Source: Thermofilum sp. (GTDB lineage: Archaea; Thermoproteota; Thermoprotei; Thermofilales; Thermofilaceae). Taken from it: a stretch of DNA of 64,000 bases. Within the stretch, counting starts at the first letter, position 1. Every line of letters starts with the position of its first letter. Positions 1 through 64,000 of this stretch are shown piece after piece. The notes under the pieces are model-generated. The model was not told the origin of the DNA, made no database searches, and worked only from the letters and a program-made list of their open reading frames with translations. The stretch is from contig JAVYKX010000001.1 in assembly GCA_038741495.1 (NCBI GenBank), forward strand, positions 304,918 to 368,917, given 5' to 3'. The translations under genes and the position numbers were made by a program.

Positions 1-1170
1 GAGGCGTTCGTGTACCTTGCGAGGAGCTTAGAGCTGAAGAGGAAAGGGGTAGATGTGGTATCCTTCGGTATAGGGCAGCCCGATTTTCAGCCTCCCAGCT
101 TTGTTATCGAGGAAGCCTACAAGGCTATGAGGGAAGGTTTCAACGGGTACGGTCCTAGCCTGGGCATGCCTGAGCTGCGCGAAGCTATAGCGGAGTTTTT
201 AAGTGAAAAGTACAAGGTTGACGTTAAGCCTAGCGAGGTTGCCGTGACTGTCGGCGCTAAGGCTGCGATTTTCATCGGCATGCTGTCACTCCTAAATCCT
301 GGGGACGAGGTGATAGTCCCTGATCCAAGCTACCCGCTGTACGAGTCGGTAGCAAGATTCGTCGGCGCTAGGCCCGTGTTCCTGAGGCTTCACAGAGGTA
401 ACAACTACAAGATCAGGTACGAGGACGTTGAGCGCCTTCTCTCCGACAAGACCAGGATGATAGTTTTGAACTACCCCGAGAACCCTGTCGGGACGACGAT
501 GGACAGGGCTGACGTCGAGGAGATAGTGGAGCTTGCTGCTAAGAGGGGTATCGTGGTCGTCAGCGACGAGATTTACGATCACTTCGTCTACGAGGGTGAG
601 CACTTCTCAACTCTCCAGACTAGCGCTTGGCGAGACTGCGTTTACTACGTGAATGGCTTCTCGAAGACCTACGGGATGACTGGCTGGAGGCTTGGATACG
701 TGGTCGCGAACGAAAAGCTAATCGAGAGACTTTCTGTCGTAGCGAACAACATGTACTCGTGCCCTCCCACCTTTGCTCAGGTAGCGGCTGCGAGAGCGTT
801 AAGGTACGGTCTCTCCTGGTTTAAGCCGATACTGGAAGGTTACTTGAGGAGAAGGGATCTGATATACGAGAAGCTCAGCCGGATTCCAGGGGTCAAGGTC
901 AGGAAGCCTGAGGGAGCTTTCTACATATTCCCTGACTTCAGTGAAGTGATAGAGTCGATGAAGCTGAAAAGCGAGAGGGAGCTCGCCGACCGCCTGCTAT
1001 ACGAGAAAGGTGTTGTCGCGCTGCCTGGTACTGCTTTCCCGAAAGAGGGTGGAGTGGGGCACCTGCGGTTGTCGTTTGCTGTTAGCGAGGCAGATATAGA
1101 GAAGGGTATTGAGAGAATAAAAGAGTGGATCAGCGAGAGCGTGAGCTCTAAGCACGAGATTACTTTTTAA
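1..1170 (+). CDS. PLP-dependent class I/II aminotransferase, 5' end cut by window
   Basis: Transfers amino groups between amino and keto acids in the cytoplasm using pyridoxal phosphate. The reading frame is open to base 1, and the visible protein begins inside the usual N-terminal helix, so the true start lies upstream; the GTG at 10 is probably internal. Counting from that GTG, fold-type I landmarks are IGQPDF (21-26), DPSYPLY near 105, PENPVG near 156, DEIY near 186 and the Schiff-base lysine K219 in SKTYGMTGWR. The 3' end is complete. The family includes aspartate, alanine and aromatic aminotransferases, and substrate cannot be fixed from sequence. A second, distinct member lies at 49276-50475. 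Confidence 0.9.
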   Translation, partial: EAFVYLARSLELKRKGVDVVSFGIGQPDFQPPSFVIEEAYKAMREGFNGYGPSLGMPELREAIAEFLSEKYKVDVKPSEVAVTVGAKAAIFIGMLSLLNPGDEVIVPDPSYPLYESVARFVGARPVFLRLHRGNNYKIRYEDVERLLSDKTRMIVLNYPENPVGTTMDRADVEEIVELAAKRGIVVVSDEIYDHFVYEGEHFSTLQTSAWRDCVYYVNGFSKTYGMTGWRLGYVVANEKLIERLSVVANNMYSCPPTFAQVAAARALRYGLSWFKPILEGYLRRRDLIYEKLSRIPGVKVRKPEGAFYIFPDFSEVIESMKLKSERELADRLLYEKGVVALPGTAFPKEGGVGHLRLSFAVSEADIEKGIERIKEWISESVSSKHEITF

Positions 1171-1215
1171 TTCAGTTACCGCTAACGGTGCTGGGGAGGT
1201 AAGCTGTCTAGGAGT

Positions 1216-1719
1216 GTGATCAAGATCTCTCTATGCGGTGCTGGGGGTGTCGGGAAAACTAGCTTAGCGAAGGTTTTCACGGGGCAGGGTTTCAACCCCC
1301 GGGAAAGGCTGACGGTGGGTGTTCAGCACTTCTTCACCAAGATCTACATGGGTGGTGAAGATAGGGCAGTCGCTATCTGGGATATAGGTGGAGAGCACAG
1401 GTTCCGCTTATTGGCACCCGCGCTAATCAGGGGAAGTCAGGGCGTAGTCTATGTTTTCGATATAACCAGAGAGGAGACGTTTCTAGAGCTGGACAAATGG
1501 GTAGAGATCGTGAAGCTGGTTTTGGGGAACGTACCCTCGGTTCTTATAGGTAATAAGGCAGACCTGCAGCCGATGAGGACCGTTTTCCGGGACGTTGCCG
1601 AGAAGTACGCTGAAAGGAATGGTATGCTCGCATACTTCGAAGTTTCAGCAAAGAATTCATTCGATGTCGATAAACCTTTTATACTGTTACTACAGAAAAT
1701 AGTTACTTCGAGAGGGTGA
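1216..1719 (+). CDS. Small Ras-like GTPase, first gene of a four-gene operon
   Basis: A 167-residue single-domain GTPase. The P-loop GAGGVGKTS is at 8-16, a switch I threonine near 33, DIGGEH at 56-61, NKAD at 113-116 and SAK at 144-146. The residue aligning with Ras Gln61 is Glu60, so GTP hydrolysis may be slow or partner-dependent. No C-terminal lipidation motif is seen. Start is GTG, with GGAGGT at about 1195-1200 upstream. The stop overlaps the next start by 4 nt (GTGA), so it is surely co-transcribed with the three unknown genes behind it. Related archaeal Rab/Arf/MglA-like GTPases act as polarity or membrane switches; the role here is unknown. Confidence 0.9.
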   Translation: MIKISLCGAGGVGKTSLAKVFTGQGFNPRERLTVGVQHFFTKIYMGGEDRAVAIWDIGGEHRFRLLAPALIRGSQGVVYVFDITREETFLELDKWVEIVKLVLGNVPSVLIGNKADLQPMRTVFRDVAEKYAERNGMLAYFEVSAKNSFDVDKPFILLLQKIVTSRG

Positions 1720-2528
1720 TTTTCACGAGCTTTACCTTGAAGGTGCTGAAAGTACGCTGCCCCCAGTGCGGTGCTGAATTCACGCTCGATGTGACGACGG
1801 CGGTGCTTAACGAAGCGTCTCAGAGCCCGATGGGCCTAGCCGGTGTGGCTCTCCCGCACGGTGACCACGTGCTAGTAGTCTACGTCGACAGCTCGGGGGG
1901 AGAGAGGGGCCTTCGCGTTTTCAAATCGTTCCAGACGCCTGCTGCTAGGCAGATGACAGAGGTGCTCGTTCCCAGCGACGCGCTTAAGGGTTTGAGGAAT
2001 ATCGGAGGGTTTACAATTGAGCTGGGGAAGCTGGGTTTGAGGCTCACATCTCCCGCTGGTAGAGCAGCTCTCCTGCTGAAGGGGAGAAAGGGGGATACTT
2101 CTATAGAGCTGGAGCTCGTGAGGAACCTGGACTACCAAGCTGCGAGACCCTGGCTCGAGATGCTTCTAGAAGTTATAGACACCTCGTACTCTATCGAAGT
2201 CGCGGACTACGTAAACTCTTTAAGAGTCCTGGATGTGCTTCTCGAGGAAAGGCCCTTCGTCTACGCACGCCAGGTTTTATGGCTCGTGGCGAATTCTTCG
2301 ATAGTTAAGACGAGGTTAAGGATGCCTGAAGCGCAGCTCGTCCGGACTCTTAAGCCCTCTGCAATTTTCGAGCGGTACGGCGGAGGCTTCGTTAGCCGAG
2401 TACTTGAAAGCGGTGAAGCGAGGCTTCGCGAGCTGCTCACCGCGGAGAGTCCGCAGCTCCTCCTCTCCTCGGCGGAGGCCATACTGGCTCTCTATAGGCG
2501 CGGAGCCGTCGACTTGGTGGTCACGTGA
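1716..2528 (+). CDS. Unrecognised protein with N-terminal CPQCG motif, GTPase operon
   Basis: A 270-residue protein I do not recognise. Near the N-terminus it has VRCPQCGAEFTLDV, one half of a zinc-ribbon-like knuckle; no second CxxC follows, so metal binding would need partners or a dimer. The first ~130 residues look beta-rich (HVLVVYVDSSG, GFTIELGKLGLRL) and the rest helical. No membrane segment or signal peptide. GTG start overlaps the GTPase stop; its own stop overlaps the next start (ATGA). Position suggests a GTPase effector or regulator, but that is inference from operon structure only. Confidence 0.7.
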   Translation: MIFTSFTLKVLKVRCPQCGAEFTLDVTTAVLNEASQSPMGLAGVALPHGDHVLVVYVDSSGGERGLRVFKSFQTPAARQMTEVLVPSDALKGLRNIGGFTIELGKLGLRLTSPAGRAALLLKGRKGDTSIELELVRNLDYQAARPWLEMLLEVIDTSYSIEVADYVNSLRVLDVLLEERPFVYARQVLWLVANSSIVKTRLRMPEAQLVRTLKPSAIFERYGGGFVSRVLESGEARLRELLTAESPQLLLSSAEAILALYRRGAVDLVVT

Positions 2529-3361
2529 TGTACGCGGGCTCTCTCTACTACGATGTCTCACTAACGCTGGTTCCCGAAGCGGTGAGACTGCTTAGGGAGT
2601 TCGACCACCCTAACAAGGCCGAGCTCCTGCAGGCAGGTAGCCAGCTTTACTCTTTCGTGGCGAACGCCAGCGAGAGGCTACGGGCAATAACTCTTCCCCC
2701 GGAGCTGCAGCAGTTCAGAGAGGTTATGCGGTACGGTTTCCTCTCTTTGAAGAGGGTTTTCGCGGAAGGCGACTGGAGAGCCCACGTGCTGTTCACCGAG
2801 CTCGTGGCCGAGCTCAAGCCGTACAGGCACCTTCTCGAGTGGCTCCTCCGAGCTCCGTCGCTGCCGTCCAAGCCGTCGGTAGTTGAGGTTAACACGGTTG
2901 CTCCGCTTTTCTCGGCCAAGCTAGGCGCGGGGGCTGGTGCTAGTGTGACTCTGGTGCAGAAGAGGGAGCTAGCCGAGGTATCGATCGTGGGGGAAGTCGT
3001 GGAAGAGTACTTTAGAAGGTACGATGTGCAGGGCCAGGTTGTAGAGCTCGAGGATCTGAGCAGGCCGGCTGCCCTAAAGGGTACTGCTGACGTAATCTTC
3101 GCCGGCTCACCGGATGCTTGGAGGGTGGGCTGGGATACTTTGCTTTCCCTAGCGTTAACTGTCCTGAAACCGAAAGGCTACCTAGCTTACCTACTGCCCG
3201 GTAATTTCCGGGAAGGGTTGAAGACGCTTCTAAGGTTCTGGGATATTTCACCGTTTCCAGAACCCTTACAGGCCGTTGAAAGGCTACGTAAATCCGGGTT
3301 CGGAAACGTTATAGTTAACACTCAAGAGTGTTTTTACGCGATTTTCGCCCAGAGGAGGTGA
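2525..3361 (+). CDS. Unrecognised protein, methyltransferase-like C-terminal region, GTPase operon
   Basis: A 278-residue soluble protein. Roughly residues 1-110 look alpha-helical. The C-terminal half reads like an alternating alpha/beta domain: VVELEDL, ADVIFAGSPDAW, then LSLALTVLKPKGYLAYLLPG, the layout of a Rossmann methyltransferase after motif IV. A clear SAM-binding glycine motif is missing, so it may be a degenerate or non-catalytic methyltransferase fold. ATG start in an ATGA overlap with the previous gene; the stop overlaps the next likely start (GTGA at 3358). Third gene of the GTPase operon. Confidence 0.7.
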   Translation: MMYAGSLYYDVSLTLVPEAVRLLREFDHPNKAELLQAGSQLYSFVANASERLRAITLPPELQQFREVMRYGFLSLKRVFAEGDWRAHVLFTELVAELKPYRHLLEWLLRAPSLPSKPSVVEVNTVAPLFSAKLGAGAGASVTLVQKRELAEVSIVGEVVEEYFRRYDVQGQVVELEDLSRPAALKGTADVIFAGSPDAWRVGWDTLLSLALTVLKPKGYLAYLLPGNFREGLKTLLRFWDISPFPEPLQAVERLRKSGFGNVIVNTQECFYAIFAQRR

Positions 3362-4419
3362 GGTATAGGCTCCTTCTATACCTCCCCGAGCCTTTAACCT
3401 CCCCAACCCTACCTCTCCTTCTTCGAGAGGAGGGTGGGTGGACCATAGCGCTTCTCGACGACCACCTAAAGCCTGTACGCTGCTACGCGGGTCTAGCGAA
3501 CCCCGTAGCGTGCGGGGAGCCGTTTCCCGAGCTTAGAGGAGAGGAGCTTCTCGTAACGGGCGGCGCTGCGGCAGAGGTAATAGCCTCCCAGCTGGGTGCA
3601 GTCTACGTCGACGAGAGGCTTGCCAGGTTGGCGGACGTCTTCCACCCAGGGATCACCGGATCTCTCCACGCTGCAGTTCTCGAAGTCTTGGGGCGGAGAG
3701 GGGAGAGCCCTATACTGAGAGACACCATGCTTATTGTTCTGCCCGGCTCCCACATGCGAGCATGGGCGGTTGGATTGGCGTCCAAGCTGGAGGGCGGGCG
3801 CGCTTCTCTTAAAGCGCTGTTCTCCTTCTCGGAGAAGCTGGTAACGAGGTACCGCTTCGGCGAGAGCTGGGAGCCTATAAAGCGCTTTGGAAGCTGGTGG
3901 AGTGTACCTTGGCACATGGTCTTCTCGCTAGGAAGGAACCTTCGCAGAGCATTGGAGGTTGTGGTCGAGAGACCCGTAGAGAGGCTGCCCGGAACTCTTG
4001 CGGCGAGGGATCCTGAGGAGCTTGTAGAGGAAGCTGCTAGAGCTGCTGAGTCCCGCTACACGGCACCGCTCGGGCGGAGGAGCCCGCGGAAAGCTATAGT
4101 GTACATAGACGAGGAGCTTTACAAGCCCCAAGGGGGTTACGTGGCTGTGGTTGTCTCTAAAAACTACCAGAGACGCGTGATTGCAAGGTGGTACTTTAAC
4201 CGGAAGTTCGAGCTGGTGGGCTTCGACTCTACGCCGCCTGAAGCGGTTAGCAGTGTGGACGCCGAGATAGCGGTAGGGGATGTACCGCGTGAGGTTCAAG
4301 CCAGGCTTACGAGCGCGGGGGCGATCTTGGTGACTCGAGCGGCGGTGCTGTCGCCAGCTAGGATTGAGGATTACATAGCGATAAAGGCTGTCAGGTGGTA
4401 CGAGAACGCCGCTCTGTAA
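3358..4419 (+). CDS. Unrecognised protein, last gene of the GTPase operon
   Basis: A roughly 353-residue soluble protein with no family I can name. I place the start at GTG 3358, which makes a GTGA overlap with the upstream stop and repeats the pattern of the two previous junctions; an in-frame GTG at 3328 would give a 34-nt overlap. The sequence alternates hydrophobic strands and helices: TIALLDDHL near 27, LLVTGGAAAEVIASQLGAVYVDE near 65-90, a Trp-rich patch GSWWSVPWH near 185, and a C-terminal alpha/beta region with KAIVYIDEELY. The TGG-AAA segment resembles the turn of a sugar-kinase or actin-like ATPase fold, but too little is conserved to claim it. Confidence 0.65.
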   Translation: MRYRLLLYLPEPLTSPTLPLLLREEGGWTIALLDDHLKPVRCYAGLANPVACGEPFPELRGEELLVTGGAAAEVIASQLGAVYVDERLARLADVFHPGITGSLHAAVLEVLGRRGESPILRDTMLIVLPGSHMRAWAVGLASKLEGGRASLKALFSFSEKLVTRYRFGESWEPIKRFGSWWSVPWHMVFSLGRNLRRALEVVVERPVERLPGTLAARDPEELVEEAARAAESRYTAPLGRRSPRKAIVYIDEELYKPQGGYVAVVVSKNYQRRVIARWYFNRKFELVGFDSTPPEAVSSVDAEIAVGDVPREVQARLTSAGAILVTRAAVLSPARIEDYIAIKAVRWYENAAL

Positions 4420-4456
4420 GGGTTCTGCCCCCGCCTTGCCCGCATGGAGGGGGGAA

Positions 4457-4472
4457 AGGTTAAGTTTAACCT
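4457..4472. promoter_or_regulatory. Palindrome overlapping probable promoter of the 4494 gene
   Basis: AGGTTAA-GT-TTAACCT is a perfect inverted repeat with 7-nt arms. Its right arm is centred about 26 nt before the GTG at 4494, where an archaeal TATA box is expected. It could be a promoter element, a repressor site, or both. Confidence 0.35.
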
Positions 4473-4493
4473 CTACGGTTTCCAGCTTGGTGT

Positions 4494-4763
4494 GTGCCCG
4501 TGAATCCACGGGAGGCGTTAGAGATTCTCGAGAGGAAGCTTAGAGAGAAGGGTTACGAGACGAGGAGATTAAGGGAAGAGGGGGAGTGCGTTCTAGAGGT
4601 TATCTCCGGGGGGAAGAAGGTGAATATCTGCCTTCACGAGGAGAGAGGAGTGCTTAAAGAGCTGAGGCTCCGCTACGAGGGGGTTCCCGGGATGACTATT
4701 CTGCGCTGCGAACTAGCTGAGAAGTACGTTTCGTGTATAGAGGAACTTCTAGCTAGGCTATAG
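4494..4763 (+). CDS. Small unrecognised protein next to radical SAM locus
   Basis: An 89-residue charged protein. The predicted order is helix (EALEILERKLREKG), two or three strands with cysteines (EGECVLEVI, KKVNICLH), and a C-terminal helix (ELAEKYVSCIEELLARL). Cysteines lie near 32, 47, 71 and 80. No signal or membrane segment. Start is GTG 4494 or GTG 4500, with no Shine-Dalgarno sequence, consistent with a leaderless message. It is followed 22 nt later by the exported protein and then by the SPASM enzyme, all on one strand. It might be a peptide-binding partner or substrate of that enzyme; sequence alone does not decide. Confidence 0.6.
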   Translation: MPVNPREALEILERKLREKGYETRRLREEGECVLEVISGGKKVNICLHEERGVLKELRLRYEGVPGMTILRCELAEKYVSCIEELLARL

Positions 4764-4785
4764 CGCTGCGCGGTGGTTTCCCGAG

Positions 4786-5517
4786 GTGAAGCTGGGGAAT
4801 ATACTCGCTGCGCTTTTCTTCACACTTGTCGCATTCGAAGTGCTAGAGTACTACGCCGTCTCTACAACCAAGTTCACGTACATCGAGGTGGCGGGCAGCG
4901 TGGAAGGAGAGGGCGGCTCGAGCACCCTCACCAGAGCTTATATATCGAAGCCTAACCCCCTGCCCGTCCGCCTCCTGAGTCTTCAGGTAACGTTAACCTG
5001 CGATGGGGCGAGCTTCTACTCAGAGTTAAGGAACATCACCGTCACGAGGGGCGATTTCACGGTCTGGGTTCCCGTGAAAGCTGAGGGTGAAGTTCGCGGT
5101 AGCTGCAGGCTAGAAGCCAGCGCTATCTTCACGACCAACCTGCTCTTCCTTGTCGGCATCGGTGTTGCTAGAGAGAATCAGAGCGCAGAGTTCGAATCGG
5201 GCATCCTGCGAGGCCCGCTCCTATGGGCGGGGTGGAACGCCTCCTCCGTAAGTTCGGGCAGCTGCTCCGAGCTCATAGTGCTAGCGGGACCCAACAGCAG
5301 GTACGTGGTGCGCGTTTACGAGGAGTACTACGGCCAACCCGCTAAGGTCGTCCTCGAGGAGGAGGGCTCCGGTAACATGACGAAACTATTCTGCGTTCCG
5401 AAGAGCATCTCCCCCCTGGTCGTGAAAGGCTACTACGTATCGCTTGAGGATCTCTCGAGCGGAGCTAGGCGAGACCAAGCGTTTTCCTACCCGCCTAGGT
5501 TAAAGCTGCGGAGCTGA
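4786..5517 (+). CDS. Membrane-anchored exported protein, function unknown
   Basis: A 243-residue protein with an N-terminal hydrophobic helix (residues 4-22, ILAALFFTLVAFEVLEYYAV) that should act as signal or anchor. The rest is a beta-rich ectodomain with possible N-glycosylation sites (NITVT, NASS, NMTK) and four cysteines, near residues 67, 105, 161 and 205, that could pair outside the cell. GTG start. Its stop lies 8 nt before the radical SAM start, so the two are likely co-translated. It resembles the LEA14-like or surface beta-sandwich proteins common in Thermoproteota, but I cannot name a family. It could be a substrate of the enzyme downstream. Confidence 0.7.
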   Translation: MKLGNILAALFFTLVAFEVLEYYAVSTTKFTYIEVAGSVEGEGGSSTLTRAYISKPNPLPVRLLSLQVTLTCDGASFYSELRNITVTRGDFTVWVPVKAEGEVRGSCRLEASAIFTTNLLFLVGIGVARENQSAEFESGILRGPLLWAGWNASSVSSGSCSELIVLAGPNSRYVVRVYEEYYGQPAKVVLEEEGSGNMTKLFCVPKSISPLVVKGYYVSLEDLSSGARRDQAFSYPPRLKLRS

Positions 5518-5525
5518 GGGCCGCC

Positions 5526-6590
5526 ATGCTCTACATCACGTTCACGACAGGTAAGTGCAACTTAAGCTGCAAGTACTGTGGCGGCAGCTTCAACCCCAAG
5601 AGGGTTCCCTGGAGCGTACAGTACAGCCTTCACAAGCTTAAAGGACTGATCGAAAGCGATCCAGGAGCTGTTGTCGCGTTCTACGGTGGTGAACCTCTCC
5701 TCAACGCTGGCTTTGTTAAGTGGGTGATGGATAACGTGAGCGCAAAGCACTTTGTCATCCAAACTAACGGAACCCTGTTCAGATCCCTGGAGGTAGAGTA
5801 CTGGCTTAGGTTCGGCTCGATATTACTGTCGCTAGATGGCATCGAGGAGCTGACGGACAAGTACCGAGGCCGAGGCGTGTACGCTAGGGTGCTAGAAGCC
5901 GCCAGCAGCCTTAGGGAATGGGGCTTCAGAGGCGACCTGATAGCGCGCATGACTGTGACGGAGGATACTGATATCTACCGCGACGTGATGCACATTCTGG
6001 GCCTGGGGCTTTTCTCTCACGTGCACTGGCAGCTAGACGTCGTGTGGAGCGACAGGTGGGGGAGTTTCCCCAAGTGGAGAGATGAAAGTTACATACCCGG
6101 TTTATCGAGGCTCGCTAAGCTGTGGCTAAGCATGGCCGAGAATGGAGTCGTCCTGGGGGTAGCTCCTTTCAAGGCGATTCTCTCGCAGCACTTCTGGGGC
6201 GTTTACTCTTCTCCCCCATGCGGAGCCGGAATAGACTCCTTCGCGGTGCTCACGGACGGGACACTGCTCTCCTGCCCCATCGCGGTGGAGGAAGAGTGGA
6301 GCCGCGTAGGAAGCCTTGAAGAAGGCCTAGTGAACCCGAGAGCCGGTATCGGAGAGCCTTGCACATCCTGCGTCTACTTTACTTACTGCGGTGGCCGGTG
6401 CTTGTACGCTTACAAGGAGAGGTTGTGGGGTGAGGAGGGTTTCCGCGAGGTGTGCCGCGCTTCTCAAGCACTGATAGACATCGTTCTCCGCATGGCTCCC
6501 AGAGTGAGAGAGCTGCTTTCAGAGGGTATCATCTCTGAGGAGGACATCAGGTACCCGCCTTTCAACAATACTGTGGAAGTTATCCCTTAG
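5526..6590 (+). CDS. Radical SAM/SPASM protein, putative peptide-modifying
   Basis: A 354-residue enzyme that should bind a SAM-cleaving [4Fe-4S] cluster through C11, C15 and C18 (CNLSCKYC). FYGGEPLL is the radical SAM GGE motif, and IQTNG and LSLDG follow in the usual order. The C-terminal third has the SPASM cysteine set for auxiliary clusters: PPCGAG, LSCPIAV, PCTSCVYFTYCGGRC and a final VC. The architecture matches archaeal putative peptide-modifying enzymes of the AF0577 type. ATG start with GAGGGCCGCC just upstream. The two genes before it (small protein, exported protein) are candidate partners. Substrate unknown. Confidence 0.85.
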   Translation: MLYITFTTGKCNLSCKYCGGSFNPKRVPWSVQYSLHKLKGLIESDPGAVVAFYGGEPLLNAGFVKWVMDNVSAKHFVIQTNGTLFRSLEVEYWLRFGSILLSLDGIEELTDKYRGRGVYARVLEAASSLREWGFRGDLIARMTVTEDTDIYRDVMHILGLGLFSHVHWQLDVVWSDRWGSFPKWRDESYIPGLSRLAKLWLSMAENGVVLGVAPFKAILSQHFWGVYSSPPCGAGIDSFAVLTDGTLLSCPIAVEEEWSRVGSLEEGLVNPRAGIGEPCTSCVYFTYCGGRCLYAYKERLWGEEGFREVCRASQALIDIVLRMAPRVRELLSEGIISEEDIRYPPFNNTVEVIP

Positions 6591-6668
6591 GCGTTTTCGC
6601 AAGAATAGAAAAATTGCCTTGTCGGCGCAGAAGATTTTTACTGCGCTCTACTCTTCCAAAGAGGTTCG

Positions 6669-7289
6669 ATGATCCCCTTGTCACTAGCAATGGAGATAAT
6701 CGGCGTCACCGCTTCAGGAGCTTTATCGCCAGGCCCCCTCACCTTCGCGGCGATAGTAGGTGGCCGTGCTTCCGGGGCGAAGTACGGTCTTCTCGAAGCC
6801 TTAGGGCATACAGCCTTCGAGTTGCCTTTATTCGTTCTACTAGGCCTGGGCTGCTCGGCTATAGTAGCAGGCTCTAGCACACTCAAGCTAGTATCAGCAC
6901 TCGGAGGCATTTCCCTGCTAGCCTACGCTGTGCTGACTCTGCGGAGCCTCTTCTCAGAAGCTTCGCCGACTAAGCCCAGGGCCCCCTCTGCGCACCCTAC
7001 CGCGGTCGGCTTCATGCTAACAGCGTTTAACCCCTTCTTCATTGCCTGGTGGCTCTCGGCGGGAGTGAAGCTGGTCACGGATATTCTCACCTATTCAAGC
7101 GGCCTCACGTTCCTTCTAGTATCCTATGCCACTCACGTGTGGATGGACTACGCGTGGCTGGCGGCGGTAGCGCACCTCGCTCGCACGGGAGGAGCTAAGC
7201 TTCCGAGAGGAATGACCCTCGTTCAGGTAGCGCTCACGCTAATCCTCGCTTACTACGGTTTAGTGTTCTTAAGCAGCGTCTTTACATAA
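6669..7289 (+). CDS. LysE/RhtB family amino acid exporter
   Basis: A 206-residue integral membrane protein with about six hydrophobic segments. The N-terminus SGALSPGPLTFAAIVGG is the family's signature (PGP in the first loop), followed by G-rich helix 2. A second conserved segment, LTAFNPFFIAWWLS, matches the NP motif of the second half. These carriers export amino acids or related small molecules by proton exchange. ATG start at 6669; a T-rich TATA-like element lies about 26 nt upstream. It sits just before the B12-binding radical SAM gene, so export of that enzyme's product is possible but unproven. Confidence 0.88.
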   Translation: MIPLSLAMEIIGVTASGALSPGPLTFAAIVGGRASGAKYGLLEALGHTAFELPLFVLLGLGCSAIVAGSSTLKLVSALGGISLLAYAVLTLRSLFSEASPTKPRAPSAHPTAVGFMLTAFNPFFIAWWLSAGVKLVTDILTYSSGLTFLLVSYATHVWMDYAWLAAVAHLARTGGAKLPRGMTLVQVALTLILAYYGLVFLSSVFT

Positions 7290-7338
7290 AGCAAATAACA
7301 GCGTGGGAAAGATTACCTCTCACGGAGCCCCCCGTGGG

Positions 7339-8997
7339 ATGCTGATGAGGAGGTTTGATGTCGCTTTAGTTCATGCCCCCAGCGTGTACGATTTTAGGAA
7401 AAGAGGTTACGTGTACTACGGTCCTATAAGCGACGTCATCCCCTCAAAGCCCGTGTTCGATATGTACCCGGCAGGATTCTTCACTCTAACCTCATACCTC
7501 GAGAAGAACGGCGTTAGAGTCGGCATCTTCAATTTAGCTGCGAAGATGGTTAACGATGAGAGGTTCGATGTTCCCAGGTTCATCAGGAAGCTAGACGCTG
7601 ACGTTTACGCGGTTGATCTCCACTGGCTTGTTCACGCTCACGGCGCCCTCGAGGTAGCGAGGCTAATCAAGGAGTTGAAGGGTGCACCAGTGGTTCTGGG
7701 TGGGCTCTCATCCACTTACTACTGGTGGGAAATACTTAGCCGGTACGAATTCGTAGACGCCGTTGTTCTCGGAGACACGACCGAACCGTGTTTCCTCCAG
7801 CTTGTCGAGAAACTGCAGAAGGGAGATGAGAACCTAGAGGGGGTTTGCAACGTAGCGTACCGCGCGGGCAGTAGGGTTCGCTTCAACGGCATCAGCTTCG
7901 TCCCAGAGCATCTCGACGAGTACGCAGCAGATTACGGCCTGGTTTTGCGAGCCATGGTCAGGAGCGGCATTTCCCTCTCGCTTCCTTGGAGCTCGTTCCT
8001 GGAGCACCCTGTCACGGCGGTAATCACGTACAAGGGCTGCCTTCACAACTGCTTAGCGTGCGGTGGCAGCAACTTCGCGTACAGCACGATCTACAGGAGG
8101 AAGGCTGTAGGGGTGAAGAAGCCGGAAACCCTGGTTGAAGAATTCAAGGGGATTACGGAGAGACTGAAGGCCCCTATCTTCTTTGTGAACGACTTGCAGC
8201 TGCTCGGCAAATCCTACATCGAGAAGCTGATGAAGCTCTTAGCCGATGAGAAGAGTGATGTTGAGATATTCTTCGAGTTCTTCGTGCCTCCCGAGAGGGA
8301 TGTCCTGGAGCTCTACAGGAGAGCCGGCGACCGGGTGTATCTCCACCTATCGCCGGAGTCCCACGAGGATAACGTTCGCAGAAGGTACGGCAGACCTTAC
8401 ACGAACTCTCAGATAAGGAATTTTATCAGAAACGCCGTCGAGCTATCCTTCGAGAGAATCGACCTGTACTTCATGGTAGGGCTGCCGGGTCAAACCCCCT
8501 CGAGCGTCCAGGGGTTAGGAGACTTCTTCAAAGAGCTATACGAAGATGCTAGAGGAAAGCTCGAAGCCTTCGTCGCCCCCCTTGCCCCGTTCGTGGATCC
8601 AGGGAGCCTGGCGTTTCACATGCCAAGCAGGATGGGTTACCGCATTCTCGCACACAGGCTGAGTGAGCACAGAGAGCTGCTTCTCGCGAAGAAATGGTTC
8701 GAAATGCTAAACTACGAGACGGAGCTTATGTCCCGCGAGCAGGTGGCTGAGGCAACCTACAACGCGGTGCTGAGCTTAACGGAGGCTAAGCTCCAGCTAG
8801 GACTTCTCGGCGAGGAAGAGTTTAGCCGCATCAAGGCCAGTGTGGAAGCTGCGAGAAGCGGCCAGCACGTGAAGAGCTTCCGGGAGAAGGAAACTCTCAG
8901 AGGGGATGAGCTCTACCCTAAGCGCAAGATACCTCTCCAGTACATGACGCTCAGGCTAGTTGGAGAGATTATCAGGTACGCGGTCACCCAAGCTTAA
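7339..8997 (+). CDS. B12-binding domain/radical SAM protein, Ta0216-like
   Basis: About 552 residues. The N-terminal region (FDVALVHAPSVYDFR, VYYGPISDVIPS, MYPAGF) is the cobalamin-binding-type Rossmann half. The radical SAM core has the cluster motif CLHNCLACGG. Later segments include FFVNDLQLLG, YLHLSPES and LYFMVGLPGQT, all typical of B12-radical SAM enzymes. The pattern matches the uncharacterised archaeal Ta0216 family. Likely starts are ATG 7339 or ATG 7345; a GTG at 7303 would add an unconserved stretch. The stop overlaps the convergent TrmB-type gene by 4 nt. Such enzymes often do methylations or rearrangements of unreactive carbons; the reaction is unknown. Confidence 0.85.
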   Translation: MLMRRFDVALVHAPSVYDFRKRGYVYYGPISDVIPSKPVFDMYPAGFFTLTSYLEKNGVRVGIFNLAAKMVNDERFDVPRFIRKLDADVYAVDLHWLVHAHGALEVARLIKELKGAPVVLGGLSSTYYWWEILSRYEFVDAVVLGDTTEPCFLQLVEKLQKGDENLEGVCNVAYRAGSRVRFNGISFVPEHLDEYAADYGLVLRAMVRSGISLSLPWSSFLEHPVTAVITYKGCLHNCLACGGSNFAYSTIYRRKAVGVKKPETLVEEFKGITERLKAPIFFVNDLQLLGKSYIEKLMKLLADEKSDVEIFFEFFVPPERDVLELYRRAGDRVYLHLSPESHEDNVRRRYGRPYTNSQIRNFIRNAVELSFERIDLYFMVGLPGQTPSSVQGLGDFFKELYEDARGKLEAFVAPLAPFVDPGSLAFHMPSRMGYRILAHRLSEHRELLLAKKWFEMLNYETELMSREQVAEATYNAVLSLTEAKLQLGLLGEEEFSRIKASVEAARSGQHVKSFREKETLRGDELYPKRKIPLQYMTLRLVGEIIRYAVTQA

Positions 8998-10058
8998 GGC
9001 TCTTCCTGAATTTCGAAGTACTCTCCGGCAATCTCTTCAGCTATCGCATCGAGTCCTCCTACGCGCACGATCCCCGAGCCTGTATCCACTTTAAAGTGAG
9101 CGTACCCTGCCGGAAGCTCGAGCACCGCATCTAGAATCTTGCCCTCGATGGTGGCTCTCGCACCGGTATCTGTTTCGTAACCTACAGCACGCAGCCTAAG
9201 CTTCCTATTTTCGAGAAGCATTCGCTTTGCCTCGTAGAGCGCCAACCTGTGGAAGGTGAAGCGAGCAGGCAGCTCCAGCTTCTCATCCACCACCACGCGA
9301 GCGCCAACCCACCTGTTGACGAAATCGTGGGATAAGTAGTCGATAAGGGTCCTCTCCTCTACGAGGAAGCCGTGCCGCATAGGTAGAGTGGGCCTAGCTT
9401 TCAGCACCCCTCCAAGCTGAGAGTCAACTACGACAACTATATCGCCCGAGATAGCGACGCGAAGCTTACGCAGGAAAGGTAGATCCTCCATAAGGAACCT
9501 CGCTCCCCGCTCCCCCAAGGAGTACGAGAGCACGTAAACGTTCACCCCCCTCTTCACGGCTTTCTCGAGCCTATCCGCAATGAGGTGAATGAACTTGATA
9601 TCACCCATCACGAGGGCATCGATTCTCGCCTCGTCGAAGAGGTCGGCCATGCGGCTCTTAGCCACTTCAGGCTCCCTAACCACCCAGACGCCAAACCTCT
9701 CCTCTGGAGCCGGCTTGGCTATGCTCTTCATGTACTCTAGCGCTTTCTTCGTCATGCTCTCAAACTCCTTGGTGAACATCTCGAGAAGAGTCGTAGGACT
9801 AACAGCGCGGTACTTCTTCGGCCTCCCTCCAAGCTCCTCTATGTAGCCCTTCGAGCTGAGGCGCGTTAAGGCAACGTGGATCTGAGGCCGGTGGCGTGCC
9901 AAGTAGTCGGAAATCTCGGGAGCGCTGAGGGGCCCCCTCTCTAACAGAAGCAGGTAGAGCTCAGCTTCCAAGCCGGTTAACCCCAGTATGCGGAGAAGCT
10001 GTATCGCTTTCTCGCGCGGCGTGCCAGCCTCCACGCCGATCGGCCCGCTCTCGCTCAT
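8994..10058 (-). CDS. TrmB-family transcriptional regulator
   Basis: A 354-residue DNA-binding regulator. Residues about 15-85 form a winged helix (LTGLEAELYLLLLERGPLSA, then DYLARHRPQIHVALTRL). A short coiled-coil linker follows (FESMTKKALEYMKSIAK), then the TrmB C-terminal effector domain, including the phospholipase D-like half (ALVMGDIKFIHLIADRLEKA) and a C-terminal beta domain. TrmB proteins sense sugars and repress or activate transport and glycolytic genes; no sugar transporter is in this window, so the target is unknown. It ends by overlapping the convergent radical SAM gene by 4 nt. ATG start. Confidence 0.9.
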   Translation of the reverse strand: MSESGPIGVEAGTPREKAIQLLRILGLTGLEAELYLLLLERGPLSAPEISDYLARHRPQIHVALTRLSSKGYIEELGGRPKKYRAVSPTTLLEMFTKEFESMTKKALEYMKSIAKPAPEERFGVWVVREPEVAKSRMADLFDEARIDALVMGDIKFIHLIADRLEKAVKRGVNVYVLSYSLGERGARFLMEDLPFLRKLRVAISGDIVVVVDSQLGGVLKARPTLPMRHGFLVEERTLIDYLSHDFVNRWVGARVVVDEKLELPARFTFHRLALYEAKRMLLENRKLRLRAVGYETDTGARATIEGKILDAVLELPAGYAHFKVDTGSGIVRVGGLDAIAEEIAGEYFEIQEEP

Positions 10059-10124
10059 AGTGCCCTACCATTTATCGATTGCATCTAATGCTAATATACT
10101 CTTTTTCTCTCGATAGGCTACGCG

Positions 10125-11117
10125 TCACGGAAACCTGGCAGCCAGCCGCACCCCCTCCTCGAGCTTCCCGCCAAGCTTCCTGGACACCGCATAGTAAACT
10201 TCCGAGAGATTCACGGCTAAGTTCGCCACTTCAACAGCCTTGTTACCAAACAAGTATACGACGGGCTCGACGTGCTCGCCACCAGAATCTACCAGCGCGG
10301 TGCAAGCGGGGCACTCGTTGAAGAGCTGTCTAGCCGCTAAGGCTGCAGGGTTAGAGGACGGGTACTCGACGCTGCTGAACTCCCGGAAAACCACTCCTAG
10401 GGCGAGCATCGCCTCTCTGACAGCTCTGTTGTACTTTATGTTCATCACGGCGCGGTACTTCCCCTCGATTGACAAAAGAATTCCGCCTAAGTGCTTGCTG
10501 GCCCCGAACTCGGGCTTGCGGTAGAGCAGTTCACCGCTTCTAGTTTTCGAAATTCTACCCGGAATAGCGGCGATATCGTACAGATTTCGTGCTCCTGGAA
10601 TAGCGACGGCAATATTCGTGAGTACCTCCGGGATGAGTTCTGGAAAACTGTCCGAAGCCGATAAGATAATTAAAGCACGCTCTATGTCCGCCAGTACCAG
10701 GCCCCTGCTGATGTCAAGCTCCGGGTAGACCATTTTCGTGCAGATGTGGCACTCGCTCCTCCTCCAGCCGAGCTTTTCATGAGCTCTACAAGCATCTCCA
10801 GAGGCAGCCAGCAAAAGCCAGTACCTGTTAGCCAGGAAGCCTGCCTCGTTCAGCTCGCCAGCCTGTATCAGCTTGGCTACCTTCTTCGCTACCAAATGCA
10901 GCTCCTGAGCCGAGACTTCGAGCCCGCTGGGGGGCGGAGGAGGCCTGCTGTTGCTCCCCATCCTGCCAGAGCGCAGCACCTTACTCACAGCAGCCTGAGT
11001 TATGCCCAAAGCTCTCGCAATCTCGACCTGAGATTCGCCGAGATTCCGAAGCTCACGAATAACTAAACGCCTGAAGAAGGGGATAAACAGTGTCGCTTCA
11101 AGACTGCCCAGCAGCAT
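10125..11117 (-). CDS. thiR: ThiR-like thiamine regulator (HTH plus ThiN domain)
   Basis: About 330 residues. The N-terminal helix-turn-helix contains EIARALGITQAAVSKVL (about 33-49). A middle segment carries several cysteines (around 113-130, SECHICTK). The C-terminal ThiN domain is clear: ELIPEVLTNIAVAIPGA, KPEFGASKHL and MNIKYN. In archaea, stand-alone or HTH-fused ThiN domains bind thiamine phosphate, and the fused form represses thiamine genes. It is divergent from a YkoE-type ECF transporter, the expected target. ATG 11117 is preferred over TTG 11120: a TATA-like box at 11141-11146 is about 26 nt upstream, fitting a leaderless message. Confidence 0.88.
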   Translation of the reverse strand: MLLGSLEATLFIPFFRRLVIRELRNLGESQVEIARALGITQAAVSKVLRSGRMGSNSRPPPPPSGLEVSAQELHLVAKKVAKLIQAGELNEAGFLANRYWLLLAASGDACRAHEKLGWRRSECHICTKMVYPELDISRGLVLADIERALIILSASDSFPELIPEVLTNIAVAIPGARNLYDIAAIPGRISKTRSGELLYRKPEFGASKHLGGILLSIEGKYRAVMNIKYNRAVREAMLALGVVFREFSSVEYPSSNPAALAARQLFNECPACTALVDSGGEHVEPVVYLFGNKAVEVANLAVNLSEVYYAVSRKLGGKLEEGVRLAARFP

Positions 11118-11140
11118 CAATCTACATTAAAAAACCCAGT

Positions 11141-11146
11141 TATATC
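11141..11146 (-). promoter_or_regulatory. TATA-like box of the thiR-like gene
   Basis: GATATA read on the minus strand, centred about 26 nt before the ATG at 11117. It overlaps one GTTATA hexamer of the spacer, so regulator binding could autoregulate. Confidence 0.5.
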
Positions 11147-11263
11147 TCCCTTTCCTCCCGGAGCTCTTCTCAAGGTAAATTACGAAGTTATAATTCCCAG
11201 GGCGCCCACCTCATAACTCGGTTATACACTTTTCGGGATAAAAAGCGTTAAGCCAAGGAAAAA

Positions 11264-11270
11264 CTTATAA
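11264..11270 (+). promoter_or_regulatory. TATA-like box for the ECF transporter operon
   Basis: CTTATAA centred 26 nt before the GTG at 11293, with a purine-rich stretch (AAGGAAAAA) just upstream as in a BRE. It predicts a leaderless transcript. Confidence 0.6.
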
Positions 11271-11292
11271 CCTGTTCATTTATGAAGCTCTC

Positions 11293-11892
11293 GTGAAAGA
11301 GATGAGACACCTGCGAATGACCGTTGTAGAGACAACCTTCATAGCAGTGCTCTCAGCGATAGTGGGAGCGGTCTTCCTTTTCTGGTCGAACGTTGTCTGG
11401 GATCTCGCCAAGTTGACCTTAGGGTTGCTGTTCACCCCCGTCATCTACGGGATGTGGTTCATAGGAGGAACTCTATCTGCCTACATTGTGAGGAAGCCGG
11501 GCGCCGCCGTGCTCGGCGAGACGCTAAGCGCGATTTTCGAACTCGTTTATGGCACGCAGTTCGCCTCGACCGTCCTGCTCTACGGCCTTATGCAGGGACT
11601 TATGTCGGAAGCAGTCTTTGCCTCTTCAAGGTATAAGAGGTGGGGGTGGGGCACTATGCTTGCAGCGGGCGCTGCTCCAGCGCTGTGGGCAGCGCCTGCG
11701 GACACCATCCTCTACGGCATCACAGCGCCTTTAACTCCCGAGCAGCGCATCGTCTTCTGGCTGCTATACTTCATCAGCGGCGCGCTGCTCGCGGGCTTAC
11801 TTGTAAAGGTTTTAGTAGACTACGTAGCCAAGAATTCTTCTCTACTCGACACCTTCGCCGTAGGCAGGGCGGTGAAAGGGATTGGGTCATGA
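11293..11892 (+). CDS. ECF transporter S component, YkoE type (thiamine precursor)
   Basis: A 199-residue membrane protein with about five or six hydrophobic segments (VVETTFIAVLSAIVGAVF, FTPVIYGMWFIGGTLSAYI, AAGAAPALWAAPADTILYG, YFISGALLAGLLVKVLVDY). The motif set GTLSAYIVRKPGAAVLGETL matches YkoE, the substrate-binding subunit of the YkoEDC transporter for hydroxymethylpyrimidine or thiamine. GTG start with a TATA box 26 nt upstream. It is followed in overlap by the ATPase and T component. Divergence from the ThiN-type regulator supports a thiamine-related cargo. Confidence 0.85.
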   Translation: MKEMRHLRMTVVETTFIAVLSAIVGAVFLFWSNVVWDLAKLTLGLLFTPVIYGMWFIGGTLSAYIVRKPGAAVLGETLSAIFELVYGTQFASTVLLYGLMQGLMSEAVFASSRYKRWGWGTMLAAGAAPALWAAPADTILYGITAPLTPEQRIVFWLLYFISGALLAGLLVKVLVDYVAKNSSLLDTFAVGRAVKGIGS

Positions 11893-13474
11893 GCGAGCTT
11901 TCGTGGATGTGAAAAACCTTAAGGTTACTTTCCCCCAGAGCGGAAGACCAGTCCTAAAGGAAGTTTCTTTCGAAGTTGAGGAAGGTGATTTCACGCTCAT
12001 CACAGGACCTACAGGAGCTGGGAAAACCACCCTCCTACTCACGCTAGCTGGCGTAATACCTTCTCTAATACCCGCGAAAGTTGAGGGTAGCGTAAGGCTC
12101 GGGAACCGCGATCCCGTTAGGGAAGGGCTTAGCAGCATGGCAGGCTTCCTGGGTATAGTGTTTCAGGATCCTGAGGCCCAGTACGTTATGCCGACGGTGA
12201 TCGAGGAAGCGTACTTCCCAGCTGAGAACCTGCTTCTACCTCGAGATGAGGTGGCTAGGCGAGCGGAGAGGGCTCTCGCGCTCGTTGGCCTCAGCGAGTA
12301 CAGGGCGCACAAGGTGGATACCCTTTCGACTGGGCTGAAGCAGAGGCTCGCTCTCTCCACAGCTCTAGTGCTGGATCCGGAGATCCTGCTTCTCGACGAG
12401 CCAACAGCTCACATCGATATGTGGACAGCTAGAGAGATCTACAGGGTTTTAGGCGAGCTGAAAGAGTCAGGAAAAACCATCCTCGTGGTAGAGCACAGGA
12501 TCGAGCTGGCAGAGGGCCTTGCCGACAAAGTCGTTTATATCGAGCGGGATGGGCGTGCATCTGTTTACAGCTCAGTGGATGAGATGATACGCATCCATGG
12601 TGCTGAGAGGCTGGTTAGCGAGGGTATATGGGTCCCCTACAGGTATATCCTCAACCCTCGAAGAGAGATCCAGGAGGATTCTCCTGCGGCAAAGCAGCAA
12701 GAAGAGCCAGCGGTTTCTGTGGAGAATCTCACGGTGAAGCTGGGAGGGGTTAAGGTGCTGGATAACGTGACGCTCACAGTCCCGCGGGGGAGGGTAGCGG
12801 TAATCCTCGGACCCAACGGCAGCGGAAAGACCACTCTTCTCAAAGTGCTATCCGGGATTCTCCGGGACTTCCAGGGCAGTGTCAGGGTTCTAGGGGGCTC
12901 TCCTAGACCCGATAAAGTGGCTTTCGTCGCCCAGGTTCCGGAGCTCCAGTTTACTGAGCGCACTGTTATCGAGGAGCTAGCCTCGTCTTTCAAGGCTAGA
13001 GGTTTTAGGAGGGAAGAAGCGCTTAGAAAGGCCCGTGAGGTTCTTCGAGCAAAGGGGCTCGAGCATCTGGCAGATAGAGTTGTCTACGAGCTGAGCCAGG
13101 GGGAGAAGAGGCTCATTTCTATCCTCGAGATGGACGTTCTCGAGAGGGAAGTCTACCTCCTGGATGAGCCGACGTTTGGGCTAGATCTGCGCTACAGCTT
13201 GCTTGTTATAAGCCGTGTAAACGAGCTCGCCGAGGAGGGGAAGACTGTCGTCCTGGTCACCCACGACTCGTGGGCGCTACCTATGCTGAGAGCGACGATT
13301 TACGGCCTCTCTCGAGGAAGGGTGGTGTTCAGCGGCTCGCTGTCCAGCTTGCTTCGCAAGAGAGAGCTTTGGCCTGAGCTACACTTCGCCCCTCCCAAGC
13401 TCCTTTCGGATCAACTCAAGCTGCCTTCTAGCGAGAAGACTGGAGGAGCCGCCGAGGGGGTCTCTCATGGCTGA
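11882..13474 (+). CDS. ECF transporter ATPase, two fused ABC domains (YkoD type)
   Basis: A 530-residue energy-coupling protein with two nucleotide-binding domains. The first has Walker A GPTGAGKTT, a signature LSTGLKQRLALS and Walker B ILLLDEPTAH. The second has GPNGSGKTT, LSQGEKRLIS and VYLLDEPTFG. The fused layout is that of YkoD. Start is uncertain: TTG 11882 overlaps the S component by 11 nt, while GTG 11903 lies after its stop. An ATG at 11889 is in another frame and runs into a stop after seven codons. It powers the S and T subunits on either side. Confidence 0.92.
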   Translation: MGHERAFVDVKNLKVTFPQSGRPVLKEVSFEVEEGDFTLITGPTGAGKTTLLLTLAGVIPSLIPAKVEGSVRLGNRDPVREGLSSMAGFLGIVFQDPEAQYVMPTVIEEAYFPAENLLLPRDEVARRAERALALVGLSEYRAHKVDTLSTGLKQRLALSTALVLDPEILLLDEPTAHIDMWTAREIYRVLGELKESGKTILVVEHRIELAEGLADKVVYIERDGRASVYSSVDEMIRIHGAERLVSEGIWVPYRYILNPRREIQEDSPAAKQQEEPAVSVENLTVKLGGVKVLDNVTLTVPRGRVAVILGPNGSGKTTLLKVLSGILRDFQGSVRVLGGSPRPDKVAFVAQVPELQFTERTVIEELASSFKARGFRREEALRKAREVLRAKGLEHLADRVVYELSQGEKRLISILEMDVLEREVYLLDEPTFGLDLRYSLLVISRVNELAEEGKTVVLVTHDSWALPMLRATIYGLSRGRVVFSGSLSSLLRKRELWPELHFAPPKLLSDQLKLPSSEKTGGAAEGVSHG

Positions 13475-14207
13475 GACTACCGTTAGCGTGCTAAGCCGTA
13501 TCAACCCATCTCTTAAGCTGATCTTACTTCTAGCCGGCATCTTCCATCTAGCTTTCTTTCTCCACCCAGTGGTAGTGCTGGGGCACTTGCTCACTGCTTC
13601 TCTACTCGTTCTACTGGGACGTGTCAGAGTCCGAAGAGGGTTTGCCCTAGGGGCTGCTACCACGATCGCCGGATTCACGTGGGTGAACTACCTCTTGTTC
13701 GTCACGAATCTTAATCTGAGCCCCGTCGAGGCTCTCAATCGCGTAGCGCTGCTTTCTTCGCGTATCTTAGTCATCATCCTTTACTCAGCTTTCTTTGCCG
13801 GCACCACGGACCCCGGTCAGCTAGCCGCATCCCTGACTCTGCAGCTCAGGGTACCTTACGTCTACTCTTTCATGTCGTTCGTCACGCTGCGAGCCGCACC
13901 CATCGTGATGCAGGACCTCGACAGCATGGTATCCTTCAGGAAAGTGAAAGGCTACATCTCTCGGAGGAGCCCTCACCGCTACCTCGTTTCACTCGTAATG
14001 CCGCTCCTCTACCTCGCCGTGAGGCGGTCGACGACGCTAGCTATATCAATGGAAGCGAGAGGCTTCGGCAAGTACCCCTCCAGGACATTTATGAATCCCA
14101 CCAAGATCTCAACGCTGGACAAGGCTTTTGCGGCAGCCTACTTGTCAGCTCTTATCCTCATAAGCTTCCTCGCCGTGCAGCTCGGCGGGATAGCCCCCTC
14201 CCTCTAG
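13467..14207 (+). CDS. ECF transporter T component (EcfT/YkoC)
   Basis: A 246-residue membrane protein with five or so hydrophobic segments. It starts with the typical EcfT run SRINPSLKLILLLAGIFHLAFF and carries the coupling-helix motif SMEARGFG near 190, the Ala-Arg-Gly box that docks onto the ATPase. ATG start, 8-nt overlap with the ATPase gene. It completes the S-A-A-T set with the two genes before it. It may also serve the solitary S component at 14237 and others in the genome. Confidence 0.9.
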   Translation: MAETTVSVLSRINPSLKLILLLAGIFHLAFFLHPVVVLGHLLTASLLVLLGRVRVRRGFALGAATTIAGFTWVNYLLFVTNLNLSPVEALNRVALLSSRILVIILYSAFFAGTTDPGQLAASLTLQLRVPYVYSFMSFVTLRAAPIVMQDLDSMVSFRKVKGYISRRSPHRYLVSLVMPLLYLAVRRSTTLAISMEARGFGKYPSRTFMNPTKISTLDKAFAAAYLSALILISFLAVQLGGIAPSL

Positions 14208-14236
14208 CCATGGGGAAAGGCTCGAGACGCTAAGTC

Positions 14237-14740
14237 TCAGATCATCGAGGCCGCTTTCCGTACTACGGCGTTTTTCTCCAGAGGCTTTAACAGCGCTAAT
14301 GATAGTAACCAGGAGATTAGCGACTGCCCGAAGATATCCCTGGCGAGCGATAGGAGAGCAAGCTCTGCGCCCTTAATGATGACGTTCACTATGAAGTAGG
14401 TGAACGACATCAGGAGGCCGGCCGCCACGATGAGCATAACCTGCGCTCTTAGCCTTTTCCCCTTACCGAGGCCCGCGATGTAGCCCTGAAGCCCGTGCGC
14501 AACGATAGTGACGTACCACCTAGGGTATCCTACTAGTAGGTCTGCAGCGAGCGGTCCAATGACACCCACGGCTAGCCCCACGGCAGGGCCGAAGAGAAGC
14601 GCTGAGAGGTATATTACCGTATCCCCGATGTGCGTGTAGCCTCCGGTCGGCGAAGGCACGTGGATCAAGTAGGTAGCGGCAGCTGTTAGCGCAGAGAATA
14701 TGGAGGCTACGCTCACGAAAACGGAGATCCTCCGAGGCAC
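14237..14740 (-). CDS. Solitary ECF S component, HmpT/riboflavin-transporter fold
   Basis: A 167-residue membrane protein. SPTGGYTHIGDTVIYLSAL and FGPAVGLAVGVIGPLAADLL are the hallmark loop and helices of the ECF S-component family PF07155, which includes predicted hydroxymethylpyrimidine and vitamin transporters. GTG start with GGAG 8-12 nt upstream; a TATA-like AATAAATAAG lies about 24 nt upstream inside the 3' end of the next gene. It has no ATPase of its own and converges on the YkoC-type T gene. Cargo is likely a thiamine precursor or another vitamin, by location only. Confidence 0.8.
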   Translation of the reverse strand: MPRRISVFVSVASIFSALTAAATYLIHVPSPTGGYTHIGDTVIYLSALLFGPAVGLAVGVIGPLAADLLVGYPRWYVTIVAHGLQGYIAGLGKGKRLRAQVMLIVAAGLLMSFTYFIVNVIIKGAELALLSLARDIFGQSLISWLLSLALLKPLEKNAVVRKAASMI

Positions 14741-14764
14741 GAGCTCTCCTTTGCTGACACTTAT

Positions 14765-15265
14765 TTATTCTTTCCTTGATTGATGCGCGAGTAGCTTATC
14801 GACCCTAGAGAGGTAGCGCGCAGTTTTAACAGCTTCCCGGCTTACCTGCACCGCTCTTCCCTCCTCTACCACGTAGTGGTACACGCTAGCTCTACTACCT
14901 GTAACTCTGGCGGCTTCCTCGACAGCGTGGTGAAGCTGAACGCAGTGCGGGGAGCCGTCAACCGTTAAGACAACAACTTCCTCTAAGTTCACTCTCGCCA
15001 GCATGGATGAAAGCTTCAGCGCTATGATGTTTATGTGCTCAGCTTCAGGACAGGCGGAGAGCTGAACCCTACCCTCTCCAAGCGATTCGAAGATCTGAGG
15101 GTACTCTTCGCGCACGCACGAGCCGTAAACGAGCAGCTTTCCCAGGTTTCGGAGCAGCTTACCTGCAGCGTTGTACTCCGTCAGCCGCTTGCACGCACAC
15201 CAACTCTCGCACGGCAAAGGCTCTCGCTGAGAGAACTCGAGAGAGCTTATAACTGTTAGCAGCAC
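14765..15265 (-). CDS. Unrecognised cysteine-bearing protein, possible metal or Fe-S protein
   Basis: A 166-residue soluble protein. Cysteines cluster early (CESWCACKRL, about residues 19-25) and recur in VYGSCVREEY, LSACPEAEH and DGSPHCVQLHHAVEEA. The last segment, with VVVLTVDGSPHCVQLH, looks like an alpha/beta strand-loop carrying a ligand Cys-His. A bound Fe-S cluster or zinc is plausible. GTG start directly abuts the stop of the FkbM-type gene with no gap, so the two are co-transcribed. No family name can be supported. Confidence 0.65.
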   Translation of the reverse strand: MLLTVISSLEFSQREPLPCESWCACKRLTEYNAAGKLLRNLGKLLVYGSCVREEYPQIFESLGEGRVQLSACPEAEHINIIALKLSSMLARVNLEEVVVLTVDGSPHCVQLHHAVEEAARVTGSRASVYHYVVEEGRAVQVSREAVKTARYLSRVDKLLAHQSRKE

Positions 15266-15988
15266 TTACTCTGAAGGCGTCCACGCGTAGACGAAAACCT
15301 GGTTAGGCAGCTCGCTCTCAGCCACGATAGCCACCCTGTACCCTCTCGACAGTTTTTCTGCAATCGACTTCGCCGAGCAGAACGGTGGATGCACTTCAAC
15401 AACTACCCGCTGAACTACTTCAGGTTGAAGAATTTCCGAGTTCTCGTCGACCAGCCTGCCCTCTAACCCCTCTACATCTACCTTAAGCAGGTCAACTTTC
15501 TCTACGCCTGCGAGCCGGAGAACATCGTTTAACGTTATTGCTTGCACGCGCAGAGTTCTCTTTAAAGATGAGAACTCTCCCACGTACTCACCGATAAGGG
15601 ACGAGTTCACCATGTTCTCTGCAACGAAGAGTTCCCTCGAGCCTCTCTCTAAATCTACCGCAGCGCAAATGATTCTCGCGTTCTTCACGCCGTTCAGCTT
15701 CGCGTTGACACGGAGGTAGTGGCACATAAGAGGGTTCGCCTCAACAGACACGACCTGGCGGGACCGCTTCGCAGCCCTCACGCTGAAGAAACCCGCGTAA
15801 GCTCCAAGGTCTACGACGACTCCGCGAGGCTCGAAGCCACTTAACCGCTCGTAATCTCTCGAGAAAAACACGTGGTCGAGGTTCAGGAGGGCGTCTTCCA
15901 GCTCGCTGCTCGGCACTAGAAACCTGTAAGGAGGTAGCAGCAGCACGGATGACTGTGTAAATGGTTGTAGTGGTAGTGCTGCCAGCTT
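15266..15988 (-). CDS. FkbM-family SAM-dependent methyltransferase
   Basis: About 240 residues. VVVDLGAYAGFFSVRAAKR is SAM motif I, VSVEANPLMCHYLRVN motif II, and VDLLKVDVEGLEG the FkbM-specific motif IV region. FkbM enzymes O-methylate sugars, lipids or other small molecules. Start is uncertain: GTG 15988 lies 34 nt after the phosphorylase stop, whereas a longer frame (TTG 16072 or GTG 16153) would overlap that gene by 50-131 nt without adding conserved sequence. It directly abuts the cysteine-bearing gene downstream. Substrate unknown. Confidence 0.82.
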   Translation of the reverse strand, partial: KLAALPLQPFTQSSVLLLPPYRFLVPSSELEDALLNLDHVFFSRDYERLSGFEPRGVVVDLGAYAGFFSVRAAKRSRQVVSVEANPLMCHYLRVNAKLNGVKNARIICAAVDLERGSRELFVAENMVNSSLIGEYVGEFSSLKRTLRVQAITLNDVLRLAGVEKVDLLKVDVEGLEGRLVDENSEILQPEVVQRVVVEVHPPFCSAKSIAEKLSRGYRVAIVAESELPNQVFVYAWTPSE

Positions 15989-16022
15989 CACCAGCTGGAG
16001 GAGTATGTCTCGGGGTAGTGTC

Positions 16023-16742
16023 TCAAACCTCCAGGCTGATGGCAGTACGCAGGACAGCTCTGGACGCTTTGTCAACAGCTTCTCGCAGCTCTTCAGCAGT
16101 GGCCATTTTCTCGTAAACCTCCCCGATAACATCGCTGATGATGAAAGCAGCACCGGTTTTCACACCCTTAAGCCTACCTATGGTGAATAGCGTAGCGGCC
16201 TCCATCTCAACACCTATCATCCCCCGAGCACGCCACTTGATTAGCGAGTCTAAGCCAGCGTAGAAGTTATCGCTGCTGACTACAGGGCCGACGTAGAACT
16301 TGATGTTCTCCTTTACAGCGTTCTCTACGAGGGCTTTCAGCACATCGTAGTCCGGTATAGCCGCCATGCAGTCTCCCTGAGTATAAGTCGCGAGCGTCCC
16401 ACCCGGCGCGTACGATGCACCAGTGGCGATCAACATTTCCCCTATCCTCATTTTCTCGAGCAAGCCACCGCACGTCCCGAACCTGATGATGAGCTTTGCG
16501 CCGAGCATCACCAACTCTTCGAAAACGATCGCTGCAGAAGGGGCTCCTATACCATGCGTAGCTACGGTTACTGGCACCCCCTCGTACTTACCTGTGTAGA
16601 CGAGAAAGCCGCGGTTCTCATTCACAAGCTTAGCCTGCTCAAGCTTGCCGGCAAGCTGCCGGACACGAGCAGGATCCCCAGCTGCGACAACCCGCGGCGC
16701 TACCTCGCCAGGCTTCGCGAGAATGTGGAGAGGCTTCGCCAT
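16023..16742 (-). CDS. Purine nucleoside/uridine phosphorylase (PNP-UDP family)
   Basis: Cleaves a nucleoside with phosphate to base plus ribose-1-phosphate. About 239 residues, normal for the hexameric family. Motifs: AAGDPARV (phosphate loop), RFGTCGGL, GVEMEAATLF (ribose-binding Met-Glu) and ISDVIG with the catalytic Asp. I use ATG 16742 because a TATA-like AGATATA (about 16761-16769, minus strand) is some 24 nt upstream, and because homologues start near MAKPLHI; an in-frame ATG at 16760 exists. The amidohydrolase gene ends 22 nt upstream, and the pair could do nucleoside deamination then phosphorolysis. Confidence 0.9.
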   Translation of the reverse strand: MAKPLHILAKPGEVAPRVVAAGDPARVRQLAGKLEQAKLVNENRGFLVYTGKYEGVPVTVATHGIGAPSAAIVFEELVMLGAKLIIRFGTCGGLLEKMRIGEMLIATGASYAPGGTLATYTQGDCMAAIPDYDVLKALVENAVKENIKFYVGPVVSSDNFYAGLDSLIKWRARGMIGVEMEAATLFTIGRLKGVKTGAAFIISDVIGEVYEKMATAEELREAVDKASRAVLRTAISLEV

Positions 16743-16763
16743 GTACTTCGTCTCATGCAACCG

Positions 16764-18116
16764 CTATATCTCTTTTTCTGATCTTGCTGGAAGCACGCTC
16801 TCGAGCTCGGGGTGCTCATCTAGGATTTTTTCGAGGAAATTCATCGCAGCGACCTCCGCCTGAAGCAGAGCTCTCTCCTCGTCCAAAGCCACGTGCCTAC
16901 CGCCGATAATAACCGGTTTCCCGCGCACGATCACAGTGTCAACGTCCCCCGAGCTAGCTGAGTAGACTATAGACGCAGCTAAGTTGAAAGCTGGCTTGCA
17001 CCACGGCCTCCTGGCATCCAGCAGCACGATATCTGCCTCAGCCCCCCTCTCAATAGCTCCGGCCCTCAACCCCAACAGCTGGGCAGCCCTCCTGGTGCTT
17101 ACCTCCAACAAGTCCCAAGCTTTCCAAACCTTCCTTTCCAGCTGCACGCGCTGGGCGTACACCATCAGCCGGAGCTCCTCGAAGAAATCGATGTTGTCGT
17201 TGAGGCTCGGCGAATCTGTCCCGACGGCAACGTTGCCGCCCAGCTGCCAGTACTCGTATGCGTGGATCGGCAGCCCCTCCAGCATGCTGCTCGACGGGCA
17301 CTGCGCGATCAAGCTGCCGCTCTGAGCCAGTATGAATCGCTCCTGCTCGCTCACAACGTTCGCTTGAGCCGCTATCGTTCTAGGCCCCAGTAGGCCAAGC
17401 CTGTAAGCGTAGAGGACCGGCGTGTAGCCCGTGAGCTCGCGAGTGTACTTCATCTCCTCGCGGCTCCTAGCCAGGTGAACGTGCAAGTGCACCCCCAGCT
17501 CCCTAGCCAGTCTAGCCAGCAGCTCTAACTGCTCGCGAGAAACTGTATCTACAGAGTAAGGCGCTATAGCCGGCTTCACCAGCGCGTTCTCTCTCCACCT
17601 CTTCCCGAATTCGATAGCACGCCCTATCTCGCTTTCACTGTGAGCAGCCTCCTCGTGATTGATGAAGCAGTACCCGACGAGGCCCCGGATCCCCACGCTT
17701 TCGAGTGCTTCAGCGACGCCCTCTGCCTGGAAGAACACGTCGGCGACGAGCACGATCCCGCTCTTCAAGGCTTCTAGGGCCCCAGCCACCGCGAGGCGGT
17801 ACGCGGTCTCGCGATCCATCTCGCTGCTAAGCATAAAGAAGGTCTCGTGTACAGGCCTATCCGCGTCTACCAGTAACCCTCTGAAACCAAGCATGGCGAT
17901 ATGCGTATGTAGGTCGTAGAAGCCTGGGATGGCCACCTTCTTTCTACCATCTAAAACCACATCCGGCTGCCCGTACATAGAGGCTAGAAGCGAGAAATCG
18001 CCAACGCCGAGGATAACTCCATCCTTGATGAAGATCGACCGCTGCGAGATTACAGGCTCGTGCGACCCTGGAGATACGATCGCGCTGACGTCCCGGATAG
18101 CTATGAGCTCACTCAC
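16764..18116 (-). CDS. Amidohydrolase of the ATZ/TRZ (MTA/SAH deaminase-like) group, altered active site
   Basis: A 450-residue TIM-barrel amidohydrolase. Metal ligands seen: H70 and H72 (DLHTH), the HVH of HLHVHLAR (212-214) and D301 (GTDSPS). Two usual catalytic residues are changed. The strand-6 histidine (normally ...AHCV...) is Gln251 in IAAQANVV, and the glutamate expected after the strand-5 histidine (HxAE) is Arg217. The next motif reads AQCPSSS, not AHNPxSN. It may deaminate a different substrate or be inactive. GTG start. It precedes a nucleoside phosphorylase, so a role in adenosine or methylthioadenosine salvage is the best guess. Confidence 0.85.
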   Translation of the reverse strand: MSELIAIRDVSAIVSPGSHEPVISQRSIFIKDGVILGVGDFSLLASMYGQPDVVLDGRKKVAIPGFYDLHTHIAMLGFRGLLVDADRPVHETFFMLSSEMDRETAYRLAVAGALEALKSGIVLVADVFFQAEGVAEALESVGIRGLVGYCFINHEEAAHSESEIGRAIEFGKRWRENALVKPAIAPYSVDTVSREQLELLARLARELGVHLHVHLARSREEMKYTRELTGYTPVLYAYRLGLLGPRTIAAQANVVSEQERFILAQSGSLIAQCPSSSMLEGLPIHAYEYWQLGGNVAVGTDSPSLNDNIDFFEELRLMVYAQRVQLERKVWKAWDLLEVSTRRAAQLLGLRAGAIERGAEADIVLLDARRPWCKPAFNLAASIVYSASSGDVDTVIVRGKPVIIGGRHVALDEERALLQAEVAAMNFLEKILDEHPELESVLPARSEKEI

Positions 18117-18558
18117 AGAGTTGAGGCGATGTCCCGCCTTATTTCTTTTCCTTGGCTTGAAGCAGCACTCAGGGGGGTAACGAGCGCAGGCTCAATTAGC
18201 TACAAGCGTATTTCCATCCGGGACTCGCGCCGATAAAACCATCGTTTAAAATAACTTCTTTTCCTTTCTATTCTGCATGCTAGTTTTATCTGGCAAAGTA
18301 GCACTGATAGTTACGGAGTAAACATGCGTCTGCTGGAACATGACAAAAGTGGCTGTGAAATTTCGCAGCAAATAAGCTGTATAACAGGTATCATATCACG
18401 GTATGCAAGTTTCACATTACATATTTCGAAATGTGTAAATCGTAGAAGCTATACCATGTAACACTTTTCGCTCGGATAAATTTCCGGGAGAATTTCTCCG
18501 CTCCCAGCCGTCCCGCGCCGGTGAAAAAGATAATATCCTCCCTACCAACTTAGCTCTC
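18117..18558. other. 442-nt intergenic region, AT-rich centre, no gene seen
   Basis: Between divergent genes. The middle (about 18240-18480) is far more AT-rich than the rest of the window. It contains a near-perfect 22-nt palindrome at 18417-18438 (one mismatched pair) centred on TTTCGAAA, a small hairpin CAGC-AAATAA-GCTG, and GGAGA-ATT-TCTCC at 18487-18499. No convincing ORF, tRNA or C/D-box RNA was found. It may hold regulatory sites or a structured RNA. Confidence 0.4.
18530..18537 (+). promoter_or_regulatory. TATA-like box of the 18559 gene
   Basis: ATAATATC centred about 26 nt before the GTG at 18559, preceded by purine-rich GAAAAAG. It predicts a leaderless transcript. Confidence 0.5.
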
Positions 18559-19296
18559 GTGCTCCAAGTGTACGTACATCCCAGGTGCTCTGAGTCTTTC
18601 CACGTCTACCAGTTAGTCACGGAGCTCGGCCTTCTCAACGTAAGCTTCGTGAACACCGAGCTGGATCCTTTCGGCGCTCTTTCGAAGGGGGTTTTTGCCG
18701 TGCCAGCTTTCGAGAAAGACGGTAAAATTATCCTGCAGGGGTGGTTTACCAGGGAGGATCTGCTCTCTCTTCTGAAGGAGGGGGTGATCAAGGTTTCGTC
18801 GAAGGAGGAGGCGTTCGAGAGGCTTTTGCGCAGCGTAACTGCTTCATTCACTGTAGCCTCTGCAGTGTACGTTGTTGGCGACCTGAGCATAGTGTCGGGG
18901 TCTCCCGAGTACGTTATGTCGGCGAGCGGCGCCTTCTTCCTGAGCGGTGGCGAGGAGTTTTTGGATTACGCAATGTGGAAGCTGCGGGAGACCGAGTTCG
19001 CATCCATAGAGGAGAAGCTGCTCCGCAGCATTGCGGCTAACTTCGCCAGAGACGCGTACTGGCTCAGAGGGAGTATACCCACTCGCCGCGAGCTAGAGAA
19101 CATGGGTAGCGGCTTCTTCGAGACATGGCTCGCAGCGCGCGCAAGCATTGGAAGAGTGTTCGTACCTCACTCTTACGCTTGGGAGGGTGCTCGCGAGAGA
19201 GTGAAGCGTGCATGGTCTTACCTCTTAGAGCACATCGATGAGATCAGCCCGAGAGTCAGAGAGGAGCAGGAAGGAATACCCCGAGACTGGATTTAG
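18559..19296 (+). CDS. Glutaredoxin/thioredoxin-like N-terminal domain protein, function unknown
   Basis: A 245-residue protein. Residues 1-80 look like a thioredoxin fold: strand LQVYVHP, then RCSES in place of CxxC (a single cysteine), helix, strand VSFVNTEL and the cis-Pro-like VPAFEKDGKI. The remaining 165 residues are mostly helical (EEFLDYAMWKLRE, EEKLLRSIAANFARDAYW) and unrecognised. With one cysteine it might act by a monothiol mechanism or only as a fold. GTG start behind a good TATA box. Possible glutathione-transferase-like architecture; unproven. Confidence 0.7.
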   Translation: MLQVYVHPRCSESFHVYQLVTELGLLNVSFVNTELDPFGALSKGVFAVPAFEKDGKIILQGWFTREDLLSLLKEGVIKVSSKEEAFERLLRSVTASFTVASAVYVVGDLSIVSGSPEYVMSASGAFFLSGGEEFLDYAMWKLRETEFASIEEKLLRSIAANFARDAYWLRGSIPTRRELENMGSGFFETWLAARASIGRVFVPHSYAWEGARERVKRAWSYLLEHIDEISPRVREEQEGIPRDWI

Positions 19297-19472
19297 CTGG
19301 TCCTCCCAGAGCACCGCACAGCATCTGCTGTTTCAATTATTTTTAGTGCGCGTGCGGCTCAGCGGTGAGGGTTCGGAGAGCCGCCGGGGCGAGCAACGCT
19401 TTTATATGTAAAGTTTATACAGCAAAGTTATTAACTTACGTCGTGAAGGCATAGGGCAAGAGGCTGGCTAGG

Positions 19473-19661
19473 GTGAAAGCCCAGCGCAGGGGCTACCGGC
19501 TAGCTCTCCTAGCGGAGCTGGCAAGGAGAGCTGCGAGAGAAGGACGAACCTTGGACGACCTTCTCTTCGAAGCTATCGAGGAGTACCTGTGGAGTCGCGG
19601 GCAGCAACCTCGGAGAAAACTTGTGGAGTACGCGCGACCCAGCGAGCCTGGCCGGAGCTAG
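19473..19661 (+). CDS. Small ribbon-helix-helix-like protein, orphan antitoxin candidate
   Basis: A 62-residue basic protein. RLALLAELARRAAREGRTLDD then LFEAIEEYLWSR resembles the helix-turn-helix half of CopG/VapB antitoxins, but no toxin gene follows. A TATA-like TTTATATG lies at 19401-19408, which gives a leader of about 40 nt. GTG start, no strong ribosome site. The downstream 265 nt are non-coding and hairpin-rich, so a lost partner is possible. Moderate doubt that it is expressed. Confidence 0.5.
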   Translation: MKAQRRGYRLALLAELARRAAREGRTLDDLLFEAIEEYLWSRGQQPRRKLVEYARPSEPGRS

Positions 19662-19926
19662 GTCCCCCCGGGGTGCGGGCCGCCTTCGCCGTTTTGTGCA
19701 CGCAAAACTGCACAAGCCCGGGAGCGCGCGCCCGGGAAGCCCCAGCCCTCCCTAGGGAAAACCTCCCCCGCTTATTTTGAATCGTCAAGCCCCCCGGGTC
19801 CTAACGCGGGCGCCGAGCCGCCCCTGACCCCTCTGGCCCGGGGTGGCGGGGGCTTCTAGCGCCCCGGCCGTGCCGTTTACGCCCTCTGTTTACAAGTTTA
19901 TATACGGGGCCCGCCGCTAGCTAACC
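19662..19926. other. GC-rich non-coding spacer with hairpins
   Basis: TTGTGCA-(8 nt)-TGCACAA forms a 7-bp hairpin at 19694-19715, and overlapping GTTTTG...CAAAAC lies at 19691-19708. GCCCGGGA is repeated directly at 19716-19723 and 19730-19737, each half containing palindromic CCCGGG. Further GC-rich stretches follow (CCCCCCGGG, GGCCCGGGG). No ORF with codon-like composition. It ends in the VapB promoter. It may be a remnant, a structured RNA or a transcription stop. Confidence 0.4.
19896..19904 (+). promoter_or_regulatory. TATA box of the vapBC operon
   Basis: GTTTATATA, centred 26-27 nt before the GTG at 19927; a strong archaeal box predicting a leaderless message. Confidence 0.6.
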
Positions 19927-20154
19927 GTGGCCACCGAGGTTCTCAGCGTGAGGGTGAGGAGCGATATCAAGCGGAGGATGAGGAAGTTCAGCGAGGTGGA
20001 CTGGAGGAGGGAGATCGAGAGCTTCCTGGAGCGCAGGCTGGCGGAGCTGGAGCTCGACAGGGCTCTCCGCGAGATCGAGAAAGCTCTCGACGGCGTGCAG
20101 CCGGCCGGCGAGCCCGCGTGGAGGAGCATCAGGTTGTCGAGGGAGGAGAGGTGA
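19927..20154 (+). CDS. vapB: VapB-type antitoxin
   Basis: A 75-residue antitoxin. The N-terminus ATEVLSVRVRSDIKRRMRKF is a ribbon-helix-helix DNA-binding start. The charged C-terminal helices (RREIESFLERRLAELELDRALREIEKAL is split into two helices) would wrap the toxin. It neutralises the PIN RNase encoded next and represses its own promoter in related systems. GTG start, leaderless by TATA placement. Its stop overlaps the toxin's GTG (GTGA at 20151-20154). Confidence 0.82.
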   Translation: MATEVLSVRVRSDIKRRMRKFSEVDWRREIESFLERRLAELELDRALREIEKALDGVQPAGEPAWRSIRLSREER

Positions 20155-20579
20155 GCAGGGCACTCTACGTGGCTGACGCCAGCGTGTTCGCCAGCATCAT
20201 CGTAAAGGACGAGTTCCACGAGAGGGCTACCGACTTCGTTCGAAGGTACTCGGGGCGGCTCGCAACCCTGGACCTGGCAGTCGTCGAGGTAGCGAACGCG
20301 CTGTGGCGCCACGCCCGGCTCCTCGGGAGGATACCGGGGGACAGGTATGAGACGCTCAGCAGGAACATCAAGCCGCTCGTGCTGGGGGCCGCTAGGCTCT
20401 ACCCGGCTGCCGAATTCCTCGAAGCTGCCTCGAGCGCTGCGTACGAGTACTCGATCACCGTCTACGACGCGCTCTACGTGGCGCTAGCCCAGCACCTGGA
20501 GTGCAGGCTAGCGAGCTTCGACGGAGAGCTCAAGAGGCGCCTAGAGAACGCGGGAGTAATCATCGTGGAAGCCCCCTGA
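20151..20579 (+). CDS. vapC: VapC-type PIN-domain toxin RNase
   Basis: A 142-residue PIN nuclease. The acidic site can be read as D in VADAS (about 10), E in VVEVANAL (about 47), D in TVYDALYVALA (about 105) and D in ASFDGEL (about 122). VapC toxins cut tRNA or rRNA in a Mg-dependent way. Start set at GTG 20151, in a GTGA overlap with vapB and with GGGAGGAG just upstream; an in-frame GTG at 20118 would overlap further and lacks such a site. Confidence 0.88.
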   Translation: MSRALYVADASVFASIIVKDEFHERATDFVRRYSGRLATLDLAVVEVANALWRHARLLGRIPGDRYETLSRNIKPLVLGAARLYPAAEFLEAASSAAYEYSITVYDALYVALAQHLECRLASFDGELKRRLENAGVIIVEAP

Positions 20580-20968
20580 CCCGGTCCGCTCGCCGCCTGA
20601 GCCCTCCTAGCGGGGCTGGCCCCCACCCCCACCGTCTTCAGAGAATTGTAGATCTTCGCGTACCTTACCGCCGACTTCTCGCAAGTCTGGGTTCTCTCCG
20701 AGGAGGCAGGGTAACGCGATGCAGGCGCTTTGCAGGTTATCGCGTGCCACCCGCCCCTTCAATGCCGCCTTACCCAGTACGTCCGCAGAGGCGCTACTGC
20801 CGAAAATCAACTACAGTGGACCACCTTGCGCCGCAAGTGGCTGTGCTATGCTCAGGTCTTCAAGGATCCGGCAAGCCTCGGCGCTTATTTCCACTTTACG
20901 CATTATGTAAAGCAAAGCATCTCTCCCATCGCTTCCGAGAGGCCCGAGTGCCGCTAGCCGCGGGAAAG
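20580..20968 (-). pseudogene. Non-coding stretch with possible minus-strand gene remnant
   Basis: About 390 nt with no intact gene. On the minus strand one frame stays open from about 20968 to 20607 apart from a single in-frame TAG at 20811-20813. It encodes plausible protein-like segments (RDALLYIMRKVEISAEACR, then SADVLGKAALKGRVARDN). I recognise no family. An inverted repeat ACGCGAT...ATCGCGT lies at 20714-20745. It may be a decayed gene or chance. Confidence 0.3.
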
Positions 20969-20975
20969 CTTTAAA
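20969..20975 (+). promoter_or_regulatory. TATA box of the tRNA-Gln gene
   Basis: CTTTAAA, about 30 nt before the first tRNA base, preceded by GGGAAAG. A normal distance for an archaeal tRNA promoter. Confidence 0.6.
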
Positions 20976-21001
20976 CCGGTACAGCGCAATGAGCTGCTGG
21001 A

Positions 21002-21095
21002 AGCCCGGTGGTGTAGCGGCCAAGCATGGCGGGCTTTGGACCCGCAGAGCCTCAGGGCGCGGAGATCCCGGGTTCGAATCCCGGCCGGGCTACCA
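21002..21095 (+). tRNA. tRNA-Gln(UUG) with 17-nt intron in the variable region, CCA encoded
   Basis: Acceptor AGCCCGG pairs with CCGGGCT. The anticodon arm GCGGG-CTTTGGA-CCCGC gives anticodon TTG. T arm CCGGG-TTCGAAT-CCCGG. A73 then CCA at 21093-21095 is gene-encoded. Read straight, the variable region would be 22 nt, far too long for tRNA-Gln. Removing 21048-21064 (17 nt) leaves a normal 5-nt loop AGATC and a 74-nt tRNA. The junctions form a bulge-helix-bulge: CCGC (exon) with GCGG (intron), flanked by two 3-nt AGA bulges, and an inner GCC/GGC stem. The intron sits between positions 45 and 46. Confidence 0.93.
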
Positions 21096-21104
21096 CCTTG
21101 TTCT

Positions 21105-21698
21105 TCAAATCGTTGAGGCTCTCTCCCCCGAGCTTACCCCCTTAACGAATTTCATCAATTTCTCGGGCACTCCCTTCTCAGCTATCTCGCCGTGGTCTAC
21201 GTCGAGCTGTAGGAGCGGCTTGGGCAGCTTACCCTCTTCGATCAGCTTCAGGAGCTCTTCCATGAAGACTCCCGCACCCTCCACCTTTTCGGAGGGTTGA
21301 AGCTTCTCGGCTTGCGGCTCGCCCATCCAGGAAGGGTTGCTCGTAGTCTTTTCGAGAGCGCAGGAGGGGCTGCCCCTCACACCCAGCAGCACGTACTCAC
21401 AGCCGTCGCGGGCGAGCTCGGCGATCAGCTTCACGTACGGCTCCAGGAGCTTCCTCGCGAAATCCCTATAAGATATCGTGTCGTACTGCTCCCTGCTCAT
21501 CCACCACCTCCTCATCCCGAGGTAGATGACTTCAGGGCAGGGGAGCTGGACGATCCCGTAACCCTGGTCTACTAGGAGTTTCACGAGAGCTGCTACGGAG
21601 CCCGGGTGGCTGGCGAGCGGCTTCACCACCGTGTTCTGGTTCAGCAGGCAGTGCGCAACGACGGCGAGCCTCCTGCCCCTAACGTCTCCTCTACTCAT
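21105..21698 (-). CDS. TudS/DUF523-related putative desulfidase
   Basis: A 197-residue protein with three conserved cysteine sites: AHCLLNQN near 17, QLPCPE near 54 and GVRGSPSC near 113. These match the DUF523/TudS group, in which thiouracil desulfidase holds a [4Fe-4S] cluster, and especially the CD3072-like branch. It may remove sulfur from a small molecule or have another Fe-S role. It starts at the divergent TATA region shared with the hydrogenase endopeptidase gene and ends just after tRNA-Gln on the other strand. Substrate not known. Confidence 0.75.
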   Translation of the reverse strand: MSRGDVRGRRLAVVAHCLLNQNTVVKPLASHPGSVAALVKLLVDQGYGIVQLPCPEVIYLGMRRWWMSREQYDTISYRDFARKLLEPYVKLIAELARDGCEYVLLGVRGSPSCALEKTTSNPSWMGEPQAEKLQPSEKVEGAGVFMEELLKLIEEGKLPKPLLQLDVDHGEIAEKGVPEKLMKFVKGVSSGERASTI

Positions 21699-21736
21699 CC
21701 GGGCGGCGCCCCGCAGCTACTTCCCCGAACGCAGCT

Positions 21737-21746
21737 AGTATTTAAA
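21737..21746. promoter_or_regulatory. Shared divergent TATA-like element
   Basis: GTATTTAAAG between the TudS-like gene (minus) and the endopeptidase gene (plus). It is near-symmetric and lies about 29 nt before the ATG at 21771 and about 43 nt before the minus-strand start. Confidence 0.4.
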
Positions 21747-21770
21747 GCGCGCTAGGGCTCAGCTGCGCGG

Positions 21771-22307
21771 ATGGGCTGCGAGTCCGTGCTAGTAGTCGGA
21801 GTGGGCAACAGGCTCTACGGCGACGATGGGGCGGGCAGCTGCCTCGCCGAATCCCTTAGGAGGTGTCACCCGGAGCTGAACGTCGAAGTCCACGAGACGC
21901 TAAGCTTCTGGGAGACCGGAATCTTCGAGGGCAGGTCGCTGGTCGTGATCGCGGACGCTGTAAACGCTCAGCCACTCGGCAGCCCGAAGCTCTACAAGCT
22001 CGAGCCGCGCGCCCTACCCCCAGAGGAGGTGAGCAGCCTGCTGTACTCGGCAGACCCCCACGACGCGAGCCCAGCTCTCCTCGTGACTCTTGCCCACGCA
22101 GCTGGGGTATTAAAGGGCGACTGCTACCTCCTGGGGATACCGGCGGCGAGGGTCGAGCTGGGCTTCGGCTTATCCGAGGAGGCTTTGAGGGCGATGGCTC
22201 TAGCGCTCCCCCTCCTCGAGCGCCTACTCAGCCGCTACGGGTGCAGCGTGAACTTGAAGCGGGAATGCCTCGAGAACGCTTTCCGGGAGTGCGGCGCGAT
22301 GAGGTAG
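21771..22307 (+). CDS. Hydrogenase maturation endopeptidase (HyaD/HycI family)
   Basis: A 178-residue protease that trims the C-terminus of the [NiFe] hydrogenase large subunit after nickel insertion. VVGVGNRLYGDDGAG is the family's N-terminal motif with a nickel-sensing Asp; IADAV holds the second acidic residue and SADPHDAS the histidine. Its substrate is very likely the large subunit at 26636-28507, which carries a 24-residue tail after the DPCLACAVH motif. ATG start. It converges on the hyp-operon gene, with only 6 nt between stops. Confidence 0.88.
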   Translation: MGCESVLVVGVGNRLYGDDGAGSCLAESLRRCHPELNVEVHETLSFWETGIFEGRSLVVIADAVNAQPLGSPKLYKLEPRALPPEEVSSLLYSADPHDASPALLVTLAHAAGVLKGDCYLLGIPAARVELGFGLSEEALRAMALALPLLERLLSRYGCSVNLKRECLENAFRECGAMR

Positions 22308-22313
22308 CGGTGG

Positions 22314-22739
22314 TCAGCCTTCACCGCCCGCGCAGAGCCGCTCCAGAGCCTCTAGCGCCAGCCGGTAGGCAGCGCTGCTCGTCGCGGCAGATACCCGGAC
22401 GGCCGTGAAGGGCCTCCCGAGGAACACTCGGAGGGCATCTATGCTCCCGTCAACCGACACGTCGCCAGCGAGCCCCAGCCACAGGCCTCCGCTCTCCACT
22501 AGTTCCAGAGCGCCTGCCGCGCCTTCCGGCGGGCTGACGGTCGATACCTCCACCCAGTCACCTGCAGCCGGCTCGACGCAGCCGACGAGGATCAGCTCCC
22601 TGTCGCCAGCTATGTCCGCGATGCTGAGCGCGTCCGCGAGGCCCTCTCCTAGTGTGCAGCTGCCCAGAGTCTTAACTCTCTCCAGCAGCTCCAGCAGGCC
22701 TCTCCCGCACTCGCTCAGCACGTGAGCTTTCACTGCCAC
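22314..22739 (-). CDS. Unrecognised protein, last gene of the hyp operon
   Basis: About 140 residues, alpha/beta in character (GLADALSIADIAGD, RELILVGCVEPAAGDWVEV). Cysteines near 10, 27, 53 and 135. No known family. The start is uncertain: TTG 22766, GTG 22739 and GTG 22733 are all in frame and all inside the previous gene's 3' end, giving overlaps of 62-95 nt. It is transcribed with hypA and the MinD-type hypB and probably helps hydrogenase assembly, for example as an accessory or specificity factor; that is inference from position. Confidence 0.6.
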   Translation of the reverse strand: MAVKAHVLSECGRGLLELLERVKTLGSCTLGEGLADALSIADIAGDRELILVGCVEPAAGDWVEVSTVSPPEGAAGALELVESGGLWLGLAGDVSVDGSIDALRVFLGRPFTAVRVSAATSSAAYRLALEALERLCAGGEG

Positions 22740-23004
22740 GTAGCGCTCTTTCGAGCTCTTCGGCAAGGTCGCCCACCTCGTTCAAGCCGAGAAGCCTGGC
22801 GATCTCCGCCTTTAGCTCTTCCGGCTTAGGCTGCCTAGGCGGCTTGAACCCGTAGAGAGCCCGGGCGAGCTCCTCGCCGGCGGCTCGCTTAAGCTCCCCC
22901 AGCAGGGCTTCCTCAGCGGCTTCCCTCACGCTTCCCAGCGCTCTGCTGAGCTTTGCCAGCAGCCTCGCAAGCTCCACGAGGTCGCTGCTATACGATTTAG
23001 ACAC
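22672..23004 (-). CDS. Small helical unrecognised protein in the hyp operon
   Basis: About 110 residues, almost entirely helix-forming and charged (LVELARLLAKLSRALGSV, EEALLGELKRAAGEELARAL, EEELERALRGSE-like end). A central linker FKPPRQPKPEELKAEIA is proline-rich. No cysteines, no membrane segment. Start GTG 23004 gives an 8-nt overlap with the hypB-like gene; GTG 23013 is also in frame. It could be a small adaptor for HypA/HypB. I know of no named family. Confidence 0.55.
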   Translation of the reverse strand: MSKSYSSDLVELARLLAKLSRALGSVREAAEEALLGELKRAAGEELARALYGFKPPRQPKPEELKAEIARLLGLNEVGDLAEELERALRGSESSRAERVRERPAGAAGES

Positions 23005-23749
23005 GCGGAACACCTAGAATCTTCGCGGCAAGCTTCTCGAGAGCTAGCGCGGCCCGCGTGGATAGAAGCTTCTCAGGCGAGCCCACGGAGCCCCTAAGCT
23101 CCTCGTCGTAAGGGATCAGTCCGAGGTGGGTGAAGCCCAGGGACGCAGCCTCCTCTAGGAGGGCCGGCTCGCCGCTGTGGGCCATGTTCTCCAGCACGCC
23201 CGCCCAGGCCACCTTCTCCTCCTTCAGGAGCTGGAGGAGCCTCCTCACGCTGCTAACGCTCAAGTAGTCCTGCGTGGTGACGACCAGCGGCTTAGCTCCG
23301 AGGCTTATCGCCTCCAGCAGCTCGTCCTTCGCGCCCGGAGGCAGGTCCAGAACCATAGCGTCGAGGGCACCCCACTCGTGGCTGATGATCAGCTCTAGCA
23401 TCGCATCGGTAGCGGAGTTCCCTCGAAGCGCGAAAGGCCGCCCTCTCGTGAAGAGGACGGGCGTCGCCAGCTTCAACCCAGCGACCTCTAAAGGCTTCAC
23501 GCCCTCTCCCTCCTCCACTCCCGCCCTCTCCGCATCCACGCCGAGAACCAGATGAGTGGAAGCGTTCGTGAAATCGAGGTCCATGAGGCCCACTCTCAGC
23601 CCCCGGCGCGCCAGCAGCAGGCTCAGGAGGCAGGCGAGAGTGGTTTTTCCCACACCGCCTTTCGAGCTTGCGATAGCGTAGACTCTGCCCACCTTGGAGA
23701 AGATCCTCCTCGCGTGTACCGCTCGCGGGTCGACCTCCACCCTACTCAC
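22997..23749 (-). CDS. hypB: Mrp/MinD-type ATPase acting as HypB in hydrogenase maturation
   Basis: A 250-residue deviant Walker ATPase: SKGGVGKTT at 29-37 with the MinD-type extra lysine, MDLDFTNAS after it, and LDLPPGAKDE as Walker B. In Thermococcus the HypB for [NiFe] hydrogenase is such a Mrp/MinD ATPase, not the usual GTPase, and it binds HypA. Here it overlaps hypA by 8 nt, so the same role (ATP-driven HypA conformational switch and nickel delivery) is likely. No CxxC scaffold for an Fe-S cluster is seen. Confidence 0.85.
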   Translation of the reverse strand: MSRVEVDPRAVHARRIFSKVGRVYAIASSKGGVGKTTLACLLSLLLARRGLRVGLMDLDFTNASTHLVLGVDAERAGVEEGEGVKPLEVAGLKLATPVLFTRGRPFALRGNSATDAMLELIISHEWGALDAMVLDLPPGAKDELLEAISLGAKPLVVTTQDYLSVSSVRRLLQLLKEEKVAWAGVLENMAHSGEPALLEEAASLGFTHLGLIPYDEELRGSVGSPEKLLSTRAALALEKLAAKILGVPRV

Positions 23750-24134
23750 CCAGCTCGAAAGAGAGCCTGATACCCCTCCCTTTAACGATCTCGAAATCCC
23801 CGCTCCCGCAGGAGGGGCACTTCAGGAACGCGTATGCTGCCTCAGGCATGAAGTGGATCAGCTCTCTCACGTCCACCCCAGCTTCGACATCGCCCAGCCC
23901 CCACCCCCTCCCGCACCGCCTGCACTTGAACTCTGCGTTTTCAGTGACTACCTCGTAGTGTAGGGGGATTCCGGCGTCGTCCAAAGCTACGTCGAGGTAT
24001 TCTTTCAGAACTCCGGTATCGATAGCTTGAAGTTCGCCAGCGATCACTTTGACTTTCCTGACTCTACCGCCCTCTCTAGAGTAGACTTCCTGGATTGCTG
24101 AAAGAACCGCCGCCGCTATAGATGATTCGTGCAA
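23742..24134 (-). CDS. hypA: HypA hydrogenase nickel chaperone
   Basis: A 130-residue nickel donor. MHE at the N-terminus supplies the nickel-binding His2 and Glu3. Zinc is held by C71/C74 (CRRC) and C106/C109 (CPSC), with the long insertion between the pairs that archaeal HypA proteins carry. First gene of a four-gene operon with the MinD-type HypB and two unknown proteins. It is divergent from the hydrogenase structural operon across a 200-nt spacer, and both are probably controlled from there. Confidence 0.92.
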   Translation of the reverse strand: MHESSIAAAVLSAIQEVYSREGGRVRKVKVIAGELQAIDTGVLKEYLDVALDDAGIPLHYEVVTENAEFKCRRCGRGWGLGDVEAGVDVRELIHFMPEAAYAFLKCPSCGSGDFEIVKGRGIRLSFELGE

Positions 24135-24266
24135 GCAGGACCACCCGGCTTCTGCGAGCCACAGGCAAGTCTGCCTTATTATACCTTCTCTATTCTTGAA
24201 ACTACCGTACCCCTACCATAAATGTAAAAACATAGATATATTACGTTAAGCTGCCTGCGGGGGTCG

Positions 24267-24283
24267 GCGGTGAAACTCACCGC
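24267..24283. promoter_or_regulatory. Inverted repeat upstream of the hydrogenase operon
   Basis: GCGGTGA-AAC-TCACCGC is a perfect 7-bp dyad, 52 nt before the TTG at 24335, in the spacer shared with hypA. It is a candidate operator or a small hairpin. Confidence 0.45.
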
Positions 24284-24334
24284 TAAACGGGTTTTCCTGT
24301 ATCGGATTTTTTACATAAAATTATTAATATTGCA

Positions 24335-25645
24335 TTGGGAGAGGCGCTGCGGCAGAAACCAATGCTGTCTAGGAGGGACTTTCTAAAAGTGAGCGCTGCC
24401 AGCGCCCTCCTAGCGACGCTGGACTGGGATAAAGTTGTTAAAGCCGCAGCTGAAACTATACAAAAAGGTAAGTACAACATTGTCTGGGTGGAGTTCCAGT
24501 CCTGCATGGGCGACACCGGCGCGCTGCTTCTCGGAACGGATCCCGACGTGATACAGGTTCTCGCGGGCCACTTCCACGTAGTCGGCCCAGGTGCTGTCGC
24601 GCTTCCATTCCAGCCTGCAGTGATGCCGGAGTGGGGGGAGGGGGCTCTCGACATCCTGAAGGCTGCAGCGAAGGGGGAGCTCGACCCCTTTGTGCTCGTG
24701 CTCGAGGGAAGCGTTGCTGCCGACGAGAAGGCGGGCGGGCCGAAGGGCAGCGACTTGTGGTGCTACGTCGGCGAGGAGGGGGGTAGGCTGATTTCAGCGC
24801 TCGAGTGGATGAGGCGCCTCCTTCCCAGAGCCGCTGCCCTCGTGGCTGTGGGTACCTGCGCCGCCTACGGCGGAATCCGAGCTAACCAGATACTGGACCC
24901 GGACTTCTTCAAGAAGTACGGATTCGACCTCTTCGAGAAGTTCCCCGGCGGCTGGAGCAAGTCGCCCACCAGCACAGTTGGCGTTTTCGACAACCCGAGG
25001 GGCTTCAAGGGCCTGCTCCACCTTCTGCCGGAGGCGGAGCCCTTCAGGAAGTTCGCAGACGGGGAGCCCTGCACCCTCTTCAAGGACTGCAAGCCGGTCA
25101 TCGCGGTGCCCGGCTGCCCAGCCAACGGCGACGCGACCCTGAAAACGCTAGCCCACGTAGTCCTCGCGCTGGAGGGCCTGCTGCCGCTCACGCGTGACCA
25201 GTTCGACGAGTACGGGAGGCCCAAGTTCCTCTTCGGTGAAACTACCCACAACCAGTGCCCGAGGGCGGGGCACTACGCTGCGGGCAGGTGGCGGAAGTAC
25301 CCCGGCGAGGGCACCGAGTACTGCCTCTGGGGTGTCGGCTGCAAGGGCCCCGTATCGCACTGCCCGTGGAACAGGCTCGGCTGGGTGAACGGTGTCGGCG
25401 GCTGCACGAGGCAGGGCTCTGTCTGCATGGGCTGCCACGAGCCGGGCTTCACCGACTCGTACGAGCCGTTCTTCCAGAAGCTCCCGTACGTCTTCGCCAG
25501 CGATGAGGCGCTGAGGGCTGCTCTAGCCGGCATTGTCGCCGGGGCAGCCGCCGTGGGCGCAGCCGGCGCTGTCGCAGCCTTCGCTAAGGCGAGGAGAGCC
25601 GGGAAGTCGGAGGAGAAAGCCAGTGCGGGTGGAGGGGATGGCTAG
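24335..25645 (+). CDS. [NiFe] hydrogenase small subunit, Tat-exported, membrane-anchored
   Basis: A 436-residue electron-transfer subunit. Tat signal SRRDFLK at 12-18. Proximal cluster: C57 in QSCMGDT, C175 (GTCA) and C261 (PGCP), but the second cysteine of the usual CxxC is Asp60. Distal cluster: H305, C308, C330, C336. Medial: C343, C364, C367, plus C357 where most enzymes have proline, which suggests a 4Fe medial cluster. A hydrophobic helix near 397-415 anchors it. Start TTG 24335 or ATG 24362; both keep the Tat motif. Overlaps the cytochrome gene by 8 nt. Confidence 0.93.
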   Translation: MGEALRQKPMLSRRDFLKVSAASALLATLDWDKVVKAAAETIQKGKYNIVWVEFQSCMGDTGALLLGTDPDVIQVLAGHFHVVGPGAVALPFQPAVMPEWGEGALDILKAAAKGELDPFVLVLEGSVAADEKAGGPKGSDLWCYVGEEGGRLISALEWMRRLLPRAAALVAVGTCAAYGGIRANQILDPDFFKKYGFDLFEKFPGGWSKSPTSTVGVFDNPRGFKGLLHLLPEAEPFRKFADGEPCTLFKDCKPVIAVPGCPANGDATLKTLAHVVLALEGLLPLTRDQFDEYGRPKFLFGETTHNQCPRAGHYAAGRWRKYPGEGTEYCLWGVGCKGPVSHCPWNRLGWVNGVGGCTRQGSVCMGCHEPGFTDSYEPFFQKLPYVFASDEALRAALAGIVAGAAAVGAAGAVAAFAKARRAGKSEEKASAGGGDG

Positions 25646-26639
25646 CACCGGGAGGATGCTGGCTATCGTCGCTGCTACCGCCCTCCTCTGGTCTCTCACA
25701 GGCACTCTCGTGTACTGGGTGGCTCTGGCACCCATCCTGCCGTCGCTGGGAGGGATCGTAGCGCATGTCCTCGCACCCCCCTCTCTGTCCTGCGTGCTAG
25801 CTCCCGATACGGGTTGCGGAGCCGCCTGGTGGTCATTGCTCGTAAAAGTTCTCTTCTCGCTCGCAGCCATCCTGCTGGTCTTTCTCGGAGTCGTGGCAAC
25901 CGTGAGGTACATCCGCGCAGAGCGCGACGTTAAGATCGGCGAGGGCGGGGGCGCGGAGGAGAGGTACATAGAGAGGCTCGGCAAAGTGGATATAGCTTCC
26001 CACCTGTCAGTGCTCCTTGGGGGCTTCCTCGCAGGGATAACGGGTTTCACCATGTACTTCGCGGACAACCCCTTCATCTACTTCTTCGTCTATCCGCTGC
26101 TCAGCCGCGAGGCGCTGGCAAACCTCCACGTTGTGGGTGGCTTCGCGATGGCTGCCGGCGTCGCTCTCTACCTCTCCTACTACGTGACCGACTTCGTCTT
26201 GCACCTGCCGGGCCTGGGCTTCAAGAGAGCTCTCTCGAGGTACTACTTCGTGAGGTTGATCCCCACCCTCCCCCGGGACCTCACGCAGTACTTCGCCTGG
26301 CTCTTCGGCCTCCGGAAAGAGCACCCGAAGTACCACAAGTATATGCCCTCGCAAGTCCTCGCCTACTACTCCACAGGAGTGCTCGTCATGCTGGTCGGCC
26401 TCACAGGCCTCGGGATGGTGATCTGGGGGATACGGTTCCTGAGCGGGCTCGCTTGGTGGCTCCACGTCTACGCCGCCGTGGCGCTAACCGCTCTGATAGC
26501 TTTCCACGTTGTCATGGGCCACCTGAGGCCGATCCACTTCCCGATCGATAAGACGTTCCTGACGGGGCGCGTGCCCCTGGGTAAAGCCCGGGAGGAGTGG
26601 CCTCTCTGGGTTGAGGAGGTTACAGGTGGTAGGGTATGA
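25638..26639 (+). CDS. Hydrogenase cytochrome b-type membrane subunit
   Basis: About 333 residues with an extra N-terminal membrane pair and a four-helix cytochrome b core. Candidate haem ligands are in SHLSVLLGGF, NLHVVGGF, FVLHLPG, WLHVYAA and AFHVVMGH. It should pass electrons from the hydrogenase small subunit to the quinone pool. ATG 25638 gives an 8-nt overlap with the small-subunit stop; earlier in-frame starts would run far inside that gene. Its stop overlaps the large-subunit start (ATGA at 26636). Confidence 0.87.
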   Translation: MASTGRMLAIVAATALLWSLTGTLVYWVALAPILPSLGGIVAHVLAPPSLSCVLAPDTGCGAAWWSLLVKVLFSLAAILLVFLGVVATVRYIRAERDVKIGEGGGAEERYIERLGKVDIASHLSVLLGGFLAGITGFTMYFADNPFIYFFVYPLLSREALANLHVVGGFAMAAGVALYLSYYVTDFVLHLPGLGFKRALSRYYFVRLIPTLPRDLTQYFAWLFGLRKEHPKYHKYMPSQVLAYYSTGVLVMLVGLTGLGMVIWGIRFLSGLAWWLHVYAAVALTALIAFHVVMGHLRPIHFPIDKTFLTGRVPLGKAREEWPLWVEEVTGGRV

Positions 26640-28507
26640 GCGTGAGGGAGCTGTTAGTAGACCCGATAACTAGGGTTGAAGGGCACATAGGAGCGCGGCT
26701 CATCGTAGACGTAGCCACGAGGAAGCCCGACCCTGCCAGCGTGCGCGTCTTCGCGACGATGTTCACAGGCTTCGAGGTCTTCCTGCGGGGTAGGCCGCCG
26801 GAGGACGCACCGGCGGTCACTAGCAGGCTCTGCGGCGTGTGCGGTGCAGCCCACGCGAACGCCTCAACGCTGGCGGGGGACATGGCTTACGGCGTCTCCC
26901 CCGAGCCGCTGGGCGTAGCGCTCAGGAACATCGCCTACGCGATGGGCGAGTACCTTTACGACCACTCGATAATCCTCAACCTGCTGGAGGCGCCCGACTA
27001 CAGCGAGCTCCTGGTTAAGAAGTTCACGCCCAGCGTTTGGGAGGCTGCCGCGAAGACTCCGGCGGAGAACAGGGACAGGCACGGCTTCGCGACGATAGCG
27101 GACATAATGCGCGCTTTCAACCCGGTCTCGGGCAAGGTCTGGCAGCAGACCGTGCTATTCCAGAGGATCGCGAGGGAGGCGGGCGTCATCATCTACGGCA
27201 AGTACCCGCACCCCAACGCCCTGATCCCCGGCGGCATCCAGACAGACGTCTTCGACATCGAGGAGAAGCTGGTCGCGATAACCTACAGGCTCGTCAAGCT
27301 GACGGCCTGGGTCAAGTACAACTACTACATCTGGGAGGACCTCCTGAGCTTCTACAAGAACATCGGCTACGAGATGAACGGGCTCACCTACGAGAAGCCT
27401 AGAGTCATGAGCGTCGGCCTCTTCGACGACCCGGAGAGCTACTCCGCGATCGGCGACTACGTCAGCTGGGAGGACTTCTACAAGTCCGTCGACAGCACCG
27501 CGGAGAAGAGAGTTTTCGTGCCGGGCCTCGTCCTCGACGGGAACCTCGTCACGACGAAGTACACCGATATGAACGTCTCAACGATGGAGCACGTCGACAC
27601 CTCGTTCTACCTCGACTGGGCCGACAAGGTTAAGGGCGAAGAGTGGTACACCGAGACGGACCCGCTGGGCAACAAGCTCCTCTGGGGCAAGGCGGACCCG
27701 GCGTACCACCCGTGGAACAAGGTGACCCTGCCCAACCCGGCCGGGAGAGACTGGGCGAAGAAGTACTCGTGGGTCGTCAGAGTCAACATCGCCTGGAAGG
27801 ACGGCAGCATCGGCCCCATCGAGCTCGGCCCCTTCGCCAGAGTCTACGTCCAGTCCAGGAGGTCCGCGAAGACTGCGGGAGGCCTCGTCCAGTCGGGCAA
27901 CGGCGTCATCAGGACTACGCTGCCCAGAGCGGTGGCGGACGAGCTACCCCCTGCCGTGTGGGAGGAGGACACGATCGAGTGGCGCGTCCCCGAGACCAGC
28001 ACCACGATCTACAGGCTCTGGGGCAGGGCGTACTGCCTCCTCGTCGCCGCAGCCGGCGCGTGGCACAACATCCTCGCAGCTCTCCAGCTGGTGAAAGCCG
28101 GGAGGACGGCGACCTCGAGGCCCTGGAGAGTGCCGAGCGGCATCACGAGGGGGGCGGGCTTCAACGAGGCGCCGAGAGGGTCCGTGAGGCACTGGCTGGT
28201 GCAGAGGGACGGGAAGATCCTGAACTACCAGATACACGCCCCCACCACCGAGAACGCTTCCTCGAGGGATGAGGTGAGGGTCACCGACAAGGTGAGGTAC
28301 GCCAGGGCACCCTACGAGGCCGCGGTAGCGAACATCACGGTCACCGAGGAGGTGCCGCCGGACCATTGGGAGGGCTTAGACGTCGTCAGAGCGGTGAGGA
28401 GCTTCGACCCGTGCCTCGCCTGCGCAGTCCACATAGAGTTCAGGAACAACGGCCACGTGTACAGAGCCCTGGATAAGATAGTCCGCGACGCGACCTGCTC
28501 CGTCTAG
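26636..28507 (+). CDS. [NiFe] hydrogenase large (catalytic) subunit
   Basis: A 623-residue subunit carrying the NiFe(CN)2CO site. N-terminal motif RLCGVCGAAH (C66, C69, H73) and C-terminal DPCLACAVH (591-599; C593, C596) supply the four cysteine ligands. RVEGH near 13-17 holds the conserved Glu. A 24-residue tail after His599 would be removed by the endopeptidase at 21771. No signal peptide, so it travels with the Tat-bearing small subunit. The gene order small-cytochrome b-large resembles crenarchaeal group 1 uptake enzymes. ATG start overlapping the cytochrome stop by 4 nt. Confidence 0.95.
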   Translation: MSVRELLVDPITRVEGHIGARLIVDVATRKPDPASVRVFATMFTGFEVFLRGRPPEDAPAVTSRLCGVCGAAHANASTLAGDMAYGVSPEPLGVALRNIAYAMGEYLYDHSIILNLLEAPDYSELLVKKFTPSVWEAAAKTPAENRDRHGFATIADIMRAFNPVSGKVWQQTVLFQRIAREAGVIIYGKYPHPNALIPGGIQTDVFDIEEKLVAITYRLVKLTAWVKYNYYIWEDLLSFYKNIGYEMNGLTYEKPRVMSVGLFDDPESYSAIGDYVSWEDFYKSVDSTAEKRVFVPGLVLDGNLVTTKYTDMNVSTMEHVDTSFYLDWADKVKGEEWYTETDPLGNKLLWGKADPAYHPWNKVTLPNPAGRDWAKKYSWVVRVNIAWKDGSIGPIELGPFARVYVQSRRSAKTAGGLVQSGNGVIRTTLPRAVADELPPAVWEEDTIEWRVPETSTTIYRLWGRAYCLLVAAAGAWHNILAALQLVKAGRTATSRPWRVPSGITRGAGFNEAPRGSVRHWLVQRDGKILNYQIHAPTTENASSRDEVRVTDKVRYARAPYEAAVANITVTEEVPPDHWEGLDVVRAVRSFDPCLACAVHIEFRNNGHVYRALDKIVRDATCSV

Positions 28508-28523
28508 CGGAAAAACCAAAACC

Positions 28524-28540
28524 TTAATTTTTCTTTCTAG
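28524..28540 (+). terminator. T-rich terminator candidate after the hydrogenase operon
   Basis: TTAATTTTTCTTTCT begins about 16 nt after the large-subunit stop; pyrimidine-rich without a hairpin, as in archaeal intrinsic terminators. Confidence 0.4.
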
Positions 28541-28586
28541 CGGCTACCCCCTACTCGCTGCTGGGCTAAGTCGCCGAGGGTTCGGG

Positions 28587-29195
28587 ATGCTGAAGGAGGA
28601 GGTTCTGGAGGAGATTGCCCGCAGAGCCCTGTTCTCCGCAGTTAAGTACGGTTTCCCCTTAGAGTTCAGCGTCGAAAGAGGCTACGTGCGGCTGAGCTAT
28701 AGGGGGAGGGTAGCGCGCTACAGAGTGCTCGAGCTGCTAGACCCTTCCGGAAGAGTCTCGGGCATTGGCTTCGCGCTCCCAGGCCTAGAGGCGTACTCCA
28801 TCCGCATAGCGGAGGCTGCGGCACTCCCTGAGCAGGAGTTCAGCTTAGTGTTCGAGAACATTCCGGCAGCAGTCGGCCTAGATGTGCGATTCATGTCTCC
28901 CGCCGAGACAGATATCTGGGTGAGGCGCTTCAAGCTAGCCGGCAAGCTCACGCGAGTCGAGAGCCCACCCGAGCCCCTCGAGAAGCTTCGCAGCCTGGGC
29001 TTAGAGGTCTGGGCTACCCCGGACAGCATCGACTACGCTGTGGGGAAAGAGGGCGTCGTGGGGCTATGGTACATACCTCTCTTCAACCGTACGGACTTCG
29101 CGATGGAAGTCCAGGAAAAGCTGGGTGTGCACCGCTGGGGGGTTACCGCGGAGGAGGTGAGGAGGCTGCTAGGCCTTCAGGTTCCGCGGCGCTGA
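28587..29195 (+). CDS. Unrecognised protein downstream of the hydrogenase
   Basis: A 202-residue soluble protein with mixed alpha/beta content (EVLEEIARRALFSAVKYG, YVRLSYRGRVARYRVLELL, SLVFENIPAAVGLDVRF). No cysteines, membrane helices or known motif. ATG start. It lies about 80 nt after the large-subunit stop, beyond a T-rich stretch, so it may or may not belong to that operon. No function can be assigned. Confidence 0.6.
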   Translation: MLKEEVLEEIARRALFSAVKYGFPLEFSVERGYVRLSYRGRVARYRVLELLDPSGRVSGIGFALPGLEAYSIRIAEAAALPEQEFSLVFENIPAAVGLDVRFMSPAETDIWVRRFKLAGKLTRVESPPEPLEKLRSLGLEVWATPDSIDYAVGKEGVVGLWYIPLFNRTDFAMEVQEKLGVHRWGVTAEEVRRLLGLQVPRR

Positions 29196-29211
29196 GGCAG
29201 CCCGGCGGTGC

Positions 29212-29907
29212 CTAGAGATCCCCTCTGATGAGCAGCTCCGCCGCCTCGATGAAGCCCTCGCCGTAGGCTCTCCTCGTGACGTACGTAGCCTTAGCCTTCA
29301 CCTCCTCGGGAGCGTTCGCTAGAGCGACGGAGACGTCAGACTTCTCGAACATGCTCACGTCAACCTCGCTGTCGCCTATCGCGACGATCTTCTCGGGCTT
29401 CTCCTCCAGCATCTCCAGGAGGATCTCGACCCCGCGGCCCTTGTTGACGCCGGGCGGGTGGACGTGGACGGCGACAATGCTGTACGAGACTTCGAGGCCA
29501 AGTGCCTCCAAAGCGCTCCTCGCCCTCCGGACGGCTTCCCGGGGGTCGAGCCCGGCCTTGATCCTGAAGGTGAGATCAACTCTCCTGTAGCTGTTCTGCC
29601 AGCTGTCCTCGAGCACGTCAGGGAGCAGCTCGAGGATGAGCCTCCGGAAAGCTTGCGCGTCGAAGTCCACAGCGACCTTCACTCTATCTTCTCTTCCAAC
29701 AACGCCACCGTTCTCGCTGATCACCCAGCCGGAGGTGGGCAGGTACCTGGCCAGCGAGTAGGTTAACGGGTAGGCGTTAGCCGACGCAAGCACGACCGGG
29801 AACCCAGCCTTATCGAGCTCTTCGAGAGCGGCGACCACCCTGCTGCTTATCCGCCGCCTTTCATCCGTCAGCGTGAGGTCCACGTCGGCTAAAACGAGGG
29901 TTTTCAT
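29212..29907 (-). CDS. Phosphoglycolate phosphatase, archaeal HAD type
   Basis: A 231-residue HAD phosphatase. Motif I DVDLTLTDE (8-16), motif II ASANAYP near 42, Lys in NKGRG near 155, and motif IV GDSEVDVSMFE near 178. The C2-type cap between motifs II and III and the VSENGG-like ISENGG segment match archaeal phosphoglycolate phosphatase (TA0175-like). It removes phosphate from 2-phosphoglycolate made during DNA repair or oxygenation reactions. ATG start. Related sugar phosphatases cannot be fully excluded. Confidence 0.85.
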   Translation of the reverse strand: MKTLVLADVDLTLTDERRRISSRVVAALEELDKAGFPVVLASANAYPLTYSLARYLPTSGWVISENGGVVGREDRVKVAVDFDAQAFRRLILELLPDVLEDSWQNSYRRVDLTFRIKAGLDPREAVRRARSALEALGLEVSYSIVAVHVHPPGVNKGRGVEILLEMLEEKPEKIVAIGDSEVDVSMFEKSDVSVALANAPEEVKAKATYVTRRAYGEGFIEAAELLIRGDL

Positions 29908-29956
29908 GCTGCTGCCATTGAGCGGCGCGCGGTAGATGAAGCTATCGCGCCAGCGC

Positions 29957-30610
29957 TTAGCCGCCCGCCTGCTCCTGGCACCACGAGAGGTCTTCGCTCA
30001 GCTTCTCCACCTTCTCTTGCCTCGCCACGTCCGCCTCCGGGTGGATCCTCGCCTGAGAGACGTAGAGGAGGGCTTCCACGGAAGCCTCTCTTTCGATGGC
30101 AGCCTCCACAGCCTCGATGCGCTCAGCCTCAGCCCCCCTGCCCGCAGTAACCCTTAAAGCAACTATCTCTTCAGCTTCAGCTTCCCTCTCGAGCTCAACC
30201 TCGCAGGCGACGACCCTGCCCCTCACCTTCGACTTGCGGTGCACGACTACGCGCCGAGCCCTCACCTCCTTCGCGGATAGCGACCCCGAAACGCTGACTT
30301 CACCAGCCTTAACCACCCCGCCCCTAGCAGACCCCCAAACCTCCAAGCTCTCCGCCTCCAGCTGTCCACCCACGTCGAGCGAGCCGGACACTCTAACTTC
30401 CCCAGCTTTCAAGTCCTCCTCTACGCTAGTCGACCCCGAAACCTTGAGCTTCCTCGCGGTGAGCGTCGAGTAGAAGCGGGCGGAGCCGCTGACCGACACT
30501 TCCTCAGCCTCGACAGCGCCCTCCGCTCTCAGCGACCCGCTAACGCTGATCCTAGCCACCCTGACGGGTCCCCTTATGGTTCCACTACCCGCGACAGAGA
30601 TCTCGCTCAT
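29957..30610 (-). CDS. Bactofilin-like beta-solenoid repeat protein
   Basis: About 217 residues built from short repeats (ISVSGSLRAEG, EVSVSGSARF, LKVSGSTSVEE, VRVSGSLDVGG, LEVWGSARGG, VSVSGSLSAKE), the period of a right-handed beta-solenoid such as bactofilin. The later third keeps strand periodicity but is charged (EAEAEEIVALRVTAG). Bactofilins polymerise into scaffolds at membranes. ATG 30610 is preferred; GTG 30616 and GTG 30631 are in frame. The winged-helix gene ends 26 nt upstream, and the two are probably one operon. Confidence 0.72.
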   Translation of the reverse strand: MSEISVAGSGTIRGPVRVARISVSGSLRAEGAVEAEEVSVSGSARFYSTLTARKLKVSGSTSVEEDLKAGEVRVSGSLDVGGQLEAESLEVWGSARGGVVKAGEVSVSGSLSAKEVRARRVVVHRKSKVRGRVVACEVELEREAEAEEIVALRVTAGRGAEAERIEAVEAAIEREASVEALLYVSQARIHPEADVARQEKVEKLSEDLSWCQEQAGG

Positions 30611-30636
30611 ATGCACCGCAGCACCCTGCACCTCGG

Positions 30637-30933
30637 CTACTTAAGCCCCTTGCTCACAACTTGTGAGCAAAAAGCCTTAGAGAGCTCCTCGTATAGCGAG
30701 ACGTACACGTAGCCCAGCTCGGAGAGCAGGTAGACCCTCCTCCCCCTCTCCTCCCTGCTGGTCACCAAGCCGCACTCCTCCAGCACGGAGAGGAGCCTAA
30801 GCCCCCTGTCCACCGGGAGGTTAGCCAGAGTGCACAGGGGCGTCAGCTTCGCCGGGCCCTCTCTCAGCGCGCTCAGCACATCGTAGACCACATCGTGGAT
30901 GCAGCGCTTCCTCCTGGAAGCCACGCCCAGCAC
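30637..30933 (-). CDS. Archaeal winged-helix transcriptional regulator
   Basis: A 98-residue DNA-binding protein: KRCIHDVVYDVLSAL, LTPLCTLANLPVDRGLRLL as recognition helix region, and wing SREERGRRVYLLSELG. It resembles the HTH_45 family of small archaeal regulators. Start GTG 30933 or GTG 30924; the latter sits about 24-26 nt from the TATA-like ATTTAAAA at 30944-30951. It precedes the bactofilin-like gene and may control it and the divergent CPBP gene. Confidence 0.78.
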   Translation of the reverse strand: MLGVASRRKRCIHDVVYDVLSALREGPAKLTPLCTLANLPVDRGLRLLSVLEECGLVTSREERGRRVYLLSELGYVYVSLYEELSKAFCSQVVSKGLK

Positions 30934-30943
30934 GCGTGAAAGC

Positions 30944-30951
30944 CATTTAAA
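30944..30951. promoter_or_regulatory. Shared TATA-like element between divergent genes
   Basis: ATTTAAAA is centred about 27 nt before the plus-strand ATG at 30975 and about 24 nt from the minus-strand GTG at 30924. One near-symmetric box may serve both directions. Confidence 0.4.
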
Positions 30952-30974
30952 AACAGCGTGCGCTACGGTGCTTG

Positions 30975-31868
30975 ATGAGCACCTGGAGAAGCCTAACCGT
31001 GTTCATCGCGGTGAGCTACGGGCTCGCCGCAGCGATAGACTTCGCCACAAGGCAAGTGGTTGAGAGCGAGCCGCCCACCTCCCAGCTGCTGGTGGCGCTC
31101 CCGCTCGCGTGGGGGCTCGTGAGGATGTACACACCCACGGTAGCGGCTCTAGCGTCCGCCCTCCTGATCGACCGAGTGGAGCGGTCTAAGCTGCGCAGCA
31201 CCCTCGGCTTGAGCGTCACAGAGCTCTCCGTCAAGTACTTCCTCCTGGCACCGCTCCTCGTCCTACCCCCGCTCTTCGCAGCCCTCGCCCTGGAGCTGAC
31301 CCTCGGCGCTCTTGAGCCTCGAGCGCTTCTCACTGCGCTTCCAGGGCTCCACCTCCTAGAGCCGAGGCTCACAGCCGCCACATTTATGGCAGTCACGCTG
31401 CTCTCCGGGTACCTAGCGGCAGTCACCATCAACGCCATCTACGCTCTAGGCGAGGAGATCGGCTGGAGAGGATACCTCTACACGCTCCTCTGGCCGAGGC
31501 TCGGCCCCCTCAAGGCCACGCTGGTGATCGGTGCCGCGTGGGGCTTGTGGCACTACACGGCAGCCCTACTCCTCGGCCACAACTACCAGACCCACAGGGT
31601 GGAGGGCCCCCTCGTCTTCACCGCTATAACCACCCTGATGACAGCGCCGATGCTGCTGCTGCGCCGCAGCTCCGGCAGCGTGCTGCCGGCAGCAAGCTTC
31701 CACGGGGCTGTGAACGCCTGGTGGGGCCTCACCGTGCTGCTAGCCCCGAGCCTCGGAGAGCTGCAAGGCGGCTTGGGAGCCGTAGGCTTAGCCGCGTGGG
31801 CTCTAGCGCTTCCTGTGATCCTGGCCGCGGAGCGCTTACTGGCTGGGAGGCTCGGAGCGGGTAAATAA
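30975..31868 (+). CDS. CPBP-family intramembrane metalloprotease
   Basis: About 297 residues with seven or eight hydrophobic segments. The catalytic set of the CPBP (CAAX protease and bacteriocin-processing) family is present: ALGEEIGWRGYLY (paired glutamates and Arg), WGLWHY (His) and SFHGAVNAWWG (His). It should cut a peptide within the membrane. Substrate unknown; CPBP members act in prenyl-protein processing or peptide immunity. ATG 30975 is preferred over TTG 30972 and has a TATA box 27 nt upstream. Confidence 0.85.
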   Translation: MSTWRSLTVFIAVSYGLAAAIDFATRQVVESEPPTSQLLVALPLAWGLVRMYTPTVAALASALLIDRVERSKLRSTLGLSVTELSVKYFLLAPLLVLPPLFAALALELTLGALEPRALLTALPGLHLLEPRLTAATFMAVTLLSGYLAAVTINAIYALGEEIGWRGYLYTLLWPRLGPLKATLVIGAAWGLWHYTAALLLGHNYQTHRVEGPLVFTAITTLMTAPMLLLRRSSGSVLPAASFHGAVNAWWGLTVLLAPSLGELQGGLGAVGLAAWALALPVILAAERLLAGRLGAGK

Positions 31869-31886
31869 GCTTCTTTTAAAACACTC

Positions 31887-32339
31887 TTAGGTGGAGAAGC
31901 CGATCCTCACTCCGAAGAAGTCCTTGACGTGAGGCTTGAAGAAGTAGTAGAGGATGAGAGCGGCGATCAGCAGCCCTAGAAGGGACGACGGGTCCCCCAT
32001 CGCGACCCCTGCAAGAGAGGATACAACCCCGAGAACCTCGAGGACTACGACGATCCACCAGGCCCAGCCTTTCCCGGTCCAGAGCCCCCAGCCGACGAGC
32101 AGGGCCACGAGCCCCGCCACTAGGAACACTACGCCCAGAACGCCGAGCAGCGCGCTCAGCAGCGGCGGCACCGCAGCCCCCGCGAAAAGCTCCGCAACAT
32201 AGGGGCCGACAGCCATGAAGAAGAGGCCTAGCAGCAGCGCCAAGACTCCGCCGACGAACTCGAGGATAGCGAGGATAGTTACGCCGAGCGGCCTAACCCT
32301 AGGTGGAGGAGGTGGGGGTAAAGCTGCCGCGCTCTCCAT
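31887..32339 (-). CDS. Small four-helix membrane protein, function unknown
   Basis: About 150 residues. A proline run (ALPPPPPPR) precedes four hydrophobic helices (GVTILAILEFVGGVLALLLG, LLSALLGVLGVVFLVAGL, WWIVVVLEVLGVVSSL, LLGLLIAALILYYFF), then a short charged tail VKDFFGV. This layout is common among archaeal DUF-type membrane proteins. ATG 32339 is chosen because a strong TATA (TTATATAG, 32363-32370 on the minus strand) is centred 27 nt upstream. Confidence 0.7.
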   Translation of the reverse strand: MESAAALPPPPPPRVRPLGVTILAILEFVGGVLALLLGLFFMAVGPYVAELFAGAAVPPLLSALLGVLGVVFLVAGLVALLVGWGLWTGKGWAWWIVVVLEVLGVVSSLAGVAMGDPSSLLGLLIAALILYYFFKPHVKDFFGVRIGFST

Positions 32340-32362
32340 ACGCTTTTCGAAGAGCGGAGCCG

Positions 32363-32370
32363 CTATATAA
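32363..32370 (-). promoter_or_regulatory. TATA box of the 31887-32339 gene
   Basis: TTATATAG on the minus strand, centred 27 nt before ATG 32339; decides the start against an upstream in-frame alternative. Confidence 0.55.
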
Positions 32371-32459
32371 AAGTTCTTGAAGCTAGCCGGAGCGCCGGCC
32401 ACCACTCCTTTAAAGAACACGAAGGCTCGGGTAAAAAAGCAGAGCCATTGCGGAGAAGT

Positions 32460-33728
32460 TTAGAGCCAGCCTCTCAGCTTCATCGCCGTGTAGACGCGCT
32501 CCACAGCCAGCACGAAAGCCGCATCCCTCATGGTCACGAGGCGGTTGCTGTGCTCGCTCTTCAACCGCTCCCAGCGCTCCGCCGTCTTCCTGAAGTTCCT
32601 CTCCATGATGCTGGCCAGGCGCTGCCTCGTCTCCTCCTCGTCCCAGAACCACCACTGCAGGTTCTCCACCCACTCCAAGTAGCTCATGATCACTCCGCCA
32701 GCGTTCGCGAGGATGTCCGGAACGACAGCGATGAAGTCCTTGCGGGAGTAGAGGATCTTCTCCGCGCCGGGCGTCGTGGGGCCGTTCGCAGCCTCAGCGA
32801 TCAGCCTCGCCTTCACTTTCGCCGCGTTCTCCTCGGTGATCGTGTTCTCGATAGCCGCTGGTATTAGGATGTCCGCCTCCACGTAGAGCGACGCGTCCGG
32901 GTCCTGGATCCTCTGCCCCTTCGGGTAGTTGATCACCTTCCCCGTCTCGTTCTTCACCTTGATAGCCAGCTCCACGTCCAACCCGTTAGGGTCGTACACC
33001 GTGCCCGAGGTATCGCTCACCGCCACGACCTTCGCGCCCAGCCTCTTGGACCAGAGGGCCGCGTACTGCCCAGCGTTCCCGAAGCCGTGGATCGAAACCA
33101 CCTTGCCCTCGAAGCCGCCCATCCAGAGGTCGGCAGCCGCCTTAGCCGCGACGACGGTGCCGTACCCCGTCGAGTAGATGCGCACAGGGTTACCCCACAG
33201 CTCAGGCGGCTTCGCCGTGAACACTCCAGGCACGTTGTAGCCCTTCAGCTTGCTGAACTCGTCCACCATCCAAGCCATGACCTGGGGGTTCGTCCCCACG
33301 TCGGGCGCCGGGATGTCTACGAGGTCGCCGATCAGCGGAGCTATAGCCCTAGCGTAACCCCTGCTCAGCCTCTCCAGCTCACCCTGGCTCAGCTTCTTCG
33401 GGTCGCACCTCACCGCGCCCTTCCCGCCCCCGTAGGGCAGGCCGGCGAGCGAGTTCTTCAGCGTCATCCCAAGCGCGAGCGCCATATCCGTCTCCAGCGT
33501 CACCTCCGGGTGGAAGCGGATCCCGCCCTTGTAGGGGCCCAGCGCGTTGTTGTGCTGCACCCTGTAGCCCTCGAACACCGCGAGCCGCCCGTCATCCATG
33601 CGCACCGGGATCTTCACCATGAGGACGCGGTCGGGCCTGCTCAAGTACTCGTAGACCTCGCGCGGCAGGCCGGCGAGCTCCACCGACTCCCTGAGGATGC
33701 TCAGCATCCAGTCAAGGTAGCTGCTCAA
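32460..33728 (-). CDS. gdhA: Glutamate dehydrogenase
   Basis: About 422 residues. It interconverts glutamate and 2-oxoglutarate plus ammonia with NAD(P). Landmarks: [33 protein letters not shown] (catalytic Lys), [10 protein letters not shown], the dinucleotide fold [11 protein letters not shown], and [10 protein letters not shown]. Start is set at TTG 33728, with GGTGGG just upstream. The TATA-like TTATAA at about 33761-33770 is too close to the upstream in-frame TTG at 33758 (about 8 nt) for that to be the start. TTG 33746 is an alternative. Hexameric in related hyperthermophiles. Confidence 0.93.
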
Positions 33729-33847
33729 GCTCCCACCGCTAGACAAAGGTAAAACCAAGCTTATAAAGCTTTTGCAGGATTTTTACAGGGAGGGGCGGGC
33801 GCCATCCCGGAGAAAACTAGAAAAAGAAGCACCGCGAGCAACCCTGG

Positions 33848-34210
33848 ATGGAAGCTCTCCAGATCGTCATCCTCGCCGCCGTGGCGATCGCTCTCTCCGT
33901 AGCCGCCGCGCTCTGGCTCGCCAACCTCGCCACGCATCAGACAGGAGTCGAGCTGCTCGAAATCAAAGCCTCCGCCCAGAAGCTCGGGAGCAAAACCCTC
34001 CTAACGATCCATGTGCAGAACCGCGGCACCACGGCAGCCACCCTGCTCTACGTCAAAGTCAACCAGCAGCCCCACCCAGCCCAGGTAACCCTGCAGCCCG
34101 GCGGAACCGCGACCATCACCCTGGAGGTCGAGGCAGCCCCACGGCTCCTGCAAGCCGCAGTAGTGACAGCGAGAAACGAGTACCCACTGCTCGTCGAAGT
34201 CAAACCGTGA
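33848..34210 (+). CDS. Pilin/archaellin-like single-helix protein with beta ectodomain
   Basis: A 120-residue protein. Residues 4-27 (LQIVILAAVAIALSVAAALWLA) are a hydrophobic helix, followed by a beta-sandwich-like domain (LLTIHVQNRGTTAATLLYVKV, PGGTATITLEVE). The shape matches archaeal type IV pilin-like proteins, but the class III signal (charged run then G before the helix) is missing; the start is nearly at the helix. ATG start. It lies 92 nt before a clearer pilin on the same strand. It could be a minor pilin or anchored surface protein. Confidence 0.65.
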   Translation: MEALQIVILAAVAIALSVAAALWLANLATHQTGVELLEIKASAQKLGSKTLLTIHVQNRGTTAATLLYVKVNQQPHPAQVTLQPGGTATITLEVEAAPRLLQAAVVTARNEYPLLVEVKP

Positions 34211-34272
34211 GAGCTGAACTCCACAAGCAAGGCGGGAAGCCCCGCGGAAAGCGAGAAGTGCTCCATCCTAAA

Positions 34273-34280
34273 ATTTATAA
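34273..34280 (+). promoter_or_regulatory. TATA box of the pilin gene at 34302
   Basis: ATTTATAA centred about 26 nt before GTG 34302; predicts a leaderless transcript separate from the upstream pilin-like gene. Confidence 0.6.
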
Positions 34281-34301
34281 GCGAGATCTCGGCGGAAAAT
34301 C

Positions 34302-34769
34302 GTGAAAGCCATGAGGCTAGCTAGCAGGAGGGGTATAAGCCCCGTCATCGCCACCGTCATCCTGGTAGCGATCACGATCGCCGTCGCAATCGCTGTCGCC
34401 TTCTGGATGACAGGCATCGTCGGGCTCTTCGCAGGAGCCGTCGAAAAGCTCGAAATCACCTCGATCTACGCAACACCTACTGGTAATGGCTGGGATGTCA
34501 CTGTACGCGTCAACAACACTGGCACCGTCCCTGTAACTATCGATCAAGTCTTCGTAAACGGCATACTAGTCGGTAGTCCTGAGTGTGGGGGCGCATCTCT
34601 CAAAGGAGGCACTATTAGCTTAAATCCTGGCGAGGGTACGACTATAACGCTTTCTTTGAATAAGGGCCAAAAATGCGGCCCCACGACTTTTAATCCTGGT
34701 ATTAGCATTGAGGTTAAGCTGCACACTGCTGGGGGTAGGGAGTACCCGAAGCTTATCACGCTGCCTTAG
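34302..34769 (+). CDS. Archaeal type IV pilin
   Basis: A 155-residue pilin precursor. The class III signal ASRRGISPVIATVILVAIT shows the basic run, a cleavage site after RRG for the PibD/FlaK-type peptidase, and the ISPVIATVIL helix typical of archaeal pilins. The ectodomain is beta-rich (WDVTVRVNNTGTVPVTIDQV) with two cysteines (ECGG, KCGP) that may pair. Base composition drops in GC from about 34480 compared with its neighbours. No assembly ATPase or peptidase is in this window. GTG start with TATA 26 nt upstream. Confidence 0.85.
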   Translation: MKAMRLASRRGISPVIATVILVAITIAVAIAVAFWMTGIVGLFAGAVEKLEITSIYATPTGNGWDVTVRVNNTGTVPVTIDQVFVNGILVGSPECGGASLKGGTISLNPGEGTTITLSLNKGQKCGPTTFNPGISIEVKLHTAGGREYPKLITLP

Positions 34770-34778
34770 CGGCTTTTA

Positions 34779-34819
34779 AGGGCTCTCTTTTTTCTCTCAG
34801 GGCTCTCTTTTTTTCTCTC
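34779..34819 (+). terminator. Tandemly duplicated poly-T terminator
   Basis: AGGGCTCTCTTTTTTCTCTC (34779-34798) is followed directly by a second copy with one extra T (34799-34819). Both carry an oligo-T tract, the archaeal termination signal, about 10 nt after the pilin stop. A doubled stop would isolate strong pilin transcription. Confidence 0.6.
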
Positions 34820-34867
34820 CTTGATTTTAGCGATAGCTACATATAGTTCTCGTGGTGGGAGGTTGCG

Positions 34868-35185
34868 ATGAGCAGCGAGGTTATTGAGGTTGAGCTGGCT
34901 AGGCCGGTGAACCCTGCGGGTGTGAGCTTTATCAGGTACTTGTGGGGGGCTGTTGGCGCGAGGAACAGGGCGGTGCTGGAGGGCTACAGGAGGGAGTTGA
35001 GCAGGCTTGTGCAGCGGCTGGGCTTCGCGCTGGAGGAGAAGCTGGGCTCGAACAAGCTGGTGACGGGTAAGGTGGTGCTGGAGCTGAGGGATGGGAAGCC
35101 TGTGCGGCTCGTCGCCAGGGATCTCAGGGTTTGGCAGGAGGTTGGGCCGGTGGAGGGCGAGGTCGTGGTCGAGCTTAGGGAGTAG
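34868..35185 (+). CDS. Small unrecognised protein
   Basis: A 105-residue soluble protein with an N-terminal beta segment (VIEVELARPVN), a helical middle (RAVLEGYRRELSRLVQRLGFALEEKLG) and C-terminal strands (LVTGKVVLELRDGKPVRLVARDLRVW). No cysteines or known motif. ATG start with GGGAGGT 7-13 nt upstream, one of the clearer ribosome sites in the window. It stands alone between the pilin terminator and the permease gene. Confidence 0.6.
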   Translation: MSSEVIEVELARPVNPAGVSFIRYLWGAVGARNRAVLEGYRRELSRLVQRLGFALEEKLGSNKLVTGKVVLELRDGKPVRLVARDLRVWQEVGPVEGEVVVELRE

Positions 35186-35227
35186 GCGCGGCGGAACATT
35201 AAAATTCTTTTAACTCTAGTTTTCGCG

Positions 35228-36559
35228 ATGGGAGAGCTGAGGCGAGAGCTGGGTTTAGGCTACGCGACGCTGATGGGGGTAGGGCTGATCCTCGGCGCCG
35301 GGGTCTACGTCCTGGTTGGAAGGGTTGCCGGGCTGGTGGGCGACGCGGTCTGGATGAGCGTTGCTTTCTCGGGGCTTATCGCGGTCTTGACGGCGCTGTC
35401 GTACGCGGAGCTGGCCGGGATGTTCCCCTACGCTTCTAGCACGTACAGGTACGTTGGGGAGGCTTTCCCGGGGAGCGGCCTGCTCTCCTTCGCGGCCGGC
35501 TGGCTGCTCTTCTTCGGGGGTGTCGCTGGCGCGGCTACCGCGGCGCTGGGCTTCGCGAGCTACTTTTCCCGGCTGGCGGGCTTGCCGCTGGTGCCGGTCT
35601 CGCTCGCGCTGCTGCTCCTGCTCTCCCTGCTGAACTGGTGGGGTATCAAGGAGTCTGCAGCGCTCTCAGCGGTGTTCACGCTGGTGGAGGCTGGGGGGCT
35701 GCTGCTCGTGGTTGCTCTGGGCTTGCTTCTGCCTCAGCGGAGCCCTAGCTACTTCTCGCCGAACCCGGGCGTCGACCCTGTCATTGCGGTGCTCGTGGGG
35801 GCGGCGATCTTCTACTTCGCCTACACGGGCTTCGAGTTCCAGCCGGCGCTGAGCGAGGAGACGAGGGATGCGGAGCGCGTGATGCCGAAGGCGATCGTGC
35901 TGGCTACAGCGGCCACCACGCTCCTCTACCTCGCTGTGAGCTTGAGCGCGGTGCGGCTGATGAGCTGGGAGGAGCTTGGGAGCAGCAGGGCTCCTCTCGC
36001 CGACGCGGCGGCTAGGGCTTGGCCCGGAGCTTACGGGGCTTTGATGGTGATCGCGCTGTTCGCTACGACGAACACGGTGCTGGGTTTCCTCGTGACGGCG
36101 TCGAGGCTCGCTTACGGGATGGCGGAGGAGGGTGTGGCTTGGCGAGGCTTGGGGAAGGTGGACCGGTGGCGCAGGACGCCTCACGTGAGCGTGGCTTTCT
36201 CGGGGCTGCTGGCGGCGCTGGTGATACTCTTGACGGACTACCTTCCCGAGGTTACCGGCTGGAGGCTCAGGCTGGGGGAGTTCGAGTACCAGCTGATCGA
36301 CCTCGTGGGGAAGACCGCCAGCTTGGCTGTGCTGCTCGCTTTCCTCGCCGTGAACGCCTCGCTCGTCGTGCTGCGGCTGAAGAGGCCTGGCGCGCCGAGG
36401 CCCTTCAAGGTGCCTTTGAGCGTGGGCAGGGTGCCCGTGCTGCCGATCTTCGCCAACGCTTTGATTCTAGTCTTCCTGGCTGTGAGCTTCGCCGACTGGA
36501 TAGTCTGGCTCAGCACGCTGGTTGTGCTGGCGCTCGGCCTGCTTCTCCGGAGAAAGTAA
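35228..36559 (+). CDS. APC-superfamily amino acid permease
   Basis: A 443-residue transporter with about twelve hydrophobic segments. The start GLGYATLMGVGLILGAGVYVLVG is the broken first helix of APC permeases (GxGxxxGxGI-like), followed by YAELAGMFPYASSTYRYV in helix 3 and FFYFAYTGFEFQPALSEE-like IFYFAYTGFEF in helix 6. It probably imports amino acids in exchange or with protons. ATG start 43 nt after the previous stop. Substrate not predictable. Confidence 0.9.
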   Translation: MGELRRELGLGYATLMGVGLILGAGVYVLVGRVAGLVGDAVWMSVAFSGLIAVLTALSYAELAGMFPYASSTYRYVGEAFPGSGLLSFAAGWLLFFGGVAGAATAALGFASYFSRLAGLPLVPVSLALLLLLSLLNWWGIKESAALSAVFTLVEAGGLLLVVALGLLLPQRSPSYFSPNPGVDPVIAVLVGAAIFYFAYTGFEFQPALSEETRDAERVMPKAIVLATAATTLLYLAVSLSAVRLMSWEELGSSRAPLADAAARAWPGAYGALMVIALFATTNTVLGFLVTASRLAYGMAEEGVAWRGLGKVDRWRRTPHVSVAFSGLLAALVILLTDYLPEVTGWRLRLGEFEYQLIDLVGKTASLAVLLAFLAVNASLVVLRLKRPGAPRPFKVPLSVGRVPVLPIFANALILVFLAVSFADWIVWLSTLVVLALGLLLRRK

Positions 36560-36580
36560 GCTGTTGGTTTTTCTCGAGGT

Positions 36581-36952
36581 TTATCTCGCCAGCGCGCTAA
36601 CCACTGCTAGTGGCTTCACGCTGACCTCCAGCTCTGCCTCGGCTTCGCTCTCGCTTCTCGGGGCGATGAACCTGACGCTTAGCTTTGCCGAGGCGCCCGG
36701 CTCCAGGTCGAGCGAGAAGCTTGCCTGGGGGGTGGACCTGCCCAAGTAGCGTGTTTCACCGTTCACCTCGACCGCCAGGATGGACTGCCTGAAGCCTCTC
36801 GACAGCTTCACGGCTACCGTGTACCTCACGGGCTTCGAGCTCCTGTTGACCAGGGGGATTTCAACCGCCTGGCCGACGGCGAGGGGTAGCTTCAGGGGCT
36901 CGAAACCCTCGTGGAAGCGGATCAGGATGCTCGCGCTAGCCACGAAGCGCAC
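36581..36952 (-). CDS. Small beta-sandwich protein, function unknown
   Basis: A 123-residue protein, mostly beta strands (AVEIPLVNRSSKPVRYTVAV, ASFSLDLEPGASAKLSVRF, AEAELEVSVKPLAVV), with the feel of an immunoglobulin-like or CARDB-type domain. No signal, cysteines or membrane helix. GTG start with the symmetric box CTTTTAAAAG (36976-36985) about 28 nt upstream. Convergent with the permease gene. Function unknown. Confidence 0.6.
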   Translation of the reverse strand: MRFVASASILIRFHEGFEPLKLPLAVGQAVEIPLVNRSSKPVRYTVAVKLSRGFRQSILAVEVNGETRYLGRSTPQASFSLDLEPGASAKLSVRFIAPRSESEAEAELEVSVKPLAVVSALAR

Positions 36953-36975
36953 CCGTGCCGAGGCGTGCCCGGGGG

Positions 36976-36985
36976 CTTTTAAAAG
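36976..36985 (-). promoter_or_regulatory. TATA-like box of the 36952 gene
   Basis: CTTTTAAAAG, a perfect palindrome, centred about 28 nt before GTG 36952 on the minus strand. Confidence 0.45.
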
Positions 36986-37016
36986 GAGTTTAGTTCAGAG
37001 GCTCCCGGCCGGAAGA

Positions 37017-37025
37017 GCTATTAAC
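37017..37025 (+). promoter_or_regulatory. TATA-like box of the roadblock/SLOG operon
   Basis: GCTATTAAC centred about 26 nt before GTG 37047. It places transcription start at the codon and rejects a longer frame beginning at 36780. Confidence 0.5.
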
Positions 37026-37046
37026 GCCTGTGCGCACCGGGCTGGT

Positions 37047-37394
37047 GTGCCGGGCTTAACCGAAGTGATGGAGCGGGAGCTTTCGCGAGCGCGCGGTTTT
37101 CAGTCGCTAGCGGTGGTCGAGGGGGGTGAGCGTTTCCACGCGGTGGGCCGCCTCGACGAGAGAGTTCTCCCTGAGGTTCACGAGCTTTTCAAGTTCATGT
37201 CGGAGACGTTCAAGCAGCTGAGGGGAGGGGGTGTCCGCTCCCTCGTCGCGGAGTTCGAGGACATGGGGGTCGTGTTCGTGAAGCTCGGCTTCAACAGCTA
37301 CCTTGTCGCGACCTACAGGGGCTTGCCGCTCGGCACAGCCTACTACGAGGCGAGGAGGATCGCCAGCGCGGTTCGGGAGGCGCTGCCGGGGTGA
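37047..37394 (+). CDS. Roadblock/LC7-like small protein
   Basis: About 115 residues. ERELSRARGFQSLAVVEGGE, then EVHELFKFMSETFKQL, a strand VRSLVAEFEDMGVVFVKL, NSYLVATYRG and a final helix: the alpha-beta-beta-alpha-beta-beta-beta-alpha order of roadblock (MglB-like) domains. These regulate small Ras-like GTPases, and one is encoded at 1216-1719 in this window. Start GTG 37047, leaderless by TATA placement; ATG 37068 is an alternative. The stop overlaps the SLOG gene start (GTGA). Confidence 0.7.
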   Translation: MPGLTEVMERELSRARGFQSLAVVEGGERFHAVGRLDERVLPEVHELFKFMSETFKQLRGGGVRSLVAEFEDMGVVFVKLGFNSYLVATYRGLPLGTAYYEARRIASAVREALPG

Positions 37395-37945
37395 GGCCTG
37401 TGAGGGTCGTCGGGGTTGCCGCGCTGGGCACTGAGCCGCCCGGGGAGCTGGCGGAGAAAGCTAGGCTTTTCGTCAGGGAGCTTGCAGGGCTGTGCGGACG
37501 CGAGGTGTGCCTGGCTCTCGGCGGGTACTGGGGGCTCATGAAGGTTGTCGTGGATGAGGCTTTGAGGCTCGGCCTCCTCGTGATCCTCTTCCCTCCCGTG
37601 GAGCGCGAGGACGTCGCGTTCCCCGAGGGCGTGGTCGTGGTGAGGACGGGTTCGAGCTTCAGGGTGAGGAGCGTGTTCCTGTGCAGGTCTTCCGACGTGC
37701 TGGTGAGCCTTGGCGGCGAGGCTGGCACGATGCAGGAGGTGTTCACCGCCTACCTTGAGGGCGTGCCTGTCCTCGCGCTGGGAGGTACGGGCTTGTCGAG
37801 CGACCGCTTAGCTGCTTTCGCGCCGTGCCTCGACTCGAGGTGCTCTGCGCCGGTGGAGGTCGTGCCGGACCCGTCCTCGCTGGCGAGGAGGGTTTGCGAG
37901 CTGGTGAGAAGCGCTCGGGGGAGGGGGTGGGCGGCTCCAGGCTAG
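37391..37945 (+). CDS. SLOG/LOG-family (TIGR00725-like) nucleotide-binding protein
   Basis: A 184-residue Rossmann-like protein. VVGVAALGTEPP opens the fold, LALGGYWGLMKVVVDEALR is the first glycine motif, and LVSLGGEAGTMQEVFTAYLEGVPVLALGG the second, as in LOG phosphoribohydrolases and their TIGR00725 relatives. The strict LOG motif PGGxGT is here LGGEAGT, so cytokinin-like hydrolysis is not assured; a nucleotide-sensing role is possible. It starts in a GTGA overlap with the roadblock gene, suggesting coupled function. Confidence 0.78.
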   Translation: MRPVRVVGVAALGTEPPGELAEKARLFVRELAGLCGREVCLALGGYWGLMKVVVDEALRLGLLVILFPPVEREDVAFPEGVVVVRTGSSFRVRSVFLCRSSDVLVSLGGEAGTMQEVFTAYLEGVPVLALGGTGLSSDRLAAFAPCLDSRCSAPVEVVPDPSSLARRVCELVRSARGRGWAAPG

Positions 37946-37996
37946 GTGGTGGGCTCGGGGATCACGCTTAAATGCTGCCTCGAGCTCTAGGCGGCT

Positions 37997-38890
37997 GTGC
38001 TCGCTCGGCCGGAGTGTGTAGCTTGCATCTACAGGACGAGAGCTGCGGAGCTGGCCGCATCCAGGCTCCCGGAGGACGTGAAGGTAGCGAAGCTGAGGGC
38101 TCTCACGGAGCACTACGCTCTGCTGGTGGCGCCGGGCGTGGCGACCACAGTGCTGGCTTGGAGGGCTTTCGCGAAGGTGAAGGAGCTGCTGGGCGAGGAG
38201 GATCCTTACAGGGAGTTCAAGGAGGAGTCGCGGAGGGTGGCGGAGAGCTTAGCTCGGGAGGTTCGCAGCGCGGCTGAGGGGAAAGTGGGGTTGGAGAGGC
38301 TGAGGTACCTCATCAGGGCTAGCGTGGCTGCCAACTACCTGGATCCCGGGTCGCCGATGGGGCTCGAGCCGGGAGACCTCCTGAGGGCTATAGAGGCGGT
38401 GAGGTTCGGGAGGGATGAGACGGGTAGGCTATACGGGCAGCTGCTGGCTTCCCGCGCCGTCGCCTACGTCCTGGATAACAGCGGTGAAGCGGTGTTCGAC
38501 GCGCTCGTCATGGAGGAGCTTCGGAGGATGGGCCTCGAGCTCTTCATCGTGGCTCGCGGGAAGCCTTACCAGAACGACGTGACGTACGAGGAGGCGCTGC
38601 AGATGGGTCTCGACAGGCTGGGAACGCTGATTAGCTCTGGGACGGACTTCCCGGGGGTGGTCCCCGGCTTTGTTTCCAGCGAGGCTGTGGAGGCGCTCAG
38701 GAGAGCCGATGTGGTGATCTCTAAGGGGATGGCTAACTTCGAGAGCTTTCTCCTGAGCCAGCCCCCGAAACCTACCTTCATCGTGCTGACTGCTAAGTGC
38801 TTACCCATAGCGGCTGCCGCGGGCGTCAGGCCCGGCGAGGCGGCTGCTTTCTTCCTGGGCGGTGCTCCGGGCCCGCGAGACCTCCTGTAG
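37997..38890 (+). CDS. DUF89/ARMT1-like metal-dependent phosphatase
   Basis: A 297-residue protein of the archaeal DUF89 group, proposed damage-control phosphatases acting on reactive phosphometabolites. It starts with the family's PECVACIYRTRA cysteine pair, and has VLDNSGEAVFDALVMEEL (metal Asp-Asn), ARGKPYQNDVTYEEA, and ISKGMANFESF near 245. Total length and the VLTAKCLPIA end fit the family. GTG start. It lies 51 nt after the SLOG gene and could share its transcript. Confidence 0.85.
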   Translation: MLARPECVACIYRTRAAELAASRLPEDVKVAKLRALTEHYALLVAPGVATTVLAWRAFAKVKELLGEEDPYREFKEESRRVAESLAREVRSAAEGKVGLERLRYLIRASVAANYLDPGSPMGLEPGDLLRAIEAVRFGRDETGRLYGQLLASRAVAYVLDNSGEAVFDALVMEELRRMGLELFIVARGKPYQNDVTYEEALQMGLDRLGTLISSGTDFPGVVPGFVSSEAVEALRRADVVISKGMANFESFLLSQPPKPTFIVLTAKCLPIAAAAGVRPGEAAAFFLGGAPGPRDLL

Positions 38891-38956
38891 CTCCTTGAAG
38901 TCAAGCTTTATTACGTACCGCTAGGTTTTGGAGTCGTCCGAAAGAGTTGGTTTCGA

Positions 38957-39781
38957 ATGGGAGAAGGGTTTAGGGATAAGGCTAGGAAGATCTACAAGGA
39001 CGTCCCGATCGAGGAGGCTTCCCTCAACACTTTCATCGGGTTAATCGAGCTGCAGAACGACATTTCGAAGAGCTTCTCAGCCAAGTTCGCGAACCTCGAT
39101 AAGGAGAGGATAAGGGAGGCTCTGGGGGCCGGTAGGCCTGCGGTGGAGGTTGTCGACCTGCAGCTGAGCGAGGAGGAGCTCGGCACCGCGCTCACGAGGA
39201 TTTCCGGCTACCTCAAGGAGGAGCTGAGCGATGCTAGGGACAGCCTCACCAGGATTGAGGAGGCGCAGAGGAGCGGCCAGCTGAGCGTCTCGGAGCTCGG
39301 GCAGGCGTTCCTGCAGGGCGACGTCGGCAAGGCTCGAGCCGCGGCTTGGAAGCTGGAGGTAGACCAGGAGATGCTGGAGGCGCTGGTAGCCTGGGTAATG
39401 CAGTCTGTTTTTCAAGCACTGTCTGAGAGCGTAGCGGAGCAGGTGGGCTTCGAGGGGTGGAGCAGCGGGAGGTGCCCTGTCTGCGGGGCTTTCACGCGTG
39501 TCGAGATCGAGGAGCCGGCGGGCGGCACGCTCCTTCACTGCCAGTTCTGCGGCGCTGAGTGGCGGTACTCTCCAGCTAGGTGCCCGTTCTGCGGTAACGA
39601 GGATGAATCCTCCCTCAGGGTCTTCGCGCTCGAGGAGGACGAGCGCTTCGGAGTGGGGGTCTGCAGGCAGTGCAGAAACTACTGGAAGATTATCTACGAG
39701 GGGAAGGCTGGGGCCGACGTCCCCAGGAGGCTCTACGACATCTGGACGATCAAGCTCGACTTGCTGGTCTCCGGGAGGTGA
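38957..39781 (+). CDS. FdhE-family maturation protein
   Basis: A 274-residue protein with a helical N-terminal domain and two zinc or iron ribbons: CPVCG near 173 with CQFC near 196, and CPFCG near 210 with CRQC near 236. This is the FdhE layout, a chaperone needed for activity of Tat-exported formate dehydrogenases. No formate dehydrogenase is in this window; the exported hydrogenase at 24-28 kb is a possible client, or an enzyme elsewhere. ATG start. Convergent with the TldE gene, 2 nt apart. Confidence 0.83.
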   Translation: MGEGFRDKARKIYKDVPIEEASLNTFIGLIELQNDISKSFSAKFANLDKERIREALGAGRPAVEVVDLQLSEEELGTALTRISGYLKEELSDARDSLTRIEEAQRSGQLSVSELGQAFLQGDVGKARAAAWKLEVDQEMLEALVAWVMQSVFQALSESVAEQVGFEGWSSGRCPVCGAFTRVEIEEPAGGTLLHCQFCGAEWRYSPARCPFCGNEDESSLRVFALEEDERFGVGVCRQCRNYWKIIYEGKAGADVPRRLYDIWTIKLDLLVSGR

Positions 39782-39783
39782 AG

Positions 39784-41103
39784 CTACCCCGAGACTGTGA
39801 CCCGGCCCATCAGCAGGTCGGGTGCGTAGACTCCCGTGTGCGTGTTCTTTACCCTTTTCGCCGGAGTTAGCGAGTCTGCGATCTCGTAGATGTTCGCGGC
39901 GATCGTGACGGGCTTCAGCGGCTTCAGCTCGCCGTTCTTGACGAGGTAGGGGTTGGAGGCGACGACGCTGAAGTTCCCGGTGATGCTGTTTACCGTGTGG
40001 ACGCTGAGGAGGAAGCCGTCCACGACGAGCTGGGCGGACTCGACCAGCGCCTCCTCGCTCTCCCTACCGCCCTGGATGACGAGGTTCGTCCTCGAGATTG
40101 TTACCGCTCCCCTAGCTCTCGCCGCGTTACCCGTTCTAGGCGCTTTCATGCGCCGGGCGGTGTAATTGTTGTGCAGGAACCCCTTGAGCACGCCCTCCTC
40201 GACCAGCACCGTTCTCCTGCGGGCAGAGCCCTCCGCGTCGTAAAGGCTGGTTTCAAGCCCCCCGACCATGGTCCCGTCGTCGACGATCGTGAGGTTTCCG
40301 AGAACCCTCTGGCCGAGCTTGTCCCTCAGGGGGCTGAACCCCTCGAGCACGTTCATCGCGTTGAAGGCTGGCAGGAGCAGCGCGTCGACCAGGCTCGCTA
40401 GCGGCTCAGCCCTGACCAGGACGTTTCCCTTGATCACGCCGCCCAGCTTCTCGCCCCTCGCGCTGTCGAGAGCCAGGGTCCTCGCCCTCTCCACGAGCTC
40501 GTGCACATCTACGCGGAGGCTTCTCGAAGCCGTGCTCGCGAAGCCGAAGCCCTCACCCCCCTCAGACGCCTTCAGCTCGATGCCGCACCAGAAGCTCGTG
40601 CCCCGATCCTCCGCCGAAACACCTCTCGTGTTCACCACGAAGTAGGATCCGTGCTCGGCGCTAGCGAATACTCCCGAGACTTTGAGCCTCGGGTCCTCCC
40701 CTGCCTCGGAGATCAGCGTTCTCGCGAGCTCCACGAGCCACTCGCTAGGCGCTGTCGCAACTCCCTCGTCGAACCCCCTCCAGCTGTGGAGCGGCTGCTC
40801 GGGGTCCGGTAGGCCCTCCCAGTACGGGTCCTCCTCGGCTTTCAGCGCCATTCTGACTGCGAGCTCTGCAGCTTCCTCGACAGCCCTCTTCTCCAGCGAG
40901 GAGACCGTAGCGATCGCGAAACGCTTCCCCTTGCTGACGCGCACCCAGGCGTCTATGGAGTGGCGGAACGTCGCCTTGAGGTGCACGCCCTCGCTCTTCA
41001 CGCTCCTGCCTGTCGACCGCGAAGCAGTGACCTCAGCCTCGTCAGCCCCCAGCTCGAGAGCCCGCTTCAGGGCCCAGTCTAGAGTGCTCAGGACCTCGCT
41101 CAC
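39784..41103 (-). CDS. tldE: TldE/PmbA-type subunit of the TldD/TldE protease
   Basis: A 439-residue partner of the metalloprotease encoded just upstream. It has the PmbA landmarks: VEVTASRSTGRSV-like start (AEVTASRSTGR), AWVRVSKGKRFAIATVS, NVLEGFSPLRDKLGQRV and the C-terminal NSITGNFSVVASNPYLVKNGE. It lacks the HExxxH of TldD. In Sulfolobus and bacteria the two form a heterodimer that degrades unfolded or small peptides and can trim modified peptides. ATG start overlaps the tldD stop by 4 nt. Confidence 0.9.
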   Translation of the reverse strand: MSEVLSTLDWALKRALELGADEAEVTASRSTGRSVKSEGVHLKATFRHSIDAWVRVSKGKRFAIATVSSLEKRAVEEAAELAVRMALKAEEDPYWEGLPDPEQPLHSWRGFDEGVATAPSEWLVELARTLISEAGEDPRLKVSGVFASAEHGSYFVVNTRGVSAEDRGTSFWCGIELKASEGGEGFGFASTASRSLRVDVHELVERARTLALDSARGEKLGGVIKGNVLVRAEPLASLVDALLLPAFNAMNVLEGFSPLRDKLGQRVLGNLTIVDDGTMVGGLETSLYDAEGSARRRTVLVEEGVLKGFLHNNYTARRMKAPRTGNAARARGAVTISRTNLVIQGGRESEEALVESAQLVVDGFLLSVHTVNSITGNFSVVASNPYLVKNGELKPLKPVTIAANIYEIADSLTPAKRVKNTHTGVYAPDLLMGRVTVSG

Positions 41104-42494
41104 CGCTGCTCACCCCCTACCAGCAGCTTAGCTACTCTAAGCGTGGGGCCGCCGTCCCCCACGTGAACCATCTGCCCCATTTTCCCGCAGCCGCCGAAGG
41201 GGCTTGTCGAGATTTCAACGTTGCGGGCCGCAGCGTCCACGTACTTCAGCATCTCGAGGATGTTGCCGGCGAGGACGACGTCCCTGACGGGCTCCCTTAT
41301 CTCCCCGTTCTCCACGATGAAGCCTATCCTGGCGTTGAAAGTGAAGGTGCCGTCCTCGGAGACCTGCCCGCCGGCCGGCTTGTCGAGAAGCACGCCGCGC
41401 CGGGTCTCCCTGACGATCTCCTCCTCGCTCCAGCTCCCGCCCTCGAAGAACGTGTTCCTCATCCTCACGATCACGTCGTGCTGGAAGCTCTGCGCCCGCC
41501 CGTTCCCGGTGGGCTTCATCCCCAGGAGGCCCGCGCTCTCCCGGCTGTGGAGGTAGCTCTTCAGCACACCCTTCTCCACGAGGACCACTCTCTCGGCAGG
41601 CACCCCCTCGTCGTCCACGGGGAAGTAGTACCCTCCCCTGGGGTCCAGCCCCGCGTCGACTATCGTGACTTCCTCGCTCGCGATCTTCTCCCCCAGCCTG
41701 CCGGTGAGCGGGCTCGTCCCAGCGAACACGCCGTCACCCTCCGTCAGGTGCCCGAAGCTCTCGTGGGCGAACACGCCTGTGAGCTCCGGCCTCGTGATCA
41801 CGGTAAGCTCCCCTGCTGGGGGCCTTCCAGCTTTCAGCGCGTTCCTCGCCATCTCCAGCGCTTTCTCGGCAGCCCGCTCGGGGGAGTGCTCTCCCTCGAA
41901 GGCCTCGAGCCCGCTGGAGAAGCCGTAGGTTTCGAAGCCGTCACCAGTTCTCCCGGCTTCGCGGAGCACGACGGACGCGGAGATGCCAGCGACGAGCCTC
42001 TCCGCAGCCACCCGGAGCCCTTCAGTCGTGTAGACCTCCAGGAGCCCGAAGTAAGCGCCGTAGCGCGCGGAAGCCGACGAGGCGCCAGCGCTCCTGGCCA
42101 CCACGTAAGCGCGCTTAACGAGGTCCAGCTTCTCCTCTAGCTCCGCGGAGGCTGGGTGCTTCTTCACGGGAGGTAAAGCGTACCTGCCTTCCTTGAGCTG
42201 CAGCTCAGCTAGAGTTTTACTGCCGCTGCCCAGCGCCCTGGCTAGGCTCACCGCCTCCTCTAGGGCTTGGAGGAGGCTCTCGCGGGTGAGGTTTGCCGTC
42301 GATGCGAAGCCGAAGTTCCCGTTGTAAAGGACTCTGATGCCGGCACCCCTGACTCTCTGAGCTCCGAGCGCTGCAACCCTACCGTTAACGTAGGTGATGA
42401 GCTCGCGGGTAGTGTCCTCGAAGCGCACTTCGGCGAACTTGACTCCCAGCTCCCCGGCTCTCCTGAGGACCGGGGCTGCAAGGTCTTCGAACAT
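41100..42494 (-). CDS. tldD: TldD metalloprotease subunit
   Basis: A 464-residue zinc protease. FAHESFGHLTEGDGVF carries the HExxxH zinc motif (near 250). ARPELTGV-type lead-in ITRPELTGVFAHE, PRGGYYFPVDDEGVPAERVVLVEKG and the C-terminal STSPFGGCGKMGQMV are family-specific. Acts with TldE (next gene) to open a cleavage chamber for unfolded peptides. ATG start. Divergent from the AmmeMemoRadiSam enzyme. Confidence 0.93.
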   Translation of the reverse strand: MFEDLAAPVLRRAGELGVKFAEVRFEDTTRELITYVNGRVAALGAQRVRGAGIRVLYNGNFGFASTANLTRESLLQALEEAVSLARALGSGSKTLAELQLKEGRYALPPVKKHPASAELEEKLDLVKRAYVVARSAGASSASARYGAYFGLLEVYTTEGLRVAAERLVAGISASVVLREAGRTGDGFETYGFSSGLEAFEGEHSPERAAEKALEMARNALKAGRPPAGELTVITRPELTGVFAHESFGHLTEGDGVFAGTSPLTGRLGEKIASEEVTIVDAGLDPRGGYYFPVDDEGVPAERVVLVEKGVLKSYLHSRESAGLLGMKPTGNGRAQSFQHDVIVRMRNTFFEGGSWSEEEIVRETRRGVLLDKPAGGQVSEDGTFTFNARIGFIVENGEIREPVRDVVLAGNILEMLKYVDAAARNVEISTSPFGGCGKMGQMVHVGDGGPTLRVAKLLVGGEQR

Positions 42495-42553
42495 CCTGTA
42501 GGGGGCGAGCGCGCGGGAAATTAAGGTTGCGCTGCGGGGAGCCCAGCGAAGAA

Positions 42554-42561
42554 CGTTTAAG
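42554..42561 (+). promoter_or_regulatory. TATA-like box of the AmrS gene
   Basis: CGTTTAAG centred about 28 nt before ATG 42586; supports that start over GTG 42565, which would lie too close. Confidence 0.5.
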
Positions 42562-42585
42562 CCAGTGCGGCCACTACCTCGCGGG

Positions 42586-43680
42586 ATGGTTAGCGATCTG
42601 CTCCGGAAGCCCTACGTGAGGCCCGCGAAGCACTGGGAGCCGGTGGAGGGGAGGCCGGGCTTCGCGAGGTGCAATCTCTGCAGTAGGCGCTGCTTGATCG
42701 CAGAGGGGCGCTTCGGGGTGTGCGGGGTTAGGAAGAACGTTGGCGGCAAGCTCTACACGCTGGTCTACGGGCTGCTCACAGCGGCTAACCTCGACCCCAT
42801 CGAGAAGAAGCCCCTCACGCACTTCTACCCGGGCAGCGCGGTCTTCTCGATCTCCACCCCGGGGTGCAACTTCTTCTGCCAGTTCTGCCAGAACTGGGAG
42901 ATCAGCCAGAGCCGCCTCGAGAAAGGGCTTTACGGCCAGTACGCTAGCCCGGAGGAGGTTGTCCGAGAGGCTCTCAGGCTGAGAGCTGACGGCATATCGT
43001 ACACGTACAACGAGCCGACGGTCTTCTACGAGTTCATGTACGATACTGCTGTGCTTGCCAGGAAGCGCGGCCTCTTCAACACGATGGTGACGAACGGCTA
43101 CATCACGCCTGAAGCTCTCGAGGAGCTCGCCCCGTACATGAACGCAGCCACTGTCGACTTCAAGGGTGGCGGTGACCCGGAGTTCTACCGGAAGCACATG
43201 GGCGTGCCGAGCCCAGAGCCTATCTTCGAGGCGTTGAAGGTAATGAAGGAGAAAGGGGTTTTCATCGAGATCACTAACCTCGTCGTCCCGCTGGTCGGCG
43301 ACGACGAGGAGCGGGTTCGCAAGCTCGCTCGGTGGGTAGTTGAGAACCTTGGCGACGAGACACCTTTCCACCTTCTGCGCTTCTACCCTCACTACAAGAT
43401 GATCGACTACCCGCCGACCGAAGTGAAGCAGCTGGAGGACATGGCGTTGATCGCCCGAGAAGAGGGCTTAAAGCACGTCTACATCGGCAACGTCTGGGGG
43501 CACCCGCTGGAGAGCACCTACTGCCCCAGCTGCGGTGCTAAAGTTATCGAGAGAAGAGGCTTCTTCGTCACGAAGTGGAATCTCGGAGAGGATATGCGGT
43601 GCCCCAGCTGCGGCTACAAGCTGAACGTTGTCGGCGAGTACAGGGGCAGGTTCAGGGAGGATACGTTCTTCGCGTTCTAG
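42586..43680 (+). CDS. amrS: AmmeMemoRadiSam system radical SAM enzyme (AmrS)
   Basis: About 364 residues. An N-terminal Cys-rich lead (C29, C32, C36, C46), radical SAM cluster motif CNFFCQFC (C94, C98, C101), TYNEPTVFYEFM, and a C-terminal zinc ribbon with two CPSCG. This matches the archaeal PflA-like enzyme that usually goes with AMMECR1 and Memo proteins; neither partner is within the window. The pathway is of unknown chemistry. ATG 42586 chosen by TATA placement. Stop overlaps the convergent reductase gene by 4 nt. Confidence 0.92.
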   Translation: MVSDLLRKPYVRPAKHWEPVEGRPGFARCNLCSRRCLIAEGRFGVCGVRKNVGGKLYTLVYGLLTAANLDPIEKKPLTHFYPGSAVFSISTPGCNFFCQFCQNWEISQSRLEKGLYGQYASPEEVVREALRLRADGISYTYNEPTVFYEFMYDTAVLARKRGLFNTMVTNGYITPEALEELAPYMNAATVDFKGGGDPEFYRKHMGVPSPEPIFEALKVMKEKGVFIEITNLVVPLVGDDEERVRKLARWVVENLGDETPFHLLRFYPHYKMIDYPPTEVKQLEDMALIAREEGLKHVYIGNVWGHPLESTYCPSCGAKVIERRGFFVTKWNLGEDMRCPSCGYKLNVVGEYRGRFREDTFFAF

Positions 43681-44693
43681 CGGAGCTTGAGCGCGAGGCC
43701 AGCCCCCTCTCTGCGCTCCCGGCCTGGCACCTCCACATGCTTCCAGTCGCCAGCCAAGGCTACCTTTCTCCCCCTCTTCTCCATCACGTACGTGTACGCG
43801 CTGAGAGCAGCGCACGCGCCCGTGCCTGCTGCGATTACCGCCTGCTTGTACGGCATACCAGCGATGTCGCCAGCCGCGAAGACTCCCGGCCGGCTCGTCC
43901 TGCACGCCTCGTCTACGACTACCTCACCCTTCTCGTTCAGCTCGACGAAGCCCTTCAGGAAATCTGTCCTGGTTGTGTACCCAAGCTCTACGAAGACTCC
44001 GTCGACCTCCAGGGTTCTGAGCTCCCCCGTTCTCTTATCCTTGACCACGAAGGCTTCAACCCGCCTGGATCCCCGCACTTCGGCGGGTGTGGAGAAGGGG
44101 ACCAGCTCGACGTTCCCCTTGCTGAGCGCCTCGCGAAGCAGTTCCTCGTCCTCGAGGGGCTTTTCGCCGGGGAACACCCAGTAAACCTTAGCGGCGTAGT
44201 CTCTGAGCCTGACCACGTTCTCGTAGTTGTGGGCCCCCCACCCCACGAGAGCAACCCTCTTGCCCTTGAAGAGCGGGGCGTCGCAGATAACGCAGTAGGA
44301 GACGCCCCTGCCCTTCAGCTCGCGCTCGCCGGGCACTCCCATCTCCTTAGGGCTCTTACCGAAAGCCAGGATCAGCGCGTCACTCGAGTATGTTGAACCG
44401 GAGGAGGTCGTGACGCGGAACTCCCCGCCCCTTTCCTCCACTCCAGTTACCTCGTCGAAAACTATCTGGGCGCCGTAAAGGCGCGCCTGCTCCTCCACCT
44501 TCCGGATGAGCTCTACGCCGCTGATGGACACGAAGCCTGGGAAATTCTGCAGCTCGCCCGCTAGGAGCAGTTGGCCTCCGAGATCCACGCTGATCACTAG
44601 CGTTGACAGCTTCTGCCTGGCGGAGTAGAGTGCAGCCGTGAGGCCGGCTATCCCCGCACCCACCACTATGACGTCGAACCTTCCGCTGCTCAC
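43677..44693 (-). CDS. Thioredoxin reductase-like FAD protein, altered NADPH site
   Basis: A 338-residue flavoprotein. FAD site VVGAGIAGLTAALYSARQ at 10-27, redox pair C134-C137 (CVICD), and FAAGDIAG near 290. The second dinucleotide motif, normally GGGxSAxEEA, reads GWGAHNYENV (151-160), and the arginines that grip the NADPH 2'-phosphate (HRR) are replaced by WVFPGEKP. It likely does not use NADPH in the usual way, as seen for some archaeal thioredoxin reductases; NADH, F420 or ferredoxin are options. GTG start, TATA-like box at about 44712-44719. Confidence 0.85.
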   Translation of the reverse strand: MSSGRFDVIVVGAGIAGLTAALYSARQKLSTLVISVDLGGQLLLAGELQNFPGFVSISGVELIRKVEEQARLYGAQIVFDEVTGVEERGGEFRVTTSSGSTYSSDALILAFGKSPKEMGVPGERELKGRGVSYCVICDAPLFKGKRVALVGWGAHNYENVVRLRDYAAKVYWVFPGEKPLEDEELLREALSKGNVELVPFSTPAEVRGSRRVEAFVVKDKRTGELRTLEVDGVFVELGYTTRTDFLKGFVELNEKGEVVVDEACRTSRPGVFAAGDIAGMPYKQAVIAAGTGACAALSAYTYVMEKRGRKVALAGDWKHVEVPGRERREGAGLALKLR

Positions 44694-44766
44694 GAGGCCC
44701 TTTCGCGCGAGAGGTATTTAAGCCAAACCACTTTGAGGGCTTCAAGCAAGGCTTCAGGTGCTAGGC

Positions 44767-45204
44767 ATGGTGGCCGAGAGGGTTTCATCCCGAGCGCTAG
44801 CGGTGAGAGGGACTGCAGCTCTGCTAATAATCGCCGTGCTGCTCTTCCTCTTCTCGACAGGGCTCTTCATCCGCATACCTCTCGCTTACGGCGTTTTCCT
44901 CGGGGATCTAGTGGTTCTCACGCTCGTCATGCTGTTTATCTTACGCGCTGAGCAGCTCATAGCCCCCTTATCCTCAGTGATCTCTATAGCTCTCGCAGCT
45001 AACGCGAACATCGTGGGGGCGTTCGTGCAGTCGTTTCTAAGGATACTGGAAATAGCTGTAGCTTACTACTCGCTGAGGAGGCTGCCGCTCCTGCTGCTCT
45101 CGCCTCTCGTCGGTTCCGACAACGCGGGCGTGCTCTACGACGCCGCCTTCCTGGTAGCAGCGTGCCTAGTGATCTACAGCTTCGTCAAGGCGATCGCCCG
45201 GTAA
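44767..45204 (+). CDS. Small polytopic membrane protein, function unknown
   Basis: About 145 residues with four hydrophobic segments (GTAALLIIAVLLFLFSTGLFI, VFLGDLVVLTLVMLFIL, LIAPLSSVISIALAANANIVGAF, AAFLVAACLVIYSFVKAI). Few charges between. No family recognised. ATG 44767 preferred to the in-frame ATG-less upstream start at 44758. Its 3' end overlaps the convergent CYTH gene by 20 nt. Confidence 0.65.
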   Translation: MVAERVSSRALAVRGTAALLIIAVLLFLFSTGLFIRIPLAYGVFLGDLVVLTLVMLFILRAEQLIAPLSSVISIALAANANIVGAFVQSFLRILEIAVAYYSLRRLPLLLLSPLVGSDNAGVLYDAAFLVAACLVIYSFVKAIAR

Positions 45205-45712
45205 CCTTCATCAGCATCTCCAGGTAAGTCTCCCTCAAGGGCTCCCCTCCGACGCCCAGCTCCTCCGCCACCTTTCTCAGCTCCGCCACCCCTCCCCCCT
45301 TGTCCTCGAGCTCCACAAAGCTGCCGAGCCCCTCCACGGTATCCAGTGCGACTTCCACTCCAGAGACCCTGTACACCTCCCTCCTCTTCCTGACTCTCGC
45401 CACCTCGAAGAAGCCCAGCCTCCTCAGTATCTCGGCGGTAGCGGCAGGATCGTTCACGGTAGTTGAGAGCTCCTCCCTGGCCTTCGCCACCCCACCCTCC
45501 CTAGGCCCCTTGTACGTCAGCTCGGAAACGCCTCCCTCCTCGACCCTCAAGCGGAGCGCCTCGTCTCTTTCCGCGAAGTCGCGGCAAGGATGCTGGAAGT
45601 AAATATCCACCTGCTCGGCAACCTTAACGAAGCTGGCCCCCAGGCTCGCCAGCTTGCTGCGTACGCTCTCGAGGTTTTCGCACCTAAACTTGAGCTCAAC
45701 CTCTCTGGACAA
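45185..45712 (-). CDS. CYTH-domain protein (class IV adenylate cyclase/triphosphatase-like)
   Basis: A 175-residue tunnel-fold protein. EVELKFRC is the ExExK signature, LRLRVEEGG and ELTYKGPREGG supply the basic strands, and FVELEDKGG the acidic C-terminal strand. CYTH proteins bind triphosphates and metals, making cAMP or hydrolysing inorganic or thiamine triphosphate. TTG start, 1 nt after the stop of the upstream helical gene, so co-transcribed. Which activity it has cannot be told from sequence. Confidence 0.87.
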   Translation of the reverse strand: MSREVELKFRCENLESVRSKLASLGASFVKVAEQVDIYFQHPCRDFAERDEALRLRVEEGGVSELTYKGPREGGVAKAREELSTTVNDPAATAEILRRLGFFEVARVRKRREVYRVSGVEVALDTVEGLGSFVELEDKGGGVAELRKVAEELGVGGEPLRETYLEMLMKVTGRSP

Positions 45713-45713
45713 G

Positions 45714-46145
45714 CTACTCCTCCTCTGCCGGCTGCAGGGCCACTATGTTCTTGAAGTTCTCGGCCACGGAGCTTACCCGGTGAGAGATGCTTAGCAGCTC
45801 GGACGCGCACTCCATCGCCTTGCAGCGGTCTCCGGCGACCACCGCTTCAGCCATTTGTACGAGGTGCTGCGATACGGAGGATCGCACCTCTTCAAGCAGC
45901 TGCTCAGCCCTGCTCCGGACCTCGAGAGATAAAGGTACCGAGGTCACTCTCAGGAACGAGCTGAGCGTGTCAGCCAGCGTGTACAGAGCGGTGCTCAGTG
46001 TGAAGAAGTAGGACTCGCCGCTCATGAGCGCTGCGGAGAGCATGACCATGCCCAGGTTTCTCAGCTCCTGGGGGTCGACATACCCGCTTCTCATGCTCTT
46101 AGATGCCTCTTTGAGCACTTTCTCGACACCGCTGCTTATCTCCAC
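45714..46145 (-). CDS. Unrecognised all-helical protein upstream of CYTH gene
   Basis: A 143-residue protein predicted to be wholly helical (GVEKVLKEASKSM, ESYFFTLSTALYTLADTLSSFL, SRAEQLLEEVRSSVSQHLVQMAEAVV). One cysteine pair-like CKAMEC near 115-120. It resembles PhoU-like or translin-like helical bundles in feel, without clear motifs. ATG start. It sits between another helical gene (11 nt upstream) and CYTH (1 nt downstream), one operon. Confidence 0.65.
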   Translation of the reverse strand: MEISSGVEKVLKEASKSMRSGYVDPQELRNLGMVMLSAALMSGESYFFTLSTALYTLADTLSSFLRVTSVPLSLEVRSRAEQLLEEVRSSVSQHLVQMAEAVVAGDRCKAMECASELLSISHRVSSVAENFKNIVALQPAEEE

Positions 46146-46155
46146 GCAACCACCC

Positions 46156-46440
46156 TCACTGCCCCCTTCTTCTACCGGCGCGGATAAGCCCTAGCCTGTA
46201 AGCCCTATATAGCATGTTCTTCGCGCAGTCGATGTCCCTCAGCGCATCCTCAAGCGCTGCCCGCTCGCGGTCGCTCAAGCAGCCGCTCTTAAGCAGGCTC
46301 TTGACGTGCATCTCGGCGATAATCATCTCCAGCGCAAGTTTCCGCGCTTCCTCGAGGGATACCTGGGCTAGCAGCCCTGCCACTCTCCTCTGGTAGTAGC
46401 TCCTGCCCGCCCCCTGGAGTAGCCCCTCCAAATCGCACAC
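46156..46440 (-). CDS. Small helical protein, first gene of the CYTH operon
   Basis: A 94-residue helical protein (GAGRSYYQRRVAGLLAQVSLEEARKLALEMIIAEMHVKSLLK when split into two helices), basic at the C-terminus (RAGRRRGQ). Two or three cysteines (C2, C54, C72). It may pair with the 143-residue helical protein downstream. No family recognised. GTG start. Confidence 0.55.
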   Translation of the reverse strand: MCDLEGLLQGAGRSYYQRRVAGLLAQVSLEEARKLALEMIIAEMHVKSLLKSGCLSDRERAALEDALRDIDCAKNMLYRAYRLGLIRAGRRRGQ

Positions 46441-46542
46441 CGTGGTAGTGCTTCTGGAGTAGTTTATGAACTATTTCCGCGGGGCGCGAAGCCCTTTGCC
46501 GAACGTTATTCTTAAAGTGCTCCCAGTCCCTTTACTCTAGGG

Positions 46543-47571
46543 ATGCAGGGAGCGGGGGCTGCGCTATTCCACAACGGGCTGCTGAAGCTATCGCCCACCG
46601 AGTGGAAAGTAGTTCAAGCGTATCCGAAGTCGCTCAACCTGGCTAAGGTGGCAGCGGCCACCGGGCTCCCCTACAGCACAGTCGTCGAAGCAACGAAGAG
46701 GCTCTGGGAGCGGGGTATCCGGGTCTCCTTCAACCCCCGCTTGGGCGTGCTGGGCGCGAAGCCTCTCCTGCTGGTGTACGAAGGCGACCTCCAGCTCGAA
46801 CCCCCTCCCTACACAGTCTACGCGTTCAAGGGTCTCGGGAAAGTGAAGCTTCACGGCTTCTTCGCGCTCGTCCCCGAGCCCTACGTGGACGACTACCTTG
46901 CCGAGCTGGGGCGCAAACCCCTCGTCGAGGTCATAGGCGTAGAGCTCCGGTACTGGGACCCTAACGGCAGGCTGACCGGCTACGAGCCGGGGCTAGGCGT
47001 GGTGGTTCCGGATCATTCTCGAGTTGAGGAGGTTGTCACCGCGCGGTTGGAGACCGCTCAGGTAGAGGAGAGGAGGTGGGTCGACTGGGTAGATCTCCTG
47101 ATTCTCAGTGTGAAGATGAATAACGCTTACGCGAAGCTGAGCCCAGCCTTATCCCGGCTAAAGGGAGTCCACGGGCCGCTACTCAGCAGGCAGCTGATAA
47201 GCTACCACTTTAGAATGCATGTCGTGCCGCTTTGGGGCGGAAACGTTGTCCGCTTCAAGCTGCCTGGCAGCTCGTGTCCCGAGAGAATCTACCTGCTCAG
47301 GGGTAAGGGGTCGAGGAGGGTGGCGAGAGCACTCGTGGAAGCACCTTACTTCTACGAGGCGTTGATAGGTGAAGAGCTAGCGGCCGTTTTAGCGCAGCCC
47401 CCCTGCGCGGCTCAGACGCTGCCCTACGAGGTTCTCTGCGCTTCAGGTGACGCGGAAATCGAGGAGCTTATCCTCACCGAGAGGAAGAGCTTCGAGTGGC
47501 TTTCGAGCCGCCTCCTCCAGTACTACAGGGATCACGGGACGTGGCCTCCCCCCTCCCAAGCATCCGCCTAA
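46543..47571 (+). CDS. Putative winged-helix transcriptional regulator with unknown C-terminal domain
   Basis: A 342-residue protein. Residues 15-65 look like a winged helix (LSPTEWKVVQAYPKSLNLAKVAAATGLPYSTVVEATKRLWERG is helix-turn-helix in layout). The remaining 270 residues, mixed alpha/beta, are unrecognised. No cofactor motif. ATG start at the beginning of a long gene with no overlapping rival. It likely binds DNA; targets unknown. Confidence 0.65.
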   Translation: MQGAGAALFHNGLLKLSPTEWKVVQAYPKSLNLAKVAAATGLPYSTVVEATKRLWERGIRVSFNPRLGVLGAKPLLLVYEGDLQLEPPPYTVYAFKGLGKVKLHGFFALVPEPYVDDYLAELGRKPLVEVIGVELRYWDPNGRLTGYEPGLGVVVPDHSRVEEVVTARLETAQVEERRWVDWVDLLILSVKMNNAYAKLSPALSRLKGVHGPLLSRQLISYHFRMHVVPLWGGNVVRFKLPGSSCPERIYLLRGKGSRRVARALVEAPYFYEALIGEELAAVLAQPPCAAQTLPYEVLCASGDAEIEELILTERKSFEWLSSRLLQYYRDHGTWPPPSQASA

Positions 47572-47596
47572 CCGTGGCCTCGCGCCTCGACCAGCT

Positions 47597-47992
47597 CTAA
47601 GGCTGCTCGCGTCTCCCGGAACGCTCGAGGAAGATTCGGTAAAGCTCGGAAATCTTCTCGTCGCTCGTTAGGGGGCCGTGGGGGCGCAGCCCGCCGCCGA
47701 ACCTCTTAGGAAGGTGCATCAGCTCGTGAATTAGGACCATCACCTGCTCCTCTCCGCTAAGCCTGCTGAAGTTCTCGCCGATAACCTCGATGACGTAGAG
47801 TGGAGGCAGGCTGTACGCCGTCTGGAAGGCTTTCGGAAGACCGAAGATGCGGGCGTACGCTCGGCTCTTCGAACCACGGCTCTCAACCACCCTAACCGAC
47901 TCCTTCCTCACCCACGAGAGGCCTAGACTGTCGACAAGCTCGTAGACGAGCTCCTCTAGGTCTAGTCTCCGCGAGTATCTCACTCTAGCCAC
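47597..47992 (-). CDS. Small zinc metallopeptidase-like protein
   Basis: A 131-residue protein with VLIHELMHLPKRFGGGLRPH: an HExxH zinc motif plus a downstream His as third ligand, in the arrangement of the putative phage-type metallopeptidase family. The N-terminal part holds LDLEELVYELVDSLGLSW and VRVVESRGSKSRAYARIFGLP. Could be a peptidase or a zinc-bound nuclease-adjacent protein. ATG start. Confidence 0.72.
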   Translation of the reverse strand: MARVRYSRRLDLEELVYELVDSLGLSWVRKESVRVVESRGSKSRAYARIFGLPKAFQTAYSLPPLYVIEVIGENFSRLSGEEQVMVLIHELMHLPKRFGGGLRPHGPLTSDEKISELYRIFLERSGRREQP

Positions 47993-48129
47993 GCTCCCCA
48001 GCCGGCATTTGCCTCCTTTTTAGTTTCACCCGTTCAAAATTTTCTCGAGAATACAGAAAAGAGGTTTTAGCTCTTCTCGCCAAAATGAATCTGGGATACC
48101 AGCGTGAAACTTTCGGCGTAGTTAGTTGA

Positions 48130-48603
48130 TTATATGCCGCCTTTCAGCTCCACGAGCAGCTTGCCCAGAAGTCTTCTGAACATGTTTATCCTATTGACGA
48201 CTGCCACGAGAGCGGACCTTCCAGTGTTCTCGTAGGTCCCGTGGTATTTTATCCTAAGCTTGTTGTTCTCAAACTCCACCTCGAGGTCAGGGTCCTCTTG
48301 GGCTGCCGGAGGCACTTGGCTTGCTTCAAGCTCCGCGAGCATAGCTAGGTGGATTTGGTTTCCGAAGCACGCTATCTCGGCAGTCATGTACTCGTCTACG
48401 GCGAGAACGTCCCAGCGGCCGCTCTGGTCCTGTGCTGCGAGCACGCGGCCTAGGAGGCGGAAGTCCTCGACGAGCGTGAACTTCACACCCTCCTGGACTA
48501 CTGAGCGTACGCCTTCCACGTTTCCTCGCTTGAGTCGTGGCGTTGACTTACTTAACTTTGCTTCGCTGAGAAGTCTTTTATACTTGGGAGCTTCGAAGAG
48601 CAT
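48130..48603 (-). CDS. Unrecognised conserved-looking protein divergent from toxin-antitoxin pair
   Basis: A 157-residue protein. The N-terminal third is basic (KYKRLLSEAKLSKSTPRLKRGN), the middle has VLAVDEYMTAEIACFGNQIHLAMLAELEASQ, and the end is strand-like then helical (NKLRIKYHGTYENTGRSALVAVVNRINMFRRLLGKLL in two parts). No family known. ATG 48603 directly abuts the GTG of the divergent antitoxin gene, so that gene's promoter lies inside this coding region. Confidence 0.55.
   Translation of the reverse strand: MLFEAPKYKRLLSEAKLSKSTPRLKRGNVEGVRSVVQEGVKFTLVEDFRLLGRVLAAQDQSGRWDVLAVDEYMTAEIACFGNQIHLAMLAELEASQVPPAAQEDPDLEVEFENNKLRIKYHGTYENTGRSALVAVVNRINMFRRLLGKLLVELKGGI
48575..48582 (+). promoter_or_regulatory. 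TATA box of the AbrB/PIN pair, inside the divergent gene
   Basis: CTTTTATA centred about 26 nt before GTG 48604. It lies within the first codons of the minus-strand gene that starts at 48603, so expression of the two must interfere. Confidence 0.5.
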
Positions 48604-48858
48604 GTGGTGGCGAAAAGGAGGTTTATCGTCAGGGTAGGCGAGGACGGCGCCGTCAAGCTTCCCAGGGCTCTCCTGCGGGAGCTGGGCGTGGAGCCGGGAA
48701 CCTACGCGGTGATCTACAGGGAGGGTTCCGGAATAGCTATAAGGTTCAAAGCTAGCAGAAGCCCGCTCAGGCTCGGGAGGCAGGTCTCCACCGAGGAGAT
48801 GGAGCAGATGATCCGCGAGGCACTCGACGAGGTGGTGGCGGCGCGATGGGAGAGCTAG
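48604..48858 (+). CDS. AbrB/SpoVT-type antitoxin
   Basis: An 84-residue swapped-hairpin DNA-binding protein. KRRFIVRVGEDGAVKLPRALLRELGVEPG is the AbrB fold (shown here as two short motifs, IVRVGEDGAVKLP and LRELGVEPG), followed by a helical tail (TEEMEQMIREALDEVV) that would bind the toxin. GTG start, leaderless by TATA placement. Overlaps the PIN gene by 13 nt. Confidence 0.82.
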   Translation: MVAKRRFIVRVGEDGAVKLPRALLRELGVEPGTYAVIYREGSGIAIRFKASRSPLRLGRQVSTEEMEQMIREALDEVVAARWES

Positions 48859-49274
48859 GGGGCCTCGATAAGATTCTCGTGGACACGGACGTCCTCCTCC
48901 ACGACACGTTCGAGGATAGCGAGAAGCACGCGGAGGCTGCCGAGATGCTCGACGAGGCGAATAAAGTGTACCTTCCCTCCATAGTCGTCCACGAGTACTT
49001 GTGGCTCCTCCTGGTTAAGTTCAGGCAGAGCCCGGAGATCGTGAGAGAGAAGCTCGAAGAGTACTTTGGCGACGCCCGCTTCATATACGTTAGCGAGAAC
49101 AGCGAAGTGTTCCTGAGAGCCCTCGAGATGATGCGCGAAGATGGTGCCGAGCCGTACATGGTTAACGACTACATCCTCCTAGTGCTCGCTCAAAGGCTTG
49201 GGGCGGTTCTAGTGACCTACGACGAGGAGCTGAAAGAGATCGCGAAAGCCAGAGGGGTGGCGACGCTGCCCTAA
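48846..49274 (+). CDS. PIN-domain toxin RNase, partner of AbrB-type antitoxin
   Basis: A 142-residue PIN nuclease. Acidic residues: D in ILVDTDVLLHD (about 13 and 15), E in VVHEYLWLLL (about 50), D in MVNDYILLVLAQ (about 107) and D in VTYDEELKEIA (about 125). ATG start inside the antitoxin gene, 13 nt overlap. Distinct from the VapC at 20151, so this window has two different PIN toxin systems. Confidence 0.85.
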   Translation: MGELGGLDKILVDTDVLLHDTFEDSEKHAEAAEMLDEANKVYLPSIVVHEYLWLLLVKFRQSPEIVREKLEEYFGDARFIYVSENSEVFLRALEMMREDGAEPYMVNDYILLVLAQRLGAVLVTYDEELKEIAKARGVATLP

Positions 49275-49275
49275 A

Positions 49276-50475
49276 CTATCTTGAGTGCTTCCTCACGAAT
49301 CGCTCGATTCTCGTGAACGCCTCCTCGAGGACCTCTATCGGCGGAAGGTACACGATTCTCATGTGGTCGGAGCCCAGCGGGCCGAAGCCCGAGCCGTAGA
49401 CGACGAAGACCTTTTCCTCCAGGAGCAGCCTTCTCGCGAACTCCTCATCGCTCAGGTGGGTGCTCAGGCGGGGAAACGCGTAGAAAGCCCCCTTGGGTGC
49501 AATCGGCATGGAAACTCCGTGAAGCTCGTTCAACCTCTTAGACGCGTACTTCCTCCTCTCGTCGAGCTTCCTCTTCACCCCTTCCAGGAAATTCGGCCTC
49601 TTTGCCGCAAAGCGGGCCAGCGCGACCTGCAGCGGCGTGACCGCGGAGAGCCTTGTCATCAGAAAGTTTAGGATCCCTTTCCTCAACTCGGAGAGGTGTT
49701 CTTCCGGGCCGAGGAGGTAGATGTACCCGAGCCTCCAGCCGGTTGCCAGGAATGTTTTCGAGAATCCGTTCAGCCCAATGACGAGGTTATCGCTTCCCGC
49801 GAGGGCGCCGACGCTCTTGAACTCTCCCTCGAAGGTTAACGCGTCGTAGATCTCGTCGGTCACTACGGGGACCTCGTGCTCTGCTGCCACGTCGATGATT
49901 TCCCGTAGAATTTTCGCCGGGTAGACAGCCCCCGTGGGGTTGTGAGGGTTGTTAACGATGATGAACTTCGTCTTCTTCGAGATTTTCCTCCTTATGTCGT
50001 CCACGTCGGGGATCCAGCCCTCGCTCTCGATCGTCGCGTAGAAGATTTTCCTCGCTCCGTAGAAGTCCGCGAAGTTTATGTAGAGGGGGTAGCTGGGGTC
50101 GGGGATCAGGACCTCGTCCCCCTCGTTGACGAGAGCAGCGTACAGAGCGTTCAGCGCCTCGCTGACCCCCGACGTGACCAGAATATTGGAGGGGTTTACC
50201 TTCACGCCGTTCCAAGTCCTTTCCTTCTCGGCTATAGCTTCCCTAAGCTCCTTGACCCCGTCTGAAGAAGCGTAGTAGTTGTGTCCCTCCAGCATCGCCT
50301 TGTACGCTTCGTCTACAAGCTCTTTCGGTGTCTCGAAGTCGTACTTGAGCGGGTCGCCGATGTTGAGGTAGATTACTTTCTCGCCCTTCTCCTCCAGCTC
50401 CCGCGCTATGGCGTTAAACTTCCTTATAGGATAATCAAGTTTCTGCACTCGCTCCGAGAGCAGACTTTGTCTCAC
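49276..50475 (-). CDS. Alanine-type class I/II aminotransferase
   Basis: A 399-residue PLP enzyme. NIGDPLKYDFETP (38-50) with the distinctive YDF insertion seen in archaeal alanine aminotransferases, DPSYPLY near 126, NNPHNPTGAVYP near 175, VTDEIYDAL near 206, and the Schiff-base K240 in NGFSKTFLATGWRLG. It probably makes alanine from pyruvate and glutamate, tying in with glutamate dehydrogenase at 32-34 kb. GTG start. The stop is 1 nt from the convergent PIN gene. Confidence 0.9.
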   Translation of the reverse strand: MRQSLLSERVQKLDYPIRKFNAIARELEEKGEKVIYLNIGDPLKYDFETPKELVDEAYKAMLEGHNYYASSDGVKELREAIAEKERTWNGVKVNPSNILVTSGVSEALNALYAALVNEGDEVLIPDPSYPLYINFADFYGARKIFYATIESEGWIPDVDDIRRKISKKTKFIIVNNPHNPTGAVYPAKILREIIDVAAEHEVPVVTDEIYDALTFEGEFKSVGALAGSDNLVIGLNGFSKTFLATGWRLGYIYLLGPEEHLSELRKGILNFLMTRLSAVTPLQVALARFAAKRPNFLEGVKRKLDERRKYASKRLNELHGVSMPIAPKGAFYAFPRLSTHLSDEEFARRLLLEEKVFVVYGSGFGPLGSDHMRIVYLPPIEVLEEAFTRIERFVRKHSR

Positions 50476-50528
50476 GTAAAAGAGTTGCCGGATTTTCCTA
50501 CTAAAAATCCTTTCTCCGAAACGAGCAG

Positions 50529-50535
50529 ATTTATG
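50529..50535 (+). promoter_or_regulatory. TATA-like box of the DsbA-like gene
   Basis: ATTTATG centred about 28 nt before ATG 50560. It rules out the long in-frame extension beginning at 50281, which overlaps the divergent aminotransferase. Confidence 0.5.
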
Positions 50536-50559
50536 TGCAGGCGCGCTGTTAGGCTGGTT

Positions 50560-51852
50560 ATGGAGCTGAAGAGGACCGTGATAGTTGCGCTCGCTACCGC
50601 TGCCGCGGTTGCGGTAGTTCTGCTGCTCGTCTTCTACAGGCCTGCCAGTACCCCCATCCAGCCTCAGGCGTGCCCCGACCAGGCCGTGGTGTACATTTAC
50701 GCAACAGAGGAGCAGAAGAAATTTGCGGACACGATCGTGGCAGACCTCAAGATGATGCTGCAGCAGCGGGGAGTGAACATCGTGAACGTGCCAATGTGCA
50801 CTTTACCCGCGCAGAGCTTTCCGTGGAAACTTCAGGTGTACCCAGCCATTCTAATCCGCGGCGACGTGAGCGTGCCTCCCGAGTACGTTTCCAGAACCTT
50901 GGACGGGTACAGGGAGCTCTACCCGCTCGTTTCCCTTATGCTGGCCCACCAGATGGGAGTCGCTCTCTTCAGCTACGCTGGGGAGGCTGTACTCGTCCCG
51001 AGCGCAGCGCCCTTCGCGAACATCTCGGTAAGCACCCTGCAGCAGGCGAAAGAGTTCCTTAGCTGGTTATTCGTCGTCAACGTAACGCAGGTTTCAAGCT
51101 CGCATGACGCAGAGCTAGCTTCGCGGCTAAGCTTCCTCCCGGGCATCGTCGTGAAAAGCTCCTACAATCTCACGCTAGGAGCACCCTACATCGTCGAGGT
51201 CGCGCCCGGAGCGTACGCGCTCGCGGAGAGGTTCCAGCGCGCCATGCTTCAGTACCTGGGAGTTCTTGCCTATGAGGTTAAAAGCAACCCTCTTTCAGGC
51301 TTAGAGGACGGCGTACCCTTCGGTGCGGGAACAGTAACCCTCTACCTCCTCGAGGACTACCACTGCCCCTTCTGCGCGAAGTTCATCAACAGCAGTGGGG
51401 AGCTCCTCTCCGAGCTCGCTCGAGAAGGGAGACTCAGAGTCGTTTTCCTAGATCTAGTGGTCCACGCCGAGGTAGCTCCCGTTCACGCCTTCGCTCGATG
51501 CCTGTTCAACCTGACGGGCAGCGCTGACCTGTACTTTGACTTGACGCGGGAGCTCTACAGAGCTCTACTCTCCGGGAAGCAGGTTACTCTAGAGGATGCT
51601 GTGAGCTTTGCTAGGATCAGAGTGCCCCAGGATGTTGTGAACGCGTCACTAGCTTGCAGTAGAAGACTGGAGAGCGAGGTGCTCGCCAGGTCTAGAAGCC
51701 TGCAGGGCGCGGGCTTCACGGGGACACCGACGTTCATCTTCTGGAACGATCTCGCGGGCAGGGGCCTGCTTCTGGAAGGCTGCATAGATGTCAACGCCTG
51801 CATTACGAGGGAGGACTTTCTCCGGATACTTGAGTGGCTCCGCGGAGGATAG
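50560..51852 (+). CDS. Membrane-anchored DsbA-like thioredoxin-fold protein
   Basis: About 430 residues. An N-terminal anchor helix (TVIVALATAAAVAVVLLLVF) is followed by a glutaredoxin-like domain (VVYIYATEEQ, ADTIVADLKMMLQQRG, NVPMCTLPAQ) and then a DsbA-type domain with active-site CPFC in LLEDYHCPFCAKF (near 265) and a cis-Pro TGTPTF near the end. Oxidises or shuffles disulfides outside the cell; extra cysteines (ACS, EGCIDVNAC) may act as structural pairs. ATG start. Several NxS/T glycosylation sites. Confidence 0.83.
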   Translation: MELKRTVIVALATAAAVAVVLLLVFYRPASTPIQPQACPDQAVVYIYATEEQKKFADTIVADLKMMLQQRGVNIVNVPMCTLPAQSFPWKLQVYPAILIRGDVSVPPEYVSRTLDGYRELYPLVSLMLAHQMGVALFSYAGEAVLVPSAAPFANISVSTLQQAKEFLSWLFVVNVTQVSSSHDAELASRLSFLPGIVVKSSYNLTLGAPYIVEVAPGAYALAERFQRAMLQYLGVLAYEVKSNPLSGLEDGVPFGAGTVTLYLLEDYHCPFCAKFINSSGELLSELAREGRLRVVFLDLVVHAEVAPVHAFARCLFNLTGSADLYFDLTRELYRALLSGKQVTLEDAVSFARIRVPQDVVNASLACSRRLESEVLARSRSLQGAGFTGTPTFIFWNDLAGRGLLLEGCIDVNACITREDFLRILEWLRGG

Positions 51853-51895
51853 GGCTAGAAAAAGTTTTTGTATTGGATGCAAAACCGGTAGACGC

Positions 51896-52441
51896 GTGCG
51901 GTTAGGCTCTAAGAGCGTTGCCCTGATCTCTACGTTCACAGCACTCGGGCTGGCTTTGAGAGTTGCGAAAAACCTTGCCACGAGCGTGCAGTTCGTGAAC
52001 ATTCCTCTGCTTTTCGGTTTTCTCGCAGCGTTCTTCGCGGGCCCCCGCTCGGGTTTTCTCACCACAGCGCTAATCTACCTTCTATCGGACCTGTTCATTC
52101 TCCCTGGCGTGTGGACTATCACTAACATGGTTCTCGGAGGTTTAGCGGCGGCCGCTTTCGGCGCTGCTTCGAATTTGATTAGAACCTTCGAGCACCGCTT
52201 TGCCCTGGCTTTCCTACTATGCTTCCTCTTCGACGTGAGTAGCTCAGTGCTGCTCTACATCTTCTTCGGAGTACCTCTGGTTCAGGCTCTCATAGTGGGC
52301 GTTGTGGGCTTGTTCCTTCCCGTGATGGGGGGCTACCTCATCGGAGTGGGCCCGCTCACCGAGTTTACGACAGCGTTGCTATCGGTGCTTCTCGCCGATA
52401 GGCTGAGAAAGATCTTTGGGAAGGAGATAGAGAAAAACTAA
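51896..52441 (+). CDS. ECF transporter S component, possibly for cobalamin
   Basis: About 181 residues with five or six hydrophobic segments. FTALGLALRVAKNLATSVQFVN, LLFGFLAAFFAGPRSGFLTTALIYLLSDLF and VWTITNMVLGGLAAAAFGAAS fit the S-component pattern with the DLFILPG loop. GTG 51896 has a weak TATA (TTGTATT) about 26 nt upstream; an earlier frame start at 51788 lies inside the DsbA-like gene. It is followed by a DUF4430 protein and a DUF4443 regulator, a grouping that suggests cobalamin uptake. No ATPase or T gene here, so it would borrow one. Confidence 0.75.
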   Translation: MRLGSKSVALISTFTALGLALRVAKNLATSVQFVNIPLLFGFLAAFFAGPRSGFLTTALIYLLSDLFILPGVWTITNMVLGGLAAAAFGAASNLIRTFEHRFALAFLLCFLFDVSSSVLLYIFFGVPLVQALIVGVVGLFLPVMGGYLIGVGPLTEFTTALLSVLLADRLRKIFGKEIEKN

Positions 52442-52468
52442 AATATTGGAATTTTATCCGAAAGCTTC

Positions 52469-52942
52469 GTGAGCGCGCGGACAGCTACCGAGAAGCTAGT
52501 GGTCGCCGCGCTACTCGTGTGGGCGGTCGCCGCGACGTCTGCAGCTGCTTACCTATACCTCGAGAATGCCAGGCTGGAGAGGGAGCTCGAAGCGAGCAGG
52601 ACGCTTCTAGGCAATGCTGTGGTTGTAAACCTGGGAATCGATTATGGGAACGGCACCGTAGTGTGGTATAACGGTACTCTGCTGCCGCGGGGCGCTACGG
52701 TGTTCTCCGCACTGCTCTCGGTAGCTTCTGTCGAGTACCAGGTTTCCCCGATGGGCGTGTACGTTACTTCCGTGAACGGTGTAGCCGAGAGGATCCTCTC
52801 GAAGAACGAGGGGTACAGCTGGCTCTGGTACTACTTCGACGCGAGCAAAGGGCAGCTGGTCATGGGCCCTGTTGCTGCAGACAAGTATAAGCTTTCGAGC
52901 GGCGATGTAATCGTGTGGAGGTATGAGCACTGGCGCTTCTGA
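52469..52942 (+). CDS. Anchored DUF4430 protein, cobalamin-binding-like
   Basis: A 157-residue exported protein. N-terminal anchor helix (KLVVAALLVWAVAATSAAAYLYLE), a short coiled linker, then the DUF4430 fold, related to the C-terminal domain of transcobalamin: VFSALLSVASVEYQ, YVTSVNGVAE, YSWLWYYFDA and DVIVWRYEHW. Likely displays a cobalamin-binding domain for the ECF S component just upstream. GTG start. The 3' end overlaps the next gene by 20 nt. Confidence 0.8.
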   Translation: MSARTATEKLVVAALLVWAVAATSAAAYLYLENARLERELEASRTLLGNAVVVNLGIDYGNGTVVWYNGTLLPRGATVFSALLSVASVEYQVSPMGVYVTSVNGVAERILSKNEGYSWLWYYFDASKGQLVMGPVAADKYKLSSGDVIVWRYEHWRF

Positions 52943-53549
52943 GGAATCGCTGGTTCTTCTTTACCTCTACTTAGTAGGGACTTTTGCGGGGAGGGCGCGA
53001 ATCGCCGAAGACCTGAGGCTGGGCGAGGGCACGGTAAGGAGGATTCTCCAGCGGCTGAGCGGAGCGGGTCTCGTCGAGAAGATTCGGGCAGGATCGCGCA
53101 TCACGCGGCGTGGAACCGCTTACGTGGAGGACTTCCTCGGGAGGATGGGCGTCAAGAGGCTGGTGCTCGCCAGGGTAAGCGAGCTCGAGGGAGGGCTAGC
53201 CCTGATCGCGCTTCTAGGCTCGGCTAGGAATCCTGGGAGCCACGTCCTAAAGCTCAGGGACGCTGCCGTGAGGGAGGGCGCGGCCGGCGCGATTATCGCT
53301 TTGAGAGAGGGCAGGGCTCTGAGGCTTCCTCCAGGAGGGGAGGATCTCTGCGACTACCTAAGGGACCTCTGCTCCAGCATCTCCAGGCTGGCTCCGCGAA
53401 GCTACAGCGCGGCCATCATCGTCTTTGGAGAGGGGTTCGGGGCGCCGCTCAGAGGCTTCCTCGGAGTCCTATCCAGTCCCTACTACTCTCTTCTAGCTTC
53501 CGGGGAACGTTCTCTCCTGCCTGAGGAGTTCTTCCACCGCTTGGGGTAG
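52923..53549 (+). CDS. Winged-helix regulator with DUF4443 domain
   Basis: A 208-residue archaeal regulator. Residues 5-70 form the winged helix (LVLLYLYLVGTFAGRARIAEDL, GTVRRILQRLSGAGLVEKI). The C-terminal DUF4443 domain reads LALIALLGSARNPGSHVLKLRDAAVREGA and then AIIVFGEGF. ATG 52923 with GTGGAGGT just upstream, so it is translated from the shared mRNA. Probably controls the transporter genes before it. Its 3' end overlaps the convergent HAD gene by 57 nt. Confidence 0.83.
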   Translation: MSTGASEESLVLLYLYLVGTFAGRARIAEDLRLGEGTVRRILQRLSGAGLVEKIRAGSRITRRGTAYVEDFLGRMGVKRLVLARVSELEGGLALIALLGSARNPGSHVLKLRDAAVREGAAGAIIALREGRALRLPPGGEDLCDYLRDLCSSISRLAPRSYSAAIIVFGEGFGAPLRGFLGVLSSPYYSLLASGERSLLPEEFFHRLG

Positions 53550-54218
53550 CTCTTCGAGCGTCGAGATCCAGGCGTCCGCCAGTGGACTCTTCTCTTTCGC
53601 GTACTTCAGAACCTGTACAGCTTTGAGTCCCGCGGCCTTAGCCCCAGCGATATCCACCTGCGCATCATCCCCCACGTATACAGCCTCAGCCGGGGCTACG
53701 CCGAGAAGAAAGCAAGAAACTTCGAAGATCTCGCGGGACGGCTTCCGCCAGGGGAAAGCCTGGGAAGCCACCACAACATCCACGAACTCGAGGAGGCCCG
53801 AGAACTGCAGCCTAAGCTTGGTCGCATCGTAGCTGCCCACGTTGGTTAGGATCCCCAGCTTCAAGCCCATATCTTTTAGCGCGCGCATCACAGGCTGAGC
53901 GGAAGGCTCGACGTCGAACCCTTCGATGTACGCTTCAAGCACCGCCGCATACACCTGCTCTGCGAGCCTCAGGCTAGGAAGTATTCCCAGCTGGCGGAGC
54001 AGGAGCATTACCCTCGCGAGGTCCCAGAGCTCCACGCTGCCGTACAGCTGCCCGGCCCGCTCCCAGAGCTCTGAGACGGTTTGGGGGTGGGCTCTCAAAC
54101 CCGTGTGCGTTTCCACTACCGCGGAGATTTTCTCCGAAAGCACCCTGGCAAACCCTCTATCGTAAACTATTGTGCCTCCCACGTCGAAGAGAACCGCTCT
54201 CAAGGCACCCGCAGCCAC
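53493..54218 (-). CDS. HAD-family hydrolase (subfamily I)
   Basis: A 241-residue phosphatase-like enzyme. Motif I FDVGGTIVYD near 11-20 (catalytic Asp), motif II LTNVGSYD near 124, Lys in WRKPSREIF near 157, and VYVGDDAQVDIAGAKAAGL as motif IV. A helical cap sits between motifs I and II. Substrate might be a sugar or nucleotide phosphate. ATG or GTG start at 54218 region. Last 57 nt overlap the convergent DUF4443 gene. Confidence 0.87.
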   Translation of the reverse strand: MAAGALRAVLFDVGGTIVYDRGFARVLSEKISAVVETHTGLRAHPQTVSELWERAGQLYGSVELWDLARVMLLLRQLGILPSLRLAEQVYAAVLEAYIEGFDVEPSAQPVMRALKDMGLKLGILTNVGSYDATKLRLQFSGLLEFVDVVVASQAFPWRKPSREIFEVSCFLLGVAPAEAVYVGDDAQVDIAGAKAAGLKAVQVLKYAKEKSPLADAWISTLEELPQAVEELLRQERTFPGS

Positions 54219-54298
54219 AGCCGTAGAGCGGCGGCGTCATATATGCTTCTTTCAGCGAAAGGGATTAATCGGCTAGGTGCTCGAGGCGGTTGAGCTAA

Positions 54299-54955
54299 GT
54301 GGCTAGGGCTGGTGAGTACTCTAGGTTGGTCGCCGGGAAGAGGGTTAAGGCCTTCTTCTCGGAGAGTGGGGAGCTTGAGTATCTCGAGGTAGACGGTAAC
54401 GTGTTTGAGGGCGTAGGGGACTTCGCGCCAGTCCCCCTCTGGAGGCTCAGGCGCTTGAAGCTAGGGGAGATACCTGAGGAGGTTCTCATACAGCCTGTTG
54501 AGGGGGTTGAGAGAAATATCATCTACAGCATCGGCTTGGGTAAGCGGGCATCCTTCGAGGTGAAAGTGGGTAAAGGGTTCGCAATCCTCGAGATGAACGA
54601 GTGGCCGCAGGACTGGGAGGGAGCTATAGGCTTCTTCACTTACGTGAACTCTCTAGCCGACCTTCTGCGAGAGCTGGAGAGGATGAACGTGGTGCACGAC
54701 CTCGAGGCGGAGCTCGCAGACGAGCTCTTCACGCTGTCCTTTACCCTCCGCCTAAGCGAGAACCTCACCGTGCTGAACGCTCTCAGAATCTTGAAGCGGT
54801 TTATCCGAGTACTGGAGGAGGAGGCAGAGTACAGGGCGGCGGAGCAAGCGCTAAAAGAAGCTAGGAGGATTCTTAAAAGGCGGCAGAGCAAGCGTAAGAA
54901 GTCGAGCTTCTACTCTCAAGTATCCAGGGTTCTAGAGGAGACAGCCCCGTTCTAG
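54299..54955 (+). CDS. Unrecognised protein with helical C-terminus
   Basis: A 218-residue soluble protein. The first half is strand-rich (YSRLVAGKRVKAFFSESGELEYLEV, PLWRLRRLKLGEIPEEVLIQPV), the second strongly helical and basic (LADLLRELERMNVVHDLEAEL, RRILKRRQSKRKKSS). The basic tail could bind nucleic acid. GTG start. No neighbours in the same operon. Not recognised. Confidence 0.6.
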   Translation: MARAGEYSRLVAGKRVKAFFSESGELEYLEVDGNVFEGVGDFAPVPLWRLRRLKLGEIPEEVLIQPVEGVERNIIYSIGLGKRASFEVKVGKGFAILEMNEWPQDWEGAIGFFTYVNSLADLLRELERMNVVHDLEAELADELFTLSFTLRLSENLTVLNALRILKRFIRVLEEEAEYRAAEQALKEARRILKRRQSKRKKSSFYSQVSRVLEETAPF

Positions 54956-55074
54956 GCTTGCGGATCTCCGCCTTCTCAAGGAAAATCATACAAGCTTTCG
55001 CGGGATTTCAGAAACCTATTCTATTTTTTAGAGCAGAGAAAAGTATAATTTTCAGAGGTTTCTAGAGTGGTGCT

Positions 55075-55557
55075 ATGCTCGACGAGAAGGACCTCGCCAT
55101 ACTGGACACGCTGCAGGAGAATGCTCGCCTCACCGTGAAGGAGATAAGCAGGAAGGTGAACTCGCCCATCACTACCACGCACGCTCGGCTCAAGAAGCTC
55201 GAGAAAGAAGGCTACATACGAGCTTACCGCGCAATTCTCGATGCGAGGAAGCTCGGTTTCACGACTACCGCGTTCATCTTCGTATCCTTTTCTCGAGAGC
55301 AGGGCTTGGACCAGAGGAAGGTGGCTGAGCAGATCGCGAAGATACCGGAGGTTCAGGAGGTTCACATCATCACTGGCGAGTGGGATATCCTCGTAAAAGT
55401 GCGCGTAGGCTCCGTCGACGATCTCGGCGAGCTGGTTGTCGGCAGGCTTAGAAGCATCCAGGGAGTTGAGAGGACTTACACTTCAGTGGTGCTCGAGACG
55501 GTTAAGGAGACGCAGAAGCTTCCCTTACCGCTGGCTCGCGCGCGAGAGTTTATGTAG
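55075..55557 (+). CDS. Lrp/AsnC-family regulator
   Basis: A 160-residue regulator. The winged helix LDEKDLAILDTLQENARLTVKEISRKV then ITTTHARLKKLEKEGYI (two segments) is followed by the RAM effector domain (TAFIFVSFSREQG, VQEVHIITGEWDILVKVRV). Binds amino acids and controls metabolic genes. ATG start with TATA-like AGTATAATT about 30 nt upstream. Stands alone. Confidence 0.92.
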   Translation: MLDEKDLAILDTLQENARLTVKEISRKVNSPITTTHARLKKLEKEGYIRAYRAILDARKLGFTTTAFIFVSFSREQGLDQRKVAEQIAKIPEVQEVHIITGEWDILVKVRVGSVDDLGELVVGRLRSIQGVERTYTSVVLETVKETQKLPLPLARAREFM

Positions 55558-55614
55558 GATGCCGCCGGGCCTATTTTTCCCGAGCACGCGAGGAACCAGC
55601 TTGAGGTGCTGGGG

Positions 55615-56034
55615 TTGGCGAGAATATACCTGGCTGCGCCGATGAGAGGTGTCCGCCTAGCGCTCAACCACGTCAGGGAGCTAGCCCGCCTCCTCGAGGA
55701 GATGAACCACCGGGTCCTCACTAAGCACGTAACGGAGGAGGAGCTAGATGTGGATAGAGGGCTCACGCCCAGAGAGATATTTGAGAGAGATGTGCAGCTT
55801 CTCGAGGAGGCGGACGTTATGATCGCGGAAGTCTCCCACCCGAGCCTCGGCGTGGGTTTCGAGCTCGCTTACTTCCTTCTGAAAGGGAAACCCGCTGCCG
55901 CTCTGGTGCTTGAGGAGCGCAGAGCAAGCTTGTCGGCTCTCATCGAAGGCATTACCTGGCCGAACTTCCACCTGATCACGTACCGCAGCCCTAAAGAAGC
56001 AGTCGAGAAGCTTACCCGGCTCGGAATAATCTAG
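55615..56034 (+). CDS. Nucleotide N-glycosidase-like protein (DNPH1/deoxyribosyltransferase family)
   Basis: About 139 residues. IYLAAPMRGVRLA opens the fold, and EEADVMIAEVSHPSLGVGFELAYF holds the catalytic Glu and substrate loop of nucleoside 2-deoxyribosyltransferase-related enzymes. Length fits the monophosphate N-hydrolase branch (DNPH1-like), which removes damaged or excess deoxynucleotides. TTG 55615 chosen because GAGGTG ends 6 nt upstream; GTG 55606 is also in frame. 3 nt separate it from the next gene. Confidence 0.8.
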   Translation: MARIYLAAPMRGVRLALNHVRELARLLEEMNHRVLTKHVTEEELDVDRGLTPREIFERDVQLLEEADVMIAEVSHPSLGVGFELAYFLLKGKPAAALVLEERRASLSALIEGITWPNFHLITYRSPKEAVEKLTRLGII

Positions 56035-56037
56035 CAG

Positions 56038-56829
56038 GTGTCGGCGTTGAAAGTTGCTGTTGTACTGCTGCCGGGCGAGCGCAGCTCGGAGGTTGCCGCG
56101 AGCTGGCTGGTTGGCTACCTTAGAGCTATTGGAGTGGAGCAGGTAGACTTGCTTCGCGCCGAAGACGATCTGTCGGCGATCACCTCCTCGTATCGTTCTC
56201 ACGACGCTCTAGTAGTTGTGGGAGCCTCGGGGAACCCTGACGCGGTCAGGGCTATAGCGTCGGCGCTCGGCCTGGGCGTTGAGGTGAGCGAAGAAGCGCT
56301 AACCTACGTGAGGAACTACTACTCCGATAGGTTTGAAGTTCCCGCGGACTTAGAGCGCCTCGCTCTCGTACCGGAGTTCAGCTACGTAGTGCCGAACGAG
56401 CGCGGAGCCGCTCCAGCTTTCGTCGCGAGCAGCCTAACCGAGGATAAGTTCATCGCAGGGCTTCCGCAGAGCCTCGGCGAGGCGGTCGAGTGCTTCGAGA
56501 AATCAATCCAGGACTTCTTCCGCGAAAAAACGGGAAGGCGGTTTTCGGCAACTTTCGCTTTCTACCTGGCTGGAAGCGCTCAGGCTGCCGGTGAAGTGGC
56601 CGCAAAGCTTTCCTCAAAGGTTGAAGGAGTTTTCGCCAGGGTGGATTACCGCTTCATGGGGGCGGAGGGGTTGCCTCTCGTTGTCACTATCTACGCAGCT
56701 ACAGCTGAGGAGCTCTACGAGAGGATAACCGCCGTCGAAGGCGAGTTAAAGCAGCTTGCCGAGCAGGCAGGGCTCTCAGTGCTGCAGGGTGGGATTACAG
56801 GGCAGGGCGAGGAGGAGTTAACGCTTTAA
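56038..56829 (+). CDS. Molybdopterin-binding/CinA-like domain protein
   Basis: A 263-residue protein. VAVVLLPGERSSEVAASWLVGYLRAIG and HDALVVVGASGNPDAVRAIASALG follow the MoaB/CinA N-terminal alpha/beta order. LALVPEFSYVVPNERGAAPAFV matches the CinA segment around the product loop. The usual GDE and DD motifs are weak, so nucleotide or pterin binding may differ. C-terminal half beta-alpha (VVTIYAATAEELYERI). GTG start, 3 nt after the N-glycosidase-like gene, so paired with it. Confidence 0.7.
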   Translation: MSALKVAVVLLPGERSSEVAASWLVGYLRAIGVEQVDLLRAEDDLSAITSSYRSHDALVVVGASGNPDAVRAIASALGLGVEVSEEALTYVRNYYSDRFEVPADLERLALVPEFSYVVPNERGAAPAFVASSLTEDKFIAGLPQSLGEAVECFEKSIQDFFREKTGRRFSATFAFYLAGSAQAAGEVAAKLSSKVEGVFARVDYRFMGAEGLPLVVTIYAATAEELYERITAVEGELKQLAEQAGLSVLQGGITGQGEEELTL

Positions 56830-56859
56830 TTCTCTCCACTGAGTAGCACCGGGAGCCAT

Positions 56860-57216
56860 ATGAAGGTGATTCTCGCAGAGACTGGGGAAAGGTGGAGAGT
56901 CGTCTTCAGGGATAGGGACAAGTGGCAGGTGGGCATCTACATCCCCGAGAACACTTCCGCAGAGGAGGTAGTAGTGCTTGAGAAGCACAGCTGCCCTGAG
57001 CTCTTCATTCTCCTTGAGGGGAGGATTGTGCTCGTCCTCTCCGAGGATGGTGTGAGCACAAAGGAGGTCGAGATGGAGCCTGGGAAGCTGTACATCGTGG
57101 ATGAGTGGCACAACGCTTACAGGCCCGGAGGCGGGAAGGGGGTAGCGCTGGTGGTCGAGGCACCCGACGGCGAAACAGAGTACGTGAGCCTGGAGCCAGG
57201 CTGCAGGGCTGTCTAG
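56860..57216 (+). CDS. Cupin-fold protein
   Basis: A 118-residue single cupin. LEKHSCPELFILLEGRIVLVL is motif 1 (His and Glu) and LYIVDEWHNAYRPGG holds motif 2 (His). Metal-binding small barrel; could be an isomerase, dioxygenase or sensor. ATG start 30 nt after the molybdopterin-like gene. No Cys. Substrate unknown. Confidence 0.8.
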   Translation: MKVILAETGERWRVVFRDRDKWQVGIYIPENTSAEEVVVLEKHSCPELFILLEGRIVLVLSEDGVSTKEVEMEPGKLYIVDEWHNAYRPGGGKGVALVVEAPDGETEYVSLEPGCRAV

Positions 57217-57326
57217 CGGGGCAGAGCTTCGCTCCTTCGCTTCAGCTGCCTGGAGAGGCTCCCGCTGGTCACTTCTACTGCTCCTTAAGTTTGCTCCCTT
57301 GCGGTGGGCCATCCGCCTAGAAACGG

Positions 57327-58064
57327 CTACGCGCTTATGAGCTCGTAGATCTTATCTTCTAACTGCTGGAACTGCGGAGAGCGCCTGTCCCGCGGCCTCG
57401 GTATGTCGACGGTGATTAGCCCAGCTACTCTCGCGGGCCTCGGTGTGAGCACGACGATCCTGTCGCTCATCAGGATTGCTTCGTCGACGTTATGCGTGAC
57501 CATCACTATCGCTCTGACGGTTGTGACCCCGTAGAGCCAGAGGTCGAGAACCTCTGTGCGCAGCGACTCTGCGGTTAGCGGGTCCAGCTGCGAGAACGGC
57601 TCATCCATCAGGAGGAGGGTTGGCTCAACTACGAGAGCCCTCGCGATGTTAACCCTCTGCCGCATGCCCCCGCTCAGCTCCCGCGGGTAGAAGTCCTCAA
57701 AGGGCAGCAGCCCGACTAGCGATAGGAACTTGCGCGCCTTCTCGCGCGCCTCCCGCCAGCGCGCGCCCTGAGACACTAGGGGCAGGGCTACGTTATCCAG
57801 CACGGTGAGCCACGGGAGGAGCGTGGGAGACTGGAAGACGAAGCCTATGCGCTTATCCTCCGTGTGAAAGATTATCTCGCCGCCGTCAGCTTTCTCAAGC
57901 CCCGCGATCAGTCTGAGAAGGGTGGTTTTACCGCACCCGGAGGGTCCGAGCACGGAGATGAACTCCTCGCCTATCTCCAGTGTTATCCCTCCGAGAACCT
58001 CGAGGGTCTTACCGTCCTCCCGGAAAGTCTTCCTCACGTTGTTCAGCGTAAGCACTCTAGTCAA
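57327..58064 (-). CDS. ABC transporter ATPase, nitrate/sulfonate/taurine type
   Basis: About 245 residues. Walker A GPSGCGKTT, Q-loop VFQSPTLLP, signature LSGGMRQRVNIAR and Walker B LLLMDEPFSQLD, then the switch His in VMVTHNVDEA. The NrtD/SsuB/TauB group. TTG 58064 lies just past the permease stop; an in-frame upstream start at 58091 would overlap it by 26 nt, and GTG 58055 is another option. The substrate-binding protein is not nearby. Confidence 0.9.
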   Translation of the reverse strand: MTRVLTLNNVRKTFREDGKTLEVLGGITLEIGEEFISVLGPSGCGKTTLLRLIAGLEKADGGEIIFHTEDKRIGFVFQSPTLLPWLTVLDNVALPLVSQGARWREAREKARKFLSLVGLLPFEDFYPRELSGGMRQRVNIARALVVEPTLLLMDEPFSQLDPLTAESLRTEVLDLWLYGVTTVRAIVMVTHNVDEAILMSDRIVVLTPRPARVAGLITVDIPRPRDRRSPQFQQLEDKIYELISA

Positions 58065-58065
58065 G

Positions 58066-59577
58066 CTACTCGCCCCCGTACCTTTTCTCAATGAACCTGA
58101 AAATCCTTACCCATAGGGTCTTGTTAACAAAAACTATGAAGAGCGAAAGAGATAAAGACGTGAGAACCAGCCCCAGGCTATCTCCCCGCTCGGCCAGCCT
58201 GCTGATCATGCTCCCCACGCCTCCCATGTCGAACACCATGCTGCCGGCGCTGATGTACTCTGCAACTATGCTGGCGTTCCAGGCCCCTCCCCACGCGCTG
58301 AGCGCTCCAGTCGCGAGAGAGGGCAGCAGGCTGGGCACGAAGAAGTACCGGAAGTAGACTGCGCTGCGCAAGCGGTAAACTGCCGCCATTTCCGCCAGGT
58401 CCTGCCTCACGCTCGCCAACCCGTATATGATCAGGTTGAAGTACAGGTACCAGAAGGCGCCCTGGAGCAGAACGACCATCATCACCGCGTAGGGTCCCCA
58501 CGCGAAGCTTAGAGCGATCCCGCTCAGAAGGGGCCACCACACCACCGCAGGCACCGAGGCGAGGAGCTCGCCCGCCAGGCTCACAAACTGGCTGAGAAAA
58601 GGCTTCACATGTGCAAGGTAGGCTACCCCGAGCGAGAACGTTACCGAGATGAGGAGGATCGCTGCCACGCGGGTCACGCTCACGAGCAGCTCGAAGGGAA
58701 ACTCGGCGAGAGTTTCCAGAACTCTCTCGACCGGGAGAGGCTGGTAGCTTCTGAGCAAAGTCAGGAGAACGGCTCCCGCCAGAAACGCTCCAAGCACTTT
58801 CCTCGCCAAGCCCGGGATAGCCGCCTTCGGTAACCGAGCTTCGAGAAATAGAGCAGCCCAGGTCAGCCCCCTCCAGAGGGAGCTGACGGCGAGGTGCACG
58901 TACTTGTACACGCTGCGCGAACCCAGAAGCGGAAGATTCAGAGTCGCCGCGGCAGCCGGGTTCCAAACGAGAGCATAGGTCGCCAGGATCACGGTCACCA
59001 GCATAACTATCCCGGCGTAGAGGTTCTCCTGATCCCCTCTTGAGAAGCTCTCGAGGATGAAGCTCCCGATCCCCTTCAAGCGGTACTCCGCCTCACCGAG
59101 GCTGAGAACCTCGGCAGACGTAAGGAAGAACCAGCCGCCAGCCCAGGAGACGAGGCTGTTAGCCACCAGGGAGGCTCTGCACGCGGGCACGTAAACGTAG
59201 AAGAAGCGGGCCGCGCTCCCCAACCTGTAAACTCTAGCCATTTCGAAAAGCGAGGGGTCCAGAGCCTTTATCGACGTGTAAACCCCGAAAATCATATTCC
59301 ACACTAGGCTCGTGGTGATGAGAAAAATGGCAGCGAGCTCCAGGCCCGCCGCGCCGGGCAGGAGCCTAGCAAAGAGGAGGAGCGCCGCGGGGAAGAAACC
59401 GAGGATGGGGATCGACTGGAGAATGTCGAGAATCGGCAGCAGCACTCTTTCGACAGTCCTGCTGCGGGCCATCCAGCTGCCTAGCATCACCGCAAGGGTC
59501 ACCGAGACGATGTAGGCAACGATCATTCTCGCTAAGCTGAGCGCGCTGGACTCGAGCAGTGCAGCCCACTCTGGCAT
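58066..59577 (-). CDS. Fused double ABC permease, nitrate/sulfonate type
   Basis: A 503-residue protein of two permease domains in tandem. Each has the EAA-type coupling loop: one near 100-150 (IKALDPSLFEMARVYRLGSAARFFYVYVPACRA, split into short motifs such as ARVYRLGS), the second near 395-425 (VRQDLAEMAAVYRLRSA). Each half has five or six hydrophobic helices. Fused permeases of this kind are known in archaea with a stand-alone or fused AAA_assoc_C partner, which is divergent here at 59668. ATG start. Confidence 0.87.
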   Translation of the reverse strand: MPEWAALLESSALSLARMIVAYIVSVTLAVMLGSWMARSRTVERVLLPILDILQSIPILGFFPAALLLFARLLPGAAGLELAAIFLITTSLVWNMIFGVYTSIKALDPSLFEMARVYRLGSAARFFYVYVPACRASLVANSLVSWAGGWFFLTSAEVLSLGEAEYRLKGIGSFILESFSRGDQENLYAGIVMLVTVILATYALVWNPAAAATLNLPLLGSRSVYKYVHLAVSSLWRGLTWAALFLEARLPKAAIPGLARKVLGAFLAGAVLLTLLRSYQPLPVERVLETLAEFPFELLVSVTRVAAILLISVTFSLGVAYLAHVKPFLSQFVSLAGELLASVPAVVWWPLLSGIALSFAWGPYAVMMVVLLQGAFWYLYFNLIIYGLASVRQDLAEMAAVYRLRSAVYFRYFFVPSLLPSLATGALSAWGGAWNASIVAEYISAGSMVFDMGGVGSMISRLAERGDSLGLVLTSLSLSLFIVFVNKTLWVRIFRFIEKRYGGE

Positions 59578-59635
59578 GCAGACCGCCTGTAACCCCCGCA
59601 GGCTCAGGTATGGAAAGTTTATTAACCATTCCCAA

Positions 59636-59644
59636 GATTTAACA
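59636..59644 (+). promoter_or_regulatory. TATA-like box of the AAA_assoc_C gene
   Basis: GATTTAACA centred about 28 nt before GTG 59668, in the divergent spacer with the permease gene. Confidence 0.4.
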
Positions 59645-59667
59645 CAGTGGCACGGTGATGGGGCGAG

Positions 59668-60156
59668 GTGTCACAGGACACGAGTAGAAGGAGGAAGGTT
59701 TTACTTCCACATGACCTCACTCCCGACCACCTCCTGGGTTTCCTCGAGCTGCTGCATAGCCTAGGTGGTAGCATAGACTCCATGTACGTCGGGGACTCAT
59801 TGAACGAGAACGTTTCCATGCTCCCACACGCCATCGACGTCGCGGAGGCTCTAGGCCTGGTAGCTCAGGAGCACGGTAACCTGCAGATAACGGAGGCTGG
59901 GAGGAGGATCGTAAAAGGCGACCCGAAGAGCGTGAGGAGAGAGTTGAGGAAGCTTGTGGACAAAATAGAGCCTTTGGGAGAGCTCGTCAACCTGCTTAGG
60001 GAGAAGGCGTCGCTTAGCATCGACGAGTTCATGGAGCTTGTGGAGAAGTACTACCCCGGGAACGCTGAGGAAGCTGCCAAGAACCTGCTGATCTGGGGTG
60101 CTTTCCTCCACCTATTCAAGATGGACGAGGACGACGAGGAGATAAGACCTTTTTAA
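59668..60156 (+). CDS. Stand-alone AAA_assoc_C domain protein, transporter-linked
   Basis: A 162-residue protein matching the AAA_assoc_C family, which in bacteria is usually the C-terminal part of a nitrate/sulfonate-type ABC ATPase. LPHDLTPDHLLGFLELLHSLGG, ALGLVAQEHGNLQITEAGRRIV (a winged-helix-like element) and NLLIWGAFLHLFKMDEDDEEI. Here it is a separate gene, divergent from the transporter. It may sense substrate and gate transport or transcription. GTG start. Confidence 0.8.
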   Translation: MSQDTSRRRKVLLPHDLTPDHLLGFLELLHSLGGSIDSMYVGDSLNENVSMLPHAIDVAEALGLVAQEHGNLQITEAGRRIVKGDPKSVRRELRKLVDKIEPLGELVNLLREKASLSIDEFMELVEKYYPGNAEEAAKNLLIWGAFLHLFKMDEDDEEIRPF

Positions 60157-60235
60157 CCCCATTCCTGTTATTTAGCGTGCATGATGAGGTTCGCTAGAGC
60201 CGAGCCGTGAGGCCTACGGCGGAGGCTGATGCGCT

Positions 60236-60727
60236 CTAGAGGAGTGTCAGCTGTCCCCCCTTCCTCTCGCGAGGGGCGATCTCCGGGAAGCTGTCTCTCA
60301 CGGGCAGGTACACCTTCTCGTAGAAGTCTCTCTGGCTCAGCAGCACCCTCTTATCGAAGCTCCCAACATACTCGAGTGCAAGCCTCCACGCTTCTTCGAA
60401 GGACACTTCCTCCTCAATCTTCCTCGCTACCTCCCGCTCGAAGTCCTCGGGCCTCTGCTCCACCCCTCCCATCACGAACCACCCGTTGGGGCTGACGTAG
60501 GCTTGCTCGTCTCCGACGTAGATAATGCTTCTCTCCCCCTCAACCTCCGCTCCGGCTCCGGTCGCTCGAGGCCTCGAAGCTGCTGCAGGGACACCTCTTC
60601 TCTTCGCCCAAGCGTAGAAGATAGCCCGGTTAAGCCCGAAGGAGAATGCCCTCTCTTTATCTCCGGTGAGAATGTAGTATCTCGCAGCCTGGAGCAGCGC
60701 CATTACCTGGAAGCGGCCCACCACCAT
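60236..60727 (-). CDS. Unrecognised protein
   Basis: A 163-residue protein. N-terminal helices (MALLQAARYYILTGDKERAFSFGLNRAIFYAWAKRRG in two parts), strand IIYVGDEQAYVSPNGWFVMGG, and long C-terminal helices (EEVARKIEEEVSFEEAWRLALEYVG). The strand part could be a sensor hairpin. No metal or nucleotide motif. ATG start; TATA not evident. 32 nt before adk on the same strand, perhaps in one transcript with it. Confidence 0.6.
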   Translation of the reverse strand: MVVGRFQVMALLQAARYYILTGDKERAFSFGLNRAIFYAWAKRRGVPAAASRPRATGAGAEVEGERSIIYVGDEQAYVSPNGWFVMGGVEQRPEDFEREVARKIEEEVSFEEAWRLALEYVGSFDKRVLLSQRDFYEKVYLPVRDSFPEIAPRERKGGQLTLL

Positions 60728-60758
60728 GCTACTTAGGAGAGTAAAGCAGCGGGAGAAA

Positions 60759-61433
60759 TTAGTAACTTTCAGGCGGGATCCTCACAGCTCTCTCGGCGAG
60801 AATGCTCAGGAGCTTCGGCACACCCACTACGGAATCCACGTTAGCGTCGAACTCCAGCAGCTTCCCTAGCTTCCTATAGAACTCGACGACCTCGCTTACC
60901 TCCTCGTAGTAGATTCTTACACGCTTTGCTACTACAGACGGGTCGTCATCGCTCCTACGGGCTAGAGGTGTACCGCAAGTGTCGCAAAATCCTTCTCTAG
61001 TCGGCGGCCTCCAGGTTACGTGGTAGACGCGGCCGCATGCGGGGCAGTAGAGCCTGCCCGCGAGCCTGGAAACTATGGTCTCGATGCTTGCTCTAAGAGC
61101 TACTGCAGCGTCAGCGGGGGCTAAGCTTTCGAGAAACCTTGCCTGGCTGATAGTTCTTGGGTAGCCGTCCAGGACGTACCCTCTCCTACACTCCTCTAGA
61201 GAGAGGTAGTTGCAGAGTACTTGGTTAACGATCTCGTCCGGCACGAGAAGCCCTCGCTCCACAAAGTAGCGGGCTTTCACTCCCAGCTCCGTCCCCGCGG
61301 CTATCTCCCTCCTGAGGAGCTCCCCCGTGGAGATGTGGGGAATGCCGAAAGCCCTCGAGATGGCTGAAGCGTAGGTACCTTTCCCCACGCCGGGCGGCCC
61401 CAGGATGACTACTCTCAGCCTTTCCACCAGCAA
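60759..61433 (-). CDS. adk: Adenylate kinase, zinc-bearing LID
   Basis: A 224-residue enzyme that converts ATP and AMP to two ADP. P-loop GPPGVGKGT at 12-20, AMP site HISTGELLRREI, YVLDGYPRT near 105, and a LID with CPACG...CDTCG zinc cysteines near 133-160. The family's typical length and order are complete. TTG start behind a TATA box (TTTTATTAAT, about 61450-61462, minus strand) shared with the divergent transglutaminase gene. Confidence 0.95.
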   Translation of the reverse strand: MLVERLRVVILGPPGVGKGTYASAISRAFGIPHISTGELLRREIAAGTELGVKARYFVERGLLVPDEIVNQVLCNYLSLEECRRGYVLDGYPRTISQARFLESLAPADAAVALRASIETIVSRLAGRLYCPACGRVYHVTWRPPTREGFCDTCGTPLARRSDDDPSVVAKRVRIYYEEVSEVVEFYRKLGKLLEFDANVDSVVGVPKLLSILAERAVRIPPESY

Positions 61434-61448
61434 GTTAGCAACATGGCT

Positions 61449-61462
61449 TATTAATAAAATTA
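61449..61462. promoter_or_regulatory. Divergent TATA-like element between adk and the transglutaminase gene
   Basis: ATTAATAAAAT on the plus strand reads ATTTTATTAAT on the minus. It is about 26 nt from the adk start and some 54 nt before ATG 61508. Confidence 0.4.
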
Positions 61463-61507
61463 GCTATGAAGAGCGCCTTTAATCACCATGCGCGGGCTCG
61501 GGGTGTG

Positions 61508-62884
61508 ATGAGCGAAAACGTGCTAGAGTTCATGAGAGAGCCGCTGCCGCAGGATCTTCAGGTTCTCGTAAAGTCGGGGCGCTACTCGGAGGCTAAGTCC
61601 CTTATTCTCGAGCTATTGAGGGGGGCGGGGAGCCCCCTGAGGGAGCGTCTGCTCTTCGAACTGGATCGCATGGAGAGGCTGCGCCACGAGTTCCCGTACT
61701 CTCTCGAAGAAGCGTACGCGATCGCTTCCGCAGAGGTGCGCGAGCTATCGATGGACGAGTTCAGGTCTCTCCTCGGAAGAGGCTGCGTTGACCACGTCCT
61801 CGTCGACGGGCAGGTCAAAGTCCTGAGGAGGTTTCTACCAAACATGTTCTGGCTGTGCCCTGAGCTAAGGAAGCGCAGGCTGCGCGGCGAGGACGAGAGG
61901 GAGGTGATCGCTAGGGAGGTGCTGCGCGGGCGGGCTGAGCGGGTGGTGGAGGCTGCGAGGGCTAGAGGAGGCGGTTATGTCCTACCTCTGAGGTACAGGG
62001 TGAGAGCACGCCTACGGGTCCTCAAGCCGAGCGAATACCCTCTCCGCGTCTGGATACCTCTGCCGAGGCAGGACGAGCTGCACCCCGAGGTGAGGATCCT
62101 GAAAGCGAGCCCTGAGCCGAAGCGTGTGGCACCGCCCGACCACCCGCAGCGCACTGTATACTTCGAGCTGGAGGCCGGTAGCGAGGTTGAGCTAACCTAC
62201 GAGTACGTCTCCAGAGGTTTCCACGTGCAAGTCGACCCGAAAGAGGTCTCGGGCGAAGTCCCCGGTGAGCTGGAGGTGTACCTTGCCGAGAGGCCGCCGC
62301 ACATCGTCTTCACACCCGCACTAAGAGAGCTCGCAGAGCGCATAGTTGGAGGTGAAACGAACCCCTACCTCAAGGCGAGAAAGATCTGGGACTGGATCAC
62401 CTCGAACGTCAGGTACACCTACGCTATGGATTACGCGCTGTACGACAACATCAGCGAGTACGTAGCTACGCACCTGAGAGGTGATTGCGGCATGCAAGCA
62501 CTGCTTTTCATCACGCTCTGCCGCATCGTTGGGGTGCCTGCGCGCTGGCAGTCCGGGTGGTACATGAACCCGGTGTCTCCGGGGATGCACGACTGGGCGC
62601 AGTTCTACGTAGAGCCCTACGGCTGGCTGTACGCAGATCCGAGCTTCGGCGGAAGAAGGAGGGGAGAGCTATGGCGCCCCGAGTTCTACTTCGGCTCGAT
62701 CGAAGGCTACAGGTTAGCGGCTAACGTTGAAGTCTCTGCTCAGTTCGACCCACCGAAGAGGTTCTTCCGCTCCGACCCTGTGGACAGCCAGAGAGGTGAG
62801 GTCGAAGCGGAGGACAGGAACCTGTACTACGACGAGTGGGAGTTCTCCCTAGACATCCTAGGCGTTGAGAGACTGCCAGAGTAG
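61508..62884 (+). CDS. Transglutaminase-like protein
   Basis: About 458 residues. The N-terminal 200 residues are helical and unrecognised, with a beta domain after it (YRVRARLRVLKPSEYPLRVWIPLPR, as in transglutaminase-core N-terminal regions). The catalytic triad is Cys in LRGDCGMQALL, His in GMHDWAQFY and Asp in YADPSFGG. No signal peptide, so cytoplasmic. Such enzymes in archaea probably hydrolyse or cross-link peptides. ATG 61508 preferred; an upstream frame start at 61466 lies too near the TATA box. Confidence 0.83.
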   Translation: MSENVLEFMREPLPQDLQVLVKSGRYSEAKSLILELLRGAGSPLRERLLFELDRMERLRHEFPYSLEEAYAIASAEVRELSMDEFRSLLGRGCVDHVLVDGQVKVLRRFLPNMFWLCPELRKRRLRGEDEREVIAREVLRGRAERVVEAARARGGGYVLPLRYRVRARLRVLKPSEYPLRVWIPLPRQDELHPEVRILKASPEPKRVAPPDHPQRTVYFELEAGSEVELTYEYVSRGFHVQVDPKEVSGEVPGELEVYLAERPPHIVFTPALRELAERIVGGETNPYLKARKIWDWITSNVRYTYAMDYALYDNISEYVATHLRGDCGMQALLFITLCRIVGVPARWQSGWYMNPVSPGMHDWAQFYVEPYGWLYADPSFGGRRRGELWRPEFYFGSIEGYRLAANVEVSAQFDPPKRFFRSDPVDSQRGEVEAEDRNLYYDEWEFSLDILGVERLPE

Positions 62885-62945
62885 CGGATCAAGCACTTGT
62901 AACTATTTCAACAAAATGCAGTTTTCCCGGAAGGTATCGAGAGAA

Positions 62946-62954
62946 ATATTTATA
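62946..62954 (+). promoter_or_regulatory. TATA box before the S component at 62969
   Basis: ATATTTATA, strong, centred about 19 nt before GTG 62969 and about 28 nt before an in-frame GTG at 62978, so 62978 may be the true start. Confidence 0.5.
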
Positions 62955-62968
62955 AGTAGATTGCTATC

Positions 62969-63817
62969 GTGAAACATGTGGTGCAGCAGAGAGCGCTGGG
63001 AATTATAGCCATAGCAGCAGGGCTCCTGGTAACGGCTCTCATCATCTATGCCTTCTACGAGGCCTACCGAGCAAGGCCCGATAGCCCCTTCAGCGAGTTC
63101 ATAATCTCTAAAGCCTTCCTCGGCTCGCACCCGATAGTTTACGCCATTGGCGCCATCGTGTGGATTATAGGGACGCTGATCTTCATCGTGGAGCTTGCGG
63201 GCTACACACCCACGCTACGAGGTCTGAGGAAGAGCGGTATGGGCGTAGCGAGCTGGAGCGTTATCGACACCGCGCTGACCGCGCTCAGTGCCGCCGTCTA
63301 CGGAGCTCTCCTGGCGGCTACAGCCCCGCTGGTAATCTTCCCCGGCTTCACCTGGCTTAGGCCCGCGAACTCTCTAGCACCCCTCTTCGGCATGTTTTTC
63401 GGCATCCCCGGCTGCTTCGGAGTAGCTCTGGGCAACCTCATCGCCGACATCGTCGGGGGATTCTTCGGCGTTGGCTCGATAGGCGGCTTCGTAGGCAACT
63501 TCCTCATAGCTTACCTCCCCTACAAATTCGTGAGAGACCATACCTTCTCGACGTCCGCATCGGTTGGAGAGTTCTACCTGTGGGGAGTGCTAGTCCAGGC
63601 TATTGTTAGCGCCCTCTACATCTGCTGGTGGCTGGACGTGATGCAGAACGTTGTCGGGCTACCTATCTTCGTGACGTGGGGGATCATCGCCCCCTCGATA
63701 CTTTCCAACAACATTGTTGTCAACGCGACTCTCTCGCCGATCTTGGGCCGCGTCCTCTACCCGCTAATCAAAGGCCGCGGGCTCTACTGGAGAGACCGCG
63801 TCAGGCCCCTCGCCTAA
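62969..63817 (+). CDS. ECF transporter S component-like membrane protein
   Basis: A 282-residue membrane protein with an extra N-terminal pair of helices, then an S-component core: VASWSVIDTALTALSAAVYGALLA, RPANSLAPLFGMFFGIPGCFGVALGNLIADIVGGFF and VGNFLIAYLPYKF. The GNLIADIVGG stretch is typical of ECF substrate-binding subunits. An EcfT gene follows. GTG 62969 or 62978. Cargo unknown; size is above average for the family. Confidence 0.77.
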   Translation: MKHVVQQRALGIIAIAAGLLVTALIIYAFYEAYRARPDSPFSEFIISKAFLGSHPIVYAIGAIVWIIGTLIFIVELAGYTPTLRGLRKSGMGVASWSVIDTALTALSAAVYGALLAATAPLVIFPGFTWLRPANSLAPLFGMFFGIPGCFGVALGNLIADIVGGFFGVGSIGGFVGNFLIAYLPYKFVRDHTFSTSASVGEFYLWGVLVQAIVSALYICWWLDVMQNVVGLPIFVTWGIIAPSILSNNIVVNATLSPILGRVLYPLIKGRGLYWRDRVRPLA

Positions 63818-63850
63818 GCTTCGCCCTTTTGAAATGAGTTTTTTACCGCT

Positions 63851-63859
63851 CGTATAGTT
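63851..63859 (+). promoter_or_regulatory. TATA-like box of the EcfT gene
   Basis: CGTATAGTT centred about 24-26 nt before GTG 63879. Confidence 0.35.
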
Positions 63860-63878
63860 TTGTGGGGGGCGGCGTCCC

Positions 63879-64000
63879 GTGCTCTCCGGAATGTACGTTG
63901 AAAGAAAGTCTCTCTTTCACTCCCTCGACCCTAGGGTGAAGCTCGCCTGGACACTCCTCGTCCTATTTTCTTCGATTGCCGCGCAGCATAACGGCTTGAA
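63879..64000 (+). CDS. ECF transporter T component, 3' end cut by window
   Basis: The first 40 residues of an EcfT-type membrane protein: LFHSLDPRVKLAWTLLVLFSS is the classic N-terminus. It continues in frame to the window end. Start GTG 63879 or ATG 63891. It lies 61 nt after the S component, so an S-T (and probably A) transporter operon runs on past the window. Confidence 0.85.
   Translation, partial: MLSGMYVERKSLFHSLDPRVKLAWTLLVLFSSIAAQHNGL

Follow-up and report, generated by a model that had tools for sequence, protein, structure and literature searches.

What are the two small genes at the end of a hydrogenase maturation gene run in Thermofilum sp., and what do their products contribute to the hydrogenase? 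The genes, here called X1 and X2, have no significant match in Pfam or NCBIfam. They lie in a stretch of 64,000 nucleotides (contig JAVYKX010000001.1, positions 304,918 to 368,917), the whole of which we refer to as the window. An overlapping minus-strand run comprises hypA, a MinD/Mrp-type hypB, X1 and X2, while the hydrogenase genes are on the plus strand (Table 1).

Table 1. Features of the hydrogenase island, in window coordinates
Feature	Position	Strand	Description
HoxM/HybD-type hydrogenase maturation protease	21771..22307	+	GDD loop and conserved His; TIGR00072 70.3 bits (cut-off 47.45)
X2, divergent HypZ	22314..22766	-	150 aa; TTG start 22766; degenerate HybD/HoxM fold (predicted)
X1/X2 overlap	22672..22766	-	95 nt; X2 in +1 frame relative to X1
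X1, divergent HypY	22672..23013	-	Small helical protein, 113 aa; GTG start at 23013
GAGGTG, Shine-Dalgarno-like	22774..22779	-	7 nt upstream of X2 TTG; read from sequence
MinD/Mrp-type HypB	22997..23749	-	P-loop ATPase, 250 aa; Pfam PF10609 E=2e-36
HypA nickel metallochaperone	23742..24134	-	130 aa; Pfam HypA E=3e-17; NCBIfam PRK03824 1.3e-30
hynS, [NiFe] hydrogenase small subunit	24335..25645	+	Tat-type N terminus; ~55-60% identity to Thermofilum-type hynS
Cytochrome-b-like membrane subunit	25533..26639	+	Weak BLAST matches (best E ~2e-17) to membrane subunits of Thermoproteaceae clusters
hynL, [NiFe] hydrogenase large subunit	26636..28507	+	56-60% identity to nearest homologues
202-aa protein after hynL	28587..29195	+	E=2e-13 to 1e-11 to homologues

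X1 has an alternative in-frame GTG start at 23004, which is where the sequence-only reading placed its end, and X2 has alternative GTG starts at 22739 and 22733; with the last of these the X1/X2 overlap shrinks to 62 nt. X1 overlaps hypB by 17 nt, and X2 converges on the hoxM-type protease gene. HynL ends in DPCLACAVH followed by a C-terminal tail, the substrate of the protease. The cytochrome-b-like gene, whose true start is probably downstream of the listed TTG, occupies the place of isp1/isp2 in the relatives. A HypD gene is encoded elsewhere in the genome, and the cofactor pathway is therefore present. MinD-type HypB is known in archaea (reported by Sasaki et al. 2013), and its gene stands next to hypA in 20 relatives. 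For archaeal HypB homologues with ATP hydrolysis, PMC12134894 refers to the same paper.

Two further genes of the island deserve mention. All homologues of the 202-aa protein that we found are encoded behind hynL, in three Pyrodictiaceae-type genomes (L078, L079, L081); by its length and place it is possibly HynZ (201 aa in Acidianus), and in locus L086 a 200-aa ORF that follows the protease resembles it by eye. A TudS-related putative desulfidase (21105-21698, minus strand; NF045597, above cut-off) is encoded near the hydrogenase island.

Relatives of X1 and X2

With X2 alone, tblastn gave no match in 61 close relatives and a degenerate-pattern genome scan found no relatives. The lead to the family came from reading group-1 hydrogenase clusters. 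A 232-aa ORF beside the protease in a genome of the same genus (G003) resembles X1 plus X2 in one frame, and a fused HypY-HypZ protein of 223-232 aa is encoded in six Thermofilum-type genomes (L085, L103, L080, L082, L083, L084). Like the X1/X2 pair, it consists of a helical N-terminal domain and a HypZ C-terminal domain, and its gene is upstream of hoxM. The Thermofilum-type clusters thus have one ORF, whereas the window and the Pyrodictiaceae-type genomes have two that overlap.

In three Pyrodictiaceae-type genomes tblastn with X2 detected relatives of ~170 aa (E=1.4e-7, 2.9e-7 and 1.6e-5), encoded directly upstream of hoxM and overlapping it. "Pyrodictiaceae-type" is our inferred label for family f28; the pointer to it is a divergent HypZ-like gene that, with its neighbors, is common to a Pyrolobus MAG (L132:5995-6453, plus strand) and an f28 genome, G125 (L160:1387-1905, minus strand). 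Neither copy is near hydrogenase genes; the neighbors are a methyltransferase-like gene and a conserved gene of 384-418 aa. Elsewhere in G125 (L086:14877-15705) an X1-like ORF overlaps the hoxM gene itself, hypZ being absent from between the two.

A profile of the Pyrodictiaceae-type sequences ranked X2 best among the 304 ORFs of the window (E=6.1e-8), as did the full HypZ profile at a modest E=3.7e-4. The Thermofilum/Thermoproteaceae HypZ profile in turn recovered the Pyrodictiaceae-type sequences at 1e-12 to 1e-9, and all-against-all BLAST confirmed this chain from X2 to the HypZ proteins of Thermofilum and Thermoproteaceae. Profiles built without the Pyrodictiaceae-type sequences missed X2 among the window ORFs, so its membership in the HypZ family is established through those intermediates. 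X2 is therefore similar to a family found in group-1 hydrogenase clusters; it is also linked to hydrogenase genes in the window itself, lying between hypB and hoxM and near hynS and hynL.

Similar results were obtained for X1. It was the best of the 304 window ORFs both with a profile of its Pyrodictiaceae-type homologues (E=3.1e-11) and with a profile of the helical domain of the fused Thermofilum and the Thermoproteaceae proteins (E=2.2e-6). X1 aligns to the family motif LY.F.PP.QP..EEL...IA...GL; where the Pyrodictiaceae-type homologue reads LYSFNPP.QP.LEELR..IARSMGL, the window counterpart is LYGFKPPRQPKPEELKAEIARLLGL. X1 is thus a small helical protein, adjacent to HypZ and similar in sequence to HypY. 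The shortest, Acidianus-like form of HypY matched the HypY profile weakly (E=0.0035). A match of X1 to the Hpt domain was below cut-off (E=0.008) and was put down to helical composition.

The names come from Acidianus ambivalens, where hypY and hypZ received their names, with no function assigned, as part of the operon hypDCE-hypYZ-hoxM (Laska et al. 2003, as reported in PMC5461723 and PMC8551704). In locus L125 hypD, hypC and hypE are followed by a helical ORF of 71 aa, then by an X2-family member of 144 aa and then by the protease; the hyp names there were assigned by reading the sequences. On gene order and product lengths we equate L125 with the A. ambivalens operon, whose HypZ is CAC86894, and from the order hypDCE-hypY-hypZ-hoxM we name X1 HypY and X2 HypZ. 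Both names rest on gene order, lengths and family membership. We found no functional paper or biochemical data on either protein in the open-access literature.

Coding status and reading of the overlap

X1 and X2 are both real protein-coding genes and not chance ORFs. A codon-usage score trained on other long ORFs of the window changes abruptly from the X1 frame, which it favors to ~22745, to the X2 frame, which it favors from ~22752; by this score only ~25 of the 95 nt of the overlap look dual-coding. Given the switch at ~22752, most of the overlap is X1 run-on: the last ~23 residues of X1, after about position 90, continue into the X2 region. In the three Pyrodictiaceae-type genomes (L120, L121, L122) the X1 homologues likewise are upstream of the X2 homologues and overlap them in the +1 frame. 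Substitutions among these three show a third-position bias in the X1 frame and then in the X2 frame, with the switch ~45 nt past conserved MGL codons. Both frames are therefore protein-coding in the Pyrodictiaceae-type genomes.

The sequence-only reading had described two genes that overlap each other and the MinD-type hypB, and both ORFs are indeed present with the overlaps of 95 and 17 nt. It had also called the 62-95 nt overlap between them unusual; the sizes are confirmed, but the arrangement is a conserved one, its +1 frame being common to the Pyrodictiaceae-type clusters.

The two frames might also reflect a single gene that was split by a recent frameshift mutation or by an indel in the assembly: within the genus of the window both domains share one ORF, and the coding signal changes abruptly. 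However, the same +1 split occurs in the three Pyrodictiaceae-type genomes, where both frames are under purifying selection, and the window HynL, on a long branch, groups with these genomes and not with Thermofilum (98/95 support). Since the overlap is conserved and both frames are selected, we rejected an assembly error, a recent frameshift and recent pseudogenization on the conserved frame relation; a broken gene is very improbable. The position of HynL as sister to the Pyrodictiaceae-type sequences, in a genome of Thermofilum-type genus, also suggests that the hydrogenase island may have been acquired horizontally.

Another possibility is that X1 and X2 are decoded as one HypY-HypZ polypeptide through a conserved programmed +1 ribosomal frameshift, and that this product would act in hydrogenase maturation as a checkpoint, a pseudo-protease that does not cut. 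Such a product would match the genetically fused HypY-HypZ of other Thermofilum species, and the frameshift would be common to the Pyrodictiaceae-type genomes. On the other hand, the three Pyrodictiaceae-type X2 homologues have a start ATG at one common position, which favors separate translation over frameshifting, and the GAGGTG before X2 would fit independent initiation. X1 and X2 are probably separately translated ORFs, and we regard the frameshift as doubtful.

A predicted protease fold and its active site

Several comparisons relate HypZ to the maturation protease HoxM. Profile-profile alignment of the two families gave E=2.3e-11 with a probability of 97, TIGR00072 was matched by 11 of 23 HypZ members (best 1.5e-9), and the best match of a HypZ profile search against the PDB was 5ija, a hydrogenase maturation endopeptidase (E=0.0016). 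By sequence, X2 alone did not match HoxM (E=0.29). Its AlphaFold2 model (pLDDT 82.8, pTM 0.81) has a predicted HybD-like alpha/beta fold, and in a Foldseek search of the PDB the top four hits were hydrogenase maturation peptidases (5ttx, 5ija), with modest scores (E from 2.7e-3 up, TM-scores 0.44-0.55). The model of the fused Thermofilum protein also matched 5ttx, as well as 2kml and 2e85.

The metal ligands of HybD are E16, D62 and H93. All 27 HoxM sequences keep two residues, the second GDD-loop Asp and the His. In contrast, there is no conserved His among the 23 HypZ sequences, and X2 has neither the His nor the carboxylate of the GDD/E loop, which is lost from the other HypZ proteins as well. 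An acidic residue near the position of HybD D62 persists in HypZ, and X2 is strongly diverged at the active-site positions. HypZ thus looks like a paralogue of HoxM/HybD that lost its active site and, lacking the invariant His and the loop carboxylate, it is probably non-catalytic.

HypZ could nevertheless be an active, non-standard maturation protease that uses different residues on a second substrate, such as the small subunit or another tail. This would agree with the retained fold and the acidic residue near D62, and in Thermoproteus tenax two genes carry a maturation protease annotation, of which HypZ is apparently one (TTX_0029; PMC3189178), so that the kinship with HybD has already been noticed there. 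However, the missing His, the lost loop carboxylate and the divergence of X2 at these positions speak against activity, and the same genomes encode a separate, intact HoxM. We therefore consider a second active protease unlikely.

Distribution and proposed role

To see what the pair accompanies, we scored 300 genomes of the phylum for HynL (E<=1e-100) and HypZ (E<=1e-5), found in 26 and 31 genomes, respectively. HypZ was present in 24 of the 26 genomes with HynL and in 7 of the 274 without it (Fisher p=5e-27, a value that is indicative only, as related genomes are not independent). Most members of one of our alignments (A1) come from genomes picked for having HynL. Three of the seven HypZ matches without HynL were weak (E ~1e-6), and the two of these that we inspected (L161, L162) look like ordinary proteases; the other four are from f31, and in three of them (L155, L156, L158) HypZ is beside more divergent hydrogenase-like genes. 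The two HynL genomes with no HypZ match were G044 and G231. G044 (L097) is fragmented, with hynS split over three ORFs, and is the sole Thermoproteaceae-type HynL genome without a match.

The dependence on MinD-type hypB was different. The sequence-only reading had tied X1 and X2 to this gene, and they could accordingly be a nickel-insertion factor specific to HypA and HypB, since here the pair comes straight after hypA-hypB and shares nucleotides with hypB. HypZ was not associated with MinD-type hypB, however (p=1; 7/14 versus 10/22 relatives). Downstream of their own hypA-MinD-hypB pair, the 20 relatives that we inspected all lack X1/X2, and Thermoproteaceae have HypZ with no MinD-HypB match at E<=1e-20. 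A nickel factor of this kind is hence highly unlikely: the pair tracks the group-1 hydrogenase and not MinD-type hypB.

Other proposals of that reading fared better. One of the two proteins is small and helical (HypY) and the other has an alpha/beta, HybD-like predicted fold, as it had described, and their assignment as hydrogenase accessory genes agrees with homologues that adjoin hyp genes elsewhere, as in L125, and with a pair that follows HynL. The outcome that the sequence-only reading had named as refuting it, neither gene beside hyp genes in other genomes, was thus not observed. They are not new factors, as had been suggested, but a divergent pair of a known, functionally uncharacterized module already named in Acidianus. 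New here are the identification of X1 and X2, the evidence for a pseudo-protease, the fusion of the two domains and the conservation of the +1 overlap.

The arrangement of the pair varies among genomes. The order hypY-hypZ-hoxM is contiguous in L124 and L125, and hypY is adjacent to hypZ in L154 and L155. Most Thermoproteaceae-type clusters have a ~160-aa HypZ-domain protein near hynS and a separate 68-97-aa helical protein after hoxM, so that HypZ lies apart from HypY. In Thermoproteaceae hypZ adjoins hynS and is separated from hoxM, a position that would suit a general hydrogenase chaperone or assembly factor acting in small- or membrane-subunit assembly or in quality control of Tat export, and not as a partner in C-terminal processing. 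Bacteria have hydrogenase-specific chaperones unrelated to processing, HyaE and HybE, which also count for such a role. On the other hand, the protease homology of HypZ, together with its place beside hoxM in several lineages, suggests a role on the large subunit. We view the chaperone as possible but less probable; by plausibility it is followed by the second active protease, the HypB-linked nickel factor and the broken gene.

The reading that we prefer, with a probability of roughly 55%, is that X1 and X2 are a HypY-HypZ module accessory to the membrane-bound group-1 [NiFe] hydrogenases of crenarchaea, and that this module would hold or check the HynL precursor before HoxM cuts it. HypY would be the small helical partner of HypZ in a complex, which is suggested by the fusion of the two domains in Thermofilum relatives. 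Through a surface inherited from the protease, HypYZ may bind unprocessed HynL at the surface recognized by HoxM, or HoxM itself. It would hold or check the precursor while HypA and HypB deliver nickel, and active HoxM would cut the HynL tail afterwards. We infer the physical complex, the binding to HynL or HoxM and the order of these events. Against this reading stand the modest sequence and fold scores of X2, the separation of HypZ from HypY in Thermoproteaceae, the two HynL genomes with no HypZ match, and the divergent HypZ-like genes outside hydrogenase loci in G125 and the Pyrolobus MAG. HypYZ thus probably helps to finish the hydrogenase without cutting it, as a non-cutting partner of HoxM in maturation of the large subunit.

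Otherwise unannotatable genes thereby gain names, and HypY and HypZ, listed as unknown in the Acidianus operon, become the subject of a testable hypothesis on the control of the final step in archaeal [NiFe] hydrogenase assembly. Its basis is that HypZ appears to be a degenerated form of the maturation protease, fused to or overlapped with HypY, and that the pair accompanies the hydrogenase across several crenarchaeal lineages.

Two known systems invite comparison. With the endopeptidases HyaD, HybD, HycI and HoxM (TIGR00072, PF01750), HypZ has in common the predicted fold and distant sequence homology; it differs in the missing loop carboxylate and catalytic or metal-binding His, and X2 itself scores in neither library. 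The Acidianus hydrogenase operon, as reported in PMC5461723 and PMC8551704, resembles the window in that a small protein (70 aa) precedes a ~143-aa protein next to hoxM. In contrast to that operon, the window copies are extremely divergent and overlap out of frame, and they sit after hypA-hypB, convergent to hoxM.
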